In this document: positions 1 to 64,000 of the stretch, piece after piece
Numbering within the stretch: position 1 is the stretch's first letter
How the letters are laid out: each line of letters starts with the position of its first letter
NCBI GenBank assembly: GCA_002839675.1
Contig: PGYM01000001.1
Location: forward strand, 672,683-736,682
Direction: 5' to 3'
From: Methanomicrobiales archaeon HGW-Methanomicrobiales-1
GTDB lineage: Archaea; Halobacteriota; Methanomicrobia; Methanomicrobiales; Methanospirillaceae
DNA: 64,000 nucleotides
Notes under the pieces: generated by a model
Seen by the model: the letters and a program-made list of their open reading frames with translations, nothing else
What the model was told of the DNA's origin: nothing
The model's database searches: none
Translations under genes and position numbers: made by a program

Positions 1-1500
1 GACACCAAAGGAGAACTCGAGCGGCGCGTTGTTGCCCAGCTCCTGGCCCTCATGGATGGGTTAAAGGGGCGTGGGCAGGTCATCGTGATCGCTGCAACCA
101 ACCTGCCGGATTCCATTGACCCTGCACTCCGCCGTGGAGGCAGGTTTGACCGGGAGATCGAGATCGGTATCCCGGACAAAAAAGGTCGCATGGAGATCTT
201 CCAGGTCCACACTCGGGGAGTGCCGCTGGCAGATGATGTAAAAATTGAGGAATATGCAAATTCCACTCACGGGTTTGTAGGAGCAGATGTAGCGCTGCTG
301 GTAAAAGAAGCAGCAATGCATGCGCTTAGAAAGGTAATTCCCCAGATCAAGATCGATGAGGAGATTCCCAATGAAGTGCTTGATGCCCTCAGGGTTACCA
401 ACGCTGACTTCACTGAAGCACGAAAGCATGTCGAGCCTTCAGCAATGCGCGAGGTCCTTGTCGAAGTTCCTGACATCACCTGGAAACAGATTGGTGGTCT
501 GGAAGCGACCAAGCAGGAACTTAAAGAGGCTGTTGAATGGCCACAAAAGTATCCCGATGTCTTTGAGCGGCTCCAGACCAAACCCCCGAAAGGCATTCTC
601 CTCTTTGGTCCGCCCGGTACCGGTAAGACCCTGCTTGCAAAAGCAGTGGCAAACGAGAGTGAATGCAATTTCATTGCGGTAAAAGGCCCCGAGCTTCTCT
701 CGAAATGGGTGGGAGAATCCGAAAAAGGTGTCAGGGAGATATTCCGGAAAGCGCGACAGGCGTCACCGTCAATCATCTTCTTCGATGAGATCGATGCGCT
801 CGTGCCCAAACGGGGAAGCTTCGAAGGTTCATCTCATGTAACCGAAAGTGTGGTCTCCCAGATCTTAACGGAACTTGACGGCATGGAAGAACTCAAAAAT
901 GTTACCATCCTTGCAGCAACGAACCGTCCGGACATGCTGGATGATGCCCTGCTCCGCCCTGGCCGCCTGGAACGGCATATCTACGTACCGGCCCCGGATG
1001 AAGAGAGCCGGAAGAAGATCTTCGAAGTCTATCTCGGTGGCGATACCGGAAGTATCCTTTCTAAGGATGTGGATATCGATGCACTGGTGAAACAGACTGA
1101 GGGTTATGTGGGTGCGGATATCGAATCGCTCGTCCGGGAAGCCAAGATGGCGGCCATGCGCGAATTCATCGTCCTTATGGGTGACCGCAGTGAGCAGGAA
1201 CGCAAGGATGCCATCATCAACGTGATGATCACCCAGGCACACTTCGATGCCGCACTGCTCAATGTGCGGGGGTCCTTAAACCGTGAAGCCATAGAAACTT
1301 CAGAACAACAGGCATGGCAGATGCTGTATAACGAAGAGCAGCGAACCATCCTGAAAAACGCATCGGCAGCAATCAACCGAGCCGGCATGAAACAAAAAGA
1401 TAAGCCGGTTCCGGCTGTCGAAGCGCTCCGTAAGGCAATCTATCACGACAAAAAAGACTTTGCAGCGATCAAAAAACTGACTGATGATATGGATAAATGA
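1..1500 (+). CDS. cdc48: CDC48/VCP-type AAA+ ATPase, 5' end outside the window
   Basis: This is the C-terminal part of an archaeal CDC48 (p97/VCP-like) hexameric unfoldase, which pulls substrate proteins apart using ATP. Reading frame 1 is open from the first base, so the N-domain and the start of the first AAA module (D1) lie upstream. The visible D1 part includes the conserved segment [17 protein letters not shown] with its arginine finger. The complete D2 module follows, with Walker A GPPGTGKT at nt 607-630 and Walker [11 protein letters not shown] at about nt 772-801, then AATNRPD and the LRPGR motif. The ORF ends at TGA 1498-1500. An Hsp20 gene follows 47 nt downstream, so the two probably form a protein-quality-control pair. 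Family assignment is secure; only completeness is unknown. Confidence 0.95.
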
Positions 1501-1547
1501 AGCGTGAGTGAACACAAAAAACCAAAAAAAAACTAGGAGGAAATGCG

Positions 1548-1970
1548 ATGAACGATGATGCACAGGATATATTCCGGGAGATGGACACCCTTGCTGACCA
1601 TCTCTTTGCCCGCATGGCCCGGGATTTTGGAACCGGAATGCCACATGGATTCAGCTATAATGTTGTTATCCAGAACGGAGGCAACCTGCTTAAACCTCGT
1701 GAGGAATACGATAGTATTTCCCCGCGTTCAGGTGCAGAACCCATTCCGGAAGTGCACCTGATTGAAGACGAGGTGATGGTGATTGCCGAGTTGCCCGGTG
1801 CAACCCGGGATAGTGTCAGGCTCACAGTAGTGGGAAATGAACTCGTCATTGATGCAGAAGGGGGTATCCGGCAGTATCATACCACTGCAGCACTCCCCCC
1901 GGTAGATCCGGGCTCGATGCAGACATCGATCAAGAACGGTGTCCTTGAAGTGAAGTTCAGGATCTTATAA
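1548..1970 (+). CDS. Hsp20/alpha-crystallin-like small heat-shock protein
   Basis: A 140-residue small heat-shock-like protein, predicted to be an ATP-independent holdase in the cytoplasm. The alpha-crystallin core is recognisable in the second half (IPEVHLIEDEVMVIAELPG, then a beta-rich VRLTVVGNELVIDAEG segment and SIKNGVLEVKF). The first 60 residues are a Met- and acid-rich arm. It ends at KFRIL and lacks the C-terminal I-x-I anchor of many Hsp20s, so oligomerisation may be unusual. The start is fixed by a strong Shine-Dalgarno AGGAGG at 1535-1540, 7 nt before ATG 1548. Its position directly after CDC48 suggests co-transcription with the unfoldase. Confidence 0.88.
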   Translation: MNDDAQDIFREMDTLADHLFARMARDFGTGMPHGFSYNVVIQNGGNLLKPREEYDSISPRSGAEPIPEVHLIEDEVMVIAELPGATRDSVRLTVVGNELVIDAEGGIRQYHTTAALPPVDPGSMQTSIKNGVLEVKFRIL

Positions 1971-2287
1971 ATCCCGTAAGAACGCGAACAATCAAAAAAC
2001 CTGCAATTCCTTTTTTTTCATCAGGAGTCCGCTCCTGCGCTGAACGTGTTCATCCGACCCTTCTGATGGTTCCTTGTAATGACGGGACTCTTCCACGCTC
2101 GTTTATCCCTGCGGAAATAACGGTCGTGGTGAAAAAAAGCCGGTACGTATCCCGGGATATAGGGGATTTGATATCTTTTACGACTGGATAATAATCCCTA
2201 TTAACCACGGAATCATACGAATACACATAAGATACGGTTGGATTATCTTGGAATAACGTTCTTTACAGGAGTAAAGGGAAGTATAAC
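1971..2287. other. Intergenic region with T-run and upstream region of fbp
   Basis: No ORF or RNA gene is supported in these 317 bases. A run of eight T at 2011-2018 behind the Hsp20 stop fits an archaeal U-tract terminator. The remainder is AT-rich toward the fbp start, and the sequence GGAGTAAAGGGA shortly before ATG 2288 can serve as its ribosome-binding site. I see no clear operator or riboswitch. Confidence 0.5.
2011..2018 (+). terminator. Oligo-T terminator after hsp20
   Basis: Eight consecutive T residues lie 40 nt after the Hsp20 stop codon with no strong hairpin. Archaeal RNA polymerase terminates at such U-tracts. Inferred from sequence only. Confidence 0.5.
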
Positions 2288-3196
2288 ATGATGCTCAAAG
2301 ATTTCCTTGTCGGCGCAGGAACAGATAAAAACCTGATGGAATTAATCCTTTTTTTAAGCAAACAGGCCCAGGAAGTGAAGAAAGGATTTTTCTGTACGAT
2401 CAGGAAAACACCGGCGGATGAAAAGACCAAAAATGTGTACGGCGAAGAGCAGATGCCCCTCGATATGTTCGCCGATGATGTGTTTATTTCCGGTCTGCAA
2501 AAGGCACGACTGGTCCGTTATATTGCAACGGAAGAACAGCAAACCATCATCGAAGTGGAGAACCCGAAGAACAATTACGGGGTTGTCATTGATCCTCTGG
2601 ATGGTTCATCCCTCATTGATGTAAATCTCTGCACGGGTTCCATCATTGGCATCTATCCCGGGCATGTGCTCGAAAAAGGCGCAACAATGATCGCCGCCTT
2701 GTATATCCTGTATGGTCCCCTTACAACCCTGACGTTTACCACCGGAACCGGTGTTCATGAATTTGTTCTTGATGATTCGGGAGAATTTTATTTACGGCAC
2801 CAGGACCTCAAAATCCCTGAAGGAAAGATATACGCACCCGGTGCTCTTAGGCGGGATTATCTCCCTGCACACGCCAAATGGATTGAGGCTCTCGAACACT
2901 CCGGGTATAAACTGCGCTTCAGTGGTTGTTTTGTTGCTGATGTTCACCAGATCCTTCATAAGGGTGGTGTATTTTGTTACCCGGGGTTCAAAGGCCGGGA
3001 AAACGGGAAACTGAGACTGTTGTACGAAGCCAATCCCATGGGAATGATCATCCATGAAGCAGGCGGTGCAATCAGCAACGGCAAATCTGATATCCGCCAG
3101 ATTATGCCAAAGGGAATCGACCAGGTAACCCCTCTCTATATCGGGGGCAAAAATGAGATCCGGGCGATTGAAACGTTTATGAATGATGGGTGCTGA
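2288..3196 (+). CDS. fbp: Fructose-1,6-bisphosphatase, class I
   Basis: This enzyme hydrolyses fructose 1,6-bisphosphate to fructose 6-phosphate in gluconeogenesis. The 302-residue protein has the class I FBPase metal-binding signature VIDPLDGSS at residues 100-108, upstream acidic residues (EVEN), and the C-terminal [11 protein letters not shown] block that lines the active site. It is somewhat shorter than typical bacterial or eukaryotic class I enzymes (about 330 residues). The start has two consecutive ATG codons (2288 and 2291). It is followed at 17 nt by a class II aldolase with its own Shine-Dalgarno, so the two likely form one transcript. A mechanistically unrelated FBP phosphatase is encoded two genes downstream, making this activity apparently redundant. 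Confidence 0.93.
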
Positions 3197-3213
3197 AACA
3201 GGAGTGAAGATCT

Positions 3214-4353
3214 ATGAGCGAGAATACATTTGGTCCCATCCCCGGTTCAACCATACTGAATAGCATTTCCGGCCAGAAAGCAATCATTATGGCAGCAAAT
3301 ATCCGGATTGCTACCGTTGCGCGGGGTATTTTCCGTGCTGCAAAGGATTCCGATTCTGCCATCTTCATGGAACTTGCCCGGTCTGAATGCGATCTGAAAG
3401 GGGGGTATACCGGTTTCACCCCCAAGGCATTCTCAGAAACAATGAACAAAGCTGCCAAGGCAGAAGAGTTCGATATCTGGGCACTTCACGCGGATCACAT
3501 CTCGGTAAAAACCGGAGAGCCTGCTGAGATCGAGGGAACAAAGCAATTGATCGATGCCCAGATTGCAGCCGGGTATACCTCCTTTGCCATTGATGCTTCC
3601 CATCTCTTTAATTTCGAAGGGAAAAATGTCCGCGAAGAGCTGGACAAGAATATCATTGCCACTACGGATCTGGCCCGCCATATAAAAAGCCGGATGAATG
3701 GTAAGGAATTTGGTCTCGAAGTGGAAGTAGGAGAGATCGGCAGGAAAGACGGTCAGGGACTGATCCTGACCCGGCCCGAAGAAGCGGTCGCATTTATCAA
3801 AGCCCTGCAGGAAAACGACGTATCCCCCCAGGTGCTTGCCATCGCAAACGGGAGCTCCCACGGACATACCTACGATGCATTAGGAAATGTCGTTGAGCAA
3901 CTTTCCATCGATATCCCACAGACCCGGGCCGTTGCAAAAGCATTGCGGGACAATAACCTGCACGTCGGCATTGCCCAGCACGGGATCACCGGCACTCCCC
4001 GGGATCTTATCAACCAGCATTTCCCGAAAGGAGACATCATAAAAGGAAATGTGGGGACCTTCTGGCAGGATGTTGTCTTTGGTATCTTAAAAGTGTACGA
4101 ACCTGCCCTTTACAAAGATATCCAGGAATGGACCCTTGGCAAGTACCGTCCGCTCAATGCCGGGAAATCGGACAAGCAGATCTTTGACGGGAATTGCAAA
4201 ATGGCTATTAAAGAATTTTTCAAAGAGCTCTATGCTGTTGACAGCACAACTGAAGATGCCATTGAGGCAATGGCGTATGCCGAAAGTCTGGTATTTTTCA
4301 AAGCATTCAGTTCCTATGGCACTGCCTCTCTTGTCAGGAAATCCCTGAAATAA
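3214..4353 (+). CDS. Class II (zinc) fructose-bisphosphate aldolase family protein
   Basis: A 379-residue metal-dependent aldolase, predicted to interconvert fructose 1,6-bisphosphate with DHAP and glyceraldehyde 3-phosphate; a tagatose or other ketose-bisphosphate substrate cannot be excluded. Visible class II motifs in order: zinc site HADH at 92-95, EVEVGEIG at 169-176, ANGSSHG at 211-217, AQHGITG at 254-260 and the phosphate-site KGNVGT near 277. The start ATG 3214 follows GGAG at 3201-3204. Most archaea use the unrelated class I DhnA-type aldolase or FBP aldolase/phosphatase, so a class II enzyme here suggests gene acquisition from bacteria (inference). It sits 17 nt behind fbp. Confidence 0.85.
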   Translation: MSENTFGPIPGSTILNSISGQKAIIMAANIRIATVARGIFRAAKDSDSAIFMELARSECDLKGGYTGFTPKAFSETMNKAAKAEEFDIWALHADHISVKTGEPAEIEGTKQLIDAQIAAGYTSFAIDASHLFNFEGKNVREELDKNIIATTDLARHIKSRMNGKEFGLEVEVGEIGRKDGQGLILTRPEEAVAFIKALQENDVSPQVLAIANGSSHGHTYDALGNVVEQLSIDIPQTRAVAKALRDNNLHVGIAQHGITGTPRDLINQHFPKGDIIKGNVGTFWQDVVFGILKVYEPALYKDIQEWTLGKYRPLNAGKSDKQIFDGNCKMAIKEFFKELYAVDSTTEDAIEAMAYAESLVFFKAFSSYGTASLVRKSLK

Positions 4354-4367
4354 ACAACCTACCTTTT

Positions 4368-4378
4368 TTTATATAAAA
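4368..4378 (+). promoter_or_regulatory. TATA box of the FBP aldolase/phosphatase gene
   Basis: The sequence TTTATATAAAA matches the archaeal box A. It lies 24-34 nt upstream of ATG 4402, so the transcript would begin at or within a few bases of the start codon. No Shine-Dalgarno is present, which also points to a leaderless mRNA. Confidence 0.65.
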
Positions 4379-4379
4379 A

Positions 4380-4400
4380 CGAGATTCAATAGTGATCTCG
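4380..4400. promoter_or_regulatory. Palindrome between TATA box and start codon, operator candidate
   Basis: CGAGAT (4380-4385) and ATCTCG (4395-4400) form a perfect 6-bp inverted repeat separated by 9 nt. It occupies exactly the interval between the TATA box and the ATG of the FBP aldolase/phosphatase gene. A repressor bound here would block initiation. No binding protein is known from the sequence. Confidence 0.4.
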
Positions 4401-4401
4401 T

Positions 4402-5499
4402 ATGCCAAAAACAACTATCTCCGTAATAAAAGCGGATGTGGGAAGTTTTCCCGGGCATTCCCGCACCCATCCGAAGCTCCTGGAAAAAGCGGCTAAAATG
4501 CTTAAGGATCAGAAAGGCAAGCTCCTCATTGATTGCTTTGTTACCCATTGCGGGGATGACCTTGAACTGATCATGACCCATACCCATGGTGTGGACAATG
4601 AAAAAGTCCACAAGCTGGCATGGGATGTGTTCATGGAATGTACCAAAATTGCGAAAAACATGAAACTTTACGGTGCAGGGCAGGACATGCTGTCGGATGC
4701 CTTTTCCGGCAATGTCAGGGGTCTTGGGCCCGGTGTTGCGGAAATGGAGTTTGAGGAACGGGGTTCCGATCCTGTTCTCATATTCATGGCCGATAAAACA
4801 GAACCCGGCGCATGGAACTTCTTCCTCTACAAAATATTTGCCGATCCCTTCAACACGTCGGGTCTTGTCATCGATCCCAGCATGCACCAGGGCTTTATTT
4901 TCGAAGTGCATGATGTGATAAAAAAACGGCGTATCACGTTCCGGTGTCCCGAAGAGACCTACACCCTCCTCTCCTATATCGGGGCCTGTTCCCGGTACGT
5001 GGTCAAGTATGTGTATAGAAAGGACGGGATGATCGCCGCATCAACCAGCACGGAGAAGTTAAACCTCACGGCGGGCCGGTATGTGGGAAAAGACGATCCG
5101 GTCATGATCGTCCGGGCACAGAGCGGACTTCCGTCTGTCGGTGAAGTGATCGAACCGTTCTGCACCCCAATCATTGTAGCCGGCTGGATGCGGGGATCGC
5201 ATCATGGTCCGTTTATGCCAGTCGGCGTCTGCGATGCCAACATGACCCGGTTCGATGGCCCGCCACGATGTATCTGTCTCGGGTTCCAGATCTGCAATGG
5301 CGAACTTATCGGCCCGGCGGATATGTTTGATGATGTCGCCTTTGATCGCGTGCGGGCCCGGTGCAATGAGCTTGCCGACATAATACGGGATCAGGGTCCT
5401 TTCGAACCCCATCGCCTTTCTTTAGAGGAGATGGAGTATACCACGCTTCCGGGCATTGAGAAACAGTTCCGCGACCGGTGGGAAGCAATACCCGAATAA
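4402..5499 (+). CDS. fbp: Fructose-1,6-bisphosphate aldolase/phosphatase
   Basis: The archaeal bifunctional gluconeogenic enzyme (class V FBPase): one protein condenses DHAP with glyceraldehyde 3-phosphate and then dephosphorylates the product to fructose 6-phosphate. The 365-residue length is normal. Signature stretches are the N-terminal metal site ADVGSFPGH (11-19), THCGDDLEL, LYGAGQDMLSDAFSGN, the ADKTEPGAWN segment and FRCPEETY. It is preceded by a TATA box placed for leaderless transcription and by a palindrome, so it appears to have its own promoter although it follows fbp and aldolase genes in the same direction. A T-run at 5500-5506 follows the stop. Confidence 0.95.
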   Translation: MPKTTISVIKADVGSFPGHSRTHPKLLEKAAKMLKDQKGKLLIDCFVTHCGDDLELIMTHTHGVDNEKVHKLAWDVFMECTKIAKNMKLYGAGQDMLSDAFSGNVRGLGPGVAEMEFEERGSDPVLIFMADKTEPGAWNFFLYKIFADPFNTSGLVIDPSMHQGFIFEVHDVIKKRRITFRCPEETYTLLSYIGACSRYVVKYVYRKDGMIAASTSTEKLNLTAGRYVGKDDPVMIVRAQSGLPSVGEVIEPFCTPIIVAGWMRGSHHGPFMPVGVCDANMTRFDGPPRCICLGFQICNGELIGPADMFDDVAFDRVRARCNELADIIRDQGPFEPHRLSLEEMEYTTLPGIEKQFRDRWEAIPE

Positions 5500-5506
5500 T
5501 TTTTTT
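5500..5506 (+). terminator. Oligo-T terminator after FBP aldolase/phosphatase
   Basis: Seven T residues overlap and follow the TAA stop codon region. This is a plausible archaeal U-tract terminator separating the sugar-phosphate cluster from the Sm-like gene. Confidence 0.5.
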
Positions 5507-5606
5507 CGTGTCCGGCCTTTAAAATCCCATTTTCCGGGCCGTATGAAGTGCCCGGGATGGGTACAATGAGCAAACTTTAATTATCTTACATCCCAAATTA
5601 GGGCAG

Positions 5607-5843
5607 ATGGTTAACGGAATTGTTTTGCCGATAAAAAAAGTGTTTGCGCTTGTGGATTCAAAAATATCCGTAGAGATCAAAGACGAAGGCAGGAAACTGC
5701 AGGGACGTCTCGTTGCGGTGGATGAATATCTCAATATCCACATGGACGAGACGATGGAGTTTGTAGATAACCAGCCGAGCAGGAGCCTTGGAACCGTTGT
5801 GATCCGGGGCAACAATATCCTGACTATCGCACCGGTTATCTGA
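5607..5843 (+). CDS. Sm-like (LSm) archaeal RNA-binding protein
   Basis: A 78-residue Sm-fold protein. Archaeal LSm proteins form heptameric rings that bind U-rich RNA and act in RNA processing and turnover. The Sm1 part is visible as VEIKDEGRKLQGRLVAVDEYLNIHMDE and the Sm2 motif as VIRGNNI near the C-terminus. The protein is close to the minimal size of the family. A TATA-like TTTAATTA around 5576-5583 lies about 24-31 nt before ATG 5607, again compatible with a very short or absent leader. A TFE-beta-like gene follows 20 nt downstream, so the pair may be an RNA-polymerase/RNA-metabolism operon. Confidence 0.88.
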   Translation: MVNGIVLPIKKVFALVDSKISVEIKDEGRKLQGRLVAVDEYLNIHMDETMEFVDNQPSRSLGTVVIRGNNILTIAPVI

Positions 5844-5863
5844 AATGATCTTGGTGGGAACTA

Positions 5864-6205
5864 ATGGACGATCCTGTTGACGAAGCACTGAAACTGATTC
5901 AGTCAAAACCTGAAGGCATTCTTCAGAGCGAGCTCTGGAAAGAGCTGGGTGTTGATAGCCGGAAGTGTTCGCGTATTGTCAAGAAACTTGAAGAGAACGA
6001 ACTCATCGACCGGATCGAATTCAAAAAGGAAGGGATCAAGACCTATCTCCTGAAGGCCCGGCAGATGCCGGTGAATCCTTCCGATCTGCTTGCCGGTGAT
6101 GAATTAATCCCGTGTATCGCTTGCGAGCTTGAGTGCGTTGTTGAAGAATGTCACCCGCTCATGGACTGGATGTACCAGCTGGCAATTGTTGAGCATACCG
6201 AATAA
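5864..6205 (+). CDS. Small winged-helix protein with Cys4 cluster, RPC34/TFE-beta-like
   Basis: A 113-residue protein with an N-terminal winged helix (EALKLIQSKPEGILQSELWKEL..., recognition helix around SRKCSRIVKKLEE) and a C-terminal four-cysteine motif, C-x2-C-x3-C-x4-C, followed by HPLMDW. The same order, winged helix then C-x2-C...C...C-x4-W, occurs in the RNA polymerase III subunit RPC39/RPC34 and in archaeal TFE-beta, where the cysteines bind a 4Fe-4S cluster. I infer a TFE-beta-like initiation factor or a redox-responsive regulator. A plain MarR/Lrp-like regulator with a zinc site is the main alternative. The start ATG 5864 has GGTGGG 5 nt upstream. It follows the Sm-like gene at 20 nt. 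Confidence 0.7.
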   Translation: MDDPVDEALKLIQSKPEGILQSELWKELGVDSRKCSRIVKKLEENELIDRIEFKKEGIKTYLLKARQMPVNPSDLLAGDELIPCIACELECVVEECHPLMDWMYQLAIVEHTE

Positions 6206-6231
6206 TTTTTTTCTTATAATTTGCTTTTTTT
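6206..6231 (+). terminator. Double T-tract terminator
   Basis: Two seven-base T runs (6206-6212 and 6225-6231) lie directly after the stop codon of the winged-helix gene. Such paired U-tracts are typical archaeal terminators. Confidence 0.55.
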
Positions 6232-6283
6232 GCATGAATGATCAATCCCATCTGCAAAAAAAAGTAATGAAACAGGTGTAATT

Positions 6284-6817
6284 TTGGTTTTTATGGATAA
6301 ATTCCGGTCTTCGTTAATATTCCAGTGTCTTATTTTCTTGATCCCTCTCAACATCTATATGTGGGGCAACTACCTGCTCGTTGATGTACAGTGGGCCCTC
6401 TTCCGTTTTCAGGTAACTGAATATGGGAACAGCCTGCTGCTCGGATACAAGGATATTCTTTACATCTATCTGGGCCTGAATACCGGCATATATAATATCG
6501 CCGCTGCCGGCTTATGGGCAACAGGTTCGATAGTTCTTTTTATCGGCCTCCTGATTACGGTTTACGCTGCGTATATTGAAGAAGAATTTTCACTGCTCAA
6601 AAAAGCATCGTACTTTACCATTAGTGGCGGGATCCTCCTGGGCTTATCTGCGATGTTTCGTTTTAATGGTGGCTATGCCATTCCCATTGGAATTCCGATC
6701 ATCCTTATCATCGGGTGGTGGATGTACCAGGAAAATCTCGATAATGACGAAGATGACGAAGATAACGATGATAAAATGGCGTCAGACGATGATGGGAAAG
6801 AAGCACCGGATTCTTAA
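6284..6817 (+). CDS. Membrane protein of unknown function with acidic tail
   Basis: Not recognised. The 177-residue product shows about four hydrophobic segments: LIFQCLIFLIPLNIYMWG near the N-terminus, AAAGLWATGSIVLFIGLLITVYAAY, a YFTISGGILLGLSAMF helix, and IPIGIPIILIIGWWMY. A highly acidic Asp/Glu/Asn C-terminal tail (about 28 residues) follows and is probably cytoplasmic. The start is uncertain. TTG 6284 has AGGTG at 6274-6278 with a 5-nt spacer, while ATG 6293 lacks a well-spaced ribosome site, so TTG is preferred. The gene stands alone between two T-tract or promoter regions and is upstream of the diadenylate cyclase gene. Confidence 0.65.
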   Translation: MVFMDKFRSSLIFQCLIFLIPLNIYMWGNYLLVDVQWALFRFQVTEYGNSLLLGYKDILYIYLGLNTGIYNIAAAGLWATGSIVLFIGLLITVYAAYIEEEFSLLKKASYFTISGGILLGLSAMFRFNGGYAIPIGIPIILIIGWWMYQENLDNDEDDEDNDDKMASDDDGKEAPDS

Positions 6818-6969
6818 AAAGAGATCCAGTCTGCCTTATTCCCCCTCTGGTTTTCAGCACCCATTTTTAAAAACTTCTCACCGGAGCACTATTCTGGAAC
6901 AACTATTTATCGTTCCGCCATCTACCTTTTAGTAGTGAATTCAACCCAATTTCCTCCGGGAGAAGCCCG

Positions 6970-8649
6970 ATGATATCTGTTTTGTTTGTCGATGACAATA
7001 CCGATCTTCTTGCGCAGGTGCGCTTGTTTCTGGAAAAGACCGGGGAGATAAAGATCGATAATGCCCATTCAACAAAACAGGCCATCGAGAAACTCAAAGG
7101 GCGCAATTACGATGTGATCGTTGCCTACGAGCAGCAGCCGGATGTAAATGGTATTGAATTTGTCTCGGAAATGAATGGGATCGAGTTCATCAAGTATCTC
7201 AAATCCGTGGGAAATGTAACCCCGGTCATCCTGCTCGGCAGGCGGGGCTCAGGAAAGGTTGCCGTTATGGAAGTATCCAACGGGACCGAGATAACATTCC
7301 CAAAGACCGGCGATATCCGCCCGCAGGTTTTTGAGATGATCAACCTGATCAAGCAGACCCTCCTGCGGAAGAAATCCGAGCGCGAGATCAAGGCGCAGAA
7401 TGAGCAGCTTGCCGCCATTCTTTCTGCAACCCCGCTGGGGATCTTCCAGGCCCGCAATGGTATCATCGAATGGGTGAACCACCCGTTCCCGGCAATGCTC
7501 GGGTATGAAGAGTCGCAGCTGGTGGGAAAAGCGCTTAAGACCTTCCTCTCCTCTCCTGATGAGTATGATCTCCTTTCCCGGGAACTTCAGGTCAGGCAGG
7601 ATGCTCAGGGGATCTCGCACACGAGCTGGCAGTTTGTGAAACTGGATAAAAAAACCATTACCTGCCAGCTCCAGGTAATTCCCCTCGATCCCCGCGATAT
7701 TAATAAAGGCGGGACATTTGTTGTCACCGATATTTCAGAAAAACAGAAGATTTCTGATGCATTGAAGGAAAGCGAGGCCAAGTACCGGGAAGTCATCCAG
7801 AATACCCAGAGTATCATCATCCGGATGGATATGCAGGGCGTTATCACCTTCTTCAATCACTATGCGCTCTCCTTCTTTGATTATTCCAGTGACGAAGTGA
7901 TTGGAAAAGACGTGAACAGCACCATCGTTCCGGCAAAGACCCGTTCCGGCAATGATCTCTCCACGATGGCTGATGATCTCGGTTTCAATGCTGACGGATA
8001 TGCCGTCAACGTGAATGAAAATGTCCGGCGCAATGGCGACCGGGTCTGGATCGCCTGGATCAACAAAGCCATCCGCGACGATAAGGGGCATATTGTCGAG
8101 ATTCTCTGTATCGGTCACGACATCACGGACCGGAAACGGGACGGTGTTGTGCGTATCAGCACGGATACGTGGAAAGACCTTGTTGTTGCAGACAGCGATG
8201 TGAAAGAGGAAGTCTTTGACACGGTTTTCCACATCTGCACGGAGATATCTATCGAGGGCCGGGAAGGAAAGCCGGTTGGAACCACTTTTCTTATCGGGGA
8301 TACCAAGAACGTGCTGGAAAAGTCCCGCCAGATCATCTTAAACCCGTTCGAAGGACACAAAGCAGAAGACCGCCTGGTGATGAATCCCGGCCTTAAGGAA
8401 AACATCAAGGCACTGGCCCAGCTCGATGGTGCGTTTGTTATTACCGGGGACGGGTTTGTTGAATCGGTGGGACGCTATATTACCGTCGATACGAGCAGTG
8501 TCAAACTTCCGCCGGGAATGGGCACGCGGCATAACTCGGTAGCTGCGATTACGCAGGTAACAAAAACCGTAGGGATCGTGGTCTCCCAGAGCGGCGGGGT
8601 TATCACCATCTTCCGGAACGGGCAGATTTTAAAGAAGATCACGCTGTAA
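6970..8649 (+). CDS. Receiver-PAS-PAS-diadenylate cyclase fusion
   Basis: A 559-residue signalling protein predicted to make cyclic di-AMP. Residues 1-125 are a response-regulator receiver with acidic pocket D8/D9 and K112, but the phospho-acceptor position (after VIV, residue 53) is Tyr, so phosphorylation there is not expected. A short internal duplication (NGIEF at 60-64 and 69-73) also marks this domain. Two PAS domains follow (about 138-262 and 263-391). Residues 393-559 match the DisA_N/DAC fold of archaeal DacZ: LSRQ-like EKSRQIILNPFEGH, the DGA motif at 486-488, and GTRH at 518-521 followed by Asn rather than the bacterial Arg. All parts are cytoplasmic. GGGAG at 6958-6962 precedes ATG 6970. 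It converges on the acyl-CoA synthetase gene with a 12-nt gap. The DAC call rests on motif recognition. Confidence 0.85.
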   Translation: MISVLFVDDNTDLLAQVRLFLEKTGEIKIDNAHSTKQAIEKLKGRNYDVIVAYEQQPDVNGIEFVSEMNGIEFIKYLKSVGNVTPVILLGRRGSGKVAVMEVSNGTEITFPKTGDIRPQVFEMINLIKQTLLRKKSEREIKAQNEQLAAILSATPLGIFQARNGIIEWVNHPFPAMLGYEESQLVGKALKTFLSSPDEYDLLSRELQVRQDAQGISHTSWQFVKLDKKTITCQLQVIPLDPRDINKGGTFVVTDISEKQKISDALKESEAKYREVIQNTQSIIIRMDMQGVITFFNHYALSFFDYSSDEVIGKDVNSTIVPAKTRSGNDLSTMADDLGFNADGYAVNVNENVRRNGDRVWIAWINKAIRDDKGHIVEILCIGHDITDRKRDGVVRISTDTWKDLVVADSDVKEEVFDTVFHICTEISIEGREGKPVGTTFLIGDTKNVLEKSRQIILNPFEGHKAEDRLVMNPGLKENIKALAQLDGAFVITGDGFVESVGRYITVDTSSVKLPPGMGTRHNSVAAITQVTKTVGIVVSQSGGVITIFRNGQILKKITL

Positions 8650-8661
8650 CCGGGGCAGGAC

Positions 8662-10746
8662 TCACGATTTGTGATCGTCCCTGCTGCACCGGCGCCCGTG
8701 GAACTCCTCCCAGCAGATATGCCGGCAGATATTACCTACCGCTTTGAACGCATCCTCAAGATCCGGGAAGTTGGGAATCCCGGAATCCCTTAATATCCGC
8801 AAGGGTGTCTTCATCGAATCGCCACCAATCATGCACCCGACAATCATCTTTTGCGTGCCTTTTGAAAACCGGACAAGCTCGTTTGCAACACGAATGGGAT
8901 CGGAAATGGCAGAAGGGACTGCGATAATAAATGCGATATCCCAGAGTTCCTGGTTGCGGATCATCACATCAAAGGTTCGCGCAAACCGGTCTGCGCTTGC
9001 ATCCCCGACCATATCGATGGGATTGCGCCGGTTCCAGTCCACGGGCAGGATAGAATCGAGTTCCTTGATCACCGTCAAGGGTAACTCCACGAGCTCGATT
9101 CCCATCAGTTCTGCGTAATCGGATGACAGGACCGCAAAACCTCCGGCATTGCTGATCACGATCGCACGGATGCCTTTGGGATATCCTTCCGAAGAAAGAA
9201 GTTCAGCAGTCTGGAATGCTTCGCGTATGGATCGCACCGGGATGATCCCGGATTGCAGGAAGGCGGCCTGGTATACCTCATAGCTGCCGGCAAGTGAACC
9301 CGTGTGGGATGCAGCTGTCATCTGACCGATTTTTGATGAGCCGGCTTTGATTGCAACAACCGGCATTTCTGGCGTTACCTGCCGAACAATCTCCATAAAA
9401 CGCCTTCCATTGCGGATCTGCTCTACGTACATGATGATCGCTTTTGTATTCGGGTCCTCTGCGGCAAAGTAAATGTAGTCTTCAAAGGTGAGATCCGCCT
9501 GGTTCCCGACGCTGATAATTTCAGAAAAACCGATCTCTTCGGGCAGGCTCCAGTCCACTATCGTCGTGATGATTGCCCCGCTCTGGGATAAAAAGGCAAG
9601 GTTTCCCGGCTTGGGAGAGACCGGATCAAAAGTCGTGTTGATTCCCTGGTGAGGGAACATGATGCCCAGGCAGTTGGGGCCCATAATACGTATGCCGTAT
9701 TGTCGCGCAATTGCGGTCACCTGATCTTCCAGTTCAATCCCCGCAGCCCCACTCTCCCGGAATCCTGAAGAGATGATCACTACCAGGGGTATTCCTTTCT
9801 TTCCGGCTTCTTCTACAAGTGAAGGGACTACTCTTGCCGGGACGACAATGACGGCAACATCGACCGGGCCGGGGATGGAGGTGATGGAAGGATAAGTGGT
9901 GCGGCCAAGGATTACCGGGTGTTTCGGGTTTACCGGGTAAAGTGTTCCGGGAAATGAGAGGAGGTTGCGAAGTACGGCATAACCTACCTTGTTCGGATCA
10001 GAAGATGCACCAATCAATGCGATGGATTTGATATCGAGCAGTTCTTTGGGAAGGGGCCGGACGGGTTCCGGTTCAGCCATGGCCGTTGTATCGTCCGTAT
10101 AGAACCGTGCATCGACTGCACAAACTCCCTGCTCGTAGAGAATGACCGGATTGATATCGAATTCAACGATATCCGTACTGTCCATGAAAAAACGGGAAAT
10201 GGTATCGATGAGCTGTACCAGTGCTTCCCGGTCCCGGGGGGGTTCATTGCGGTATCCCCTGATCAGCCGGTACCCGTTCAGTTCGTAGAGCATGGCATTG
10301 ATGTCCGTGGTCGTGACGGGAAGTACCCGTATGGATACGTCTTTGATAAGTTCCACCAGCGTCCCTCCCATGCCGATGGTGATCACTTTCCCGAACGCCG
10401 GATCGATCCTCCCGCCGATGATGATCTCGAGACCTTTTTCGAGCTGCTGCTCGACCATAATCCCTTCAATCACTACAGATTGGTTATAGGCCCGGACATT
10501 ACTGAGGATCTTGTCATAGGCGCCAAGCAGCACTTCGGTATTCCGGATCCCGGTAATCACGCCGCCGGCATCGCTTTTATGGACAATCTGGGGAGAGACA
10601 ACTTTCAGTACCAACGGAAACCCTGTTTTTTCCGCAGCGGAAACAGCCTCGGAGATGGTAGTGGCAAGTGCATACCGGGGTATCGGTACGCCAATCTTTT
10701 GTAAAATCTCATACCCTTTTGCCTCGGAAATCAGTTGACGCGACAT
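8662..10746 (-). CDS. ADP-forming acetyl/acyl-CoA synthetase, fused beta-alpha subunits
   Basis: A 694-residue NDP-forming acyl-CoA synthetase, which converts acyl-CoA, ADP and phosphate to the acid, ATP and CoA (or the reverse). The N-terminal third is an ATP-grasp domain (PLVLKVVSPQIVHKSDAGGV; FDINPVILYEQG around 196-206). The CoA-binding Rossmann domain begins near residue 240 (SIALIGASSDPNKVGYAV), followed by the succinyl-CoA-ligase-like part with MGPNCLGIM, FLSQSGAI and the expected phosphohistidine in ASHTGS. The order beta then alpha in one chain is one of the known arrangements. The substrate (acetate, another short acid or an aryl acid) cannot be told. GAGGGA precedes ATG 10746. A 68-nt gap separates it from the ligase operon upstream. 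Confidence 0.9.
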   Translation of the reverse strand: MSRQLISEAKGYEILQKIGVPIPRYALATTISEAVSAAEKTGFPLVLKVVSPQIVHKSDAGGVITGIRNTEVLLGAYDKILSNVRAYNQSVVIEGIMVEQQLEKGLEIIIGGRIDPAFGKVITIGMGGTLVELIKDVSIRVLPVTTTDINAMLYELNGYRLIRGYRNEPPRDREALVQLIDTISRFFMDSTDIVEFDINPVILYEQGVCAVDARFYTDDTTAMAEPEPVRPLPKELLDIKSIALIGASSDPNKVGYAVLRNLLSFPGTLYPVNPKHPVILGRTTYPSITSIPGPVDVAVIVVPARVVPSLVEEAGKKGIPLVVIISSGFRESGAAGIELEDQVTAIARQYGIRIMGPNCLGIMFPHQGINTTFDPVSPKPGNLAFLSQSGAIITTIVDWSLPEEIGFSEIISVGNQADLTFEDYIYFAAEDPNTKAIIMYVEQIRNGRRFMEIVRQVTPEMPVVAIKAGSSKIGQMTAASHTGSLAGSYEVYQAAFLQSGIIPVRSIREAFQTAELLSSEGYPKGIRAIVISNAGGFAVLSSDYAELMGIELVELPLTVIKELDSILPVDWNRRNPIDMVGDASADRFARTFDVMIRNQELWDIAFIIAVPSAISDPIRVANELVRFSKGTQKMIVGCMIGGDSMKTPLRILRDSGIPNFPDLEDAFKAVGNICRHICWEEFHGRRCSRDDHKS

Positions 10747-10814
10747 TGGTCCCTCTTATCCATTGGATACATGCAATGGAGTATTAAGTGTTGTTATTGT
10801 CGGGCCGTATCGGT

Positions 10815-11927
10815 TTAACGGGTTGCATAAGGCTGGTTTTTTCTCAGGCATGTGGCCATATCTGACAGGATCGGTAATAGTGCCGGATTTTTGTTATAGC
10901 GATACCGCATGAGCTCGGCAAGACTTCCCTTCTGGATCCGGTGCCGGATCACCGGCAGGTACTGGCGTTCGTCATCGGTGGCATGTTTCCATGCTTCGTT
11001 ATACAGTTTTTCGAGTTCCGGCTTCAGCCCGCTCGTGCCATTTTGGATGGCATTCTCCATAAGTGCCAGGAGTGCATCCCGGTCGGTTTCAACCGGAAGC
11101 TTCCGGCACCGGAGCAGGGACCGGACAAATGCACAGACTGCCATATCCGAATGGATGCACTCCTGCTCATCAAGCGCCTTGATCTCAAGGCACTTTCTTG
11201 AGAACCGGATGATCAACCCGCTGGAATTGAGCCATTCCTCGCAGAGTATGCCGGCATCCTGCTCGCGCAGTTCCGTGAAAATCTCTTCCTGCGAGGTGCG
11301 GTAATCCCTGACCGACTGGATTGTTTCCGGTATAATCCCGTTGCAGATCCGTGGCATCTTTTTCTGGTTCTCGCGGTAGTACAACAGGCGGTTGTCCATG
11401 GAGCCTGTCAGTTTTCCTTCCACAAAAGGCGATGATGCAGTGATGGCGACCAGATAGGGGATCAGGCAGCAGAGCCGGTTATACTGGCTGATGAGATCCT
11501 GGCTGTTTTTGTACGAGAGATTGATCTGGAGCGCCTGGATGTTCAGCCAGCCATGCTGCCGCAGGTTAAAAAGCCGGTCGTACACCTCATAATATTCTCT
11601 CTCGTCATGGTCCCAGACCGCAGTCTGTTCCAGCCGGAGCAGCGGGTGCATGCCGAGACCCAGCAGCCGGTACTGGTCGGGAAATATCCGGAAAAATTTC
11701 CTTATTCCTCCCATCAGGTGGGCTTCAAGGACACAGAGATCTTCTGCGGGTGAACGGGGAATGATCTCAAGCACGGTCTTCTGGAGTTCCTTTCCCAGTT
11801 TTACATCCCCAAAGAGAATCTCGCCCTCGTATCTTCCGCAGATTGTCTTTATGATCTCATCAGAGACCGGTAAGGGATTAAACCGGCAATCATTGATGGA
11901 GAACTCATGCTCCGTGCCTGTCGTCAT
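10815..11927 (-). CDS. GCS2-family carboxylate-amine ligase (glutamate-cysteine ligase-like)
   Basis: A 370-residue protein of the glutamate-cysteine ligase type 2 superfamily, which joins a carboxylate to an amine using ATP. The N-terminus TGTEHEFSI is the first strand of the glutamine-synthetase-like fold with its metal-binding Glu. Later blocks (GLGMHPL, QALQINLSY, LIPYLVAITASSPF, GSMDNRLLYY) follow the order seen in GCS2 proteins. Substrates are unknown. It is the last gene of a minus-strand operon and starts 9 nt after the YkgJ-like gene. Its coupling to RimK-like and RLAN-like proteins suggests synthesis of a small peptide or amide, as predicted for amidoligase clusters generally (inference). 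Confidence 0.78.
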   Translation of the reverse strand: MTTGTEHEFSINDCRFNPLPVSDEIIKTICGRYEGEILFGDVKLGKELQKTVLEIIPRSPAEDLCVLEAHLMGGIRKFFRIFPDQYRLLGLGMHPLLRLEQTAVWDHDEREYYEVYDRLFNLRQHGWLNIQALQINLSYKNSQDLISQYNRLCCLIPYLVAITASSPFVEGKLTGSMDNRLLYYRENQKKMPRICNGIIPETIQSVRDYRTSQEEIFTELREQDAGILCEEWLNSSGLIIRFSRKCLEIKALDEQECIHSDMAVCAFVRSLLRCRKLPVETDRDALLALMENAIQNGTSGLKPELEKLYNEAWKHATDDERQYLPVIRHRIQKGSLAELMRYRYNKNPALLPILSDMATCLRKNQPYATR

Positions 11928-11936
11928 AATCAGGAT

Positions 11937-12413
11937 TTATCGTGGTATTTCTGCCACTTTGTCAGTATCCGGCTCTTCAATGGCACAGATCACCGCAAGC
12001 TCGTCTTCGCTCAGGTTCCGGACAAGGTGGGTGATGCTCCTGACTGCGAGGTCGTACTGCTGTTGGTACGCCTCGGGCACTTCTTTTAACAGGCCGACAA
12101 TCGGGCATATCCGCTCATGTTTGAGGTAAATTGCGATCATGTCACCGTTCATATCAAAGGTAAACGGCCCGGACCGGCAGGTCTCGGGCTTGATGGCATG
12201 AATGCTGCATTTACCATTCTTTGAGAGGACACATTCACCATTTTCCCGGGTTTTCAACCGCTTGTACCCGACAAATTCAAAAACATCCGGAGAGACCCCG
12301 GCCGTGGTCAGCCGTTCACAACACGCGGATGATACCGGGGGATGGGCCTCATCGCAGCAGTGACCGCCGCATTCCATACAGATAGTTTCAGCTCGTAATA
12401 ACCAGTCTTCCAT
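11937..12413 (-). CDS. YkgJ-like cysteine-cluster protein
   Basis: A 158-residue zinc/iron-chelating-domain protein. The Cys pattern is C-x2-C-x3-CC at the N-terminus (CMECGGHCC), with KCSIHAIKPETCR in the middle, the signature of the YkgJ/UPF0153 family in which cysteines hold a metal or Fe-S cluster. A further CC pair occurs around residues 30-31. The biochemical role of the family is not well established. It lies between the RimK-like ligase (6-nt gap) and the GCS2 gene (9-nt gap) on the minus strand, so it is likely part of the same pathway, perhaps as a modifying or redox enzyme (inference). Confidence 0.8.
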   Translation of the reverse strand: MEDWLLRAETICMECGGHCCDEAHPPVSSACCERLTTAGVSPDVFEFVGYKRLKTRENGECVLSKNGKCSIHAIKPETCRSGPFTFDMNGDMIAIYLKHERICPIVGLLKEVPEAYQQQYDLAVRSITHLVRNLSEDELAVICAIEEPDTDKVAEIPR

Positions 12414-12419
12414 AAAAAA

Positions 12420-13292
12420 TCACGCTGCAAAAAGATGGGATATAATATTCTCAAAAACACGGGGGTAACAATCGTCCTCCCCGCTCTCAATAGAGGGGTT
12501 GTCATTCACTTCAATCACGTACGCATCTCCGTTATTATTTTTGATATCCACGCCATATAGCCCCCGGCCGATGGCATTGCCCGCATCGATTCCCAGCTGG
12601 ATCACGTGGGGCGGGACCTCTTCGGGAGGCACACTGTCAACCCCGCAATACACGATATGGCCGTTGACCGAGGCCTGTATCTTGAACGTGACCGAAGGTA
12701 TCGTGTATTTGCACGCATAGAGCAATTTGCCGTCCAGCACCCCGATCCTCCAGTCATATTTGCTTTCTATGTATTGCTGGACAACGATCCAGTCCGAGAG
12801 CTTGATGAACCGGTGGGCCACCTTGAAAAAATCTGCAATATCATTCACTTTTTCGACACGAAGCGAGAATGACGTGGAAGGCTCTTTCAACACAAGGGGG
12901 GTGCCGAGTTCATCGAAAAGTTTTGTGACCCGTTCGACATTCAGTTCCTGTTTTGGCAAAAAGACGGTCTTTGGAAGCGAGATGTTCTTTTTGATCAACC
13001 GGGAGTACATGTTGATCTTATCCGAACAGCACCGGATCGATTCCGGGTCATCGAGGACCGGGATACCATGAAACCTGGCCATCTGTGCAGCTACGTACGT
13101 GATGTTCATCGGGTCGGTCCGGGCCCGGATGAAGAGTGCATCCATCTTTTTGATCTTGTGGATGTCTACCGGGAAGATAAAATTCGCCGTATGCCCCAGG
13201 GACTCGGCCACATCCCGGCACCGGATCAGGGCGTTTAACTGCTCGGAATTCGAAAGGGTTTTCCGGTCAACAAAGATGCCCAGCCGGTTCAT
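12420..13292 (-). CDS. RimK-like ATP-grasp ligase
   Basis: A 290-residue ATP-grasp enzyme of the RimK type, predicted to form an amide or peptide bond via an acyl-phosphate. Recognisable parts are an N-terminal pre-ATP-grasp domain with LFIRARTDPMN, the central PLVLKEPSTSFS strand with the ATP-binding Lys, VVQQYI, and the metal-binding C-terminus VDIKNNNGDAYVIEVNDNPS. Its start codon overlaps the stop codon of the RLAN-like gene (ATGA, 13289-13292), indicating translational coupling. In related proteins RLAN and RimK domains are fused; here they are two adjacent polypeptides. The substrate is unknown. Confidence 0.85.
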   Translation of the reverse strand: MNRLGIFVDRKTLSNSEQLNALIRCRDVAESLGHTANFIFPVDIHKIKKMDALFIRARTDPMNITYVAAQMARFHGIPVLDDPESIRCCSDKINMYSRLIKKNISLPKTVFLPKQELNVERVTKLFDELGTPLVLKEPSTSFSLRVEKVNDIADFFKVAHRFIKLSDWIVVQQYIESKYDWRIGVLDGKLLYACKYTIPSVTFKIQASVNGHIVYCGVDSVPPEEVPPHVIQLGIDAGNAIGRGLYGVDIKNNNGDAYVIEVNDNPSIESGEDDCYPRVFENIISHLFAA

Positions 13293-14098
13293 AGGAACTC
13301 CTGGTGGGTCAGGTACGCCTCAAGGATTACGCGTTCGTTCTCCGGCAGGTGAGAATAGCGGGTGGGAGACAGGGAAGAAAGGGTATAGTGGCCCCTGTTT
13401 TTCACCAGTACCATCTGCACGAGTGGAATAGCAAAGAGGGCATAGATCTTCCCTGCAATCTGCGCTACCGCATCATTCTGACCGGTCGTCTGTCCGAATA
13501 TTGCCGTGCACTTGCAGATCTCCGCACCTTCATCCAGTTTCTGGTAACAGAACGGGTATTTTCCCTTGTTGGTGAGGTGCCTGACCGCTTCTTTTGCGGT
13601 CTCATTGTTATACACTGCCGCATACTCCGATGAAGTGGCAAAATAGTTCAGGCCATAGATGATGGCCGGGAGCGGCACATAGGCCTGTGAGATTGCCCAT
13701 TCACAGACCGGGATACCGGCAAGTTTTGCCCGTTCAAGGCAGATAGGCACCACAAATGCATCAATCACTGCACTGCTTGAGGGTAGTATATTCTCTCCTC
13801 TCATCTCCCTCTGCAGGATGGTATAGTACGTATCGGTCTTGTACGAATAATCTTCACTGACTACGTGAGACTGCTCACCCCGTTTGAGAATAAACAGGGA
13901 ATCTTTCAGCAGCACATGGTTTTTCCTGCCGTTTGTTTTTGCAGGAGGTTTTACTGCCGCTATTCCGGGTGAAAGGGATTGTGCGGGCTTGATGGTTGCA
14001 GCCAGGAAGGCGTTGGCCAATGCAACAGCGCCGTAACCTTCGTACTGCTGGAGAGATATTTTTTCCGGGAACGGGGTTTTTCCCACCCTGTTGTTCAT
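13289..14098 (-). CDS. RLAN-like protein (RimK-like ATP-grasp N-terminal domain), free-standing
   Basis: A 269-residue protein whose C-terminal 200 residues follow the RLAN domain order: YSYKTDTYYTILQREMRG with nearby PSSSAVID, then IFGQT...IAGKIYALFAIPLVQ and YTLSSLSPTRYS. RLAN is usually fused to RimK-like ATP-grasp ligases in predicted peptide/amide synthesis systems; here it is a separate gene overlapping the ligase by 4 nt. A longer frame runs upstream to 14224, but ATG 14098 is chosen because it overlaps the stop of the preceding small ORF (ATGA, 14095-14098). The domain call is from my own pattern comparison and should be confirmed by a profile search. Confidence 0.7.
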   Translation of the reverse strand: MNNRVGKTPFPEKISLQQYEGYGAVALANAFLAATIKPAQSLSPGIAAVKPPAKTNGRKNHVLLKDSLFILKRGEQSHVVSEDYSYKTDTYYTILQREMRGENILPSSSAVIDAFVVPICLERAKLAGIPVCEWAISQAYVPLPAIIYGLNYFATSSEYAAVYNNETAKEAVRHLTNKGKYPFCYQKLDEGAEICKCTAIFGQTTGQNDAVAQIAGKIYALFAIPLVQMVLVKNRGHYTLSSLSPTRYSHLPENERVILEAYLTHQEFL

Positions 14099-14337
14099 AG
14101 GCCCATCAACCCGAAAGAACAGCGGCCCTGAACAACCGGGCCGGTTACCCTTACATTGCCCGGCAGGGTCAGGTGAAATGGATCCCGGCTGGAAGAGTAC
14201 AGGAGCCCCTCCCTGTCGAAACAATCAATTCTTCGTTCTCTACCCTGAGTGACAGGGTATACAATAAAATCGGTAAGAGACACCGGATGGTGCTCTTCAT
14301 CGTCATCTTCAGCGAGACAATCGGTCATATGGAACAC
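14095..14337 (-). CDS. Small acidic protein heading the RLAN/RimK/GCS2 operon
   Basis: Not recognised. The frame encodes 80 residues from GTG 14337 or 77 from ATG 14328. It begins with the acidic, His-containing stretch DCLAEDDDEEHHP and ends GRCSFGLMGL, without signal peptide or membrane segment. Support for it being real is the 4-nt ATGA overlap with the RLAN-like gene, the same coupling used for the next junction in this operon, and its position just behind the presumed promoter. It could be the substrate peptide or a carrier for the ligases (speculative), or simply a small accessory subunit. Confidence 0.5.
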   Translation of the reverse strand: MFHMTDCLAEDDDEEHHPVSLTDFIVYPVTQGRERRIDCFDREGLLYSSSRDPFHLTLPGNVRVTGPVVQGRCSFGLMGL

Positions 14338-14568
14338 AAATCCAATAATACATGGATTGGATTATCGTTGATAGCTATACGCAGTGCTGTTTAAAGAATT
14401 TTGCATGAGCGTTGAGGAAAATGAGCGTGATTCATATCATGAGCCTCTCTGTTTAACCGCCAATTCGCCCATTGCCCGTCAGGCAAGCGCGTATTGTATG
14501 AATTATCGTCATGGATATGCAATGATGAGCATAAGATTGATTACTTTCTATAACCATCAGTAATCAGG

Positions 14569-15123
14569 ATGCATATACCAACTCCCGAAGAACTTCGCAC
14601 GCGCCGCGAATCACTGGGCCTGAAACAGACTGAACTGGCCCGGCGGGCAGGTATCAGCCAGTCGATGGTAGCAAGGATCGAAGCAGGAAATGTAGACCCC
14701 CGTATCAGCACGCTCAACAAGATCATCGTTGTGCTCAACAGCGCCGAGCCCAAGAAGATCAAGGCATTGCAGATCATGCATATGCCCGTGCTCTCCGTCC
14801 AGCCGCAGGACGCAATCACCCGCGCAGTTGAGATCTTTGAGAAAAACAATATCTCCCAGCTGCCGGTCATTGAACGGGGCGTTCCTGTCGGGTGCATTTC
14901 AGAAACCGTGATCGTCAAGGCAATCGAGCAGCAGCGTCTCCACAAGACTCACCTGTTCATTGTGCGGGATTTCATGGAACCGGGATTTCCCACCGTACCC
15001 CCCGATATGGATGTTGAGACGGTGATCAATATCCTCCAGCAGAACCACGCAGTGCTGGTAGTAGAGGGCAGGATTGTCCGTGGCGTTATTACCAAGCATG
15101 ACCTGATCTCGCTGATTGTCTGA
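14569..15123 (+). CDS. HTH-CBS transcriptional regulator
   Basis: A 184-residue predicted DNA-binding protein. Residues 1-60 are an XRE/Cro-type helix-turn-helix (LRTRRESLGLKQTELARRAG, then ISQSMVARIEAG). Two CBS repeats follow (MHMPVLSVQPQDAITRAVEIF... and MEPGFPTVPPDMDVETVINIL...), a pair that commonly binds adenine nucleotides. The arrangement suggests a regulator that senses energy state or another nucleotide; in a genome with a diadenylate cyclase, c-di-AMP is one possible ligand (inference). It is transcribed divergently from the ligase operon, sharing the 230-nt region 14338-14568, and could regulate it. Confidence 0.88.
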   Translation: MHIPTPEELRTRRESLGLKQTELARRAGISQSMVARIEAGNVDPRISTLNKIIVVLNSAEPKKIKALQIMHMPVLSVQPQDAITRAVEIFEKNNISQLPVIERGVPVGCISETVIVKAIEQQRLHKTHLFIVRDFMEPGFPTVPPDMDVETVINILQQNHAVLVVEGRIVRGVITKHDLISLIV

Positions 15124-15210
15124 TCCCCTCATTTTTCCCTGCCTGATATCCCTTTTAACAGAATATCCTCCCGAATAGCTGGAAAGACCTGCAAACGCAA
15201 TGAGAAGAAT

Positions 15211-15218
15211 ATTTATAG
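15211..15218 (+). promoter_or_regulatory. TATA box for the 33-residue membrane protein
   Basis: ATTTATAG is a good archaeal box A. It would start transcription near 15240, about 30 nt before the small ORF's ATG, leaving room for its Shine-Dalgarno. Confidence 0.5.
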
Positions 15219-15271
15219 CAATACTTTAAGGATTAGATATCAAGGTTTAATCCATTAAGGAGGTGTATCAC

Positions 15272-15373
15272 ATGTCAGAAGAGTCAAATGAGATCAGCAG
15301 TATGACCGTAATCGGAATCGGTATTGTGATATTTGTAGTGATTGTCGGATTTTGGTACCTGTTCCTCAAATAA
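15272..15373 (+). CDS. 33-residue single-pass membrane protein
   Basis: A very short ORF supported by initiation signals. A textbook Shine-Dalgarno AAGGAGGTG lies at 15257-15265, 6 nt before ATG 15272, and a TATA box is placed correctly upstream. The product starts MSEESNEISSM, followed by one strongly hydrophobic helix rich in Ile and Val (TVIGIGIVIFVVIVGFWYLF) and a terminal LK. The acidic N-terminus is probably outside or interacting with a partner and the Lys inside. Function unknown; small single-pass proteins often modulate larger membrane complexes. It stands alone between the HTH-CBS gene and the convergent tpiA. Confidence 0.7.
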   Translation: MSEESNEISSMTVIGIGIVIFVVIVGFWYLFLK

Positions 15374-15417
15374 CAGTACTCAAAAAAAAATAGTACGCCT
15401 TTAAAAAATTCACCTTT

Positions 15418-16086
15418 TTAAAGTTTTGAGACGAGATCCCGGAGAATGGCGCCGGGATCTTTGGCTTTTACTACGCTTGATGCGAGCAGCACGCCATCTG
15501 TTCCGAGATCTACGGCAATCTTCACACATTCCCCTGACTGGATACCCGCACCGGTCAACACTTTTACCTTTGGATTTACGGCATGCACTGCGGCAACCGA
15601 GCGCTTTATGATATCGGGATTTGCTTTTGAGACCGAGACCCCGCTGCCGATAAGTTCCGGTGGCTCAATGGCAACGTAATCCGGACCGAGTGCCGCGGCC
15701 CCGGCACTGGCCGCTTCGTTGTTTGTGCAGACCACTGAGATGAGTTTATGCGCTGCAAGGCCCCTGACCGATGCTTCGATATCGGCAAGTGTGAGGCGCC
15801 GTTCCGAGTGGTTCACGAGCGATCCGGCAGCACCGGCAGTTTTAATTGCATCGACCGTGATATGCCCGGTATTTGCGCCGGGTTCGCACCCGTCCACGTG
15901 CTGTGCATAGACCGGAATGGCAAAGTGGTGGCTGAGCGGATGGAGATCAATATACGAAGGTGCGATGCCAATAACCGCCCCGCTTTCGCGCGCCACGAGT
16001 TCTGCCGCCTGTGCGATCATGTGGGCACGGTTGCCCATTCCCTCCCGGTATGTTTTCAGGTTGACAAGGATCAGTGGTGAAGCCAT
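15418..16086 (-). CDS. tpiA: Triosephosphate isomerase, archaeal type
   Basis: Interconverts DHAP and glyceraldehyde 3-phosphate. The 222-residue length is that of the compact archaeal TIM rather than the ~250-residue bacterial form. Visible elements: [10 protein letters not shown] with the catalytic Lys, [22 protein letters not shown] with the catalytic His, [13 protein letters not shown] with the catalytic Glu, and the phosphate-binding GAGIQSG and [18 protein letters not shown] precedes ATG 16086. It functions with the aldolase and FBPase genes at 2.3-5.5 kb although separated from them. It lies about 100 nt after the U32 gene, same strand. Confidence 0.95.
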
Positions 16087-16188
16087 TTCTGCTACTCCTT
16101 TAATGATTTTTTAGTCCTGTTTACACGATTGATCTTTTTTACCTGATGAAGGTTTTTAAAAATACCCCCTCAGTGCAGAAGCGTGTTC

Positions 16189-18852
16189 TTATGATTCTTT
16201 GAGCCCCCGGATGAAATGACCCGCGGTAATCTCATCGCAGGAGATCCTTTTAATCCGGTCTTTGAGTGCCTGCAACGGTTTTCCCGTGACGGGTTTTTGG
16301 GCTGCAATGATGTCCAGAGCTTCGCGGTATATGCGAGTCATCTCAAGGACATAGGCTGCGGGTCTTCCCCGGGCATCGATCACGACCTCGCTGATACCCA
16401 TGTCCTGGATTTCCGGGAGGTGATCCAAAAGGCAGAGCTCAGCGGCGTTGCCGATATGGGTCCTGCATTCGCTGTCCATGCGAACCGGAAAAACATGGCC
16501 GGTGGAGTCCCGGATCCCGTAAAAGATTCCCGGCACTTCTTGCAGTTTTTCTGCAGCACCCCGGCAGTGCAGGAAGGGTTCCAGCAGGCAGTCATCGGTA
16601 ATGATTGCCTCACTGACACCCTGCACAATCAGGGCAAACCGGGTGTCAGGCCCCTGTGATCGGGCAGCAGAGATCAGGAGCCGTATTTCATCCCGGGAAA
16701 GTTCCGGCGAAAGGGTGAGCAGGTGACAACGGGAGGAGAGTTTTTCTGCCGTTGCATGGTTGAACACATTGAGACCGGTTGCCCCGGAGATTTTACCCTT
16801 TGGTGCGATCCGGTGAAGAGCATCGATCATGCCCGGGTTTTCCACCATGATTCCTGCAATTCCTCGCTCCGCTATCTGCGGCACCTGCGGAAGAACCCTG
16901 TCGGAAAATGCGGTCCGGGTTATCCGGGGAAATTTCCAGACAAGCGGGATGTCATGGGCCCGGCACTGTTCAACGGCAGCCACGATCTGCTCTTCTGTAT
17001 CGGCTTTCCGGGGTTGACTGCTGCACGAAACCTTACCGGAAACCGGTATGTCCGGTTCGAAATATACCCGGTTACCTCCGGACTCTGCTGCTGCCCGGAC
17101 CGCTTCGGGAGTATCCACATATACAGCAAGACAGAGCGGGACCATTGGTTTGACAGGGGAAATGGAAGTGTGTGTCGCAGGATAGTTGGCCTCCAGTGCC
17201 TGCCAGCGGGACGTTGCCTGTTCAACCAGTTCTGCCGGTGGGCGGGATGCAGCTACAAGGGCAGATTCAGCGAGTGCAAGGAACTCTCTTCGTGCCCGGT
17301 TCAGGTCCGCAAGCGGGGCGAAGAGATCACCCCGGTACTGCACATTCACCGCTTCAATGACAAACGGGGTGCCTCCGCTCTTTCTCATCTGCTGTTCCAT
17401 CTGTTCAGCAGTGAGCGGCCGGGATTCTGCCGGTACGAGCGTGATACCCGGTGTATGGGTAATGGCGATTTCCCGCCCGCTGCCCGTGTGGATACAGCCA
17501 TCGAGTATCAACCGGCCGTTGTCCTCCACACGAACGGTCAGATCGAGCGGCACCGGGTGGCGCAGTGCTGTCGCAGGGCGGCTGATGATCTGCCGGGCAT
17601 GGGCTGCCTGGTCAATGGATGACGTGATGTATACCCGGGTGCCCGGACTCACTGGCTGCGGGACGGCAAGTTGGATCTCTCCTCCAGTCCGGGTCGGGAC
17701 GGTATTAAGAGCGAACCCGAACTGCTCATCCGGCCGTTCATAATCCTTGAAAAAAAGCCCGTCTCCGGGCTTTGGGATCATCCCGCTCTCGAGCTTGATC
17801 GATGCACTTCTCACTTTTGCATCATACCGGCTTACCTTCCCGATATACAATCCCCGGTTGTCGGGAGCATCCCGGCCCATGAGTGCCCGGTGCCGGTCCC
17901 CAAAGAGATAGCCGGACGTAAAACCCCGGTTGAACGCGAGGAGGAGATTATCCATCTCGTCCGGGAGAGGTGTCTTGTCCCATGCTGCAATGGCATCGAG
18001 AGCCCGCCGGTATGCAGCTACGACCGTTGCCACATACTCAGGAGATTTCATCCTTCCTTCAATCTTGAGCGAAGCAACCGGGGAAGCAACCAGTGCCGGC
18101 AGGTGCCGGTACGTGCAGAGATCCTTTGGCGAGAGGAGATACTGCCCTTTGCCGGGAATTACCTGCACCGGTCCCGGTCTTCCATACGCATCGGTAGTGG
18201 CAGTGACCGGCGTGTAGGGTTTCCGGCACGGTTGGGCACACATCCCCCGGTTCCCGCTCCGGCCCCCGATGACAGATGAAAGAAGGCATTGCCCGGAATA
18301 CCCGTAGCAGAGTGCCCCGTGGGCAAACACTTCGAGCCCGACACCGGAATCCTTTGTATCGGTGGCAATCTGCTCCACTTCTGCCAGCGCAAGCTCCCGT
18401 GCAAGCACAACCCGGGAAAATCCCTGTTCTGCTGCCCATCTCACGCCTTCTGCATTGTGGATGGTCATCTGGGTGGATGCATGGATAACGAGTCCGGGGA
18501 TGATCTCCCGTGCCAGTGCCGCGATCCCGATGTCCTGGATAAGGACTGCATCCACACCCAATGAATACAACCAGATGAGATAGTCAACCGTCCCGGCAAT
18601 CTCCCGGTCATGGATGAGGGTATTGACCGTCACATAGACCCGCACATCGCGGGCATGGGCAAAGTTCACTGCCTCTTCGATCTCCGCATCGGAAAAATTG
18701 GCAGCAAATTTCCGGGCGCCAAACCGCTTCCCGCTCAGGTAGACCGCATCAGCTCCCGCGGCAATGGCGGCACGGAATGCTTCGGGAGAGCCGGCCGGGG
18801 CGAGCAGCTCGGGCAGGGTTTTTTTTGCAGGAGTTTTAGCAGGTGCGGTCAA
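16189..18852 (-). CDS. U32 family (peptidase U32/RlhA-like) protein, long form
   Basis: An 887-residue member of the U32 family. Members first named collagenase-like peptidases include RNA-hydroxylation enzymes (RlhA, TrhP), so proteolysis should not be assumed. The N-terminal TIM-barrel-like region has PELLAPAGSPEAF, the alternating VYLSGKRFGAR segment, HASTQMTIHNAEG and the family signature FAHGALCYGYSGQCLLSS followed by NRGMCAQPCRKPY, whose four cysteines probably bind an Fe-S cluster. A middle domain (DUF3656-like) and a second, degenerate U32-like half (PLCLAVYVDTPEAVR) follow, as in the long U32 subfamily. It starts 12 nt after the upstream membrane protein gene, so they are likely co-transcribed. 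Confidence 0.88.
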   Translation of the reverse strand: MTAPAKTPAKKTLPELLAPAGSPEAFRAAIAAGADAVYLSGKRFGARKFAANFSDAEIEEAVNFAHARDVRVYVTVNTLIHDREIAGTVDYLIWLYSLGVDAVLIQDIGIAALAREIIPGLVIHASTQMTIHNAEGVRWAAEQGFSRVVLARELALAEVEQIATDTKDSGVGLEVFAHGALCYGYSGQCLLSSVIGGRSGNRGMCAQPCRKPYTPVTATTDAYGRPGPVQVIPGKGQYLLSPKDLCTYRHLPALVASPVASLKIEGRMKSPEYVATVVAAYRRALDAIAAWDKTPLPDEMDNLLLAFNRGFTSGYLFGDRHRALMGRDAPDNRGLYIGKVSRYDAKVRSASIKLESGMIPKPGDGLFFKDYERPDEQFGFALNTVPTRTGGEIQLAVPQPVSPGTRVYITSSIDQAAHARQIISRPATALRHPVPLDLTVRVEDNGRLILDGCIHTGSGREIAITHTPGITLVPAESRPLTAEQMEQQMRKSGGTPFVIEAVNVQYRGDLFAPLADLNRARREFLALAESALVAASRPPAELVEQATSRWQALEANYPATHTSISPVKPMVPLCLAVYVDTPEAVRAAAESGGNRVYFEPDIPVSGKVSCSSQPRKADTEEQIVAAVEQCRAHDIPLVWKFPRITRTAFSDRVLPQVPQIAERGIAGIMVENPGMIDALHRIAPKGKISGATGLNVFNHATAEKLSSRCHLLTLSPELSRDEIRLLISAARSQGPDTRFALIVQGVSEAIITDDCLLEPFLHCRGAAEKLQEVPGIFYGIRDSTGHVFPVRMDSECRTHIGNAAELCLLDHLPEIQDMGISEVVIDARGRPAAYVLEMTRIYREALDIIAAQKPVTGKPLQALKDRIKRISCDEITAGHFIRGLKES

Positions 18853-18864
18853 AACGATTCCTCG

Positions 18865-19401
18865 TCAGGGGAAGATGATGCTGAATAATCCGAGTGTTGC
18901 AAGGATAAGGATGAGCGAGATCGCAATATATCCTCCCATGGTCAGGAGAATCGAATAATCCCGGCGCCATGCACAGACCCACGAGACCGGAGGGCAGACA
19001 TAGAACCCGAGCGTGAGGACACAGGGAACAAGCCCGTATATGCCATATTTTGAAAGAAGTTCGGATTGCTTTGCCTTCTCCTCTGACCGTGCAAGAAATC
19101 GTCCCACCCGATCGGAATGCCGGCCCAGCGTATCGAACAGGTCGAAGAGAAACAGGATTATTCCCAGCGCAACCGAGGTAAGCACCCCGAGGACAAATAC
19201 CGGGTGAAGGCCAAGACCGATGCCGATGGGAGCTGCACCATATTCGATGATGAGCGTACTTGCGATGAGAGCCAGTGTCGCCGGAACTGACTGGGAGAAG
19301 ATGACGGCTGCAACAACCGGAAGGAGAACAACGAATCCCAGGCATTTTGCAATCGCACCGGTAACCGGGCGGATATAGGGGGGAATCGCGCTGCAGTCCA
19401 T
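18865..19401 (-). CDS. Small multidrug-export-like integral membrane protein
   Basis: A 178-residue membrane protein with about four or five hydrophobic segments. The arrangement VFVLGVLTSVALGIILFLFDLFDTL, then a charged loop with SEEKAKQSELLSKYGIYGLV and a PCVLTLGFYVCPPVSW stretch, resembles the putative small multi-drug export (Sm_multidrug_ex) family, whose function is poorly established. The call is tentative. ATG 19401 is divergent from aroD; only about 150 nt separate the starts. It probably shares a transcript with the U32 gene 12 nt downstream. Confidence 0.6.
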   Translation of the reverse strand: MDCSAIPPYIRPVTGAIAKCLGFVVLLPVVAAVIFSQSVPATLALIASTLIIEYGAAPIGIGLGLHPVFVLGVLTSVALGIILFLFDLFDTLGRHSDRVGRFLARSEEKAKQSELLSKYGIYGLVPCVLTLGFYVCPPVSWVCAWRRDYSILLTMGGYIAISLILILATLGLFSIIFP

Positions 19402-19553
19402 GGATCTGGTAGATCTATCTGCTTAAAAAGGGATAAACTGGTATCTTCCGGCAGACTGCAAAGAACCTGCCCGTGAGATACACTCTCCGGACAGATTGCC
19501 CGCAGGGTTGTCCGGGGTATCTTTTTGTGAATAGCCGGCCAACACCACGGTAC

Positions 19554-20186
19554 ATGAAGATCGTTGCAGCGCTTACGGATCCGCGCCTGGCATCCCGGGC
19601 ACAGGAACAGGGCGCCGATATGATTGAACTCCGGTTCGACCTGATGAAAGGGGATCCCAAAAAGCTGGTGCAACAGTGCAAAAAAACCTGTTCGCTGCCC
19701 ATAATTGCTACCCTGCGCTCCGGGCGTGAGGGCGGGCAGTTCTTTGGCGATGGCGCGGAATGGGAGAAGAAGATCCGGCCGATCATCTCCCTTGTCGATT
19801 ACGTGGACGTGGAACAATCGTTTGTAAAAAATGCTGTCTCCGTAAAGGAAGCAGGCACAAAGATCATCGCGTCCCACCATGCACCCATCATGATGCCTCT
19901 CCATGTGCTGTTTGTCATGGAACGCGAACTCCGGGCATACGGGGATATTGTCAAGATTATTATGACGCCGTCAACTGCCGATGATGTCATCGAGCTTATC
20001 GCGTTCACGCACGCAGTGAAACAACCGATCTGCTGTGGGGTCATGGGCTCTGCGTTCCGCTATGCCCGGGCAGTGCTGCCGCTTTTTGGCTCTGAACTGG
20101 TATACTGTCACATGGGGGAGACCACAGCAGAGGGACAGTACACGGTCGAAGAATTTGTCCAGCTGAAGAAACTGCTGCTGGGATAA
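19554..20186 (+). CDS. aroD: 3-dehydroquinate dehydratase, type I
   Basis: Dehydrates 3-dehydroquinate to 3-dehydroshikimate through a Schiff base. The 210-residue protein from ATG 19554 begins MKIVAALTDPRLA and shows the type I features: MIELRFDLMKGD, IIATLRSGREGGQF, the catalytic His in IIASHHAP, and the Schiff-base Lys in DIVKIIMTPS. An in-frame extension to 19473 lacks homology, so the internal ATG is used. It supplies the one dehydratase step absent from the large aro operon at 22.8-30.7 kb, and lies on the opposite strand, so it is controlled separately. T-tracts follow the stop (20195-20212). Confidence 0.93.
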   Translation: MKIVAALTDPRLASRAQEQGADMIELRFDLMKGDPKKLVQQCKKTCSLPIIATLRSGREGGQFFGDGAEWEKKIRPIISLVDYVDVEQSFVKNAVSVKEAGTKIIASHHAPIMMPLHVLFVMERELRAYGDIVKIIMTPSTADDVIELIAFTHAVKQPICCGVMGSAFRYARAVLPLFGSELVYCHMGETTAEGQYTVEEFVQLKKLLLG

Positions 20187-20194
20187 TTTTTTTA

Positions 20195-20212
20195 GATTTT
20201 TTTCTGCTGATA
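20195..20212 (+). terminator. T-tract terminator after aroD
   Basis: Two seven-base T runs separated by four bases lie 8 nt beyond the aroD stop codon. They fit archaeal intrinsic termination. Confidence 0.5.
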
Positions 20213-20375
20213 ATGCAACCAGCACAATATGTGCTGCGGGAAATACATCGCAAGGCAGGATGCATCCCTGATCTCAATTTCCTCTTATGCATAAGCTATA
20301 ACTATTCCGGTGAAAAAGAGCGTTACTACAATACGTCCGCCGGGAAACGAACTCATCTGGGGATGATTAAGTTCT

Positions 20376-21266
20376 ATGCAAGAGACTGATCCAAAAAGTC
20401 CGGATAAAAGCATTGTCAGCTGGGTTACTCCGGAATGGCTTGATGCGCACCGGAACGATCCCGGGCTGGTTATCATCGATTGCCGGCAGAACAGTCATGC
20501 CTATTTTACGGAGCATATCCCCGGTGCCATCTACCTCCATGAAGGATTGCTCCGGATGCATATCGGCGGGATGCCGGTTCGCTGGATTCCTGCCGAAGCG
20601 GCACAGGTGCTGTTCCGGACGCTTGGGTTGGGGCAGGATAATCCGATCGTTGTCTATTCAGCGAACCGGCCGGCAAATGCATCCGCCGCAGCAGCCGGTG
20701 ACGGTATGGAAGCCGGGATCATCGCCTATTCTCTTGTCCGGTTCGGGTGCCGGCGGGTGATGATACTCGATGGCGGGCTCGAACAGTGGCGGGCCGAAGG
20801 CTACCCTCTGGCACAGGATTTTGGGGTGTCCACCCCGTCGCCGTTTATGGTTGAGGTGCCGGTTAATCTTTTCATTGGGTACGAAGAGTGCATCCGCATC
20901 AAAAATGACCCCGCCGTAGTACTGCTGGATACCCGGCCGGCAGCGTGGTACGAGGGGCAGGGGCCATGGAGAAGACCGGGTCATATTCCCAGGGCAGTCA
21001 ACCTTCCGGCAATCCGCCTGCTGGATCCGGATAATCCTACTCTCTTAAAACCGGAAGGAGTGATCCGCGCTATCCTTGCCGGATCGGATATCTCGCCGGA
21101 AAAGAGGATTATCTGCTCCTGTGGCACGGGACGGACCGCAGTTACTGTGTTTCTTATCCTGAAATGGTATCTCGGGTACCCGGATGTGGTGATGTACGAA
21201 GGCGGGTTTACCGAATGGGTCTCGCACATGGAAAATAAAACGGTGACCGGCATGTTGCCCCGGTGA
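20376..21266 (+). CDS. Tandem-rhodanese sulfurtransferase
   Basis: A 296-residue two-domain rhodanese, of the thiosulfate/3-mercaptopyruvate sulfurtransferase type. The N-terminal domain (PEWLDAHRNDPGLVIIDCRQ, LDGGLEQWRAEGYPL) has Ser/Ala at the place of the active cysteine and is presumably structural, as usual in this family. The C-terminal domain carries the active-site loop CSCGTGRTA, the persulfide-forming Cys being the second one, and ends with MYEGGFTEW. The likely role is sulfane-sulfur transfer in the cytoplasm. GGGGATG lies upstream of ATG 20376. It is monocistronic. Confidence 0.9.
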   Translation: MQETDPKSPDKSIVSWVTPEWLDAHRNDPGLVIIDCRQNSHAYFTEHIPGAIYLHEGLLRMHIGGMPVRWIPAEAAQVLFRTLGLGQDNPIVVYSANRPANASAAAAGDGMEAGIIAYSLVRFGCRRVMILDGGLEQWRAEGYPLAQDFGVSTPSPFMVEVPVNLFIGYEECIRIKNDPAVVLLDTRPAAWYEGQGPWRRPGHIPRAVNLPAIRLLDPDNPTLLKPEGVIRAILAGSDISPEKRIICSCGTGRTAVTVFLILKWYLGYPDVVMYEGGFTEWVSHMENKTVTGMLPR

Positions 21267-21407
21267 ACCTCCCACATTTTTACCTTTCGTTATCCAGAGC
21301 CTGCACGGAATCGATTTGGTTTCTTTTTGCCACGCCATATCTCACTCGTTCGTGCATACTCCTGCTGGCGCAAATCAGAAATAGAAACAAACAACAAGCC
21401 TTTAGCT

Positions 21408-21902
21408 ATGAATCGTGTGAAAACCCTGATACCCGCTCTCGTAATCCTGCTGTGCATCCTCTCATCGGGCTGCACTTCCGATGCCGGTGCACCTGCTCCT
21501 GCAACAGCGGTGCCTACGCCCGTACCCACTACTGAACCGGTGATTGTCACCCCGCCAACAGCGACCCCCTCTGTAATCCCGACAACCGAACGCATCCAGA
21601 CCATGCCCGGTGACCAGCAGGTAAATGTGGTGCTCTCAAAAGATCGTCCAACATCGGAAATCCATTTACAATACCAGGGCGGACCGGGAGAGAGATTCAC
21701 TAATAAGATCCTCATGCGGGTATACACTTCAGATGGTACTTCCACGGAATATGTGATGAGTGATGGTAAGAAACCCCTGCCCGGCGATGAAATTATTGTC
21801 CAGGGCACAAAAGCAAATGACCGGTGCGAGGTTTTTGTCATATCTGCCGGAGTCCGCTATAAGGTGCTGGACGAACTCGCACTTGGTGGCGGGTATTATT
21901 AG
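21408..21902 (+). CDS. Secreted lipoprotein of unknown function
   Basis: A 164-residue exported lipoprotein. ATG 21408 gives a short basic N-terminus, a hydrophobic stretch and the lipobox SSGC, then a Pro/Thr-rich linker (repeated TPVP/TTEP-like segments) and a C-terminal beta-rich domain of about 100 residues. The domain contains VNVVLSKDRPTSEIHLQYQGG and ends YKVLDELALGGGYY. The longer frame starting at 21327 would bury the signal peptide, so the internal start is chosen. Function is not recognised. Linkers of this composition are typical of surface lipoproteins in Methanomicrobiales. Confidence 0.75.
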   Translation: MNRVKTLIPALVILLCILSSGCTSDAGAPAPATAVPTPVPTTEPVIVTPPTATPSVIPTTERIQTMPGDQQVNVVLSKDRPTSEIHLQYQGGPGERFTNKILMRVYTSDGTSTEYVMSDGKKPLPGDEIIVQGTKANDRCEVFVISAGVRYKVLDELALGGGYY

Positions 21903-22075
21903 AAAAATCCTTATTTTGAAGAATTGTCTTTGCCAGAAAGTATCGCTTTTCTACAGATCTGAGATTTACAGTCTTCGCGGCATTTATCCGTCATAAAAGA
22001 AGAATTTTTTTATTGGATTGTCATAGTCAATTGTCTGTTAATAAAAAAAACACCGGGAAAAATGGTTGTGGAATA

Positions 22076-22576
22076 TTATGGTATTCCCCCGGCAGACCAT
22101 AGGAAGTACGGAGGATCGTGAGCATCAATGAGCGAATCACCGGTTAATGTGTACATGTATCCTCCCTCGACTTCGTACTGGCCTCTCCCATTCAATATAT
22201 AGGTACATTTTTCACTCGGATCACCGGAACAACTCAGTGATTTTCCCATAGGCCATCCGGGAGAGTATCCCCATTTGTAGGTCCCGTCAGAAAAGAACCG
22301 GTAGCATTCTGTTATTTTGGTGGATGCCGTCCCGATATTCATCGTAGTATCCCGGCACCAGTACCCGTCAGTAATCTTTCGTTCTGCGGATGTGTCCGGG
22401 GTTGGGAGGGCAGTTGTTTCTGGTGTTTCTGTTGTTATTTGCGGAGTTGGCGTTACGAGGACCGTCACATATACGATTTGCGGGGTCGGTGTAACTGCGG
22501 AAGTCTGGTTTTCCCCGGTACATCCGGCAGTTACCAGGACTGCCACCAGTAATACGATAAAAAGAATATATTTCAT
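22076..22576 (-). CDS. Secreted lipoprotein of unknown function
   Basis: A 166-residue lipoprotein: MKYILFIVLLVAVLVTAGC provides the signal peptide and lipobox, followed by a Thr/Pro-rich spacer and a C-terminal domain with four cysteines (around GYWCRDT, ITECYRFF, SLSCSG and EKCTYIL), probably disulfide-bonded outside the cell. The domain (DGTYKWGYSPGW... YEVEGGYMYTLTG) looks like a small beta-barrel; I cannot name it. A TATA-like AAATATATAAAA (22602-22613, minus strand) lies about 26-37 nt before the ATG, compatible with a leaderless or nearly leaderless transcript. Confidence 0.75.
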   Translation of the reverse strand: MKYILFIVLLVAVLVTAGCTGENQTSAVTPTPQIVYVTVLVTPTPQITTETPETTALPTPDTSAERKITDGYWCRDTTMNIGTASTKITECYRFFSDGTYKWGYSPGWPMGKSLSCSGDPSEKCTYILNGRGQYEVEGGYMYTLTGDSLIDAHDPPYFLWSAGGIP

Positions 22577-22837
22577 AGTTTGTTCTTTTCTTATCAGTGA
22601 TTTTATATATTTTCCGTTGGGTTGGCCCGGCTGGACAGAATAATCTTAGAAAAAACTGTGATGGGATTACTGTCCCAGCCGCTGCTGGAAATGCTTTTAA
22701 CACCGTCGAAAAAAGGAAAAATTACGATAATGAGGAGAATGATGGCAAGGATTATCGCAGGGATTCCTGTCCGGGTAGCACCCGGGTCCGTGCCATCATA
22801 TCAGGATTCCCTGTACTGGTTCTTACCCGGGGTGTTT

Positions 22838-23827
22838 TTACTTCGTGTATTTCCCCTGTTCCAGCACGCAGTCGATGAGCACGAGTGCCAGCATGGCTTC
22901 AGCCACCGGTACGATGCGGGGGACAATGCAGGGATCATGCCTGCCGCCAACAGATATCTCGCAAACATTGCCGTGGATGTCACGGGTCTGCTGGAGCTTT
23001 GCAATGGATGGTGTGGGTTTGACGGCAATTCTCACGATAATGTCCTGCCCGGATGAGATTCCGCCGAGAATCCCTCCCGCATGATTACTTGAAAATCCGT
23101 CAGCCGTCATCGGGTCGTTGTTCCCGCTGCCGAACGTTCGTGCAACAGCAAATCCGTCACCGATTTCAACACCTTTGACTGCGCCGATTCCCATCATCGC
23201 GCCGGCGATCAGGGCGTCCAGTTTCCCAAAGACCGGATCGCCAAGACCAATGGGGCAGCCGGTTGCGGTCAGCTGCACGATGCCGCCAACAGAATCCCCG
23301 GCTGCCTTTGCGTCAAGGATCTCTTGTTCCATCTCTGCTGGATCGGTTTTGCCATGCACTTCGCTGATGGTCCCCTTAACGGCAATCCCCCGGGCAGCAA
23401 GGCACTTCATTGCCACGGCAGCGGCTGCCACCCGTGCGAGTGTTTCGCGTCCTGAACTCCTGCCGCCGCCCCGGTGATCCCGGATGCCGTACTTTTCCTG
23501 GCACGTGAAATCAGCGTGGCCCGGGCGGAATTTCTCCCGGAGTTCCTCGTAGTCCTTTGACTGCTGGTTCTCGTTCCTGACCATAAGGGCTATCGGTGTG
23601 CCGGTGGTCATTCCTTCAAATACGCCGGAAAGAATCTCGATTTTATCGCTCTCCTTGCGGGGCGAGCTGAGCGGCGACGTGCCCGGGCGTCTCCGGTCAA
23701 GGAGCGGCTGGATATCGTTCTCTGCAAGTGCCAGGCCGGCCGGGCAACCGTCAATAACAACGCCGACTGCCGGGCCGTGGCTCTCTCCGAATGTTGTGAT
23801 CCTGAAATTTCTGCCAAAGGTGTTCAT
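22838..23827 (-). CDS. aroC: Chorismate synthase
   Basis: Converts 5-enolpyruvylshikimate 3-phosphate to chorismate using reduced FMN, the last common step of aromatic biosynthesis. The 329-residue protein starts [18 protein letters not shown], a family hallmark, followed by [30 protein letters not shown] and [19 protein letters not shown]. It is slightly shorter than most orthologues (350-390). It is the last gene of the aro operon; its ATG overlaps the stop of the upstream kinase/dehydrogenase gene by 4 nt (23824-23827). Confidence 0.95.
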
Positions 23828-25215
23828 GCTACCAGCTCCCTGATTACGCTGTCCGGGACATCGATGCCAAAGTTGAGATAGAACTGTTCACGCGCCTGGT
23901 GGATGAACAGCTCGGTGCCGAGGATGGTGTGACACCCTTTCTTCCGGGCTGCCTGGATGAGAGGAGTCACCGGAGGGGTGTAGACCAGATCGTAAATCGT
24001 CATGTTGGGCTGAACCTGATCCTCGCGAAGCGGGCTCCGGGTATCCGGTTCCATGCCCAGCGGGGTGGCATTGACCACCAGGTCCGGTTTTATGCTGTCA
24101 AAGGAATCCCAGTCGGCTGACTTGCAGCCCAACCGGTCGGCCAGCGCTTTTGCCGTTGCCGGTGTCCGGTTCAGGATGGTCACCTCCATATCGAGGTCGA
24201 CCAATGCATACGCAGCAGCCGCAGCTACCCCCCCGGCCCCGAGCAGCACCGCTTTTACCCCCTTCAGGTGGACGAGGGGTTTTCTGACACCCAGCCAGTC
24301 GGTGTTATAGCCGATTGCTGTCCCGCAGGCAAAGACCACGCTGTTCACGGCACCGATCGGTTGGGCCGCGTGTTCATCCACCTCATCGACATACTCCATC
24401 ACGTCCTGCTTGAACGGGATCGTTACCGAGAGTCCTTTTGCATCGGTGCACCGGGCCACCCGCATGATCTCATCGATCTCCGGGTCTTCAAACCAGGTGT
24501 AGTGGTAGTTGAGGCCATAGCGTTCGAAGAGCGCGTTGAAGAGTGCCGGGCTCTTGCTGTGGGCGCAAGGGTAACCGGCTACACCCATGACCCGGGTCTG
24601 CGGGTCACGGTCATCGCCCGTAAGCACCTGTTCCAGTTTTGTGAGTGCGGGGGGTGGAATCCGCCCTGTCCTGAAGAATTGCACAGCGGTAGTACGCTGC
24701 TCCAGCGTGGAATTCCCAAAGGCAAGGAAATGCAGCACCTTCTCTGCTGCAGCCTGAGCCGTTGTCTCGCTGGTGTCTACGCAGAAATCCGCTGATGCGT
24801 AATAATTCTGGCGGCGGCGGTCCAGGAGTTCGGCAATCTCTTCCCGGAGCGGGAGGCTGGTCAGCGGCGGGCGGGGGGATCTTGCCAGCCGCTGTTCGAT
24901 GGCATCGATATCTGCGGTGAGGAGGATCATGACACTCTGCCGGCGCAGGTGCTCCATGTTCTTTGGATCGATCACGGCTCCGCCACCCGTGCTGATCACA
25001 ACATTGTCGGGGGGAAGGGATGCTATCACCTCGCGTTCCATGGCCCGGAACCGTTCCTCGCCCTCCTCGTGAAAGATGGAGGGAATGGACCTGCCGGTCT
25101 TTGCCTCGACCTGTGCATCAGTATCGAGCAACGGCACGTTCAGCCGGTTGGCAAGGACTTTTCCCACTTCAGTCTTGCCCGTTCCGCGAAACCCGGTGAG
25201 TACGATCCGCTTCAT
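23824..25215 (-). CDS. aroKE: Shikimate kinase-shikimate dehydrogenase fusion
   Basis: One 463-residue chain with two pathway enzymes. Residues 1 to about 165 are a bacterial-type P-loop shikimate kinase (Walker A GFRGTGKT at 8-15, [27 protein letters not shown] lid). From about 190 on it is shikimate dehydrogenase AroE ([38 protein letters not shown], the nucleotide-binding [13 protein letters not shown] and NATPLGM). Archaea more often use an unrelated GHMP-type shikimate kinase, so this P-loop kinase points to acquisition from bacteria (inference). The start is ATG 25215, which overlaps the aroA stop (25212-25215); the frame extends further upstream within aroA but without homology. Confidence 0.93.
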
Positions 25216-26483
25216 GGCAGCACCCCTGCCTGTTTCAGCATGAGCCAGAACTCCGGGAATGACTTGTTCACGCACTCTGCGTTTTCTATGGTAACTCCCC
25301 CGATACCGCAGCCCAGTACGGCAAAACTCATCGCGGTGCGGTGATCGTTTGCCGGGTCTATCGTCCCGCCATGCAGGGGGGCAGGTCGTATCGTGATGCT
25401 GTCATCCGATACCTGCACGTCCCCGCCTAGCAATCGCAGCCGCTCTGCGGTACTACTGATACGGTCACTTTCCTTGAATTTTAAATGTCCGATGCCCGTG
25501 AGGGTGGTGGGCGTGCCGGCCATTGCTGCCACCATGCAGATGGTCTGAACCGTGTCGGGCGATGAGCTCATGTCGAACGTGATGCCGTTGAGTGCACCGG
25601 ATTTCTCCACCGTAACCGACTTCCCGCCATAGGTTACCTTACACCCCATTGCCTCTAACGCGTCGAGGAACCTGCGGTCGCCCTGCACGGATGCGGGGGC
25701 CAGGTTCTTTACCATCACTTTCCCGCCGCAGATGGCGGCAAGGGCAAAGAAGTACGAGGCGGAGGAGTAGTCGCCCTCTACGGTATAGCGCCGGGCTTTG
25801 TAGCGGTCAGCGGTGCTGACAACGAACCGCTCGTAACCGGTCCGCTCAACCTTTGCCCCGAACGCTTCCATTACGCTGAGCGTGATGTCGAGGTACGAGG
25901 CCGATGCCGGTGGGGTCGGGATGATGACTTCGACTTCCTTTTCCGCATAGGGAGCCGCCATCAGGATTGAGGAGATGAACTGGCTGCTCATGGAGCCGTC
26001 GATCACCACCGGCCCACCAAGCAGTTTCCCGCTCACGCGGAGCGGGGGGTAACCGTCTTTTTGCAGGAATTCCACAGTCCCGCCAAGGGCCGGGAGAGCC
26101 CCGGCAAGGGGCCCGATAGGACGTTCCTGCATACGGGCGCTACCGGTCAGGGTCACCGGGAACTGGCAGAGCAGGGCAAGGTTGGTCAGCAGCCGGAGGC
26201 TGGTGCCGGAGTTGTCGAGGTCAAGGGTTGTCGGCCTGCGGTTCGGCAGGGATCCCCTGCAACCGGTGACCAGCATCCTTCCCGGCTGGTCTTCAATAAC
26301 AGCGCCGAGCAACCGGAGGGCTCCTTCGGTCAGCCGGGTATCTTCCGCTTCAAGCGGTCGGAAGATGGTGGTCTTTCCTTCGGCAAGAGCTGCTGCTATG
26401 AGTGCCCGGTGGGTGTAACTCTTGGATGATGGTGCGGTTACTTCCAGGTCCACGCTGGTGACCCGTGCGGGAGTGACTATCAT
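25212..26483 (-). CDS. aroA: 5-enolpyruvylshikimate-3-phosphate synthase
   Basis: Transfers enolpyruvyl from PEP to shikimate 3-phosphate. The 423-residue protein shows APSSKSYTHRALIAAALA (substrate-binding Lys/Ser), LDNSGTSLRLLTNLA, the GSMSSQFISSILMA block and HLKFKESDRIS. ATG 26483 is chosen because it overlaps the pheA stop by 4 nt (26480-26483) and the extended frame upstream has no homology. It lies in the middle of the aro operon, directly before the kinase/dehydrogenase fusion that makes its substrate. Confidence 0.95.
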   Translation of the reverse strand: MIVTPARVTSVDLEVTAPSSKSYTHRALIAAALAEGKTTIFRPLEAEDTRLTEGALRLLGAVIEDQPGRMLVTGCRGSLPNRRPTTLDLDNSGTSLRLLTNLALLCQFPVTLTGSARMQERPIGPLAGALPALGGTVEFLQKDGYPPLRVSGKLLGGPVVIDGSMSSQFISSILMAAPYAEKEVEVIIPTPPASASYLDITLSVMEAFGAKVERTGYERFVVSTADRYKARRYTVEGDYSSASYFFALAAICGGKVMVKNLAPASVQGDRRFLDALEAMGCKVTYGGKSVTVEKSGALNGITFDMSSSPDTVQTICMVAAMAGTPTTLTGIGHLKFKESDRISSTAERLRLLGGDVQVSDDSITIRPAPLHGGTIDPANDHRTAMSFAVLGCGIGGVTIENAECVNKSFPEFWLMLKQAGVLP

Positions 26484-27280
26484 GATTCCACCCCGATCTT
26501 CCGGTAACAGCCGAGTTCCTTGACCCCGGTGATGGTTTTGAGTTCTTTGATTGCTTCGGCAGTCTTTGCCGACCACGTGGTATCGAGGAAGAAGACGTAT
26601 TCGCCAATCTTCCGCTTGGATGGCCGGGACTCGATCCGGGTCAGGTTGATCTTCCTTTTGGCAAAGGCTTCGAGCAGGTCATGGAGCAGGCCGGACCGGT
26701 CCGCGTTGGGATCGATGAGGATGCTGCACTTTTCCGGGGTTTTGTCCGGCAGGGGGGCAGGGGAGATCCGGACAAACCGCGTGGTATTGCCGGCATTGTT
26801 CTCGGTGTTCCGGACGAGCACGGGCAGGTGGTAGAGCCCGGCCGCAATGACCGGGATGAGGGCGCCTGCGTTCGGGGTCTTTTTTGCCTCCAGCGCACTC
26901 GATGCATTGCTGCTCGTGTGGATGACCGGCACGCCCCACTTCTCAATTGCTTCGCTGCACTGCTCGTGGGTCTGGGGATGGGCGTAGATGACACGGATCT
27001 CTTCCAGCGGGACGAGCGAGGCTAAGTTGTGGTGGATGGGCATGTACATCTCTCCTGTAATGAATAGCGGGTGCCGCGAGAGACCGTCGAGCGTCTCGCC
27101 CACACTTCCCGCCTCGGAGTTCTCCATCGGGACAATGCCGTCCCCGTCGCCTCTCGCTACTGCGGCCATGATGCTGTGGATGGTGGGGAGTAAGACGATC
27201 TCTCCGGGTTTTACGAGGTTCAGTTTCAGGGCCATCTCGTGGGAGAACGTGCCTTCCGGTCCGAGCGTGAGGAGTTTCAT
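26480..27280 (-). CDS. pheA: Prephenate dehydratase
   Basis: Converts prephenate to phenylpyruvate for phenylalanine synthesis. From ATG 27280 the protein has 266 residues: a PDT domain (LGPEGTFSHEMA, VPMENSEAGSVGETLDGL, NTTRFVRIS with the catalytic Thr-Arg-Phe) and a C-terminal ACT domain whose LTRIESRPSK segment is the phenylalanine-sensing motif, implying feedback inhibition by Phe. No chorismate mutase domain is attached, so that activity must be encoded elsewhere. Its ATG overlaps the tyrA stop (27277-27280). Confidence 0.95.
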   Translation of the reverse strand: MKLLTLGPEGTFSHEMALKLNLVKPGEIVLLPTIHSIMAAVARGDGDGIVPMENSEAGSVGETLDGLSRHPLFITGEMYMPIHHNLASLVPLEEIRVIYAHPQTHEQCSEAIEKWGVPVIHTSSNASSALEAKKTPNAGALIPVIAAGLYHLPVLVRNTENNAGNTTRFVRISPAPLPDKTPEKCSILIDPNADRSGLLHDLLEAFAKRKINLTRIESRPSKRKIGEYVFFLDTTWSAKTAEAIKELKTITGVKELGCYRKIGVES

Positions 27281-28107
27281 CGGTTCACCATGCATTCGAT
27301 CAGGGCATCGGTTGTCTTCTGGCCCTCCTCGCAATAGCTGCCAAGGTGGCGGCTGTTCTTCTCAAAGAATGCCCGGAACTGCTCCGGGTCTTTTGCATCC
27401 ACGATCGCGGCGAGGTCTGCTGCGGAACTCCGGCAGGCTGCAAGGACTTCCGGCACATAGGGGTTCTGCTGGAGGATGTCGGCATAGAGCGCGGGGTCCT
27501 GCGAGAGGAGCCGGCCCACGAGCGAGAGCTCGATCTGGTATACGGGGCTCTCGAACTGTCCGGTCTTCATGAGGTCCACGCCAAGCCTGCGGACCGTGTC
27601 TGCCATACAGAGCGTGACAAAGTGCGTGAGGCCCTGCACCACGGCCACGATCCGGTCATGTTCTTCCGGCGTTGCAATCGTGCAGATCGCGCCCTGCGCC
27701 TCAAAGATCCCGATAAGTGCTGCCACGCGGGCTTCGTCTGCCCGGGCCGGACAGACAATGATGGTCTGGCGGCTGATGGACTTCACGGTCGGCCCGAACA
27801 TCGGGTGGAGACCGATCACGTCCGCTTCAGACCTGAGCATTGCTTCCACGGGTCTCACCTTGAGCGACGTGAAATCGCAGAGGAGCTGGCCGGGCCGCAT
27901 GAGCGGTGCGATTGCTTCGATGACCTTTACCGTTTCCCGGATCGGGACCGAGATGATCACGATATCGCACTGCCGTGCAATGTCGGCACCGGTGACTGTC
28001 GTCTTTCTCCCGGAGACCAGCACTTCGTACCCGACGTTTTCAAATACCCGGGCAAAGAGCCTGCCCATCCTGCCGGTACCCCCGATGATGCCTGCCTTCA
28101 TGGTCAC
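27277..28107 (-). CDS. tyrA: Prephenate dehydrogenase
   Basis: Oxidatively decarboxylates prephenate for tyrosine synthesis. The 276-residue protein carries the Rossmann motif GIIGGTGRMGRLFA at its N-terminus, VIISVPIRETVKVI, LHPMFGP (a TyrA hallmark with the catalytic His), and a helical C-terminal dimerisation part. Two starts are possible. GTG 28107 overlaps the stop of the upstream gene in the 4-nt GTGA pattern; ATG 28101 would leave a 2-nt gap. The overlap pattern of the other junctions favours GTG. No ACT domain is present. Confidence 0.93.
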   Translation of the reverse strand: MTMKAGIIGGTGRMGRLFARVFENVGYEVLVSGRKTTVTGADIARQCDIVIISVPIRETVKVIEAIAPLMRPGQLLCDFTSLKVRPVEAMLRSEADVIGLHPMFGPTVKSISRQTIIVCPARADEARVAALIGIFEAQGAICTIATPEEHDRIVAVVQGLTHFVTLCMADTVRRLGVDLMKTGQFESPVYQIELSLVGRLLSQDPALYADILQQNPYVPEVLAACRSSAADLAAIVDAKDPEQFRAFFEKNSRHLGSYCEEGQKTTDALIECMVNR

Positions 28108-29090
28108 TTCTCGCGGATGGTCTCTTTTACGGCCATCCCAAAATGCCTGCCGCCTTCAAGGGCGCAGCCCATAATTTTGTCACCCGGGGCAAGGTGCACG
28201 ACCGAGATCGCGCTCCCGTCCTCCTTAACAAGGCGTATCGTCTCTGCGTTCTGGAGCACGAGGCTGACCTTGGCTTTCCCGGCTGCTGCTTCCACGAGCA
28301 GGAGCGGGCGGCGTTCGATCTTGGTCCTGCCGATGACGACCGTATGTGCGGTCCCTTTCGCATCAGAGACCAGCACCTGCCCGCCAATGGAGAGATCCGA
28401 GAGGTACGCGGTCTTACCATCGGGGAGCAGGATGTAGGCATGCACAGCGCCGGCATTCACCCGGAACGGGCGCGGGGCAACGTAGGGATTTTCCAGCGTT
28501 TCGGCGTGGACGAGCAGCATGGCCGACGAGGTATTGCCCATCAGCATGCCCTCGCCATCGGAGAGCATCGAGCAGGTGTCCACGCAGACCCGGTCTCCCA
28601 TACCGACCGGGTGGATTTTTGTGACCGTGAACGGAATGAGGCCGACTTTTCCGGTCGTGCTCTTGAGGATCGCGGCCACTGCTTTGACCACGGCGGGATC
28701 GGTCGTGCTGAGGAGGATGCCGTACACGCCTTTCTCCAGCACATGGATTGCCATCTCGGTCTCTGCCACGTTCTTTACCCGGGCGATGATGTGGTCTGAC
28801 TGGGCCACGAGATTTTCGAGTGGGATGACGGTCCAGTCGCTCGTGGTTACGATGACGGGCTGGTGCTTCCCGAGCTGTGCCGCCTTGTTCTCGCTGGCCT
28901 TATCGGTGATAGTGCATTCCGTGACATCGGTGCCGGGCCTGATATCGCCATCCGGTGCAATGGTTGCGATCCGGCCAAGGCGCTTGACATCTTCGGCCTT
29001 GTCAACAACCAGTGCATCCGCACCGCTCTCGATGGCCGTTGTTGCAATCTCCTTGTTCCAGGGGCGGACGTCGACCCAGAACTGTTTCAT
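28104..29090 (-). CDS. 3-dehydroquinate synthase II (archaeal AroB')
   Basis: In archaea lacking DAHP synthase, this enzyme oxidatively deaminates and cyclises 2-amino-3,7-dideoxy-D-threo-hept-6-ulosonate to 3-dehydroquinate. The 328-residue protein begins [14 protein letters not shown] and contains the family stretches ENLVAQSDHIIARVKN, GVYGILLSTTDP, VGMGDRVCVDTCSML and GEGMLMGNTSSAMLLVHAE. ATG 29090 overlaps the stop of the upstream aldolase-like gene (29087-29090); the longer frame upstream has no homology. It works together with the AroA'-like genes directly before it. Confidence 0.95.
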   Translation of the reverse strand: MKQFWVDVRPWNKEIATTAIESGADALVVDKAEDVKRLGRIATIAPDGDIRPGTDVTECTITDKASENKAAQLGKHQPVIVTTSDWTVIPLENLVAQSDHIIARVKNVAETEMAIHVLEKGVYGILLSTTDPAVVKAVAAILKSTTGKVGLIPFTVTKIHPVGMGDRVCVDTCSMLSDGEGMLMGNTSSAMLLVHAETLENPYVAPRPFRVNAGAVHAYILLPDGKTAYLSDLSIGGQVLVSDAKGTAHTVVIGRTKIERRPLLLVEAAAGKAKVSLVLQNAETIRLVKEDGSAISVVHLAPGDKIMGCALEGGRHFGMAVKETIREK

Positions 29091-29881
29091 TTGTGCTGCT
29101 CCAGCGCCTTTGCCGGGTCCACGTTGTGGTGCACCACGTTGCAGAGTGCCTGGACGAACGCCTTGGTATCTTTGCGCTGGAAGGCGTTCCTTCCCACGCA
29201 GACCCCGGCGCCCCCGGCATTGACCGAGTCCCGGATGATGTTTAAGGATTCGAGATCTGCGCACTTTTCCCCGCCCGCGATAAAGACCGGCACCGAGCAG
29301 GCCTTGACGATCTTCCCGAATGCCGCCGGGTCGTTGGGGTAGTTGGTCTTGATCAGATCAGCGCCCAGCTCCTCGGCAACCCTGACCGCGTGGCCGATTG
29401 TCTGCGGCGAGAACGAGTCGATGCCCTTGCCCCGCGGGTAGCTCATGATCAGGAGCGGTATGCCCCAGCGGTTGCAGTCCCGTGCAACATTGGCACCGAT
29501 CTCCAGCATCTTGGATTCATTGGGCGAGCCGAGGTTGATGTGTATGGAGACCCCGTCAGCCCCGAGCGCGATGGCTTCTTCCACCGTGCAGACCTGGACC
29601 TTGTCGTTCGGGTCCGGGTTTAACGAAGTGCTGCCCGAGAGGTGGATGAAGAGGCCGATATCGCGGCCGTGCTTCCGGTGCCCGCGTTTGACGAGCCCCT
29701 TGTGGAGGATGATCGCGTTTGCGCCCCCGTTGCTCACGTCCGAGATGACCTGCGTCATGTCGAGGAGTCCGTCAATCTGTCCCATGGAAAAGCCGTGGTC
29801 CATTGGCACGATGACAGCCCGGCCCGTGTTCCTGTCCATTATCCGCTCGATCCTGATGTCCTTTCCGATCATGGTAATCAC
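29087..29881 (-). CDS. DhnA-family aldolase, second AroA' (ADH synthase) paralogue
   Basis: A 264-residue class I aldolase of the DhnA/ADH-synthase family. It keeps the active-site blocks [18 protein letters not shown] with the Tyr, and the Schiff-base Lys in DLIKTNY. It differs from its neighbour at places such as IKTNYPNDP and FIAGGEKC where the canonical enzyme has VKTxYTGD and VAGGxKT, so it is the more divergent copy. It may supply another step, for example FBP aldolase or the 6-deoxy-5-ketofructose-1-phosphate (DKFP) precursor reaction (inference). GTG 29881 overlaps the upstream stop (29878-29881); ATG 29872 is the alternative. Confidence 0.85.
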
Positions 29882-30666
29882 TTCAGTATTTCCAGTGCTT
29901 CTTCAACGCTCTTGTTCGCATGTACAATGCAGGCAGCGGCCCGCACGAATTTTGCCGGGTTCTTGTGCTGGAAGGCGTTCCTGCCGATCGAGATGCCGGC
30001 TGCCCCGCCTGCCATCGCCCCTTCTATCAGTTCCAATGTTGTGCGGTCATCCGTCTTTGAACCTCCGGCCACCACGACCGGCACCGGGCAGCCCCGGGTC
30101 ACTTCCCGGAACGACTCCGGGTCACCGGTGTACACCGTCTTGACGATATCTGCGCCGAGTTCTGCTGCCACCCGGGCTGCGAGCTTGACGTGATCGACAT
30201 CGTTTGCGACACTGATGTTCTTGCCCCGGGGGTACATCATGGCAAGGAGCGGCATGCCCCATTCCATGCATTCCACCGCGACCGTCCCCAGGTCCTGCAG
30301 CATCCGCTCTTCGGATTCCGCCCCGATGTTGACATGCATCGAGACCGCATCGGCTCCCATCTTAAGGGCATTGGTCACGGAGTTGACCAGCACCTTGCTG
30401 TTCGGGTCCGGCGCAAGCTTGGTGCTTGCCGACAGGTGCAGGATCAGGCCGATGTCGCGGCCACCCTGCCGATGCCCATGCAGGGCAAGCCCCACGTGCC
30501 CGATCACCGCGTTTGCCCCGCCGTCTGCGATCATGTTGACGGTCTGGCCCATATCGATCAGGCCCGGGATCGGCCCGTCCGAGACCCCGTGATCCATCGG
30601 TACGATGATGGTCTTTTTCGTATTGCGGTTCATGATTCTTTCCAGACGAATTTCTTTTCCTCTCAT
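29878..30666 (-). CDS. 2-amino-3,7-dideoxy-D-threo-hept-6-ulosonate synthase (AroA')
   Basis: First gene of the aro operon. The enzyme condenses a deoxyketohexose phosphate with aspartate semialdehyde, starting the archaeal route to dehydroquinate. The 262-residue protein closely follows the known archaeal pattern: [43 protein letters not shown], the Schiff-base Lys in [15 protein letters not shown] and [12 protein letters not shown] 30666 is chosen; the frame extends to 30735 through the promoter. A GGAGG lies at 30681-30685 (minus strand), about 14 nt before the ATG. It is a tandem paralogue of the next gene. Confidence 0.92.
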
Positions 30667-30998
30667 AGTAAACAACAACTCCTCCCTCTGCCTTCGCGAT
30701 ATATAAAAGCGAACCAGAGGGCTTAACGATACCAATAATAAAAACCAAAAACGCTAAAGCGATACCCTGCGGTATTGGCTTCAGACTGTTCAGAAACGGA
30801 TGACTCTATGCAACGGGCGGGTGAACTAGTGGAGATAAAGGCCTTCACGGGCAAAAAAACCCTCATGAATGCTGTAGCACTCGTCCTGCATACTCTATTG
30901 TATGATGCCGGGGGTATATATTTGTGTGTGCTAAGGCTTAGCATGATGGTGGGGAAATACGAGGAATAAGGGGAAAATGCAAGAAAATAGGGATAATA
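30667..30998. other. Intergenic region upstream of the aro operon
   Basis: Apart from the aro promoter and its CGATACC repeats, no supported gene is seen here. Short frames exist on both strands (for example plus-strand 30808-30969), but they lack ribosome sites and recognisable features. The region marks a sharp change from GC-rich core genes to the AT-rich gene that follows. Confidence 0.4.
30699..30708 (-). promoter_or_regulatory. TATA box of the aro operon
   Basis: On the minus strand TTTTATATAT lies 33-42 nt before ATG 30666, which would place the transcription start near 30675, just downstream of the GGAGG that could serve ribosome binding. Upstream, CGATACC occurs at 30727-30733 and 30760-30766 and as an inverted GGTATTGG at 30771-30778. 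These may be an operator, for instance for aromatic amino acid control (inference). Confidence 0.5.
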
Positions 30999-32222
30999 TT
31001 ATTTGTTATCTTTTAGACTACTATTCCAAGATTTTTGATGAGATATCGCATTTTTCATTACAACAATTGTCTCATTATTTTTCGTTAACACCGTCATGGT
31101 ATCTTTTGTTGTTTTGATTATGTATATATTTGATAAATCCTCATTGACACAATCTACTTTTAAGAAAATTGAGTATTTTTCGTAGGGAATATTCAGAATT
31201 GCATTGTAAAAAAAATGACTAAACATCAAACAGATCAATATGATAAAAAAAATCAACAATGAAAATTGTAAGGATATTGTTACAACAAGCGCAAAACCTG
31301 AGAGAATAAACGTCCAAAAATCCAATTGATCTAAAATCTTGAAGTATATTTTAATATTGTCTTCATTGTTATCATATGAAAAATTAATTTGTTCGATCTT
31401 TTGATACGGATTATCTAATGAAATCTTTTCCTTTAATTCTGATATAACAATTAAAGATATGAATAAAATGCCTATGATCAGAATCAAGAAAGTGAATTGA
31501 TACCAATTTTCTTTAATAAGAACTATACTGCCAAAATTCAGAATAATTAAAGCAATTACAATGGTCAATATCGCAGAATAAATGAAATATGACATCTTAT
31601 TTCTGTCATCATCATCAGAATCCATAAACTTGGAAAATAAACTCGCTTTTGTCCGAATAATCTCTAAAATAATAATAAAAGCGCCAATTGTAGCAATTAT
31701 TGCTATTAAAAGAGTAATCCAATCTGTAATTCTTAATGTATTATTATTTAAATCGCAGACAACAGCGTTATTAATTGTCAAATTTTGAGAGCAATTGAGA
31801 ACACTTTGACTATTTGTTAATGACCAAAGTGTCAAAATTTGTTCACGAGGATTATTGGTTTGATCAAATGGGAATGTTGTTACAGAATTTTTTTGGATTG
31901 CGATTGCTCCAAAACCGTTAAAAAGGACTAAAATTAGTAAAATACAGGAATATGCAGTAATAATTTTTATTAACGTGGAAGGTTTTCTTTCAGGATCTTT
32001 ATAATAGCGTACAATGAAAATTAGAGGTAATAAAGAGAATATCAACTCAATGACGAAAAATAGAATTGTATAATCAAATGATGAAAATAAGGTAAATTTT
32101 TTTATAAACTCGAAAAATGACTGTAGAATTATCCAAGAATTAAGTAGAAGTATGAAAGATCCCAATAATCCAAATAAAATAAGTGAGAAAAATAGAATTA
32201 TTATTTCACGCAAGGCAATCAT
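30999..32222 (-). CDS. AT-rich multi-pass membrane protein of unknown function
   Basis: A 407-residue membrane protein with about eight hydrophobic segments rich in Ile, Leu and Phe (for example IIILFFSLILFGLLGSFILLL at the start and FSLLIFFIILICLMFSHFFY late), two soluble loops, and a C-terminal soluble tail of about 60 residues. One loop between segments 3 and 4 holds two cysteines (LNCSQN, VVCDLN) and is probably external. No known family is recognised. Base composition and codon use (many AAA, ATT, AAT, TTA codons) differ strongly from all neighbours, which suggests recent horizontal acquisition. It sits between the aro operon and the GC-hairpin repeat, with no mobility genes nearby. Confidence 0.7.
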   Translation of the reverse strand: MIALREIIILFFSLILFGLLGSFILLLNSWIILQSFFEFIKKFTLFSSFDYTILFFVIELIFSLLPLIFIVRYYKDPERKPSTLIKIITAYSCILLILVLFNGFGAIAIQKNSVTTFPFDQTNNPREQILTLWSLTNSQSVLNCSQNLTINNAVVCDLNNNTLRITDWITLLIAIIATIGAFIIILEIIRTKASLFSKFMDSDDDDRNKMSYFIYSAILTIVIALIILNFGSIVLIKENWYQFTFLILIIGILFISLIVISELKEKISLDNPYQKIEQINFSYDNNEDNIKIYFKILDQLDFWTFILSGFALVVTISLQFSLLIFFIILICLMFSHFFYNAILNIPYEKYSIFLKVDCVNEDLSNIYIIKTTKDTMTVLTKNNETIVVMKNAISHQKSWNSSLKDNK

Positions 32223-32385
32223 CTCGATTTAATTTTTAAAATTCTCCAATAAAATCCATTTATTTATAAAATATCATCATCATATATATTGAGTTCTCTC
32301 TAATTTTCGTTAATATAAGATTCGCGATTTTTCCCCCTTTTCCTTATCGCGTGTCTGTTGTTTAGACAGAATACCGGTAATTGAT

Positions 32386-32610
32386 TCTCCGCGGGGCTCC
32401 CTTTTTAGATATATCGATAGATGCCTTTCATTTCCCAACAACGATGAACGCTGCCGCCCCCGAAGGGACGCCCCCGCGGCGGTTCAATGACTAAGAAAAA
32501 CCTCCCCGCCCCGCCGTGCCCCGGAGGGGCCCTGAGGCGGGGAACCCTCCTTAGTATATAGTGCACAACCATCCCACCGATTTTTTTGTACAGATGATAT
32601 ACTAAGAAGA
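32386..32610 (+). repeat. Composite repeat, structured part, copy A
   Basis: First copy of a dispersed element. In order it holds CCGCGGGG, a GC hairpin GCCGCC...GGCGG enclosing CCCGAAGGGA, the boundary ATGACTAA, a long hairpin CCCCGCC...GGCGGGG with an inner GCCCC/GGGGC stem, closed by ACTAA and TTAGT, then CCTCCTTAGTAT and GTACAGATGATA. The same sequence of blocks recurs in copy B at 36571-36780, and shorter forms at 37730 and 52255. No ORF is credible in it. Nature unknown: non-autonomous repeat or structured RNA. Confidence 0.75.
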
Positions 32611-32635
32611 ACTAAGCTAACCCCCATCTATTCTA

Positions 32636-33262
32636 ATCCCCAGCACCCTGAGGGGGGTTCCCCCCACTCAAACGTACGAGGGGGGGATACCCACCCCATC
32701 TCCAAAACCCGAGGGGGGGACCCCCTCCCCCCCTGTCTTGCGCAAGACAGGGTACCCCCCCCCTTTTCCGCATCCACAAAACCCCCGCTGCGAGTGGACC
32801 CCCGTCTGAAAACCCGGGCACAGGTCCGCTTCAGCAAGGGGGGGACCCCCCCACTCAAAAGTACGAGAGGGGGTACCCTACCCCCCTATCCAAAAAATGA
32901 GGGGGGGTATACCCACCCCCTCTCCAAAAAGCGAGGGGGGGATCCCCTCCCCCCTGTCTCGCGCAAGACAGGGTACCTCCCCCCCTCCGGGCGCACATGC
33001 CCCTCCACCGCTTCGCATGGAGTCACGCCGGAGAGGGTTTTTCGTAAGCGGTTGTCCGGAGGGTGGGATACCCCCTCTCCTGCCAATGAGTGGGGGGGAC
33101 CCCCTCCCCCTCTCCAAAAAATGAGGGGGGGTCCCCTGCGTACCCTACCCCCCCTCTTGCGCAAGACAGGTTACCACCCCCTCCCCCCCACTGAAATTTA
33201 AGAGGGGGTCCCCTGGGTACCCTACCCCCCCTCTTTCCCGGGACAGGGTCCCCCCTCCCTCA
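32636..33262. repeat. Tandem GC-hairpin array, copy A
   Basis: About 630 bases made of alternating C-tracts and G-tracts. Repeated units read CCCCCTC-(TCCAAAAAATGA-like loop)-GAGGGGG, each able to fold as a GC stem with an A-rich loop. They are interspersed with a second unit built on the dyad TGTCTTGCGCAAGACA; the perfect palindrome at 32731-32752 is 22 bp long, and variants occur near 32954, 33152 and 33229, each followed by GGGTACC or GGTTACC. Open frames through it are low-complexity artefacts. G-quadruplex formation is possible. Confidence 0.8.
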
Positions 33263-33506
33263 GCAGCAGCCACCCGCGATTACCCTCAATCACATCGGGA
33301 GAACCGGTACGGAGAGCCTGTTGGGAAATTTTCCGAACTGCCATCATAAAAATTCCCCTTTTGTTTAACAACATTTATCCTCAACACTGTCGATGCTATT
33401 CACAACATCCCCTATTCAGGGTTTCTGATTACTTTCCGGCGTGTGTCGGAACTTCACAACGATCTCGGGATCTGCTGATAATGATCAATCTTACAGGAAG
33501 AATGGA

Positions 33507-36500
33507 ATGACGATGAACGGTCTGCGAATAATACCGGGAATACTCCTGATTGCCTGCCTGCTGCTTGTCGGCACTGCCGGTGCAGCAACTCCCACGATAA
33601 CCACCATCACGCCAGCCATCGGGGTCAATACGACCAGTGTTTCCATACCAAACGCTGGTACGAACTTCGCTGCCGTTGCCGCTCAGATGAGGTCTTCGCT
33701 ATCTGGTAATCTTTCATTCACTCTGGTTACCCGGGAACGGGAAAAATCCCTGAACGGGATCACACATGACGCGATGGTAACGCTTAAGAAGCAGATCCAG
33801 GCATCGCTCTCTGAATTCCGGTACAATGAACAAAGCGGCGCATGGACTGCGGTAAATTACGACCAGCACATGGCGTTCCAGACAACGGATGCCGGTGGCA
33901 TCAGGATTACCAGTGACAACGGCACTGCCGGCATGCAGTTCGCCGGCATCTGCCGGGACGAATGCACCCTGACTACACCCGCCGGAATCATTCATGCTGA
34001 CGGGACACGGCTTGAGATCGACCGGGGCCCTGCCACTGAATGGTACCTCAACAGCAATACCGGTATCGAACAGGGCATGACACTCGCGAACTCCCCTGAC
34101 GGGACGGGAAATGTACAGGTAACATTCGACCTTTCCGGAACACTCACGCCAGCTCTTGAGGGCCAGACCCTGGTCTTCTCGGCCCGGAACGGCCCGGTCA
34201 TTAAGTATGCAGGGCTGACTGCACACGATGCAACCGGCAGAACTCTCCCGGCAATAATGATCCTCACCGGCACCCGTCTTGTCTGGCAGGTTGACGACCG
34301 GAACGCGGTGTATCCGGTGACTATCGACCCGACATGGTCTCAAATAAAGATCCTCACCGCATCCGATGGAACGGATAATGCCTTATTCGGTAATGGAGTT
34401 GCCATTTCCAACGACACGGCGATTGTCGGTGCATATCAGGCAGCGGGAGGTGGGACCCAAAGGGGTGAGGCATACATCTTCCAGAAGGACAAAGGAGGAA
34501 CCAACAACTGGGGACAAGTAAAGATTCTCACCGCCTCCGATGGAACGGATAATGCCCAGTTCGGTTGGTCAGTTGCCATTTCCAACGACACGGCAATTGT
34601 CGGTGCAGTCGTTGCGCCGGGAGGAGGAACCAAAAGGGGTGAGGCATACATCTACCAGAAGGACAAAGATGGGACCAACAACTGGGGACAAGTAAAGGTT
34701 CTCACCGCCTCCGATGGAACAGATAATGCCTTATTCGGTATTTCAGTTGCCATTTCCAACGATACGGCAATTGTCGGTGCAAATAATGCTCCGGGAGGGG
34801 GAACAAACCGGGGTGAGGCCTACATCTACCAGAAGGACAAAGATGGGACCAACAACTGGGGACAAGTAAAGGTTCTCACCGCCTCCGATGCAGTGGATTT
34901 TGCCGATTTAGGTACTTCAGTTGCCATTTCCAATGATACCGCAATTGTCGGTGCACATACTGCACCGGGAGGAGGAACCCAAAGAGGTGAGGCATACATC
35001 TTCCAGAAGGACAAAGATGGGACCAACAACTGGGGAGAAGTAAAGGTTCTCACCGCCTCTGATGGAGCGGATAATGCCCAGTTCGGATATTCAGTTGGCA
35101 TTTCCAATGACACGGCAATTGTCAGTGCAAATCAGGCAGCGGGAGGTGGAACCCAACGGGGTGAGGCATACACATTCCGGAAGGACAAAGATGGGACCAA
35201 CAACTGGGGAGAAGTAAAGATTCTCACCGCTTCCGATGGAGCGGATAATGCCCAGTTCGGTTGGTTAGTTGCCATTTCCAATGACACGGCAATTGTCGGT
35301 GCATATCAGGCAGCGGGAGGTGGGAGCCAAAGGGGTCAGGCATATACCTTCCGGAAGGACACGGGGGGAACCAACAACTGGGGGCAAGAACAGATCCTCT
35401 CCGCTTCCGATGGAGCGGATAATGCCGGTTTCGGTTGGTTTGTTGCCATTTCCAATGACACGGCAATTGTCGGTGCATATCAGGCAGCGGGAGGAGGGAT
35501 AAAAAGGGGTGAGGCATATATTTTTGTCATACCGCCGACAGTTACCGGCATCTCCCCGACGTCCGGAACAACTGCTGGAGGTACGTCAGTTACGGTTACC
35601 GGGACTGGGTTTAACGGAGCCACTTCAGTGAAATTCGGTGCCACCAGTGCCGCGTCCTATACCGTGAACAGTGCAACGCAGATCACGGCGATTTCACCAG
35701 CCGGTGCTGCCGGTACCGTTGACATTACGGTTACGACTGGAGGGGGTACCTCCGTGACAGGAGCTGCTGACCAGTTCACCTTTACCGTAACTCCAACCCC
35801 GACCCCGACTCCCGCACCGGTAAATTATGGCGGGGACGGCGACATGCCCCCGTCAGCACCCGTGGCACAATCAACCTCCTCAGCACAGGTTCCCCTGTCA
35901 ACCATTCCGGTAAATGTCGGGCAGATCGGTACTACCCCCATAACCGGTGTTATGGTTACCGGCACCGGGATCAGGGATATTATCGTAACAGCCACCGAAG
36001 AGAGCGGACCCGGTACCGGTATGCCGGTGCCTCCCGGGGCGGTCTACACCTATGTTGATATCTCACCGGCCCGGTTCACCACGATAACTGAGGCCCTCAT
36101 CTCCTTTGTCGTCCCGCAGTTGTGGCTGGATGAGCACCATCTTGCCCCGCAGGATATCGTCCTGTACCACAGTGCCGGGACCGGCTGGCAGGCACTCCCC
36201 ACAACCCAGGTCCGGACGGCCAATGGCCAGTTTTATTACACGGCGACAAGTCCCGGTTTCTCCCGTTTTGCCATAACCGGGCAGGCCGGTCTTTTGGGAA
36301 ATACTTCCGTACGTAATCAGGTGACAACACTTGGCATTACCGTGCCGGCAGTCTCCCCGCAACCTGCAGTAACTACCCTGCCAGCCGGGAGCGTACCGGT
36401 AACCACCCAGACTACCGCAGTACCCGTCCCGGAACCAGTACCCGGTTTCCTGTTTAAGACCCTTTGCATTATCGGAACTGGGGTTGTAGTGCTGGGAGGT

Positions 36501-36569
36501 TTCGTCCTGCTGTTCCGGCGCTGGTGGATCCGCCGGCAGAACCCGGCGCTGTTCCGGAAGTATGATTAG
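33507..36569 (+). CDS. Large surface protein with seven FG-GAP-like repeats, IPT/TIG and PGF-pre-PGF-like domain
   Basis: A 1020-residue exported, membrane-anchored protein, probably an S-layer-associated or adhesin-like protein. ATG 33507 follows AGGAAG at 33494-33499 and opens a signal peptide (IIPGILLIACLLLVGTAGA). After a 250-residue N-terminal domain come seven copies of a 58-residue beta-propeller-like repeat (ILTASDGxDNAxFG...VAISNDTAIVGA...GEAYIFxKD), encoded by exact 174-bp DNA repeats from about 34340 to 35520. An IPT/TIG domain (VTGISPTSGTTAGGTSVTVTG) follows, then a Pro/Thr linker, a PGF-pre-PGF-like domain (YVDISPARFTTITEALISF..., TSPGFSRFAITG), a Thr/Pro stalk and a terminal transmembrane helix with basic stop-transfer. 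Composite repeats flank the gene on both sides. Confidence 0.88.
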   Translation: MTMNGLRIIPGILLIACLLLVGTAGAATPTITTITPAIGVNTTSVSIPNAGTNFAAVAAQMRSSLSGNLSFTLVTREREKSLNGITHDAMVTLKKQIQASLSEFRYNEQSGAWTAVNYDQHMAFQTTDAGGIRITSDNGTAGMQFAGICRDECTLTTPAGIIHADGTRLEIDRGPATEWYLNSNTGIEQGMTLANSPDGTGNVQVTFDLSGTLTPALEGQTLVFSARNGPVIKYAGLTAHDATGRTLPAIMILTGTRLVWQVDDRNAVYPVTIDPTWSQIKILTASDGTDNALFGNGVAISNDTAIVGAYQAAGGGTQRGEAYIFQKDKGGTNNWGQVKILTASDGTDNAQFGWSVAISNDTAIVGAVVAPGGGTKRGEAYIYQKDKDGTNNWGQVKVLTASDGTDNALFGISVAISNDTAIVGANNAPGGGTNRGEAYIYQKDKDGTNNWGQVKVLTASDAVDFADLGTSVAISNDTAIVGAHTAPGGGTQRGEAYIFQKDKDGTNNWGEVKVLTASDGADNAQFGYSVGISNDTAIVSANQAAGGGTQRGEAYTFRKDKDGTNNWGEVKILTASDGADNAQFGWLVAISNDTAIVGAYQAAGGGSQRGQAYTFRKDTGGTNNWGQEQILSASDGADNAGFGWFVAISNDTAIVGAYQAAGGGIKRGEAYIFVIPPTVTGISPTSGTTAGGTSVTVTGTGFNGATSVKFGATSAASYTVNSATQITAISPAGAAGTVDITVTTGGGTSVTGAADQFTFTVTPTPTPTPAPVNYGGDGDMPPSAPVAQSTSSAQVPLSTIPVNVGQIGTTPITGVMVTGTGIRDIIVTATEESGPGTGMPVPPGAVYTYVDISPARFTTITEALISFVVPQLWLDEHHLAPQDIVLYHSAGTGWQALPTTQVRTANGQFYYTATSPGFSRFAITGQAGLLGNTSVRNQVTTLGITVPAVSPQPAVTTLPAGSVPVTTQTTAVPVPEPVPGFLFKTLCIIGTGVVVLGGFVLLFRRWWIRRQNPALFRKYD
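34340..35520 (+). repeat. Seven tandem 174-bp repeats inside the surface-protein gene
   Basis: The string GCCATTTCCAA (one copy GGCATTTCCAA) recurs at 34401, 34575, 34749, 34923, 35097, 35271 and 35445, an exact 174-bp period without any indel. Units are highly similar at DNA level, so they arose by recent duplication or are being homogenised. The number of copies probably varies between strains (inference). Confidence 0.9.
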
Positions 36570-36570
36570 A

Positions 36571-36780
36571 ACTGTTCGCCGCGGGGCGCCCTTATTTTTT
36601 GCTAAGATGAACCCCGCCGCCCCCGAAGGGACGCCCCCGCGGCGGTTTCAATGACTAATAATAAACCCTCCCAGCCCCGCCGTCCTCCAAAGGGACCCCG
36701 AGGCGGGGAAACCCTCCTTAGTATTCCCCCACACCAACAATTCTTTCGTACAGATCATAGAACATAAAATAAGAAGAGCA
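36571..36780 (+). repeat. Composite repeat, structured part, copy B
   Basis: Begins 2 nt after the stop codon of the surface protein. It repeats the blocks of copy A in the same order and orientation: CCGCGGGG, the GCCGCC/GGCGG hairpin with CCCGAAGGGA, AATGACTAA, the CCCCGCC/GGCGGGG hairpin, CCTCCTTAGTAT and CGTACAGATCATA. Differences within the loops leave the stems intact. Confidence 0.75.
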
Positions 36781-36781
36781 G

Positions 36782-37030
36782 CCCACCCCCCATCCACCCT
36801 AATCTACAGGGGGGTGGTACCCCCTCCAAAGTACGAGGGTGGGATACCCCCTCTCCTGCCAATGAGTGGGGGGGACCCCCTCCCCCTCTCCAAAAAATGA
36901 GGAGGGGTCCCCTGCGTACCCTACCCCCCCTCTTGCCCGGGACAGGGTACCACCCCCTCCCCCCCACTGAAATTTGAGAGGGGGTACCCCTACCTCCCTA
37001 TCCCGGGCAAAAGGGGTACCCACTCCCCGC
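36782..37030. repeat. GC-hairpin array, copy B
   Basis: Shorter version of the array at 32636-33262, with the stem-loop units CCCCCTCTCC...ATGAGGAGGGG and CCCCCCACTGAAATTTGAGAGGGGG and the dyad unit CTCTTGCCCGGGACAGGGTACC near 36928. It ends about 40 nt before the flavodoxin-like gene, which must therefore use a promoter inside or at the edge of the repeat. Confidence 0.75.
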
Positions 37031-37068
37031 CTCAATCTTTTTTATCCGCAACCGCCCAACGAACAGCT

Positions 37069-37719
37069 ATGAAACTTCTTGCATTCAACGGGAGCCCCCG
37101 GAAAAAATGGAACACTGCGCAACTCCTTGAGCATGCCCTGGAAGGTGCCGAGTCCCAGGGCGCAAAGACAAAACTGTACAACCTGTACGATCTTGACTTC
37201 AAAGGCTGCATCAGCTGTTTTTCCTGCAAGCGTGCCGGCGGGAAGAACTACGGGCACTGTGCGGTAAATGACGATCTTAAACCCATCTTTGAAAAAATAG
37301 GAAAAGTCGATGCAATCCTGATAGGCTCGCCCATCTACTATGGAATCACGACGGGTGTCACGCGCTGTTTCCTTGAGCGGCTGATGTTCCAGTTCTCTGT
37401 TTACGATGCGGAGCGGTCCTCGCTCTTTGGCAAAAAGATCCGGACAGCCTTCATTTACACGGCCGGGGCATCGGATGATATGGTAAAGGAGATGGGCTTT
37501 GACCGGAATGCAAAAGGTACCGAGATGGCAATGGAGCGGATCTTCGGGTCGTGCGAGTCCTTCTTTGTCACCGATACGCTGCAATTCGATGACTACTCGA
37601 AGTACGTTGCCCCCCGGTTCGATCCGGAAGAAAAGAAGACGCGGCATAAGGAGCAGTTCCCGCTTGACTGTAAGAGAGCGTACGATCTCGGGGCCCGGCT
37701 AGCCCGGAAGGATTCATAA
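37069..37719 (+). CDS. Flavodoxin-fold NAD(P)H-dependent FMN reductase/iron-sulfur flavoprotein-like
   Basis: A 216-residue flavoprotein. The N-terminus MKLLAFNGSPRKKWNT is the FMN phosphate-binding loop, followed by DLDFKGCISCFSCK, a cysteine pair pattern (C-x2-C-x2-C, then HCAVNDDL) like the compact Fe-S motif of archaeal iron-sulfur flavoproteins (Isf), and AILIGSPIYYGITTGVTRCFLER, the flavin-ring site. The C-terminal part is helical. The likely role is electron transfer between ferredoxin or NAD(P)H and an acceptor, or oxygen/peroxide detoxification. It stands alone between two repeat copies. Confidence 0.87.
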   Translation: MKLLAFNGSPRKKWNTAQLLEHALEGAESQGAKTKLYNLYDLDFKGCISCFSCKRAGGKNYGHCAVNDDLKPIFEKIGKVDAILIGSPIYYGITTGVTRCFLERLMFQFSVYDAERSSLFGKKIRTAFIYTAGASDDMVKEMGFDRNAKGTEMAMERIFGSCESFFVTDTLQFDDYSKYVAPRFDPEEKKTRHKEQFPLDCKRAYDLGARLARKDS

Positions 37720-37729
37720 CTGAACAATC

Positions 37730-37885
37730 CGGGAAGGGCTTCCGGAGGGACGTTCCCGTGGCGGGAACCCATGCGAGTTAATGACCAACCCGTAAATTAT
37801 CCGAAAAAGAATGGCCCCTCAATTTCCCTCAACATGGGTCCCCCCTCTTGTCCAAGACAGGGTACCACCCCCTCCCCCCCTTCAC
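37730..37885 (+). repeat. Composite repeat, degenerate copy D
   Basis: Starts just after the flavodoxin-like gene. It keeps TTCCGGAGGGACGTTCCCG, a GGCGGGAACC block, GTTAATGACCAA, and then the dyad unit CCCTCTTGTCCAAGACAGGGTACCACC with C-tracts (about 37841-37880). The long CCCCGCC hairpin is missing. It lies directly before the promoter of a VDLPQQ-family gene. Confidence 0.6.
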
Positions 37886-37960
37886 ATCTCCCGAAGGGCT
37901 GATCCTCCGGCCCCTCCATCCAAAAACTGCTGACCCCGTGTCCATGCAGATCCCATCCGC

Positions 37961-37968
37961 TTATATAG
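37961..37968 (+). promoter_or_regulatory. TATA box of the first VDLPQQ-family gene
   Basis: TTATATAG preceded by CATCCGC and followed 20-30 nt later by ACAACAAG. The same arrangement, CATCCGC-TTTATAT-CTCCAAACAAG, precedes the family member at 47173, and TTTAAATAT-CTCCCAACAAG precedes the one at 41179 (minus strand). The promoters therefore appear to have been duplicated with the genes. Confidence 0.55.
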
Positions 37969-38019
37969 GCCCCCGTCTCACCTCTGGACAACAAGAGTTC
38001 CACAGGAGAGCACTCAAAA

Positions 38020-38352
38020 ATGTCCCTTCCCGAAATGTCACCGCTTGCCCGGCTCGTATTGTTTATGATCTGCCTGTCCCTTGCCGGGACGCTCGTTGCC
38101 GGTGCGCACTATTTCGCCGTGGACCTGCCACAGCAGCGGATCGCTTTGCTGCCGCCTTCGAACGGTTATTGCGAGAATTTATGTGACTCGACGCATCTGG
38201 TTCAATTTTGTCAGGCCGAATGTAGTGCCAAATACCCCTTACAGCGATCTGAATTCTTTTCAAAAATTGCATGGTTGATGTGCTACGACTGGTGCGATGA
38301 GAATGCAGATACCAGCGATTACTTCCAGACCTGCGTGAACGAGTGTCGGTAA
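38020..38352 (+). CDS. VDLPQQ-family small membrane protein with four CX3C motifs
   Basis: A 110-residue member of a paralogous family seen only as unknown proteins. Residues 1-40 form the shared module: a short polar start, MSPLARLVLFMICLSLAGTLVAG (one membrane helix or uncleaved signal anchor), then HYFAVDLPQQ. The remaining 65 residues, presumably outside the cell, contain exactly eight cysteines in four CX3C motifs (CENLC, CQAEC, CYDWC, CVNEC). Paired CX3C motifs typically clamp helical hairpins by disulfides, as in the unrelated small Tim chaperones; a similar hairpin fold is inferred here. AGGAG at 38004-38008 precedes ATG 38020, and a TATA box lies at 37961. A decayed copy follows immediately. 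Confidence 0.8.
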   Translation: MSLPEMSPLARLVLFMICLSLAGTLVAGAHYFAVDLPQQRIALLPPSNGYCENLCDSTHLVQFCQAECSAKYPLQRSEFFSKIAWLMCYDWCDENADTSDYFQTCVNECR

Positions 38353-38361
38353 GGGAGGGCT

Positions 38362-38574
38362 GCAACGTCCCGGCACGCCACTGCCGGGGTGCACTGGTAC
38401 GTCGTCGACCTCCCGCAGCAGCATATGCAGGCCCCGCAGAACGGCGGGCCGGCTGACATCCCGGGGCAGTGCCAGCAGACCTGCCAGTCGATGCACTGCA
38501 TCGCCTTTATCCCCGGCCAGCCGGAGTGCGATGCGTTGTACGCTATCTGCCTGGCCGGTTGCGGCAGGTACTGA
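38362..38574 (+). pseudogene. VDLPQQ-family fragment lacking its membrane helix
   Basis: Ten nt after the previous gene a frame without a proper start continues the family sequence: ATAGVHWYVVDLPQQ followed by a tail with six cysteines (CQQTC, C-x9-C, CLAGC) and ends GCGRY at TGA 38572-38574. The first 25-30 residues with the membrane helix are missing, and no ribosome site precedes GTG 38389. The best explanation is a tandem duplicate truncated at its 5' end; a soluble protein starting at GTG 38389 is less likely. Confidence 0.65.
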
Positions 38575-38708
38575 AAACCCCCGGGGGATCCCCTCCCGTC
38601 CCTCCTGCTGGATCTGGTGTAATGTTTTTGGCACTCTTCAGATCAGTGATTATGGGGTTTACTGCAGAGAAAAAATATTAAAAAAAATTATGTACTAATT
38701 TTTACGAT

Positions 38709-39410
38709 TTACCCAAGTGCCCATGCGGCCTTGTTCTCCGCGTCGAGCGTGACCACAACGGCTGCCTTCCTGATATCGAAGGAGGCCGGGACTTCATAAA
38801 TGAGGAACCCGGATGCGGCATTAGCGCTACCCGGCACGACAAATCCGATCACGCCTCCATTCTCGGAATCGTAATTATAAGGCGAACCAAGACCGTTTGC
38901 GAAGGTGAAATGCGGATCGCTGATGGGATGGGATGAATAATCTTTTCCTTCATAGTTCACGACGAACTGGCCGGTGGACAGGGCACCAAGGCTGGTTGTC
39001 CCGGTATTGGTGAGCCGGGGGTACACGAACAGGAATACATTGCCTTCTGCAGGATCCTGGGTGTTGTACCCGTACTGTGTGGTGAGAAGGGTATCACCGG
39101 CTTTCTGCTGAGCGCGGGCGCTGTTGAACGTGGGATCTGTCCAGCTGTAATTCGGCAGGATTTTTGCATTGTACACGGTTAATATGCCGGTCTGGTCTGC
39201 CTTTCCAATGGTTACCGGCTGATTAAGGGCAAGCGTTCCGGGATAGGGTGTAGCGGTGGGTACGGGAGTCGGGATGGTCGCTACCGGGGTTGATACCGTA
39301 GTTGTTATCGCAGATTGTGGATTTGTATTCTGCGACGAGCTGGTGCACCCTGCGCATAAGATTAGTACCAGGGTAATACCAAGAATTCCGATAATATGGA
39401 CCGTTTTCAT
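38709..39410 (-). CDS. Secreted lipoprotein with DUF4352-like domain
   Basis: A 233-residue lipoprotein. ATG 39410 opens MKTVHIIGILGITLVLILCAGC with a lipobox, then a Thr/Pro/Ser linker. The C-terminal domain (LALNQPVTIGKADQTGILTVYNAKIL..., NVFLFVYPRLTNTGTTSL..., VPGSANAASGFLIYEVPASF) follows the immunoglobulin-like DUF4352 pattern (a conserved 'large, stable ... tNtg ... l.y.vp' order) found in many secreted lipoproteins. Function unknown. The frame extends upstream to 39470 but that would mask the signal peptide. Confidence 0.78.
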   Translation of the reverse strand: MKTVHIIGILGITLVLILCAGCTSSSQNTNPQSAITTTVSTPVATIPTPVPTATPYPGTLALNQPVTIGKADQTGILTVYNAKILPNYSWTDPTFNSARAQQKAGDTLLTTQYGYNTQDPAEGNVFLFVYPRLTNTGTTSLGALSTGQFVVNYEGKDYSSHPISDPHFTFANGLGSPYNYDSENGGVIGFVVPGSANAASGFLIYEVPASFDIRKAAVVVTLDAENKAAWALG

Positions 39411-39520
39411 ACAGTGACAATTATTATCTGCGGATAAAATGGTTTGGATAAATTGCAGGATTTGCCACATGGGTAAATTTTTTTTATTTTTTGTGGGGTT
39501 ACAGGATATTTATCAGCCCG

Positions 39521-39937
39521 TCAGATGGTCCGGTACCTGAGCGGGGATTGGGTAAGGATCTTTTCACCTTTCCGGTCTGTCTCAATGATCGATATTTTAA
39601 CGTCAGCATCGTAGGGGATAGAAACCGGTAGTTCTGGAGCCTTAATAACAAAATATCCCCTTTTGTTGAATTCAGCGGGAACCGGAAACCGGTAGTCTTT
39701 GGGATCGTCCTTTAGGGTGATCTGCACACAGTAATTCGGGCCTGCTCTCGGTATCAGCCCCTGGCCATCAACCCGCAGCGATTGATCGTGATACAGTACC
39801 GTTTCAGGATCCGGCATCTCCTGCACTTTCCTTCTCTCGTAGAGGGCAATGATCCTTAATCCGTCGTTTTCCAACCGGCTCATGCAGAGTACTGAGCTGC
39901 CCGGTTTCTTGAATTGTACGCAAATATTCACGACCAA
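39521..39937 (-). CDS. Hypothetical protein
   Basis: Not recognised. The frame encodes up to 138 residues (TTG 39937); GTG 39931 or ATG 39883 (120 residues) are alternative starts and no ribosome site decides between them. The product is soluble and looks beta-rich, with ITLKDDPKDYRFPVPAEFNKRGYFVIKAPELPVSIPYDADVKISIIETDRKG, possibly an Ig-like or C2-like sandwich. Codon use is like that of the neighbours, which supports coding. It lies alone between two lipoprotein genes on the same strand. Confidence 0.55.
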   Translation of the reverse strand: MVVNICVQFKKPGSSVLCMSRLENDGLRIIALYERRKVQEMPDPETVLYHDQSLRVDGQGLIPRAGPNYCVQITLKDDPKDYRFPVPAEFNKRGYFVIKAPELPVSIPYDADVKISIIETDRKGEKILTQSPLRYRTI

Positions 39938-40267
39938 AACGTGGAAAACCTGTTCTTAATAAAAAATGCGGATACAATACTTCACGGAATCAAACATCCC
40001 GCCCGGGTTTTCCGCCTCGCAAAGAGTGCTAAAGAAGTATATTTACGGGTTCAGTTTTCCGGGAGATTCACCCTTTCGGGGCTGAATGAACCTATTCCAA
40101 AAAAAGGGACCTGGTTTTTTTTCGAATGCGGCATAAAATTGTTACCGGATGAGTGAAACAGAGCGCAAAATGGGATCTGTTGGGAGGCACTCAAAAAAAA
40201 GGATCTTACCTTCATCCGGGGCTTTGATCCCCACAGGAAAGGTAATCCATTAAAAAATCCTGTATGC
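39938..40267. other. Intergenic region without a supported gene
   Basis: About 330 bases upstream of the hypothetical gene. A plus-strand frame (39914-40156) begins with TTG and has no ribosome site or recognisable feature. AT-rich stretches at 39955-39975 and 40110-40130 may hold promoters. I see no RNA gene or repeat. Confidence 0.35.
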
Positions 40268-40732
40268 TTATACCCGGACACCATTCCAGTACTGGGTGGT
40301 GTTCTTCAGGGCATCTTTTCCATCAGCAGTGTCTACCCAAAGACCTTTGAATGATTTGTCATCGTCGGCTTTTTCGAATACGAAGAACCCGGCATATACT
40401 CCCGTGTCATCGGTCTCGTTCCAGGTGCCGGTAATTTTGCCGTCCTGCACAATTGCTATGATGGTACCGTTGCCGTGGCCATACGATCCGGTGACGGATG
40501 AACCGGTCTGGGTGAGCGTGAGCATCTCAATGACGTCGCTGGAGCCCGGGGAACTGTAGTTTGTGTTCCAGGTGCCGTTCCATGATGCAGGTGCAGCGGT
40601 TGTGACTGCGGGCGCAGTGGTAGTCGTGGCAGACTGTGTTGCCGGTGTGGTAGCAGGTGAGCTTGTGCAGCCTGCAGCGAGAAGCATTGCGCAGATGATG
40701 CCGGCGAAGATAAGAACCAGTAATTTTCTCAT
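40268..40732 (-). CDS. Secreted lipoprotein of unknown function
   Basis: A 154-residue lipoprotein with MRKLLVLIFAGIICAMLLAAGC (signal and lipobox), an Ala/Thr-rich linker and a compact C-terminal domain. That domain reads WNGTWNTNYSS...LTLTQTGSSVTGSYGHGNGTI...GTWNETDDTGVYAGFFVFEKADDDKSFKGLW, a beta-barrel pattern seen in small exported proteins with repeated 'GxW...GTW' strands. Function unknown. It is monocistronic, with the same domain plan as the other lipoproteins in this window. Confidence 0.78.
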   Translation of the reverse strand: MRKLLVLIFAGIICAMLLAAGCTSSPATTPATQSATTTTAPAVTTAAPASWNGTWNTNYSSPGSSDVIEMLTLTQTGSSVTGSYGHGNGTIIAIVQDGKITGTWNETDDTGVYAGFFVFEKADDDKSFKGLWVDTADGKDALKNTTQYWNGVRV

Positions 40733-40891
40733 AATGATGATCTCGATATTTTACCATTTTTTTGTAATTAATCCTGCTGGAATGATCCGGGATGGCAGCT
40801 GGTAAAAACCGGGGAAAAGTTTCCATCCGCAATTGCACGGGGGAATAGACGAACCGGTAAAGAATGATCGTATGTAAAAAAAAGGATTTTT

Positions 40892-41179
40892 CTAACAGGA
40901 AGCTAAACAGGCATTATACTCCGTCAGGCAATCATTCCGGCAGGAGTTGATATCGCTGCTTTTCTTGCAATAGGGAATACAGGGATAGTACTGGGCATCG
41001 CAGTACTGGCTGCAGGTCATCAGGGTGTTGGCCGGTGCCTGCAGGTTCTGCTGCTGCGGGAGGTCGACTGCGTAATAATGGACCCCGGCAATACATGTCC
41101 CGGCAACTGATAAGCAGATCATGAAAAGCACGAGCCGGGCGAGGGGTGAATGAGGGGATCCTGGCATCGTTGTAACCAT
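40892..41179 (-). CDS. VDLPQQ-family small membrane protein with four CX3C motifs
   Basis: A 95-residue family member. The N-terminal module is PHSPLARLVLFMICLSVAGTCIAGVHYYAVDLPQQ in two parts, the membrane helix and the VDLPQQ box, followed by a 50-residue tail with eight cysteines as four CX3C motifs (CSQYC, CIPYC, CRNDC, CLASC) at spacings of 7, 8 and 6 residues. The protein ends at the last cysteine. ATG 41179 or ATG 41167 may start it. On the minus strand TTTAAATAT (41220-41228) and CTCCCAACAAG (41203-41213) match the promoter layout of the other family members. It is divergent from the 59-residue member at 41304. Confidence 0.8.
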   Translation of the reverse strand: MVTTMPGSPHSPLARLVLFMICLSVAGTCIAGVHYYAVDLPQQQNLQAPANTLMTCSQYCDAQYYPCIPYCKKSSDINSCRNDCLTEYNACLASC

Positions 41180-41303
41180 CCTGATGAATTAATCAATATT
41201 ATCTTGTTGGGAGCAAGGGATATTTAAACGGTGGGAATCTGGAAAATCCCCCCTTTTGACCCATCGCGATAATTATTATTGTTCATCAACAAAATAATTT
41301 GAT

Positions 41304-41483
41304 ATGACCAATGATCAGCCATCCGATGCTATGAAAAAACTCGTGCATTTCATAATAGCGCTTGCAATCCTCGGCACAGTCATCGCACTTGCATGGTATT
41401 TCGCTGTAGATCTCCCCCTCCAGCAGGCTGCGGCAAACCTGGCCCCGACGAACATTCCCTGCCAACCCATGTGTTTTGATTAA
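41304..41483 (+). CDS. VDLPQQ-family small membrane protein, 59 residues
   Basis: A short family member: MTNDQPSDAMKKLVHF, then a membrane helix IIALAILGTVIALAWYF, the box AVDLPLQQ and a tail ending IPCQPMCFD with a single CX3C motif. It lacks the long cysteine-rich tail of its relatives, so it may be an ancestral short form or a 3'-truncated copy. Divergent orientation to the member at 41179 with 124 nt between starts. No strong ribosome site is seen, and MKKLV at codon 10 is an alternative start. Confidence 0.65.
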   Translation: MTNDQPSDAMKKLVHFIIALAILGTVIALAWYFAVDLPLQQAAANLAPTNIPCQPMCFD

Positions 41484-41703
41484 CGGAAAGGTACGATAAA
41501 AACCAGCAGGTTTTCACCTTTTTTTTATTCCGCGGCAGATCCCCCTCACGATGAACGCCTCGCTCACCCGGCAAACCCGCCGTGTCCCGCCCATTCGTGA
41601 TGTCGTCTCCCCTGTGCGTGAGATGCCCTCCCCCCGCTCTGTGATGATAATGCTGCACAGGTAAATGGAAACCCTTATCTCTTTTCGGTCGGGGAATTTG
41701 TTT

Positions 41704-42579
41704 ATGGAAACTCCAGCCCCAACCGTGACCTGCGGCTCACCGGCCGCTCCGGCCAACCCCCGGGTCACTGTCCTGACGTTCGTTATCCTCGCATTTGCGT
41801 TCTCATCGGTATTCTGGTACCTGACTTCGATGACACCGCTCATAGCAGACAACCGGGGCATCATGATGGCATACACACTCGGGCTTATGTGGTGCCCGAC
41901 GCTCGCCGCAGTCATCACCCGGCTCTGGTTCCAGCGGAACCTGAAGGGCTTTGGTATACGGCTTGGAAAACCGGTCTGGCTTGCCATGGGAATCCTCATC
42001 CCCATCACGGTCGGACTTGTCATGTTCGGTTTTGCGTGGATCACCGGTATCGCATCGTTCAATTCCGATAATGCCCTTGTTGTCTTCTCGCTCTCATTCA
42101 TCCCCGCGTTCATGTACGCCATAGTGTTCAACATTTTTGCTGCTGCCGGGGAGGAGTTCGGCTGGCGGGGCTTCCTCGTCCCCGAACTGGGCCGGTTCTC
42201 CGGATTCACAACCATTGCGCTGATCTCCGCAGCCGTCTGGACCTCGTGGCACATCCCGATGATCCTCTTTGGTACCTACCATGGCACAGGACCCGTCTGG
42301 TATTCGCTTGCTGTTTTCATCCCTTCGGTCATGGGCGCCGGGGTCATCCTTGCCTGGCTCCGCCTCGCTTCGGGAAGTGTCTGGGTAGCGATCCTCTTCC
42401 ACGGGTTATGGAACTATTTCATCCAGGCCTTTTATCCCGCCCTCACGGTCACGACACCGGCCGGATCCGAGATGCTGGGCGAATTCGGGTGGTTTGTTGC
42501 GATCGTTTACGTTGTCCTAGCTCTCGTCTTCTGGCATTTCCGAAACCGGCTCCCGAAGCTGCCCGCAGAAGGGTTGTGA
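41704..42579 (+). CDS. CPBP-family intramembrane metalloprotease (CAAX protease-like)
   Basis: A 291-residue polytopic membrane protein of the CPBP/Rce1-like family, intramembrane glutamate proteases that process prenylated or bacteriocin-like peptides. The diagnostic motifs are GEEFGWRGFLVPEL (EE-x3-R) near residue 150 and TSWHIPMI (x2-H), with a later HGLWNY supplying the third polar motif. About eight hydrophobic segments are visible. ATG 41704 is preferred over 41665. The gene lies among VDLPQQ-family genes, so those small proteins are conceivable substrates (speculation). Confidence 0.87.
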   Translation: METPAPTVTCGSPAAPANPRVTVLTFVILAFAFSSVFWYLTSMTPLIADNRGIMMAYTLGLMWCPTLAAVITRLWFQRNLKGFGIRLGKPVWLAMGILIPITVGLVMFGFAWITGIASFNSDNALVVFSLSFIPAFMYAIVFNIFAAAGEEFGWRGFLVPELGRFSGFTTIALISAAVWTSWHIPMILFGTYHGTGPVWYSLAVFIPSVMGAGVILAWLRLASGSVWVAILFHGLWNYFIQAFYPALTVTTPAGSEMLGEFGWFVAIVYVVLALVFWHFRNRLPKLPAEGL

Positions 42580-42630
42580 TTGGCAATTATTTTTTTTTAA
42601 AACCGGTTCCTAAAAAATCTCGTAATCTTC

Positions 42631-42741
42631 ATGATTGGACTCACAATCCTCGGCGCTATCATCGCGTTCGCTTGGTATTATGCTGTGGATATCGCCCTGC
42701 AACAGGCCGCACTCCACCCGCCAGCGAACATAGTAATTTAA
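42631..42741 (+). CDS. VDLPQQ-family remnant or 36-residue membrane peptide
   Basis: From ATG 42631 the frame encodes MIGLTILGAIIAFAWYYAVDIALQQAALHPPANIVI. It aligns with the 59-residue member (IIALAILGTVIALAWYFAVDLPLQQ), and the bases upstream in the same frame (FLKNLVIF) also align with its MKKLVHF, but no start codon precedes them. The cysteine tail is absent. It is therefore either a decayed copy or a minimal form beginning at the internal ATG. Confidence 0.5.
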   Translation: MIGLTILGAIIAFAWYYAVDIALQQAALHPPANIVI

Positions 42742-42825
42742 CAGAACTAAAATGGAGTTTTAAAAAGGTATCGCGAAAGACGAGAGAAATTCCCCGTTCA
42801 TAAAATACGGCGGTAATTGCAGTTC

Positions 42826-42893
42826 TCCTGTCTCGTCCGGGACAGGGTACCATCCTCCATTCTGAAAATTGAGAGGGGAAACCCCCTCTTCCT
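42826..42893. repeat. GC-hairpin repeat, degenerate solo copy
   Basis: Contains the dyad unit CTGTCTCGTCCGGGACAGGGTACC and one stem-loop TCCATTCTGAAAATTGAGAGGGG, the same two modules that form the arrays at 32.6 and 36.8 kb, here once each. It separates the small membrane-peptide remnant from the convergent beta-lactamase-like gene. Confidence 0.6.
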
Positions 42894-42898
42894 TCTTG

Positions 42899-44524
42899 TT
42901 ACGCCCGGTTAAATATCGCGGTATTGCCATTAGCAAAGACGAGCGTCGTATTCAGCTCGCGGACCGTGCCATCCGCTCCGGTGCCGAAGATAACATTCCC
43001 CTCAAAGTCCGGACCCCATTGCGGGCACGTGGCAGTGAAGGTATTTGCATCCCAGGGGGACAGATTGTAGATCACCGCTCTCTTTCCGTACGTGAGGCTC
43101 AGGTTCCCGTTCACTTCTGCAATCATTGCCGTACCATAGACATCATTCGTGTAGGGCCCGGTGTATTCTGAAAGGGCAAGGGGCTGGGTTGGGGTTGCCG
43201 GCCGGACCGGCTTTGGGGCAAGGAGCCCGGCACTGGTCTCCTGGTACGTTTTTAAGGATTCAGCACTGGCATCCGGTCCCTCCCGGCCGAAATACCGGTT
43301 GTAGAACGCAAAGGCAAGCGCATCGGGAAGGCCCGCATCAGCTACATTGCCAAGAACCACGATCCCAACGTCCTTGCCCGGGACAAGGAGCACCATGGCA
43401 TGGTTACCTCCCGTCTCACCGTTGTGCCAGACAATGGACGGCGACCCGGCCACTTCCTGGTACATCCAGCCCTGCGTGTAGTACATCTTCGACGTACTCA
43501 TCGCATCCCCAACCGGAGTCTTCGGGCTGTGCAGGTGGGCCATGCTCTCCGGGCTGATGAGTTGCTTACCCGCATACGACCCGTTCCCCAGGTTGAATAT
43601 CGCCCAGGTGGCCATATCCTTCACGTTGGCATTGATACCGCCGGCCGGTCCCATGCTGTCGGTAAAATCATTGAACAACCAGTCGGGATCCGTGGGAACC
43701 GGCCCGGTCCTGTTGCCGGGCAGGACACCGGTTGTGTGGAGGGACACATGATTGGGTGCGGCCCTGAATGCATCATACCCGGTGGTAGCGCTGGTCATGG
43801 AGAGGGGTGCAAAGATCCGGGTCTGGAGGTTCTCCTCCCAGCTCTTCTGGCTCGTCTTTTCTATCGCTGCTGCGGTCACCAGAAATGCCAGGTTCTGGTA
43901 CGAGAATGCCGAACGGAAGCTGGTAATTGGTTCGGCATAGCGGAGGGCATGAATCATGTCGCTCCGGGAGTACCCGACTATCGGAAGGTCAGTTCCCCAG
44001 TAACCTTCAAGGCCGCTTCTCTGGGCAAGCGAGTCGGTGATCGTGTACTCTTTGGTCACCCACGGGTCTTTCATCCGGAAGTCCGGAACGTAACGGATCA
44101 CCGGATCGTTCCAGTTCATCCGGCCGCTGTCCACTTCCATGGCAGCGAGTGTGGCGGTAAACGCTTTGGATGTGGAACCTATCTCAAAGACGGTGCCGGT
44201 AGTGACCGGATCGGAACCCCCGGCGGTCTTCACACCATACCCTTTGGCAAAGACGATCTTGCCATCCTTTACAATCGCGACTGCCATGCCCGGGACATTC
44301 CAGTCCTGCCGTGCCTGCTCCGCGTAGGTATCAAAACCGGTAACGAACTCGTGGAGCTCTGTTTCATTCTGGGGATTCACCCCGGTACCGGAAAATGACT
44401 GGCCCGTGGCCGGAGACGGTGCGGGAGATACCGGGGCCGTACCCGTAGCAGCCGTACAGCCGGCAGAAAGAATCAGGAGTGCTACAATAACCAGAACAAG
44501 GATACAACCGGAAAAATCCTTCAT
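42899..44524 (-). CDS. Serine beta-lactamase-like lipoprotein (class C/DD-peptidase fold)
   Basis: A 541-residue exported lipoprotein: MKDFSGCILVLVIVALLILSAGC gives signal and lipobox. The catalytic domain is of the beta-lactamase/DD-peptidase type with the nucleophile motif STSK (in EIGSTSKAFTATLA), the second motif YQN (FSYQNLAFLV) and HNGETGG in the third-motif place. The C-terminal 100 residues (PTQPLALSEYTGPYTNDVYG...) form a DUF3471-like lipocalin-type domain common in this family. The substrate is unknown; methanogens lack murein, so a peptidase or esterase role is likely. ATG 44524 is chosen; the frame upstream crosses a repeat relic. Confidence 0.88.
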   Translation of the reverse strand: MKDFSGCILVLVIVALLILSAGCTAATGTAPVSPAPSPATGQSFSGTGVNPQNETELHEFVTGFDTYAEQARQDWNVPGMAVAIVKDGKIVFAKGYGVKTAGGSDPVTTGTVFEIGSTSKAFTATLAAMEVDSGRMNWNDPVIRYVPDFRMKDPWVTKEYTITDSLAQRSGLEGYWGTDLPIVGYSRSDMIHALRYAEPITSFRSAFSYQNLAFLVTAAAIEKTSQKSWEENLQTRIFAPLSMTSATTGYDAFRAAPNHVSLHTTGVLPGNRTGPVPTDPDWLFNDFTDSMGPAGGINANVKDMATWAIFNLGNGSYAGKQLISPESMAHLHSPKTPVGDAMSTSKMYYTQGWMYQEVAGSPSIVWHNGETGGNHAMVLLVPGKDVGIVVLGNVADAGLPDALAFAFYNRYFGREGPDASAESLKTYQETSAGLLAPKPVRPATPTQPLALSEYTGPYTNDVYGTAMIAEVNGNLSLTYGKRAVIYNLSPWDANTFTATCPQWGPDFEGNVIFGTGADGTVRELNTTLVFANGNTAIFNRA

Positions 44525-44687
44525 TATTGTGAGTTGATGGGGGCATATTTTAACCTGACGAAAAGTGGAGTAAAAAAGATGCTGGTTGAATAAAACCCGG
44601 TTAACTTCCCGGGATACTGAAATTACGGCCCTGTTCCATCTTATTTCGGGACAATGTGTGCCAGGGTATTCCGGGCAGTGTTCGATT

Positions 44688-44762
44688 GGGGGGGCCACCC
44701 CCCTCCTCAGCAAGGGTGTTCCCCTACCCCCCATCATGGCAGGGTAACCCCTTCTCAAGTGC
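44688..44762. repeat. GC-rich repeat relic
   Basis: Sequence such as GGGGGGGCCACCCCCCTCCTCAGCAAGGGTG and CCCTACCCCCCATCATGGCAGGGTAACCCC, written here in part, resembles the hairpin arrays in composition and in the ending CAGGGTAACC, but the dyad is lost. Probably an old copy. Confidence 0.45.
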
Positions 44763-44779
44763 GATCGGAACAAGGGAAT

Positions 44780-44989
44780 CTATTTGGGAGGCGCACCCGG
44801 AGGTAATTTCTGCTGGGAGAGCGGGACTCCCCCAACACCGATAGCATCAGTCGGGTACTCCCGGATATACACAAAAAATGCGGGTGGCGGAAGTTTCGTG
44901 ATCTCCGACGCGGTTTTAGTCAGTTTCTCGATCAGTTCTGCTTTTGTTTCAGGGCTTACCGCCCAAAGATCAATCGTAATTACCGGCAT
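44780..44989 (-). CDS. 4-oxalocrotonate tautomerase-like protein
   Basis: A 69-residue protein of the tautomerase superfamily with the catalytic N-terminal proline exposed after Met removal (MPVITIDLW). The following helix (SPETKAELIEKLTKTASEITK) and the strand FVYIREYPTDAIGVGG are typical of 4-OT/DmpI subunits. Family members isomerise keto-enol substrates; the natural one here is unknown. It starts 18 nt after the aldo/keto reductase stop and is probably the last gene of the HxlR-reductase-tautomerase operon. Confidence 0.85.
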   Translation of the reverse strand: MPVITIDLWAVSPETKAELIEKLTKTASEITKLPPPAFFVYIREYPTDAIGVGGVPLSQQKLPPGAPPK

Positions 44990-45007
44990 AGTAATACCTC
45001 AGTTTTT

Positions 45008-46165
45008 TCATTTCCCGAATAAATCCCCAACATCCTGTAAATATTCCCGGATGGGAAGATGCTGCGGACATTTGTCCTCGCACTCCCCGCACAGGACACA
45101 ACAGGAGGCAAACCCCGGAATTCCCCCGGAAAACGAACCGTCGAGGGCCCAGAGGTATACGCCCGCTGCTTTCTCCTTTGCCTCGTAGGTGTACGCCTGG
45201 TTGTAATACATGAAGCATGAGGGAATATCAACGCCGTTTGGGCACGGCATGCAGTAGCGGCAGCCGGTGCACGGGATCTTCACCCGGGAGGCAAACGTCT
45301 CCCGCATTGTTTCAACAACGGCAAGTTCTCCGGGTGAGAGAGAATTCGCCCTGCCCTGCTCTGCACTGGCAAGGTTCTCTTTAACCTGCTCTATTGCATT
45401 CATACCGGAGAGCACGACCGTGACTTCCGGGTGGTTCCAGACCCAGCGAAGTCCCCATTCCGACGGAGTGCGCCGGACCGGGGCGCTCTGGATATGCTCG
45501 TGGATTGCGGGGACGTCTCCCGAGAGGAGACCGCCCCGGAGCGGTTCCATGACAACGATGCCAAGGCCCTGTTCCGCTGCATACCTGAGCCCCTGCGTGC
45601 CAGCCTGGTACTCTTCGTCCATGTAATTGTACTGGATCTGGGCAAAGGTCCACTCATAGGCATCGACGATCTCCTTAAAGACCGGGAACTGGTCGTGGAA
45701 AGAGAACGCAGGGTACCGGATCCGGCCGTCGGCCCGGGCACTGTCAAGGAATTCAAGTACGCCGAGTTTGGAAAGGTTCTCCCATGTTTCGCCACCCAGC
45801 CCGTGGAGGAGATAGAAATCGATATGATCCGTTGCGAGCTTTGCAAGCTGTTCATCCAGGTACCGGCCCATGTCCTCCCGGCTGGTGACAAGCCAGCTCG
45901 GGAGCTTGGTGGCGAGAAAAACCCTGTCGCGGTACCCGTCGCCAAGCGCCTTCCCGACAACCACCTCGCTTTCCCCGTTGTGGTACGGGTAAGCCGTATC
46001 GATATAATTGACCCCGCCGTCGATGGCGGTGCGGATCAGGGCGGTTGCCTTTGGCACATCGATCTTTCCTCCAGCCTGCTGACCCTCTTCAGGAGGTAAC
46101 CGCATGCACCCGAAACCGAGGATAGATATCTCGTGATTAACCTGGGGGAACTTCCTGTACAGCAT
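45008..46165 (-). CDS. Aldo/keto reductase with C-terminal ferredoxin-like Fe-S domain
   Basis: A 385-residue oxidoreductase. The TIM-barrel AKR part begins MLYRKFPQVNHEISILGFGCMRLP and includes IDTAYPYHNGESEVVVGKAL, the catalytic Tyr/Lys region, and YLLHGLGGETW. The C-terminal 90 residues carry two cysteine motifs, CTGCRYCMPCPNGVDIP and CVLCGECEDKCPQHLPI, binding one or two [4Fe-4S] clusters, as in the 'aldo/keto reductase, ferredoxin-type' proteins frequent in anaerobes. Electrons may come from ferredoxin rather than NADPH (inference). ATG 46165 is chosen over the longer frame. An HxlR regulator gene lies 139 nt upstream. Confidence 0.92.
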   Translation of the reverse strand: MLYRKFPQVNHEISILGFGCMRLPPEEGQQAGGKIDVPKATALIRTAIDGGVNYIDTAYPYHNGESEVVVGKALGDGYRDRVFLATKLPSWLVTSREDMGRYLDEQLAKLATDHIDFYLLHGLGGETWENLSKLGVLEFLDSARADGRIRYPAFSFHDQFPVFKEIVDAYEWTFAQIQYNYMDEEYQAGTQGLRYAAEQGLGIVVMEPLRGGLLSGDVPAIHEHIQSAPVRRTPSEWGLRWVWNHPEVTVVLSGMNAIEQVKENLASAEQGRANSLSPGELAVVETMRETFASRVKIPCTGCRYCMPCPNGVDIPSCFMYYNQAYTYEAKEKAAGVYLWALDGSFSGGIPGFASCCVLCGECEDKCPQHLPIREYLQDVGDLFGK

Positions 46166-46304
46166 CCTCTCACCATTCTCTAATTTACGATGACTCCGCG
46201 GAGATAAAAAGGGATCAGGGACAAAAATGTCAGCAAGCCAGGGACAAAAAGTCTGCAGGCCCGGCCGGCAGAACATCCGATACCGGCGCGAGGGAAAAGC
46301 GCGG

Positions 46305-46667
46305 TTAGTGGCTCTCGTTGATCTGGTCTGCCAGTTCCTCATCTGCCCAGTTTTTCAGCGACATGAGGAGCGGGATGATGGTCTGCCCCCGCGCCGTCAG
46401 GGCATACTCGACGCGGGGAGGCATGCCGGGATATTCCGTGCGGGAGACCAGGCGATCTGCTTCAAGGGCCCTGAGCTGCCTGGTGAGCATTTTTGGGGAG
46501 ATCGCGGGCAGTTTTTCCTGGATTGCCCCGAAACGGAGCGGGGTTTCCTTGATCTTCCAGAGAATATGCGGTTTCCATTTCCCGCCAATCACATCCATTG
46601 CCGCCTCGAGCGAACAGACGTACATCCGTTTTTTGGGCATATACCGGTATTCCGGGTGCCGATACAT
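46305..46667 (-). CDS. HxlR-family transcriptional regulator
   Basis: A 120-residue winged-helix regulator. The HxlR signature is clear: CSLEAAMDVIGGKWKPHILWKI with the sensing Cys near the N-terminus, LRFGAIQEKLPAISPKMLTRQLRALE (recognition helix) and YPGMPPRVEYALTARG (wing). HxlR proteins often respond to aldehydes or oxidants through the conserved cysteine. Its position directly upstream of, and in the same direction as, the reductase and tautomerase genes suggests it controls them. Confidence 0.92.
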   Translation of the reverse strand: MYRHPEYRYMPKKRMYVCSLEAAMDVIGGKWKPHILWKIKETPLRFGAIQEKLPAISPKMLTRQLRALEADRLVSRTEYPGMPPRVEYALTARGQTIIPLLMSLKNWADEELADQINESH

Positions 46668-46801
46668 TAACGGTTGCGTTTTGTTTTTCCCGAGTCCGGG
46701 TTTTTACCGGAACGGTAATGATGCATCGGGAGCGGCATGACAACACCCTACCTGATTCTTTTATATTCATAGAAAAGATAAAATTCTGTGAGTTGAGAGA
46801 C

Positions 46802-47041
46802 ATGGAGACAGAAACATCTGAGCAGGGCATGAAAAACTGGTGCGGATCCAAAACTCACATGATGAAGCATATGTGTCACCACGGGTCGGGCGGTGCACTG
46901 TATGGACTGGGCTTTTTAGGGGCCCTCTGGTATTACCTCACGACGGCAACAAGCCTGCTGGGGGGAATCCTGGGAGTCATTAAAGCGATTCTCTGGCCTG
47001 CTTTTCTGGTGTATGGATTGTTAAAGTCCCTTGGCATGTGA
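46802..47041 (+). CDS. Small membrane protein with Cys/His/Met-rich N-terminus
   Basis: A 79-residue protein from ATG 46802. The N-terminal part has a potential metal-binding stretch (NWCGSKTHMMKHMCHHGSGG: two Cys, three His, three Met). Two hydrophobic segments follow (ALYGLGFLGALWYYLTTATS and GGILGVIKAILWPAFLVYGLL). Similar small two-helix proteins are widespread in anaerobic prokaryotes without known function. A TATA-like TTTTATATTC lies at 46759-46768. The frame upstream to 46598 overlaps the divergent HxlR gene and is not used. Confidence 0.72.
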   Translation: METETSEQGMKNWCGSKTHMMKHMCHHGSGGALYGLGFLGALWYYLTTATSLLGGILGVIKAILWPAFLVYGLLKSLGM

Positions 47042-47071
47042 AGCAGAAAAGGCATCTGAAATTTCAGTGGT

Positions 47072-47106
47072 GCACAACCCCCCCTCTTGCCCGGGAATAT
47101 TTCCCG
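47072..47106. repeat. GC-repeat relic before a VDLPQQ-family promoter
   Basis: CCCCCCCTCTTGCCCGGGA matches the first half of the repeat's dyad unit (compare 36928-36951), then diverges. As at 37841-37880, it lies just upstream of the promoter of a VDLPQQ-family gene. Confidence 0.5.
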
Positions 47107-47125
47107 TTTTTCCAAATCATCCGCG

Positions 47126-47151
47126 TTTATATGCCCGTCACTCCAAACAAG
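47126..47151 (+). promoter_or_regulatory. Promoter of a VDLPQQ-family gene pair
   Basis: TTTATAT (47126-47132), preceded by CATCCGCG and followed at 47141-47151 by CTCCAAACAAG, resembles the upstream regions of the family genes at 38020 and 41179. Transcription would start near 47155, about 18 nt before the TTG start. Confidence 0.55.
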
Positions 47152-47172
47152 TTATAACGAGGTTGGTTTTTT

Positions 47173-47508
47173 TTGTCTTCAACTCCTCACGAAAGATCGC
47201 CGCTCGCCCGGCTCGTATTGTTCATAATCTGCTTATCGGTAGCCGGTACCCTGGCAGCCGGGGTGCATTATGCCCTTATCGATCTCCCGCAACAGCAGGA
47301 TGTGAAGGTGCCGGTCAATTCTGCCTGTTCATACGCCATGTTTGACTCCTGTGCACGGTATGGAGACATGTGTTACGAATGTATCGCCTTAGGCGAAACT
47401 TCCTTTGGATGCGAGATCTCAGGAAGTGAAAAAATTGCAATCTGCAGTTCCCCGTATCAACCAAAGAAGGAATGTGACCTTTACACAGGTCTCTGCATAG
47501 AGGTCTGA
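47173..47508 (+). CDS. VDLPQQ-family small membrane protein with eight-cysteine tail
   Basis: A 111-residue family member starting at TTG 47173, in the position equivalent to the ATG of its relatives and with GAGGTTGG upstream. The module is RSPLARLVLFIICLSVAG, TLAAGVHYALIDLPQQ, followed by a tail with eight cysteines. Here the spacing differs (C-x7-C-x6-C-x2-C-x9-C-x10-C-x9-C-x6-C), so CX3C motifs are absent though the number is the same as in the 38020 and 41179 proteins. A second family gene follows 8 nt downstream. Confidence 0.75.
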   Translation: MSSTPHERSPLARLVLFIICLSVAGTLAAGVHYALIDLPQQQDVKVPVNSACSYAMFDSCARYGDMCYECIALGETSFGCEISGSEKIAICSSPYQPKKECDLYTGLCIEV

Positions 47509-47516
47509 TAGATACC

Positions 47517-47798
47517 ATGATGGCATCCCCGCCCCCCACACAATCACCCCTTTTACGGCTCGTGCTCTTTATGATTTGCTTATCGGTCGCCGGAAGCTGT
47601 CTTGCGGGATTACATTATGCTGTCGTGGACCGGCCGGCACAACTTCAGGCACTGCACCCGCCAGTGAATTCCGGGGATCCGGCATTTACCACAACGGGTT
47701 TTACCTTTTGGGACTGGTTGTTCGGTCCACTGAATGGGAAGAATTGTAATATACGGATCGATTCTGCGGGTAACTGGCATTTCGCGTGCGATCCTTAA
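47517..47798 (+). CDS. VDLPQQ-family small membrane protein, divergent tail
   Basis: A 93-residue member with the module QSPLLRLVLFMICLSVAGSCLAG and LHYAVVDRPAQ, in which the VDLPQQ box is altered to VDRPAQ. The tail (HPPVNSGDPAFTTTGFTFWDWLFGPLNGKNC...HFACDP) has only two cysteines and is aromatic-rich. It starts 8 nt after the preceding family gene, so both are translated from one transcript. Function unknown; one membrane helix with an external tail is predicted. Confidence 0.75.
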   Translation: MMASPPPTQSPLLRLVLFMICLSVAGSCLAGLHYAVVDRPAQLQALHPPVNSGDPAFTTTGFTFWDWLFGPLNGKNCNIRIDSAGNWHFACDP

Positions 47799-47825
47799 CT
47801 GCCGTCGGGAAGCGACGGGATCCCT

Positions 47826-48320
47826 TTAACCAGATGTTGTCCGGATAATCCGGTGTTCCGCGGTCACTTTCCCGACCTCGGCAAACATGGCGGCGATCGG
47901 GCAGAGGCGGGTAAGAGTCTGGTCGATGATCGTTGACACAAGAGCTTCGTCCGCATCGGCCCGGAGCGTGATGGTCAGGTGGACATGATCGAAAAATGCC
48001 GGCATGGTCTTAACCCGGGTCCCGTGGATGCCAATCGTCAGCTCCTCCGGGACAATGCCCTTGTCCGACAGCGCAAGGAGGATCTTCACGCCAACGCAGC
48101 CGCCGAGCGAGCCGACCAGGTACTGGATGGGGTTGGGCACCGTCCCGCGCCCGCCCATCCCGACCGGGGCTTCCATCGGGTAGGTGATCCCGGACGATGT
48201 GAGAGCGGTAAAAGCACCGTCGCCGCTGTACGTGACGGTCATGTCAACCGGTTTCCACTCCATCCTTGACTGGTCCCAGGGGATCTCCGCACTCATGCTT
48301 ACCGGTTGTCCCTGTTGCAT
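47826..48320 (-). CDS. OsmC/Ohr-family protein
   Basis: A 164-residue OsmC-type protein. Family members reduce organic hydroperoxides with two cysteines or are of unknown function (YhfA-like). Both expected cysteines are present: GGCVGVKILLAL on the long helix and TRLCPIAAMF near the C-terminus. The stretch MGGRGTVPNPIQYLVGSLGGC follows the OsmC pattern. ATG 48320 is the start. It precedes an unrelated kinase gene in the same direction, with a GGGGCT/AGCCCC hairpin (48340-48353) upstream of its start. Confidence 0.87.
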   Translation of the reverse strand: MQQGQPVSMSAEIPWDQSRMEWKPVDMTVTYSGDGAFTALTSSGITYPMEAPVGMGGRGTVPNPIQYLVGSLGGCVGVKILLALSDKGIVPEELTIGIHGTRVKTMPAFFDHVHLTITLRADADEALVSTIIDQTLTRLCPIAAMFAEVGKVTAEHRIIRTTSG

Positions 48321-48339
48321 AAGAAATCATGCGGGGCGG

Positions 48340-48353
48340 GGGGCTTTAGCCCC
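48340..48353. other. Short GC hairpin between OsmC and kinase genes
   Basis: GGGGCT and AGCCCC separated by TT form a 6-bp stem in the 71-nt gap between the minus-strand kinase gene and the OsmC gene. It could act as a terminator of the kinase transcript; no T-run of note follows on the minus strand, so this is weak. Confidence 0.3.
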
Positions 48354-48391
48354 ATGAGTGTTAGTGAAAATTCAGATCCTCCGTCCGGTTT

Positions 48392-49186
48392 TTAAAAAAG
48401 CGGTCGGAGGATCCGCTTTGCATCCTCAGAAAGGAACCCGTACAGCGATCCTGCCATGACCGGAAGCCACGCAAAGACCTCTTCCCTGGAAATGCCCGTA
48501 GAAGCGCAGTACTTGGCAAGGTGCATCTCACTGAGGTCCTTCCTGCCCATGAGGAAGTAGTCCATGTAACTCCGGGCAACATCCGCTGCCGGGTCCCCGA
48601 GGGCTACTTCGGCCCAGTCGATTATCTTGTACGATGACCCGTCAAAGAGGATATTGCCGCCGTGGAAATCCCCGTGGAGAATTGCAAAACCGTCCGGGAG
48701 GGACGCGAGACGGGAAAGAAGCGGCTCCCGCTCCGCATCCATAAGCCCGGGGGCCACGAGGATATTTCCCCTGAGGACTAACTTGATTGGGCGGAAGTGG
48801 GATGAGATCACCTTGTGCATCGCGACCTGGAGTTCTACCACTTTGTCGAGACATTTGGCGGTCTTCTCCGGCGATCGCACCATCCGGTCTGAGAGAGATT
48901 CACCTTTCACCTGGTCCATCAGGATCGCGGTCCTGCCAAGGAACGTCTCAACACCATAGACTTTGGGGGCCGGAATACCATGCTCCGCCACAGCAGCCAG
49001 GGTAAATGCCTCTTGGAACACCTGTCGTGAAGGCTGGCCAAGCCGGTAGACCTTTGCCGCGATGCCATCGCGGGCATAGACTACCGCAGACATCCCGCTG
49101 CCAACCTGTTCGCCATAGCGTTTCTTAAACTCGTCATCATTCTTGGGCGCTGCGTTTCTGGAAGTTCCTGAATTTGTGTCAGCCAT
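48392..49186 (-). CDS. Aminoglycoside phosphotransferase (APH)-family kinase
   Basis: A 264-residue protein of the APH/choline kinase superfamily. The catalytic loop is HGDFHGGNILFD with catalytic Asp and metal-binding Asn, followed by the DWAE motif in place of the DFG-like Asp motif. The N-terminal lobe has GSGMSAVVY (P-loop-like) and AAKVYR with the ATP-binding Lys. Real substrates of such archaeal homologues are unknown; small molecules such as sugars or choline are likelier than antibiotics. ATG 49186 gives the compact protein; the frame to 49321 is not supported. Confidence 0.85.
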   Translation of the reverse strand: MADTNSGTSRNAAPKNDDEFKKRYGEQVGSGMSAVVYARDGIAAKVYRLGQPSRQVFQEAFTLAAVAEHGIPAPKVYGVETFLGRTAILMDQVKGESLSDRMVRSPEKTAKCLDKVVELQVAMHKVISSHFRPIKLVLRGNILVAPGLMDAEREPLLSRLASLPDGFAILHGDFHGGNILFDGSSYKIIDWAEVALGDPAADVARSYMDYFLMGRKDLSEMHLAKYCASTGISREEVFAWLPVMAGSLYGFLSEDAKRILRPLF

Positions 49187-49538
49187 GGAGATTCCCCGCT
49201 TGTGCGTTCTGGAAGATCTGGATATTATAGGTGAATATTTCATCCCGGGCATTCCTAAAGACTTCGATCTGAAGCGAGGGTAAGAGATCTGCGGGCACGG
49301 GATGCCGTCCCGGGCCCCCATTGGGGATGCTCCCTTTTTCGGTGTCGATGAGTGGAAAAGGAATATAATTAAGCACTCTTATCTCACCAAACGGGTAATC
49401 CATCTCATCGAAAGCGTCCCACCCATCCGGACGGGATCATTTCAAAACCCACAAATAGAACCGGTACAAGAATTCCCTACGGGAAAATATGACGGCCGGG
49501 ACACCGGTGTACCAAAAAACTCCGGAGATTACGCTGCT
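49187..49538. other. Divergent intergenic region
   Basis: About 350 bases between the APH-family gene and the duplicated membrane protein gene. Open frames exist on both strands but overlap each other and lack ribosome sites or recognisable sequence. A GGAG at 49523-49526 precedes the plus-strand gene. Nothing else is apparent. Confidence 0.35.
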
Positions 49539-50780
49539 ATGACAAACGAAACCGCCCATGTCCCGGCATATACCGGTGAATTTGATTTCACGCTGGAGTC
49601 CGTGATCCTGCTTGTTCTTGGAATCTTCATGGGCCTCTTTGGTCTCCTCCTCTTCTCCATCACGACCGGTGCACTCCCCTATGCCCCGGACAGCACCTAT
49701 GGTCTCTTCCTGGTCATCGTTGCGCTGCAGGTCATCACGATGGGCAAGACTCCGCTGGGGGATCTCCGCCGGACATGGCTCGTTATCATCCTCGGGATTG
49801 CGGCCGGCATCACCGGGATGCTTGCCTGCTTCATCCCCGGACTCCTCTCCGATATCGTACGGATACTGGTCGGTGTTATCCTCATCCTCGGGGGTGCAGT
49901 CCTCCTGCTCCAGCTCTTCTTCCACAAGGAGAAGGCCGCCCACTGGTTCAGTGTCCCCGGCATCCTCCGGCACCTCACCGTTGCCTGCGCTCTTGTATAT
50001 TTCATGGCGTTCCTGCTCGGTCTTGTCACGCTCATCCCCGCCATCACGACCAACCAGCTCACTGCCGTTCTCCTCATCATCGATGGAGCAGCCCTCTTCT
50101 ACCTTGCCTGGTGCATCGATGTTGTCGGGAAGAAATACCCAAAGAAGCCTGAACCGGCCGGTGAGGTCCGGGAAAAAACGGGCCTGATCTTCCTTATCCG
50201 GGAAGTCCCCCTGCCGTTCACGACCGCATTGCTCATCTTCCTTGGCGTGCTCTTAACGCTGCTAGCCATCCTGCTTGTCCCGGTCAACCTTGGGACGCTT
50301 CCGTTCTCGCCCGATGGCCAGCTCGGGCTTCTGCTCGTTATCATGGCCATCCAGATCCTTGCAATGGGCGAGACGCCCCTTGGAGCGTTTAAGCGTTCGT
50401 GGTTCATTGTCACGATTGGCCTCGTCTTTGTCGCTATGGGGGTCTATTCCTGCATTGTACCGGGGGTTCTTACCGACCTGCTCCGCGTTATGCTCGGTCT
50501 CCTCAACCTTATCGGCAGCCTCGTCCTCCTTGCAGGCCGGGTTGTGCCGATGGTGTTGCAGCTGAGAAACGCTCCGGCCCGGCCGGTTGCGCTTCCGACA
50601 CCACTGCGGAACCTTCTCCTCACCCAGACCGCACTCAATATCATCGGGATCCTCTTTGGCATCTCCATGCTCCTGCCAGGGTTCATCCCCGGCATGGTCA
50701 CCGCAGCGATCCTCTTCTTCAATGGCCTGCTTCTCTTCTTCCTCGCGTACATCCTTGGCACCCTGCCCGCAGCGGAGTGA
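49539..50780 (+). CDS. Internally duplicated HdeD/DUF308-like membrane protein
   Basis: A 413-residue integral membrane protein consisting of two similar halves. Each half shows LLIFLGxxxxLLxLLL, then a stretch ending GTLPFSPDGQLGLLLVIMAIQILAMGETPLGAFKRSWFIV (second half) or ALPYAPDSTYGLFLVIVALQVITMGKTPLGDLRRTWLVI (first half, quoted in part by position 40-78), then CFIPGLL/CIVPGVL and a helical pair. The hydrophobic pattern with 'GVLLILGGAVLL' resembles HdeD/DUF308 repeats. Role unknown. ATG 49539 follows CCGGAG. It is predicted to have about 12 helices. Confidence 0.7.
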   Translation: MTNETAHVPAYTGEFDFTLESVILLVLGIFMGLFGLLLFSITTGALPYAPDSTYGLFLVIVALQVITMGKTPLGDLRRTWLVIILGIAAGITGMLACFIPGLLSDIVRILVGVILILGGAVLLLQLFFHKEKAAHWFSVPGILRHLTVACALVYFMAFLLGLVTLIPAITTNQLTAVLLIIDGAALFYLAWCIDVVGKKYPKKPEPAGEVREKTGLIFLIREVPLPFTTALLIFLGVLLTLLAILLVPVNLGTLPFSPDGQLGLLLVIMAIQILAMGETPLGAFKRSWFIVTIGLVFVAMGVYSCIVPGVLTDLLRVMLGLLNLIGSLVLLAGRVVPMVLQLRNAPARPVALPTPLRNLLLTQTALNIIGILFGISMLLPGFIPGMVTAAILFFNGLLLFFLAYILGTLPAAE

Positions 50781-51176
50781 TTTAAAAAGGAAAATTCATT
50801 TTTTCCTGGCAGGAAGCCCCACTCCTTCGCATTTATCCCGGCCTATGCCACCACACAAAAGCATATATCCTTGCTCAGATAACTGACCACGACAAGTCTG
50901 GTGAATTCTACCGGACGGTAAACTGTCGAATGGTCCATGATTATTTTTGTACTGATTGTGAATTTATCAGGAAAAAAATGGTCACGGGACTCAAAAGATC
51001 GGCAGTGAAAGAAATGTCATGCCCTGCCCGGTTCAACCCGCGGGAAGGGAAGTGGATGCCGGCAAACGGGGGCAAATCCGCACAAATGTCCGCGGAATGA
51101 AGATGTTACGCGGATATACCGGTAAAAATGCAGCAGAAAATACCTGGACAACCAGATCATCAGCAAGGGAATGTGA
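50781..51176. other. Region upstream of tfb with one possible small gene
   Basis: Between the duplicated membrane protein and tfb. It contains one short ORF with a cysteine motif (50930-51100, listed separately) and otherwise no supported feature. The tfb leader from 51101 contains no clear TATA box. AAGGGAATG at 51166-51174 precedes its start. Confidence 0.35.
50930..51100 (+). CDS. Possible 56-residue cysteine-containing protein
   Basis: From ATG 50930 the frame encodes MVHDYFCTDCEFIRKK, then a basic middle, SCPARFNPREGKWMP and ends KSAQMSAE. The C-x2-C with a later SCPARF could bind zinc, and the composition is plausible for a small nucleic-acid-binding protein. There is no good ribosome site, and no homologue is recalled, so it may be chance. 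It precedes tfb by 76 nt. Confidence 0.3.
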   Translation: MVHDYFCTDCEFIRKKMVTGLKRSAVKEMSCPARFNPREGKWMPANGGKSAQMSAE

Positions 51177-52181
51177 ATGGCGGAAATTGAACAGTTAAAA
51201 GTCCTCCAGTCTCAGCGGGAATCGTTCAAATCACGAACGAAACAGAATGAGCTGGAGAAGAAAGCGGAAAACCAGACCGAAACCACCTGCCCGGAGTGTG
51301 GCAGCCGCGTGCTGGTCCACGACCGTGAGCGGGCAGAACTGGTCTGCAAGAATTGCGGGCTGGTACTTGATGACGAGTTCATTGACCGGGGTCCCGAGTG
51401 GCGTGCGTTTGACTCCGAGCAGCGGAACAAACGGGCCCGTACCGGCGCACCGATGACCATGACGATCCATGACAAGGGTCTCTCCACCATGATCGACTGG
51501 CGCAACAAGGATTCGTATGGCAGATCGATCTCGTCCAAGAACCGGGCCCAGCTTTACCGTCTCCGCAAATGGCAGCGCCGTATCCGCGTCAGCAATGCGA
51601 CCGAGCGGAACCTGGCGTTTGCACTATCGGAACTGGACCGGATGGCTTCCGCACTGGGCCTGCCGCGGAACATCCGCGAGAGCTCCGCGGTGGTGTACCG
51701 TGATGCCGTTGATAAGAACCTGATCCGTGGCCGGAGCATCGAAGGCGTAGCAGCAGCAGCGCTCTATGCCGCCTGCCGGCAGTGCAGCGTGCCCAGAACC
51801 CTCGATGAGATTGCAGAAGTCTCCCGGGTATCGAGAAAAGAGATCGGCAGGACTTTCCGGTTCATCTCCCGTGAACTGAGTTTAAGGCTCCTTCCAACCT
51901 CGCCGATGGACTACGTGCCCCGGTTCTGTTCGGGCCTCACCCTCAAAGGAGAAGTCCAGAGCCGGACCATCGAGATCCTCCGGCTGGCTACCGAACATGA
52001 ACTGACGAGCGGCAAGGGGCCAACCGGTGTCGCGGCAGCAGCGATCTACATTGCCTCCATCCTCAGCGGAGAGCGGCGCACCCAGCGCGAAGTAGCAGAA
52101 GTTGCCGGTGTGACCGAAGTCACCATACGGAACCGGTACAAGGAACTTGCAGAAAAACTGGATATCGAGATCATTCTCTGA
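51177..52181 (+). CDS. tfb: Transcription initiation factor IIB (TFB)
   Basis: Archaeal TFB recruits RNA polymerase to TBP-bound promoters. The 334-residue protein has the zinc ribbon [23 protein letters not shown] in its first 60 residues, the B-reader/linker ([34 protein letters not shown]) and two cyclin folds (about 130-230 and 235-330) with [17 protein letters not shown] and [16 protein letters not shown]. Length and all domains are normal. An N-terminal basic coiled region of about 30 residues precedes the ribbon. It is monocistronic, followed by a repeat copy. Confidence 0.97.
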
Positions 52182-52254
52182 TCACCGTTTATGGTAATGC
52201 TTCAGAACGACCAAAGGGCGCTCATATTCAGACCTCTTAATTGAGCGTCCTCAT

Positions 52255-52456
52255 TTTTCAACTGCGATGGACCCCACCGTTCCCGAAGGGATTCCCCGCG
52301 GCGGTTCTGGTGCCTTGGCAAAGTGAGAAATTTTCCCGCCCCGATGTACCTCAAAGAGACCTTGGGGCGGGAAAACCTCGCAGGATAATGGACAATCCTG
52401 AAAATTTAAAAAAAAATGGGTGGTACCCTGTCCACATTACCCGGGGGGAAATCTAC
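52255..52456 (+). repeat. Composite repeat, structured part, copy C
   Basis: Located 75 nt after tfb. It retains CACCGTTCCCGAAGGGATTCCCCGCGGCGG in part and a perfect 12-bp stem, TTTTCCCGCCCC at 52331-52342 with GGGGCGGGAAAA at 52364-52375, enclosing a 21-nt loop. Loop bases differ from copies A and B but the stem is kept. Downstream, GGGTGGTACCCTGTCC (about 52421-52436) is the dyad-unit ending in inverted orientation. The stem could terminate tfb transcripts. Confidence 0.65.
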
Positions 52457-52529
52457 TCCTTTCGCAGCACAAAGAGAAGTGACCCTGCTGTAGGCATGGT
52501 CCCGCTCCGGGAACAACGAACGGTGGATC

Positions 52530-53282
52530 TCATACCCAGCCAAAGAGACCTTTATTCTGTTGAGCCTGGGCTATAAGCTGTTGCTCCTGTGCCAATTGCT
52601 GCTGGAGTATCTGGATCTGCAGTTCCATCTGTGCACGGGTATCTGCATCCAGTGTTGTGGTATTCATAAGATCCCCGATCTCGCTGATGCGGGCCTGGTT
52701 CTGTACGGTCAGGTTAGCCAGTTCCGCTGCAGCCTGTTGGTCGCCGCCAAAGAAGAACAGGCTGAACATATCCCGGTTCTTTATCCGTTCCTCGTACTGC
52801 TGGCTTGCAATTGCGGAATTGTTGAACTGCCGGGCAATTGCTGAGATCTGCGGGCCAATCCCCCCGGTGCGATTTTCCATGGCCAGCAATGCGTGGACCG
52901 CTTCCCTGACCTCGTTCTGGTTCCTTTCTAAACCCGGCGGGATCGTGCTTTCGTTCCGCAGTAAAGCCCCGTGTTCCTCGCCACTCTGGTTCTTCAGCCC
53001 GGGAACCGGGGAGATTGTGCGTGGCGTATATGAGTTATTCCTGTTCTCGTTCCGTACTTCCTGTTGATCGTTTCTTGCGATATTTTGGGTCTGCGTAAGG
53101 GAAATGCGGTTGTCTTCAGCCCCGCTAACATCACTCTTTCCCCCTTGAGACTGGCCGTTATTCTCTGCGGCCCCGATTGAGATGCCGTTCTGAACCCCCT
53201 TTTCCTCCTTTTCTGCAAGTACCGGCAGTACAAGGAACGAAAGAAACAGGGCAATGATCAATAGCATGTATATTTTTTTCAT
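52530..53282 (-). CDS. Secreted coiled-coil protein, Gln/Asn-rich
   Basis: A 250-residue exported protein of unknown function. ATG 53282 is fixed by GGAGG (53291-53295, minus strand) 8 nt upstream, although an in-frame ATG 53297 exists. MKKIYMLLIIALFLSFLVLPVLA is a cleavable signal peptide without lipobox. A low-complexity Gln/Asn/Glu-rich middle follows, then a helical C-terminal part (AAAELANLTVQNQARISEIGDLM..., QMELQIQILQQQLAQEQQLIAQAQQ) that is predicted to form a coiled coil. It ends GLFGWV. No relatives are recognised. Confidence 0.75.
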   Translation of the reverse strand: MKKIYMLLIIALFLSFLVLPVLAEKEEKGVQNGISIGAAENNGQSQGGKSDVSGAEDNRISLTQTQNIARNDQQEVRNENRNNSYTPRTISPVPGLKNQSGEEHGALLRNESTIPPGLERNQNEVREAVHALLAMENRTGGIGPQISAIARQFNNSAIASQQYEERIKNRDMFSLFFFGGDQQAAAELANLTVQNQARISEIGDLMNTTTLDADTRAQMELQIQILQQQLAQEQQLIAQAQQNKGLFGWV

Positions 53283-53494
53283 ATTCTTTTCCTCCATTTT
53301 ACTACCACCATTGCATAGGAAGCCAATAAAATTACCTGCTCGTTACCGGGAAATGCCGGTCGATGAACTTTAGAAATTTTTTACCGAATGGGATGGATTC
53401 CCTGCTATCGCGGGACCATATGACCCTGCCGGAACAATTGCAGGAACGACGATTTGCCCCAGCCACTAGCGCCAGCAAAAAAATAGTTTTTCGT

Positions 53495-55636
53495 TTATTG
53501 TTTCAGGTACTGCATAACGGGCGTGTCGATATCGAATTTTCCCGTACTTTTCATCCGGACATGCGAGCCGGTCACTTTCTTGTACACTTCAGGATAGAGT
53601 TGCCGGAACGTGATGTTGCCATCTGCCTGGAGCGTGGTGATAACACCTGAGGTGAACTCGTCAGAGAGCCATTGTCGGATGTCCACATCGTAGGTAGCCC
53701 CGAGCGAGGGTTCATTTTTGGCTGCCCCGGTCAGGTACAGGATACCCGGTGCGGTAACATTGGTGGCCATGCTCTCCCCAAAACAGGTATCCACGAAAAA
53801 GGCGATCTGCCGGTATTGGTGATCTTTTCTCATCGAATTCGTAAGAGCAGTAAAATCTTCCGTGGTCAGTAACGAGTTACCCGTTCCGAATACGATATTG
53901 CCCGGCGATCCGTGACTTGCAATATACACGAACACATCGGTGCTGGCATTGCTCTCCAGCACAACCGGGGTGAATTCGGTCCTGGTGCCGGTCATAACGT
54001 TCCCAAACGTGGCAGCAGTCACATTTGCACCGGTGTAATCCGCCTGCGCCCCGGACCGGATATTCTGTCCCTTGGGAATATTATGGATGTCTCCCCGGAG
54101 GGGATTTTCCGGGACGGTGGGGACATCATCGTATACCATGAGAATGATGTTGTTGTCGCTGACCCCGTTCTGGCGGAGCAGGGTATAGACGGCCAGGGCA
54201 TCGGCCTGGTGCCGGTAATTTGACCATCCCCGCGAGGGACCGACAATTACGGCTTTAAAATTTGTCCTATCGACCGGAGCGCTGTATGTTACGGTAAGGG
54301 TTGACGACGAGGACATAAGTCCGGCCGAAGCCCGGGACTGCCCGGCAGATTCGCCGCCAATTTTTTCCGTGACGGTGCTGTTATTTGAATCAAGGACCCG
54401 GATGGTCCGGAACGTGCCGTTGTTTACCTGCCAGTTGGCGTAATACGAGGCGATTGGGTCTACGCCCAGCACTTCATCGTACTCCAGGCCACCGCTTGCG
54501 CCGGTGATCCAGGGCATGGGCCCATGCAGGGTATCCTGAAGCGCTGTGCGGATTCCCTGGGCATCCCACCCGGTGACTGTTGCTTCGCCAAAAACAACCT
54601 CATGGACCGAGTCTGCAAGCGACTCAAAGGGGGCTCGCTCCTGGCGGGCTTCGGTAAGTGCGGCTATCAGGAGGGCATCATATGTTGGCGCGGCAAAATC
54701 TGCCGGCCGGTACCCGAATTTCTTCTCGTACGCTTCGGTAAACCCGGTTGTCGGATCGGCCGTAGGGCCGGTCCCCTCAAGTCCTTCGGCAGCTGCGCCA
54801 AGCGAACTGATCAGGGCCGGTTTGGCCGCGGCATCGGTGAGGAACAGTTTTGTCCTGCTGCCGGACCGGTCGATCGCCCGCTTGATCGTTGCAGCGTCTT
54901 GCGGCCACGCCACTGCAACAATATAATCCGGGTTAGTCTTCAGGGCCTCGGTTACATCGGCTTCAAGCGTGGGCGACCCTGCATCGAACTGGCGAATGAA
55001 CGGGACCTCGATGCCGTATTCGGTTGCAAAGAACCCGGTCCAGTCATAGAAGGTATCGCCATAGGTGCTGTTCTCCGCGAGCAATGCAATTTTTGTCACC
55101 CCTTTGCCTTTCAGGATCGTGAGGATAACCTTGACCTGGGCTACATCACCCTCCACGGTCCGCCAGATATACCCGTTCTTTCCGAACGCTCGCAGGATAT
55201 CGCCGGATGTCGCGGCCGGGCTGATCAGAACTTTCTTTTTCGCAATGAATCCGGGAGCGAGCGCGAAGACGTCAACACTTTTGTCCGGTCCTATCACGAT
55301 CCGGATGGAATCATCGTTTAAGAACTCCTGTCCCAGCCGGGTTGTATTACCGGATCCCGTATCCTTGTATACGAGTTCAACCGGCCTCCCCGCTATCCCG
55401 CCCTGGCTGTTGATGGTGTCTTTGGCCCATTCGAGCGGCACTTTGAATTCTACATCGCCGGTCATGGGAAGGAGGACACCGATCCGTACCGGGGTGTTTG
55501 CGTGGATGATCGTGTACCCTATCCAGGCGCCGGCGGCAAGGAGTGCCAGAATAAGAGCGATGAGCAGAATCGTTTTCTTGTTAATGAATATCACCCCATT
55601 ACTCAGGATGGATCGGGTTATCCCGGGTAAGAGCAT
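53495..55636 (-). CDS. Periplasmic-binding-protein/legumain-like C13 peptidase fusion
   Basis: A 713-residue membrane-anchored extracytoplasmic protein. After an N-terminal helix (TILLIALILALLAAGAWIGY) comes a type I periplasmic binding domain of the Leu/Ile/Val-receptor kind (IGVLLPMTGDVEF, AKDTINSQGGIAGRPVELVYKD, ISPAATSGD, AVAWPQDAATI) to about residue 400. From about 450 a caspase-fold C13 domain follows: NYRHQADALAVYTLLRQNG, MVYDDVPTVPENPLRG, the catalytic His 575 in IASHGSPG and the catalytic Cys 618 in FVDTCFGESM, as in legumain and GPI8. A ligand-gated protease is suggested (inference). M1 at 55636 lacks a Shine-Dalgarno; the exact start is uncertain. Confidence 0.85.
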   Translation of the reverse strand: MLLPGITRSILSNGVIFINKKTILLIALILALLAAGAWIGYTIIHANTPVRIGVLLPMTGDVEFKVPLEWAKDTINSQGGIAGRPVELVYKDTGSGNTTRLGQEFLNDDSIRIVIGPDKSVDVFALAPGFIAKKKVLISPAATSGDILRAFGKNGYIWRTVEGDVAQVKVILTILKGKGVTKIALLAENSTYGDTFYDWTGFFATEYGIEVPFIRQFDAGSPTLEADVTEALKTNPDYIVAVAWPQDAATIKRAIDRSGSRTKLFLTDAAAKPALISSLGAAAEGLEGTGPTADPTTGFTEAYEKKFGYRPADFAAPTYDALLIAALTEARQERAPFESLADSVHEVVFGEATVTGWDAQGIRTALQDTLHGPMPWITGASGGLEYDEVLGVDPIASYYANWQVNNGTFRTIRVLDSNNSTVTEKIGGESAGQSRASAGLMSSSSTLTVTYSAPVDRTNFKAVIVGPSRGWSNYRHQADALAVYTLLRQNGVSDNNIILMVYDDVPTVPENPLRGDIHNIPKGQNIRSGAQADYTGANVTAATFGNVMTGTRTEFTPVVLESNASTDVFVYIASHGSPGNIVFGTGNSLLTTEDFTALTNSMRKDHQYRQIAFFVDTCFGESMATNVTAPGILYLTGAAKNEPSLGATYDVDIRQWLSDEFTSGVITTLQADGNITFRQLYPEVYKKVTGSHVRMKSTGKFDIDTPVMQYLKQ

Positions 55637-55746
55637 CTTTTATTTTGTATAATAATGATGGGAAAAGCGGCATGATAAGGATAGTTATCCGGGGCCTCTT
55701 TTACCTCGGTCTTGCCCGGGATAGGATGAGATTCCAGCCCCTCCCC

Positions 55747-56772
55747 CTACATGAACAGGCTGATTACCCGGAATATCAAAAACCCGAGCCCGGCACTGAG
55801 GGGAATGGTCAGTACCCATGCCCACAGGATCCTTTTCCCGACACCCCAGCCAACATTATGAACTCCGCTCGTGGAACCCACGCCCATGATCGCAGAACTG
55901 ATCACCTGGGTAGTACTGACCGGGATCCCTCCGAGGGTTGCCCCGATAATGGTCATGGCGCTCGCGGTCTCTGCGGCAAACCCATGGACCGGCCGAACCT
56001 TCATGATCTTGTATCCCATGGTCTTGACAATGCGCATACCTCCTGAAAGGGTGCCAAGCGATATCGCGCCATAACAGGCAATGATGACCCATGGCGGGAC
56101 AGGAAGGTTGCCCGTGTCGGCAGATGCCCCGAAATAGCCGATGGAGAAGAGCAGGGGAAGAATAATGCCGACGGTCTTCTGGGCATCGTTCGAACCATGG
56201 GAGAAGCTGAATAACGCCGCCGAACAGAGCTGGAGTTTTTTGAAATAATAATCAGCTTTTACCTTCGGAGCTCCCCGGACGGTGCGGAGCAGGAGGACCA
56301 TGAACAGGTATCCCGCAACCAGGCCGACAATGGCAGACACGACCATGAATGCAATGGTCAGTCCGATCGTTTCCCAGTGAATCACCGATACACCAGCCGC
56401 AGAGATCCCCGCTCCCACCAGGCCCCCGATGAGTGCATGCGACGATGAGGTGGGAAGGGCGACCTTCCAGGTGAAGATATTCCAGGCTATCGCCGCGAGC
56501 AATGCCCCCAGGATAATGTACGGGATCATGCTGGCTGCAACCTGGTTGAGGTTGACGATATGGGCCATCGTGGAGGCTACGGCAACTCCCATCACGAATG
56601 CAGCAACAAAATTAAAAAACGCTGCAAAGATCACCGCTTTTCGCGGCGTGAGGACTTTTGTTGAGATGACCGTGGATATCGCATTTGCCGCATCGTGGAA
56701 CCCGTTGGTAAAGTCGAAGATCAGGGCAATGATGATGATCGCTGCAATAAGGATTTCCGGTGGCAGAAGCAT
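55747..56772 (-). CDS. pit: PiT-family inorganic phosphate transporter
   Basis: A 341-residue phosphate:cation symporter in the cytoplasmic membrane. The duplicated PiT signature is visible: FDFTNGFHDAANAISTVISTKVLTPR at the N-terminus and FSHGSNDAQKTVGIILPLL in the second half, with about ten hydrophobic segments. The length is that of the short prokaryotic PiT. It starts 35 nt after a PhoU-like (DUF47) gene, the usual partner of PiT carriers. Confidence 0.93.
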   Translation of the reverse strand: MLLPPEILIAAIIIIALIFDFTNGFHDAANAISTVISTKVLTPRKAVIFAAFFNFVAAFVMGVAVASTMAHIVNLNQVAASMIPYIILGALLAAIAWNIFTWKVALPTSSSHALIGGLVGAGISAAGVSVIHWETIGLTIAFMVVSAIVGLVAGYLFMVLLLRTVRGAPKVKADYYFKKLQLCSAALFSFSHGSNDAQKTVGIILPLLFSIGYFGASADTGNLPVPPWVIIACYGAISLGTLSGGMRIVKTMGYKIMKVRPVHGFAAETASAMTIIGATLGGIPVSTTQVISSAIMGVGSTSGVHNVGWGVGKRILWAWVLTIPLSAGLGFLIFRVISLFM

Positions 56773-56807
56773 CTTAGTCCCCCCGATTCAGAGAAATCCC
56801 GGCTCGT

Positions 56808-57437
56808 TCAGGCATGGCGGATGGCAATGTTCGAGAGTACATCTGCGGCGTTTTTACAATGACCGGTCGTTTCTTCGAGGTGCTCATAGATATCCTTGGA
56901 CTTGATGACCTGGAGTGCATCCTCCCTCCGGACCACTTCAGTGATTGCATCCGAGAGCAGGTCATGGGAGAGGCGCCTCACCTGGCTCACCTCATGGCAA
57001 TGCTTCTCGATAAGCTCAGGATTTTTCATGGTCCTGATCCCTTTTATTGCAGCCTCGAGTTCGGTCACTGACAGGCTGATCATTTTGGCAAGAGAGACCA
57101 TGTGAGCGTCAGGTTGCCGGATATCGTAATAGAGCATCCGTTCGGCAGACCCTGCAATATAGACCATGACAGCGTCGAGTGCCAGTGCGAGACCCGATAT
57201 CTCTTCAGGCTCAAAAGGCGTAATAAAGACCTTCGAGAGTTCCCTCTTGATATCGCTGGTTACCCGGTCTGCCTGCTGCCCGAGAAGTTCGATCTCGCGG
57301 TATTTCTCCCTGGTATTGGTAAAATCTTCGGTAAGGATGACGAGTTTTGCGGCACTTTCTCCAAGCAGGGCTGCCTGTTGTTCGAAAAGGTCGAAAAAAA
57401 CCGTGTCCTGTGGAAGCAGAAATTCCCTTAAACCCAT
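56808..57437 (-). CDS. DUF47/PhoU-like phosphate transport regulator
   Basis: A 209-residue helical protein of the DUF47 (PhoU-like, 'phosphate transport regulator') family, which sits next to PiT genes in most prokaryotes and likely controls the carrier. It begins MGLREFLLPQDTVFFDLFEQQA, the family's conserved start, and continues with EIELLGQQADRVTSDIKRELSKVFITPFEPEE, whose acidic residues bind metal clusters in PhoU-like proteins. ATG 57437 is preferred (AGGA 5-6 nt upstream, homology begins there) over 57461. Confidence 0.92.
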   Translation of the reverse strand: MGLREFLLPQDTVFFDLFEQQAALLGESAAKLVILTEDFTNTREKYREIELLGQQADRVTSDIKRELSKVFITPFEPEEISGLALALDAVMVYIAGSAERMLYYDIRQPDAHMVSLAKMISLSVTELEAAIKGIRTMKNPELIEKHCHEVSQVRRLSHDLLSDAITEVVRREDALQVIKSKDIYEHLEETTGHCKNAADVLSNIAIRHA

Positions 57438-57512
57438 AAATATCCTGATCGGTATTCTCACAGGGATCTTAAAAACTGATGGGTTTTGCCCGAAGTCTTT
57501 CCCGGGCGGTAA

Positions 57513-58517
57513 CTAATGGGTCTCCCGGAATGGGATCAGGTGAACCAGTTTGTGAATTGACATTTCCGATAAGGTACTCTCTCCTTTCGTAATAAATTCA
57601 CAAATCCTGGGAAGAGCGATCACATCGATGAATTTGTCGATCTTTAAATCGGGATGAGAGCCATGAATGGACACGATTGCGCATCGTATTTTCGGGTTTT
57701 TCTCATAAAATTTGTATTCATCTTTCATATGGCACCAGAGGGTAAAGTTGGCAAGACGTACCTGGCGCTTCAGGTCATCGGTTTTAATTTCAACATCTGA
57801 CCCCTTCCAGCTCTTGGTTCCCACGAGGAATAATCCCGTGGGACCAATTACAATGTGATCGATCTGGTTGTACCTGACCTTGTCCTTTCGTTTACACCAG
57901 TAAATGGGATCGAAGAAATGTAAGTTGACCCCGCTTAAGACCTGGTATTCTTCAGGTAATGTTGAGAGGACGCTGATGACTTCTTCTTCTTCCTTTGCAT
58001 TCAGGAGCAATGAATTATTACGCGTAAGAAACTGTTGCGTTTCAGTGATGTTTTTACCGGCAGACCTGATGTTGTCGGGTTTATCTGCTATCGTTTTTTC
58101 CATCTGTTTTTTGGATCTCTCTCTATGCCATTTAGCCCCGATAAAAGGCAGGTTTATCCGGTAGGAACTGATAAGATTTGCGCCCCAGAACCAGATGATA
58201 TACACAAGAATCATGAAAAAAGAATCGCTTTCATCGATCCGGTCATTGATTTTCAGGATATGGGTATACACTTCCCGGGTGCGTTTTTCGATATCATCCT
58301 GTAACTGCTGGTCGAGTTGTGCTTCACGTTCTTCCAATGCAAGAATTATCTCGTCCTGCCGTTTTGCCTCTACTCCCTCGGCGTCGGCAAGGATTTCCGG
58401 ATAATCCTCCAGGAACTGGAGTATGTCTTTAAGCGTTGCCAGGTTTTTACCATGTATCGGTCTCGTTCCGTTCAGAAGGTAGCGGGTGCCGCCGGCAGTT
58501 CCGTGAATTTTTGCCAT
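57513..58517 (-). CDS. NERD-domain-like protein with membrane hairpin
   Basis: A 334-residue protein. A coiled-coil N-terminus (DEIILALEEREAQLDQQLQDDIEKR) leads to a single hydrophobic stretch FFMILVYIIWFWGANLISSY. The C-terminal half resembles the nuclease-related NERD domain: NAKEEEEVISVLSTLPEEYQVLSGVNL, then QIDHIVIGPTGLFLVGTKSWKG. In canonical NERD the last motif is ETK; here Glu is replaced by Gly, so nuclease activity is doubtful. ATG 58517 and the ordinary composition support the frame. Function unknown; a membrane-attached DNA-associated role is possible. Confidence 0.65.
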   Translation of the reverse strand: MAKIHGTAGGTRYLLNGTRPIHGKNLATLKDILQFLEDYPEILADAEGVEAKRQDEIILALEEREAQLDQQLQDDIEKRTREVYTHILKINDRIDESDSFFMILVYIIWFWGANLISSYRINLPFIGAKWHRERSKKQMEKTIADKPDNIRSAGKNITETQQFLTRNNSLLLNAKEEEEVISVLSTLPEEYQVLSGVNLHFFDPIYWCKRKDKVRYNQIDHIVIGPTGLFLVGTKSWKGSDVEIKTDDLKRQVRLANFTLWCHMKDEYKFYEKNPKIRCAIVSIHGSHPDLKIDKFIDVIALPRICEFITKGESTLSEMSIHKLVHLIPFRETH

Positions 58518-58835
58518 GGTAGTTCCTGGAGTATAAGGGTATGTTCGTAGCAGATGGACGAATCAGTTTATTCTGAAATATATCTCTAATATTCTCTGAT
58601 ACTCCTCAATATTCCTTTCTTTTGGTGGAACAAAAAAATCGGGAAAATACCGGGTTCCTGACCGTTATTACTGTCAAGAGCGGTAGAGTGAAAAATATAT
58701 CGACTTTCATCGGGTATGGGAATTCTCATTGGGTTGATTTTCCTATTTTTCAACACAGGAACCTGTATTAAAAAAAGCGGTCTTGACGGGCCGTCCGGCT
58801 GCTCAACCGGAAATGCATCAAAAAGATGTGGAGGT
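58518..58835. other. Intergenic region downstream of clpB
   Basis: Roughly 320 bases between the NERD-like gene's start and the end of clpB, both minus strand. An 85-codon minus-strand frame (58586-58843) overlaps the end of clpB, has no ribosome site and resembles nothing known. AT-rich stretches at 58560-58600 probably contain the promoter of the NERD-like gene. No repeat or RNA is visible. Confidence 0.35.
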
Positions 58836-61427
58836 TCAAGCATTTGAGAAGGTCAGTTTCCCGCCCTTCTCATCCACCAGGATCTCCTTCTCCTTATTCA
58901 CGGTTCCTTCCAGGATCATCTTTGACAATTCGTTTAACAGGTTCTTCTGGATCACCCGTTTGATCGGCCGTGCACCGAACTGCGGGTCAAAGCCCAGGGT
59001 GGCAATGAACTGGATCGCTTTCTTTGTTGCCTTGAGCCGGATATCGCTCTTGCCGAGCATCTTCTGGACATTGCCCAGCTGAATATCGACTACCGTCTGG
59101 ATCTCATCTTTGGTGAGCGGCCGGAACATAATGATCTCATCGATCCGGTTGAGGAACTCGGGACGGATGGTCTTTTTCAGCAGCTCAAAGACCTGTTCCT
59201 TGGTGCGGTCGTATACCTCGTCACGGTTCTTATCGGTGACCTGCTCCATGTTCTCCTGGATGATGGTAGAGCCGATGTTCGAGGTCATGATGATGATGGT
59301 ATTCTTGAAATCCACCGTGCGGCCCTTGTTGTCCGTAAGGCGGCCATCGTCAAGAACCTGCAGCAGGATGTTAAAGACATCCGGGTGGGCTTTTTCGATC
59401 TCATCCAGTAGTACCACTGAATAGGGTTTTCTCCGGACTGCTTCGGTCAGCTGCCCGCTCTCTTCATAACCCACGTAGCCCGGAGGTGCCCCGACCAGCC
59501 TTGAGACCGTATGCCGTTCCTGGTACTCCGACATATCGATTCGCACCATGCTGTTCTCGTTGTTGAAGAGGAATTCTGCGAGCGCCTTTGCCAGTTCGGT
59601 CTTCCCGACCCCGGTTGTCCCGAGGAAGATGAAGGAACCGATCGGGCGTTTCGTGTCCTGTAATCCGGCCCGGCTCCGCCGGATCGCATCCGCAACTGCG
59701 CCGATGGCTTCATCCTGTCCCACGACACGCTTGTGGAGTTCGGTCTCGAGGGTCAGCAGTTTCTGCTTCTCGCTCTGCAGCATCCGGCTGACCGGAATGC
59801 CGGTCCAGCGCGAAACCACTTCAGCAATCTCCTCCGCATCCACTTCTTCGTTGACCATCGCGGAATCCTTCTGGAGCACGGTCAGTTTTCCTTTGAGTTC
59901 CTCAATGATCTTTTCATTTTCCGGGATACGACCATACCGGATCTCTGCTACCTTACCGAGATCCCCTTTACGTTCGGCACTTTCGGCCTCGAATTTCAGG
60001 TTCTCGATATCCGTTTTACGCAACTGGATCTGTTCCACCAGTTCTTTTTCCGATTGCCATTTTGCCTGCAACCGGTTTCGTTCCTCGGTCAGGTTTCCGA
60101 TCTCCTCGTTTAAGCCCTTGAGTTTCCCCTGGTCTTTTTCCCGTTTGATCGCTTCCCGTTCAATTTCCAGCTGCCGGATCTTCCGTTCAATGATCTCTAA
60201 CTCTTCCGGTTTCGAGTTGATCTCGAGCCGAAGTTTTGATGCCGCCTCATCGATCAGGTCGATTGCCTTGTCGGGTAAGAAACGGTCAGAGATATAGCGT
60301 TGAGAAAGTTCCACAGCGGCAATGATCGCTTCATCCTTGATCCTCACATGGTGATGGGTCTCGTATTTCTCCTTGATTCCCCGGAGGATGGAGATCGCAC
60401 TCAGGGTATCCGGCTCATTGACCATCACAGGCTGGAACCGCCGCTCAAGCGCCTTGTCCTTCTCGAAATATTTCTGGTATTCTTTTAAGGTCGTGGCGCC
60501 GATGACATGCAGTTCTCCCCGGGAGAGCGCGGGTTTGAGAATATTGGCCGCATCCATGGCGCCCTCGCTGGCGCCGGCCCCGACCAGCGTATGGATCTCA
60601 TCGATGAACAGGACAATCTCCCCTTCAGCAGAGATCACTTCCTTGACCACGCTTTTCAACCGCTCCTCGAACTCTCCCTTGAACTTCGCCCCGGCGATCA
60701 GGGCCCCCATATCGAGCGAATAGATCTGCTTGTTCTTCAGGTTCTCCGGCACATCCCCGTCAATGATCCGGTGGGCGAGACCTTCGGCAATGGCGGTCTT
60801 TCCCACACCGGGTTCTCCTATGAGGATCGGGTTGTTCTTCGTTCGCCGGGAAAGGATCTGCAAAACCCTGCGGATCTCTTCATCCCGGCCAATGACCGGA
60901 TCGAGCTTGCCGGTACGGGCAAGATTGTTTAAGTTCCGTGCGTACGTTTCCAACGAATTATAGGTCTCTTCTGCGTTCTGGCTTTTTACCGTCGATCCTT
61001 TCCGTAACTGGCTGATCGCGGTCTTTAAGTCTTTTTCAGCAACCCCGTTCTCCTTGAGCAGTTTTGAGGTTTTGTCGTTCACCGAAAGGATTCCTAAGAG
61101 AAGATGCTCAAGGGTGACAAATTCATCATGGAATTCCTGGGCAAGTGCCGAGGCTTTCTGCAGGGCGGTGTTGGCATCACTGGAGAGGAAGTGCTCCCCG
61201 CCACTGACCGTGGGATAAGTTTCGATGATCCGGTCAAGCGCAGGGGTGAAAACATCGAGGTTTACATTCAGTTTTTTTAAGAGATACGGGATGACGTTCT
61301 CATCAACCATCAGCATCCCTTTGAGTATATGCGAAGTCTCGATCGCCTGGTTCTGTTGTGCCGTTGCAATCTCCGTTGCCTTCTGTACGGCTTCCTGTGA
61401 TTTTATGGTGAAATTATTAAAATTCAT
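58836..61427 (-). CDS. clpB: ClpB disaggregase
   Basis: An 863-residue Hsp100 chaperone that rescues aggregated proteins with Hsp70. Domains in order: Clp-N repeats ([21 protein letters not shown]...), NBD1 with Walker A GEPGVGKT and Walker [14 protein letters not shown], the coiled-coil M-domain (about 400-530: [26 protein letters not shown]), and NBD2 with GTTGVGKT and [16 protein letters not shown] 61427 is the true start; AAGGAG lies about 12 nt upstream and the longer frame lacks homology. ClpB in methanogens is considered bacterial in origin and works with DnaK, which is not in this window. Confidence 0.95.
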
Positions 61428-61725
61428 GATGATGGGGACTCCTTTATCGTTGTTCGTAATTCCTGTCCGATAATCGTAATAGCACTTCTTTATGCCAAAT
61501 AGTTTGTCACGCTGACAATCGATGCTGACAGGATGTATGAGCAGGGGGTTGATGCGCATGGGAGTTGGTTCAGCACCAAAGAAAGGGGAGGATATCCTGC
61601 GGGTGAAACCTACTCATCACTTTAATATCTCAGGAATCATCTGTAATGCTTTGTATGCGCAGTCTGATGCAAGAATCAAATTTCCCGGGTACGAACATGA
61701 TCGCCAGGAGAAACTGATTACTGGT

Positions 61726-62226
61726 ATGGAACTTACAGGAACCAATGAATCGGAAGACCGGATCGCGGCACTTGAAAAGAAGTTAACCGAAATGGAAGCC
61801 CTGGTCAAGGGACTGATCGCGGAACTGCTCGATATCAGGGCCGTATCCCGGAACATAACCCGGGAGAACGAGGAACGCGACCGCCAGCAGCTCAAATGGG
61901 GAACAATGCCGCAGGGCACAATCTCTCCTGCGTTAGGAGGCACTTCAGCATCACCCTCCGTTGCAGCCTCTCCTGATGGCAATACCGTGATCCGGCCCCG
62001 GGGTTCACACCAGCCGGCGATGCCGGTCGCCCCGGCAGAGCCAGAAATGGTCCGGATTATGCAGTCCGATGGTACCATGAAAATGGAACCCCGGTACGGG
62101 GAAGCAAAACATATTGATTCCTCCGGGGGATATGGGCGAAACCGGAAGGACAACTCTGCGAGCAGCAGACAAAATCCCCTGATCTTCGCAGCCGAGGAAG
62201 AGAAGCCGGATCGTTCAAAGGTGTAA
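61726..62226 (+). CDS. Coiled-coil protein of unknown function
   Basis: From ATG 61726 a 166-residue protein: an N-terminal coiled coil (DRIAALEKKLTEMEALVKGLIAELLDI, about 10-45) followed by a Pro/Ser/Ala-rich disordered middle and a polar C-terminus. No membrane helix or signal. CAGGAG lies at 61705-61710, somewhat far (15 nt). An in-frame extension to 61522 overlaps the divergent clpB leader and is not supported. Function not recognised; it may be an adaptor protein. Divergent from clpB with 298 nt between the starts. Confidence 0.6.
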   Translation: MELTGTNESEDRIAALEKKLTEMEALVKGLIAELLDIRAVSRNITRENEERDRQQLKWGTMPQGTISPALGGTSASPSVAASPDGNTVIRPRGSHQPAMPVAPAEPEMVRIMQSDGTMKMEPRYGEAKHIDSSGGYGRNRKDNSASSRQNPLIFAAEEEKPDRSKV

Positions 62227-62432
62227 GGGTCCCATCCGGATGGGGAGAATTGCCTTTGCTGGCATATCCGTCAATAATGGATAAAATTTACAACCGGTCT
62301 TTGAACCGAAATCCCCGCGTTCTTTTTTTTATAATCTTCTGCGAGAAGAGCCTCCAGCAACGAGACCAGCAACCACAAATAGCGAAACGCAATAATCAGA
62401 TTACTGAATAAGAACAGAACCAGAGATGAACA

Positions 62433-62804
62433 ATGAAAAAAACTGTTATTGTTATCCTGCTCATCATCGCAGCGGTACTGCTTGCGGGATGCACTTCAAC
62501 ACCAGCCGCCGGCCAGGAGACTGCCCGGGACACCATCCGGGCCCATTATGCATACCAGGAGAGCTGGTCGCCCACCCTTGGGTGCTACGGGAAAGTTTCC
62601 GGGTATGCTTACAATGCAGGGAACTCACCGGTTGACAATGTGGCACTGAATCTCAACCTTGTCAATACCGGCACCGGGACCATACGCGATTCCCGATCCG
62701 TGTTCATAGGCACCATGGGTGCCGGGCAGTCGGTCACGTTTGAATCGGTTCTCGATGGTGAATGCACTCAGGGATACCGGGTCGATGGATTTATCGTAAA
62801 ATAA
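62433..62804 (+). CDS. Secreted lipoprotein with FxLYD-like domain
   Basis: A 123-residue lipoprotein: MKKTVIVILLIIAAVLLAGC (signal, lipobox), a short linker, and a domain GCYGKVSGYAYNAGNSPVDNVALNLNLVNTGTGTIRDSRSVFIGTMGAGQSVTFES, quoted by parts as GKVSGYAYN, DNVALNLNLVNTGTG, and GTMGAGQSVTFE. This order (VxGxVxNxGxxxxxxVxVxVxLYD, then xxxGxxxxFE) is that of FxLYD-type beta sandwiches common in archaeal exported proteins. Two cysteines (GCYGK, GECTQG) may form a disulfide. Function unknown. Confidence 0.75.
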   Translation: MKKTVIVILLIIAAVLLAGCTSTPAAGQETARDTIRAHYAYQESWSPTLGCYGKVSGYAYNAGNSPVDNVALNLNLVNTGTGTIRDSRSVFIGTMGAGQSVTFESVLDGECTQGYRVDGFIVK

Positions 62805-62971
62805 TCCTGTGCCGGCAATTTCCTTTTTTTTAGCTACGGGGTTTTAGTTCCCGAATTAACTTCATATCATCAACTGAATGGCGAGAGAGGTAAAGCAGTG
62901 TTGCACACGGTAAAGGTGCAAGAGAACCGGTTTGTGATGCGTTCATCTTCCCGGTGGAGTGGATAAAAAAA

Positions 62972-63349
62972 TTATTCGAATAAAAGCCGCTGTTTCATGA
63001 GGAGAATCAGGTCATTGAGATCCCTGCACTGGTTGAGCTCATCGGTACTAATAAAAATCTCCAGCTCCGTTCCTTTCTGGGTAAGCACAACCGGAAAAGT
63101 AATCTTTTGCTGCCGGGATCCAAACTCTGCCAGGAACTCATTCCGGTGCAATGGTCGTGACGGAATGTCAAGATCTTTGCAAAAACGTTTCCACTCCTTT
63201 TTCATTCCCACAGGGCTATGCGTGATCCCCATCAGGGTGCAGGCACCCGCTCCGGAAGAATCTGCCTTACCCGAGGAAAAATCCTTGAATCCCTGTAACG
63301 CTCCGCTATCCGTGTTGTAGATGAACAAGAGGTTTCTCTGGCCCTGCAT
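62972..63349 (-). CDS. Conserved small soluble protein of unknown function
   Basis: A 125-residue protein from ATG 63349, which has GGAAGGGA about 7 nt upstream; GTG 63373 is an in-frame alternative. It begins MQGQRNLLFIYNTDSG and contains a Cys-x-LMGITHSPVGMKKEWKRF segment. The order 'LLFIYN-DSG ... C-L--- H---- KKEWK-F' recalls small conserved proteins of bacteria and archaea without assigned function. The C-terminal part (FPVVLTQKGTELEIFISTDELNQCRDLNDLILLM) is a beta strand and helix. It is cytoplasmic. No operon partner. Confidence 0.65.
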   Translation of the reverse strand: MQGQRNLLFIYNTDSGALQGFKDFSSGKADSSGAGACTLMGITHSPVGMKKEWKRFCKDLDIPSRPLHRNEFLAEFGSRQQKITFPVVLTQKGTELEIFISTDELNQCRDLNDLILLMKQRLLFE

Positions 63350-63569
63350 ATACGATCCCTTCCGTGTTTTCACTTCTTATATTTTGGGATGATAGCAGTC
63401 AGAATACTTGGCTTTTTTTTGGAACGATATTTTTAAAAAAGCCCTGCGCGGGAAAATCCTGATGAAGTGGTTGGCCGGTATCTCAGGGGAGAGATCGGCA
63501 GAAAAATGCTCAACACCATTTCATCTCTGAAAAGGATGGCGAGTCCCGGGTATTGCAAAAAAATGAGTA

Positions 63570-64000
63570 TTATTTCTTTACTTTCCGGATAATCGTGAGA
63601 TCCCCAAGGGTCGGTGCAAGACTGCCGGGAACCTTCTTGCCGGCCTCTGGTTCTGCCGGGGCATCGATAAGCCGGATACTCAAAACCTTTTCGAGTTTTT
63701 TCCGCACATCGTCTTCCGGGATCAACTCGGCATTCTCGATCTTCTTGATTAAGTGTTCCCTCTCTTTCATCTGCATGGCGAGATCTTTCTGGGAGAGGCC
63801 TTTTTCCATCCGGGCATTCCGGATCCGGATCGCGTAGTCCTCCACAACCTCGCCTTCCATGAAATCAAACATGTCCCGTTTGTGCCAGGTCGGGGCGGCC
63901 GCACCGCCCTTTGGTAAGCCGGGTTTTGCCGGGGCCCGTGCTGGACTGGGAAGACCCGTTCGCCGGACCTGTTGCACCTCGGTGCCGAACTTCTCGCATT
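63570..64000 (-). CDS. Archaeal MBF1-like zinc-ribbon/HTH protein, 5' end beyond the window
   Basis: The minus-strand frame runs to the last base, so the start lies outside. At the edge the residues CEKFGTEVQQVRR are the end of the N-terminal zinc ribbon of archaeal multiprotein bridging factor 1. A Pro/Ala/Gly-rich linker and an XRE-type HTH follow (EDYAIRIRNARMEKGLSQKDLA, KEREHLIKKIENAE, then a C-terminal strand TLGDLTIIRKVKK). aMBF1 is a conserved archaeal protein associated with transcription or translation. All features in the visible part are normal. Confidence 0.9.
   Translation of the reverse strand, partial: CEKFGTEVQQVRRTGLPSPARAPAKPGLPKGGAAAPTWHKRDMFDFMEGEVVEDYAIRIRNARMEKGLSQKDLAMQMKEREHLIKKIENAELIPEDDVRKKLEKVLSIRLIDAPAEPEAGKKVPGSLAPTLGDLTIIRKVKK

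Follow-up and report, generated by a model that had tools for sequence, protein, structure and literature searches.

A 64,000-nucleotide stretch of contig PGYM01000001.1 of Methanomicrobiales archaeon HGW-Methanomicrobiales-1, called the window below, contains seven loci that a sequence-only reading had proposed to share an N-terminal module. We confirmed the module at 7/7 loci, 5/7 of which are intact genes. The loci, with TATA-box-like elements in front of three of them, are listed here (hyphenated numbers are gaps between successive tail cysteines):

37960..37967, + strand: TATA-box-like CTTATATA, 60 nt 5′ of 38020
38020..38352, + strand: intact long-form member, 110 aa; anchor module and tail with four CX3C (3-8-3-19-3-12-3)
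38362..38574, + strand: truncated long-form copy without the membrane helix; tail 3-4-9-6-3
40892..41167/41179, − strand: intact long-form member, 91 or 95 aa; module and palindromic 3-6-3-8-3-6-3 tail, predicted to form a helical hairpin
41221..41228, − strand: TATA-box-like TTTAAATA, 5′ of the 41167 start
41304..41483, + strand: intact short-form member, 59 aa; module, then a 9-residue end with one CX3C
42610..42741, + strand: short-form remnant, N-terminus absent; sole internal ATG at 42631
47126..47133, + strand: TATA-box-like TTTATATG, 5′ of 47173
47173..47508, + strand: intact long-form member, 111 aa, TTG start; eight tail cysteines (7-6-2-9-10-9-6)
47517..47798, + strand: intact long-form member, 92-93 aa; two tail cysteines

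As the sequence-only reading had stated, three full-length members (38020, 41179 on the − strand and 47173) have exactly eight tail cysteines, arranged as four CX3C motifs in the first two; 47173 has no CX3C. The copies at 38362 and 42631 are remnants that have lost their N-terminal part. The former does not encode the membrane helix, its module beginning at AGVHWY, in the frame of 38020 and directly past the TAA of that gene; the latter lacks the first ~9 codons, and its frame starts with NRFLKNLV behind a stop. Across the family, a TATA-like box is found 45-65 nt upstream of 42% of members vs 6% of shuffles. No RNA families or tRNAs were found within the window.

The module is 48 residues long and consists of a short, presumably cytoplasmic start (SPLARLV or SDAxKNLV), a single membrane helix, the sequence H/W-Y-x-V-D-L-P-Q-Q and a closing P-x-N. 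Its sequence is kept on both flanks of the helix, and short members, which end almost directly after P-x-N, conserve this motif just as well. There are 17 copies in this genome, with a similarity far beyond chance (E-values down to 1e-16 between paralogues within the genome), and a profile search retrieved 126 matches in 20/39 genomes of the genus (Methanoregula), with E-values of 1e-17 to 1e-29 for most copies. A few related genera also have the module, which is almost confined to one taxonomic family; the tail-less form occurs in arrays and predominates outside the genus. The supposition that the family had no prior description agrees with the lack of a matching family in Pfam, NCBIfam, PHROG and PADLOC and with a literature search that found no paper on it. 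Relatives were likewise not found in viral contigs, phages or plasmids, and a virus or plasmid origin was rejected on this ground.

Cysteine makes up 13.4% of tail residues, vs 1.6% in neighbouring ORFs. Its number is even in 41/46 distinct frameworks (p 2e-8) and in 29/34 merged framework groups (p 2e-5), and the CX3C spacing occurs 134 times against 35 expected, a ~4-fold excess. In the 37 distinct frameworks scored for symmetry, the order of gaps is more palindromic than in all 5000 shuffles (the types being 3-6-3-n-3-6-3, 2-3-n-3-3 and 3-n-3), and the cysteines are concentrated on one helix face (mean resultant 0.69 vs 0.50). The cysteine-rich tails are not noise, and the layout suggested earlier, a conserved anchor with a variable tail of disulfide type, is borne out by the module and these frameworks. 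The 65 long members are not uniform: in 17/65 the framework is not hairpin-like, 11/65 have fewer than four tail cysteines, several have none, and a minority carry PEGA-type domains, a phosphatase-like domain or another even-cysteine head, or lack a head altogether.

Comparison of orthologue pairs showed that tail cysteines are nearly always conserved, with 4/4 to 9/9 paired in most pairs, and that tail length is conserved between species as well. The remnant at 38362 has an intact orthologue (L090:5324; 6/6 tail cysteines paired, tail dN/dS 0.18), the minus-strand gene at 41179 has L105:2394 (8/8 paired, dN/dS 0.32), 38020 has a probable orthologue in L086 (6 cysteines paired, 4 unpaired) and 47173 is related to L102:3254 (6 paired, 2 unpaired). 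Absence of the module outside this strain, or a lack of selection on tail cysteines among orthologues, had been named in advance as grounds for abandoning the family; since the module also occurs in other species and orthologues keep the cysteine positions, neither holds. Tail dN/dS between orthologues is mostly 0.1-0.6, with most values below 0.65, and is above 1 in a single pair (1.77, with few synonymous changes); positive selection on the tails is otherwise not supported, most being under purifying selection. Tails stay with their own module lineage, and shuffling between modules was rejected as the main process: the nearest module neighbour has the same framework in 19/37 cases vs 5.3 expected (shuffle maximum 15). 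Tail profiles match module-bearing genes only, no tail cassette without a module being found in the genus or order. Each tail is an old lineage, common to orthologues in other species.

No specific neighbour recurs beside family genes among 600 neighbouring ORFs, and a conserved operon partner was rejected accordingly; nor does any partner, immunity, secretion, protease, exporter or metal-transport gene recur there. The earlier suggestion of diversified effectors or antigens is thus at most partly supported, given tails that are old, mostly under purifying selection, unshuffled and mostly acidic (mean net charge −1.9), with no partner, immunity or secretion gene recurring beside them. VKOR was found in 0/39 genus genomes, and the distributions of a DsbA-like thioredoxin (3/39) and DsbD_TM (11/39) do not follow that of the family, so that no disulfide oxidant was identified.

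AlphaFold predicted a helix-turn-helix for 8-cysteine and 6-cysteine tails, with pLDDT of about 70-87 and low pTM (0.30-0.37). One model has helices at 49-60, 63-67 and 73-90 (tail pLDDT about 80-87), the other at 54-64 and 70-80 (about 67-82). Foldseek returned no significant structural match to the tail models; the weak matches include Nigellin-1.1 and the Jug r 2 and Ara h 1 leader peptides, three chains of alpha-hairpinin type. A profile search of solved structures gave no match. In 45 members lysine and arginine are commoner ahead of the helix, and in 18 they are commoner behind it, a modest bias; the PEGA tails are of extracytoplasmic type. The architecture is well supported by computation, the helices and the hairpin being predictions; we further infer a single-span, N-in/C-out topology and disulfide pairing in the tails.

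Plant alpha-hairpinins are defence peptides and trypsin inhibitors. They consist of two antiparallel helices and a loop, with two CX3C motifs paired C1-C4 and C2-C3 (PMC7191063). Their framework, C X3 C Xn C X3 C, is matched exactly by a subset of archaeal tails, those with 3-9-3 and 3-20-3 (L095, L137, L081, L150), whereas the other members carry three or four staples or follow different frameworks. In plants the peptides are excised from precursors; the archaeal family differs in its predicted N-terminal helix anchor, up to four staples and acidic character. No Pfam or solved-structure sequence match indicated homology. Mitochondrial small Tim proteins likewise form a helix-loop-helix in which twin CX3C motifs are joined by the disulfides C1-C4 and C2-C3, within an oxidising compartment (PMC3759932). 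Some archaeal members have the same twin motif, and a helix-turn-helix is predicted. The small Tims, however, are soluble, hexameric, two-stapled and conserved across eukaryotes, whereas the archaeal family is variable and, by prediction, anchored. The guess of small-Tim-like helical hairpins gains support from CX3C frameworks, palindromes and the modelled helix-turn-helix, and convergence is the best reading of both likenesses. Extracytoplasmic disulfides do occur in the same order: the sheath proteins of Methanospirillum and Methanolinea are disulfide-linked, although these are large amyloid ring proteins reported absent from Methanoregula (PMC11576556).

We propose, with a probability of about one half, that the family consists of membrane anchors displaying disulfide-stapled helical hairpins as binding or inhibitory heads outside the cell. 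These paralogous, small single-span proteins would be built on one module that inserts N-in/C-out and remains as anchor and common docking part, and most long members would bear a head of 30-60 residues on the membrane's outer side. Two antiparallel helices, each with cysteines along a single face, would be linked by pairing across them, giving a rigid hairpin with two, three or four staples. Each head would offer a conserved, distinct surface adjoining the membrane, so that the genome would maintain an assortment of heads on a common mount, and the head retained by each paralogue lineage would have a separate target. Candidate targets are envelope proteins, extracellular proteases and competitors' molecules; binding or inhibition is the least certain part of the proposal. 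Low pTM, the lack of a significant structural match, the 17/65 non-hairpin frameworks, the 11/65 long members with fewer than four tail cysteines, the modest charge bias, the missing oxidant and the absence of a neighbour hinting at a target were counted against this proposal.

The tails may instead handle metal at the cell surface, their CX3C-lined helices binding a soft metal such as Cu(I) or zinc by analogy with bacterial copper storage (Csp) proteins, which have such helices too; Csp3 binds Cu(I) at eight of its sites via CX3C on one helix face (PMC5171941). Two-thiolate sites would likewise yield even cysteine numbers, and no dedicated oxidant for disulfides was found. We nevertheless consider this rather unlikely, as parity is even also in frameworks without CX3C (7-7-12-5-0, 6-7-13-7-8), everything except cysteine varies among tails, a variety that a metal store does not need, and no metal-transport gene recurs nearby. 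Csp3 is a cytosolic four-helix-bundle tetramer, whereas tails of 30-60 aa on an anchor are predicted, in monomer models, as two short helices.

The constant N-terminus, variable cysteine-rich C-terminus and P-x-N exactly at the module/tail border could also suit secreted precursors, with a leader cut at or near P-x-N and tails released as conotoxin- or alpha-hairpinin-like antimicrobial or toxin-like peptides, plant defence peptides resembling the hairpin heads (PMC7191063). Conservation of P-x-N in members with almost nothing following counts against leader cleavage, as do acidic tails, purifying selection, some heads being large domains, and the lack of a recurring protease, exporter or immunity gene. 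Release of heads is not supported, and we regard precursors as improbable. Equally doubtful is a function in the membrane module itself, for example as a small accessory subunit of a membrane complex, with tails as largely dispensable additions in some lineages: the tail-less arrays, the predominance of the tail-less form outside the genus, the conservation on both sides of the helix and the long members without tail cysteines would fit, but the strong order of the frameworks and the tail cysteines and length kept between species at mostly low dN/dS would not. Pilin- or archaellin-like subunits, which share a conserved hydrophobic N-terminus and variable end, are very improbable, since window proteins have no pilin match in Pfam or NCBIfam, inspection of the 119 listed members by eye showed neither a basic class III signal peptide nor a processing site of G/A-x-E type, starts are acidic or neutral (such as MTEAQSSDAMKNL) and the genes are solitary.

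Peptide repertoires built on cysteine frameworks have been described chiefly in plants and animals. Tethered stapled hairpins may, more tentatively, form a lineage-specific archaeal repertoire of alpha-hairpinin-like heads that evolved independently, each recognising or inhibiting a different extracellular molecule. If true, a strictly anaerobic methanogen genus, with up to 17 copies of one anchor carrying many different, conserved, even-cysteine heads, would show that the cysteine-framework design evolved independently in archaea. Because the distribution of the usual enzymes differs from that of the family, the finding raises the testable question of how extracellular disulfides are oxidised in mesophilic methanogens. 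The family would also name dozens of small genes that are blank in current libraries.

Sequence comparison found the N-terminal module (48 residues with a short start, a membrane helix, the VDLPQQ box and a closing P-x-N) at all seven window loci assigned to the family by the sequence-only reading, and its counts proved exact: the members at 38020, 41179 (minus strand) and 47173 have eight tail cysteines each, and two of these three have four CX3C motifs each. Five loci are intact and two are remnants, namely 38362, which has lost the membrane-helix part and continues the frame of 38020 directly past its stop codon, and 42631, which lacks its first codons. From 38020 to 38574, two tails share a frame, with a single TAA between them and only part of the module in the second; the arrangement is the scar of a deletion or else a rare fusion by read-through. 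TATA-like boxes lie 47-61 nt upstream of the start in three window genes. Family-wide, such boxes (7 or 8 of 8 positions) occur in 42% of upstream regions vs. 6% of shuffled ones, nearly all 45-65 nt upstream, which supports the members being probably real, individually transcribed genes.

A short ACAGGGTACCACCC element is present in the window in eight copies with at most two mismatches (0.4 expected). Some copies adjoin members of the membrane-anchored family, and the element looks like a dispersed intergenic repeat.

Window positions of the ACAGGGTACCACCC copies
32747-32760
32968-32981
33166-33179
36812-36825
36942-36955
37857-37870
42842-42855
52418-52431

The module is not confined to this strain. 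One member used as a query matched 17 places in its own genome, and a profile search within the genus retrieved 126 matches, from 20 of 39 genomes (Methanoregula or Methanomicrobiales MAGs). The order-wide search matched 26 of 232 genomes in 6 of 40 genera, almost all of them members of one taxonomic family, to which all 10 matching genomes of a 394-genome phylum sample also belong. Searches for viral, phage and plasmid relatives found none, Pfam and NCBIfam gave nothing above noise, PADLOC gave zero matches and PHROG only weak sub-threshold ones, to the short form.

Two forms of the family can be distinguished. The short form (about 50-60 aa, consensus MTExQxSDAxKNLVxFIIALAILGTIIALAWYFAVDLPxQQAALHAPAN) has almost nothing past the module, is arranged in arrays (stretches L152 and L143) and prevails outside the genus. 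The long form has SPLARLVLFMICLS at its start and 20-60 residues after P-x-N. A cysteine inside the membrane helix is found in 53 of 64 long members (MICLS) vs. 6 of 23 short ones, with dimer formation, lipidation or a redox relay as possible roles. A few members carry other heads.

Unusual heads (L-numbers are stretches of the genomes searched)
L101:2524-3711 and L114:1448-2629, phosphatase-like (HCTHGSDRTGM; DSPc E 1e-6, below the curated cut-off)
L121 and L140, carboxypeptidase-regulatory/PEGA (L140 by alignment)
L112, coiled coil
L168, Gly-rich stretch

In the L101/L114 fusion, the same anchor module is joined to a phosphatase-like domain of ~340 residues, with nine cysteines kept between both species. 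Outside the genus, L157 (genus g14) has a perfect eight-cysteine tail, 2-3-3-14-3-3-2 (residues between successive cysteines), and L164 (genus g15) has a 2-3-11-3-4 tail with a stop codon between tail and membrane helix. In L173, from a complete genome of 2,542,943 bases, the module is degenerate and a palindromic 3-6-14-6-3 tail is kept, which suggests that a head can outlive the anchor consensus.

Of the residues in long tails, 13.4% are cysteine, compared with 1.6% in neighbouring ORFs. The cysteine number is even in 41 of 46 distinct frameworks with at least three cysteines (p = 2e-8) and in 29 of 34 groups after near-identical frameworks were merged (p = 2e-5); these p-values are optimistic because the members are related, and the effect persists after collapsing. 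CX3C spacing was observed 134 times vs. 35 expected, and CX6C 49 times vs. 23. The strongest rival explanation, that CX3C tails bind metal, applies to that subset of tails (PMC5171941) but does not cover the even-cysteine frameworks lacking CX3C. The gap order is mirror-symmetric (3-6-3-n-3-6-3, 3-6-n-6-3, 3-n-3, 2-3-n-3-3 and 2-3-3-14-3-3-2): over 37 distinct frameworks with at least six cysteines each, the summed mirror mismatch was 212 vs. a mean of 346 and a minimum of 273 in 5000 gap-order shuffles. In each half, cysteines fall on one helix face more than they would at random placement (mean resultant 0.69 vs. 0.50). The mirror symmetry is a requirement of an antiparallel hairpin with cross-helix staples.

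AlphaFold models place helices at residues 8-34, 49-60, 63-67 and 73-90 of the 40892-41167 protein (minus strand; tail pLDDT about 80-87, pTM 0.37) and at 10-42, 54-64 and 70-80 of a six-cysteine member from L176 (pTM 0.30), the low overall pTM being expected since the helix is joined by a loose linker. The earlier guess of helical hairpins gains from the helix-turn-helix in these models and from the mirror-symmetric cysteines, and it stands as a predicted fold of low pTM. Foldseek returned no significant match for the models; its few weak ones include three peptides of the alpha-hairpinin type, namely Nigellin-1.1 and the leader peptides of Jug r 2 and Ara h 1.

The sequence-only reading would have been refuted by tails free of selection on their cysteine positions, which is not what the comparison showed: in 21 pairs of orthologues or near-orthologues, almost every tail cysteine has its counterpart (8/8 for window 40892 vs. 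L105, 6/6 for window 38380 vs. L090), with two distant exceptions (window 47173-L102 and L086-window 38020), and most tails are under purifying selection, dN/dS being mostly 0.1-0.6 (1.77 for L098-L103, with few synonymous changes). The nearest module neighbour has the same tail framework in 19 of 37 cases (5.3 expected, shuffle maximum 15) and lies in the same genome in 6 of 37 (3.0 expected, shuffle maximum 10). Since module similarity follows tail framework more than genome, the heads are old lineages, and their shuffling as swapped cassettes was rejected as the chief process. Tail profiles match module-bearing genes only. Truncated or stop-containing copies (window 38362, L154:5665, L109:2224, L144, L164), several adjoining intact ones, indicate birth-and-death evolution.

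Basic residues are commoner before the membrane helix than after it in 45 members (the reverse in 18), the box that follows is acidic, and heads of the PEGA type usually lie outside the cytoplasm; an N-in/C-out topology is therefore favoured but not proven. Among the 39 genus genomes, VKOR was found in none, a DsbA-like thioredoxin in three (the source organism's included) and DsbD_TM in 11 (two in the source genome), so these canonical oxidants do not follow the family's distribution. Within this order, disulfides outside the cytoplasm have been documented for sheathed relatives, which carry thiol-exchange proteins; Methanoregula is reported to lack sheath proteins (PMC11576556).

That the module is a leader from which tails are released as peptides is less likely, because P-x-N is kept in members with nothing to release, the family has no accompanying processing genes and its heads are acidic. 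We favour anchored heads. The family works like a tethered version of an alpha-hairpinin or a twin-CX3C protein but is a member of neither, as the searches gave no homology and its fold is a prediction. The principle of the fold is already known; an archaeal version with an anchor, multiple staples and multiple paralogues appears not to have been described in the libraries and literature searched, which took in few subscription journals. The heads would be disulfide-stapled hairpins held by one shared mount on the outer side of the membrane, where we infer that they may act as fixed binding or inhibitory surfaces.
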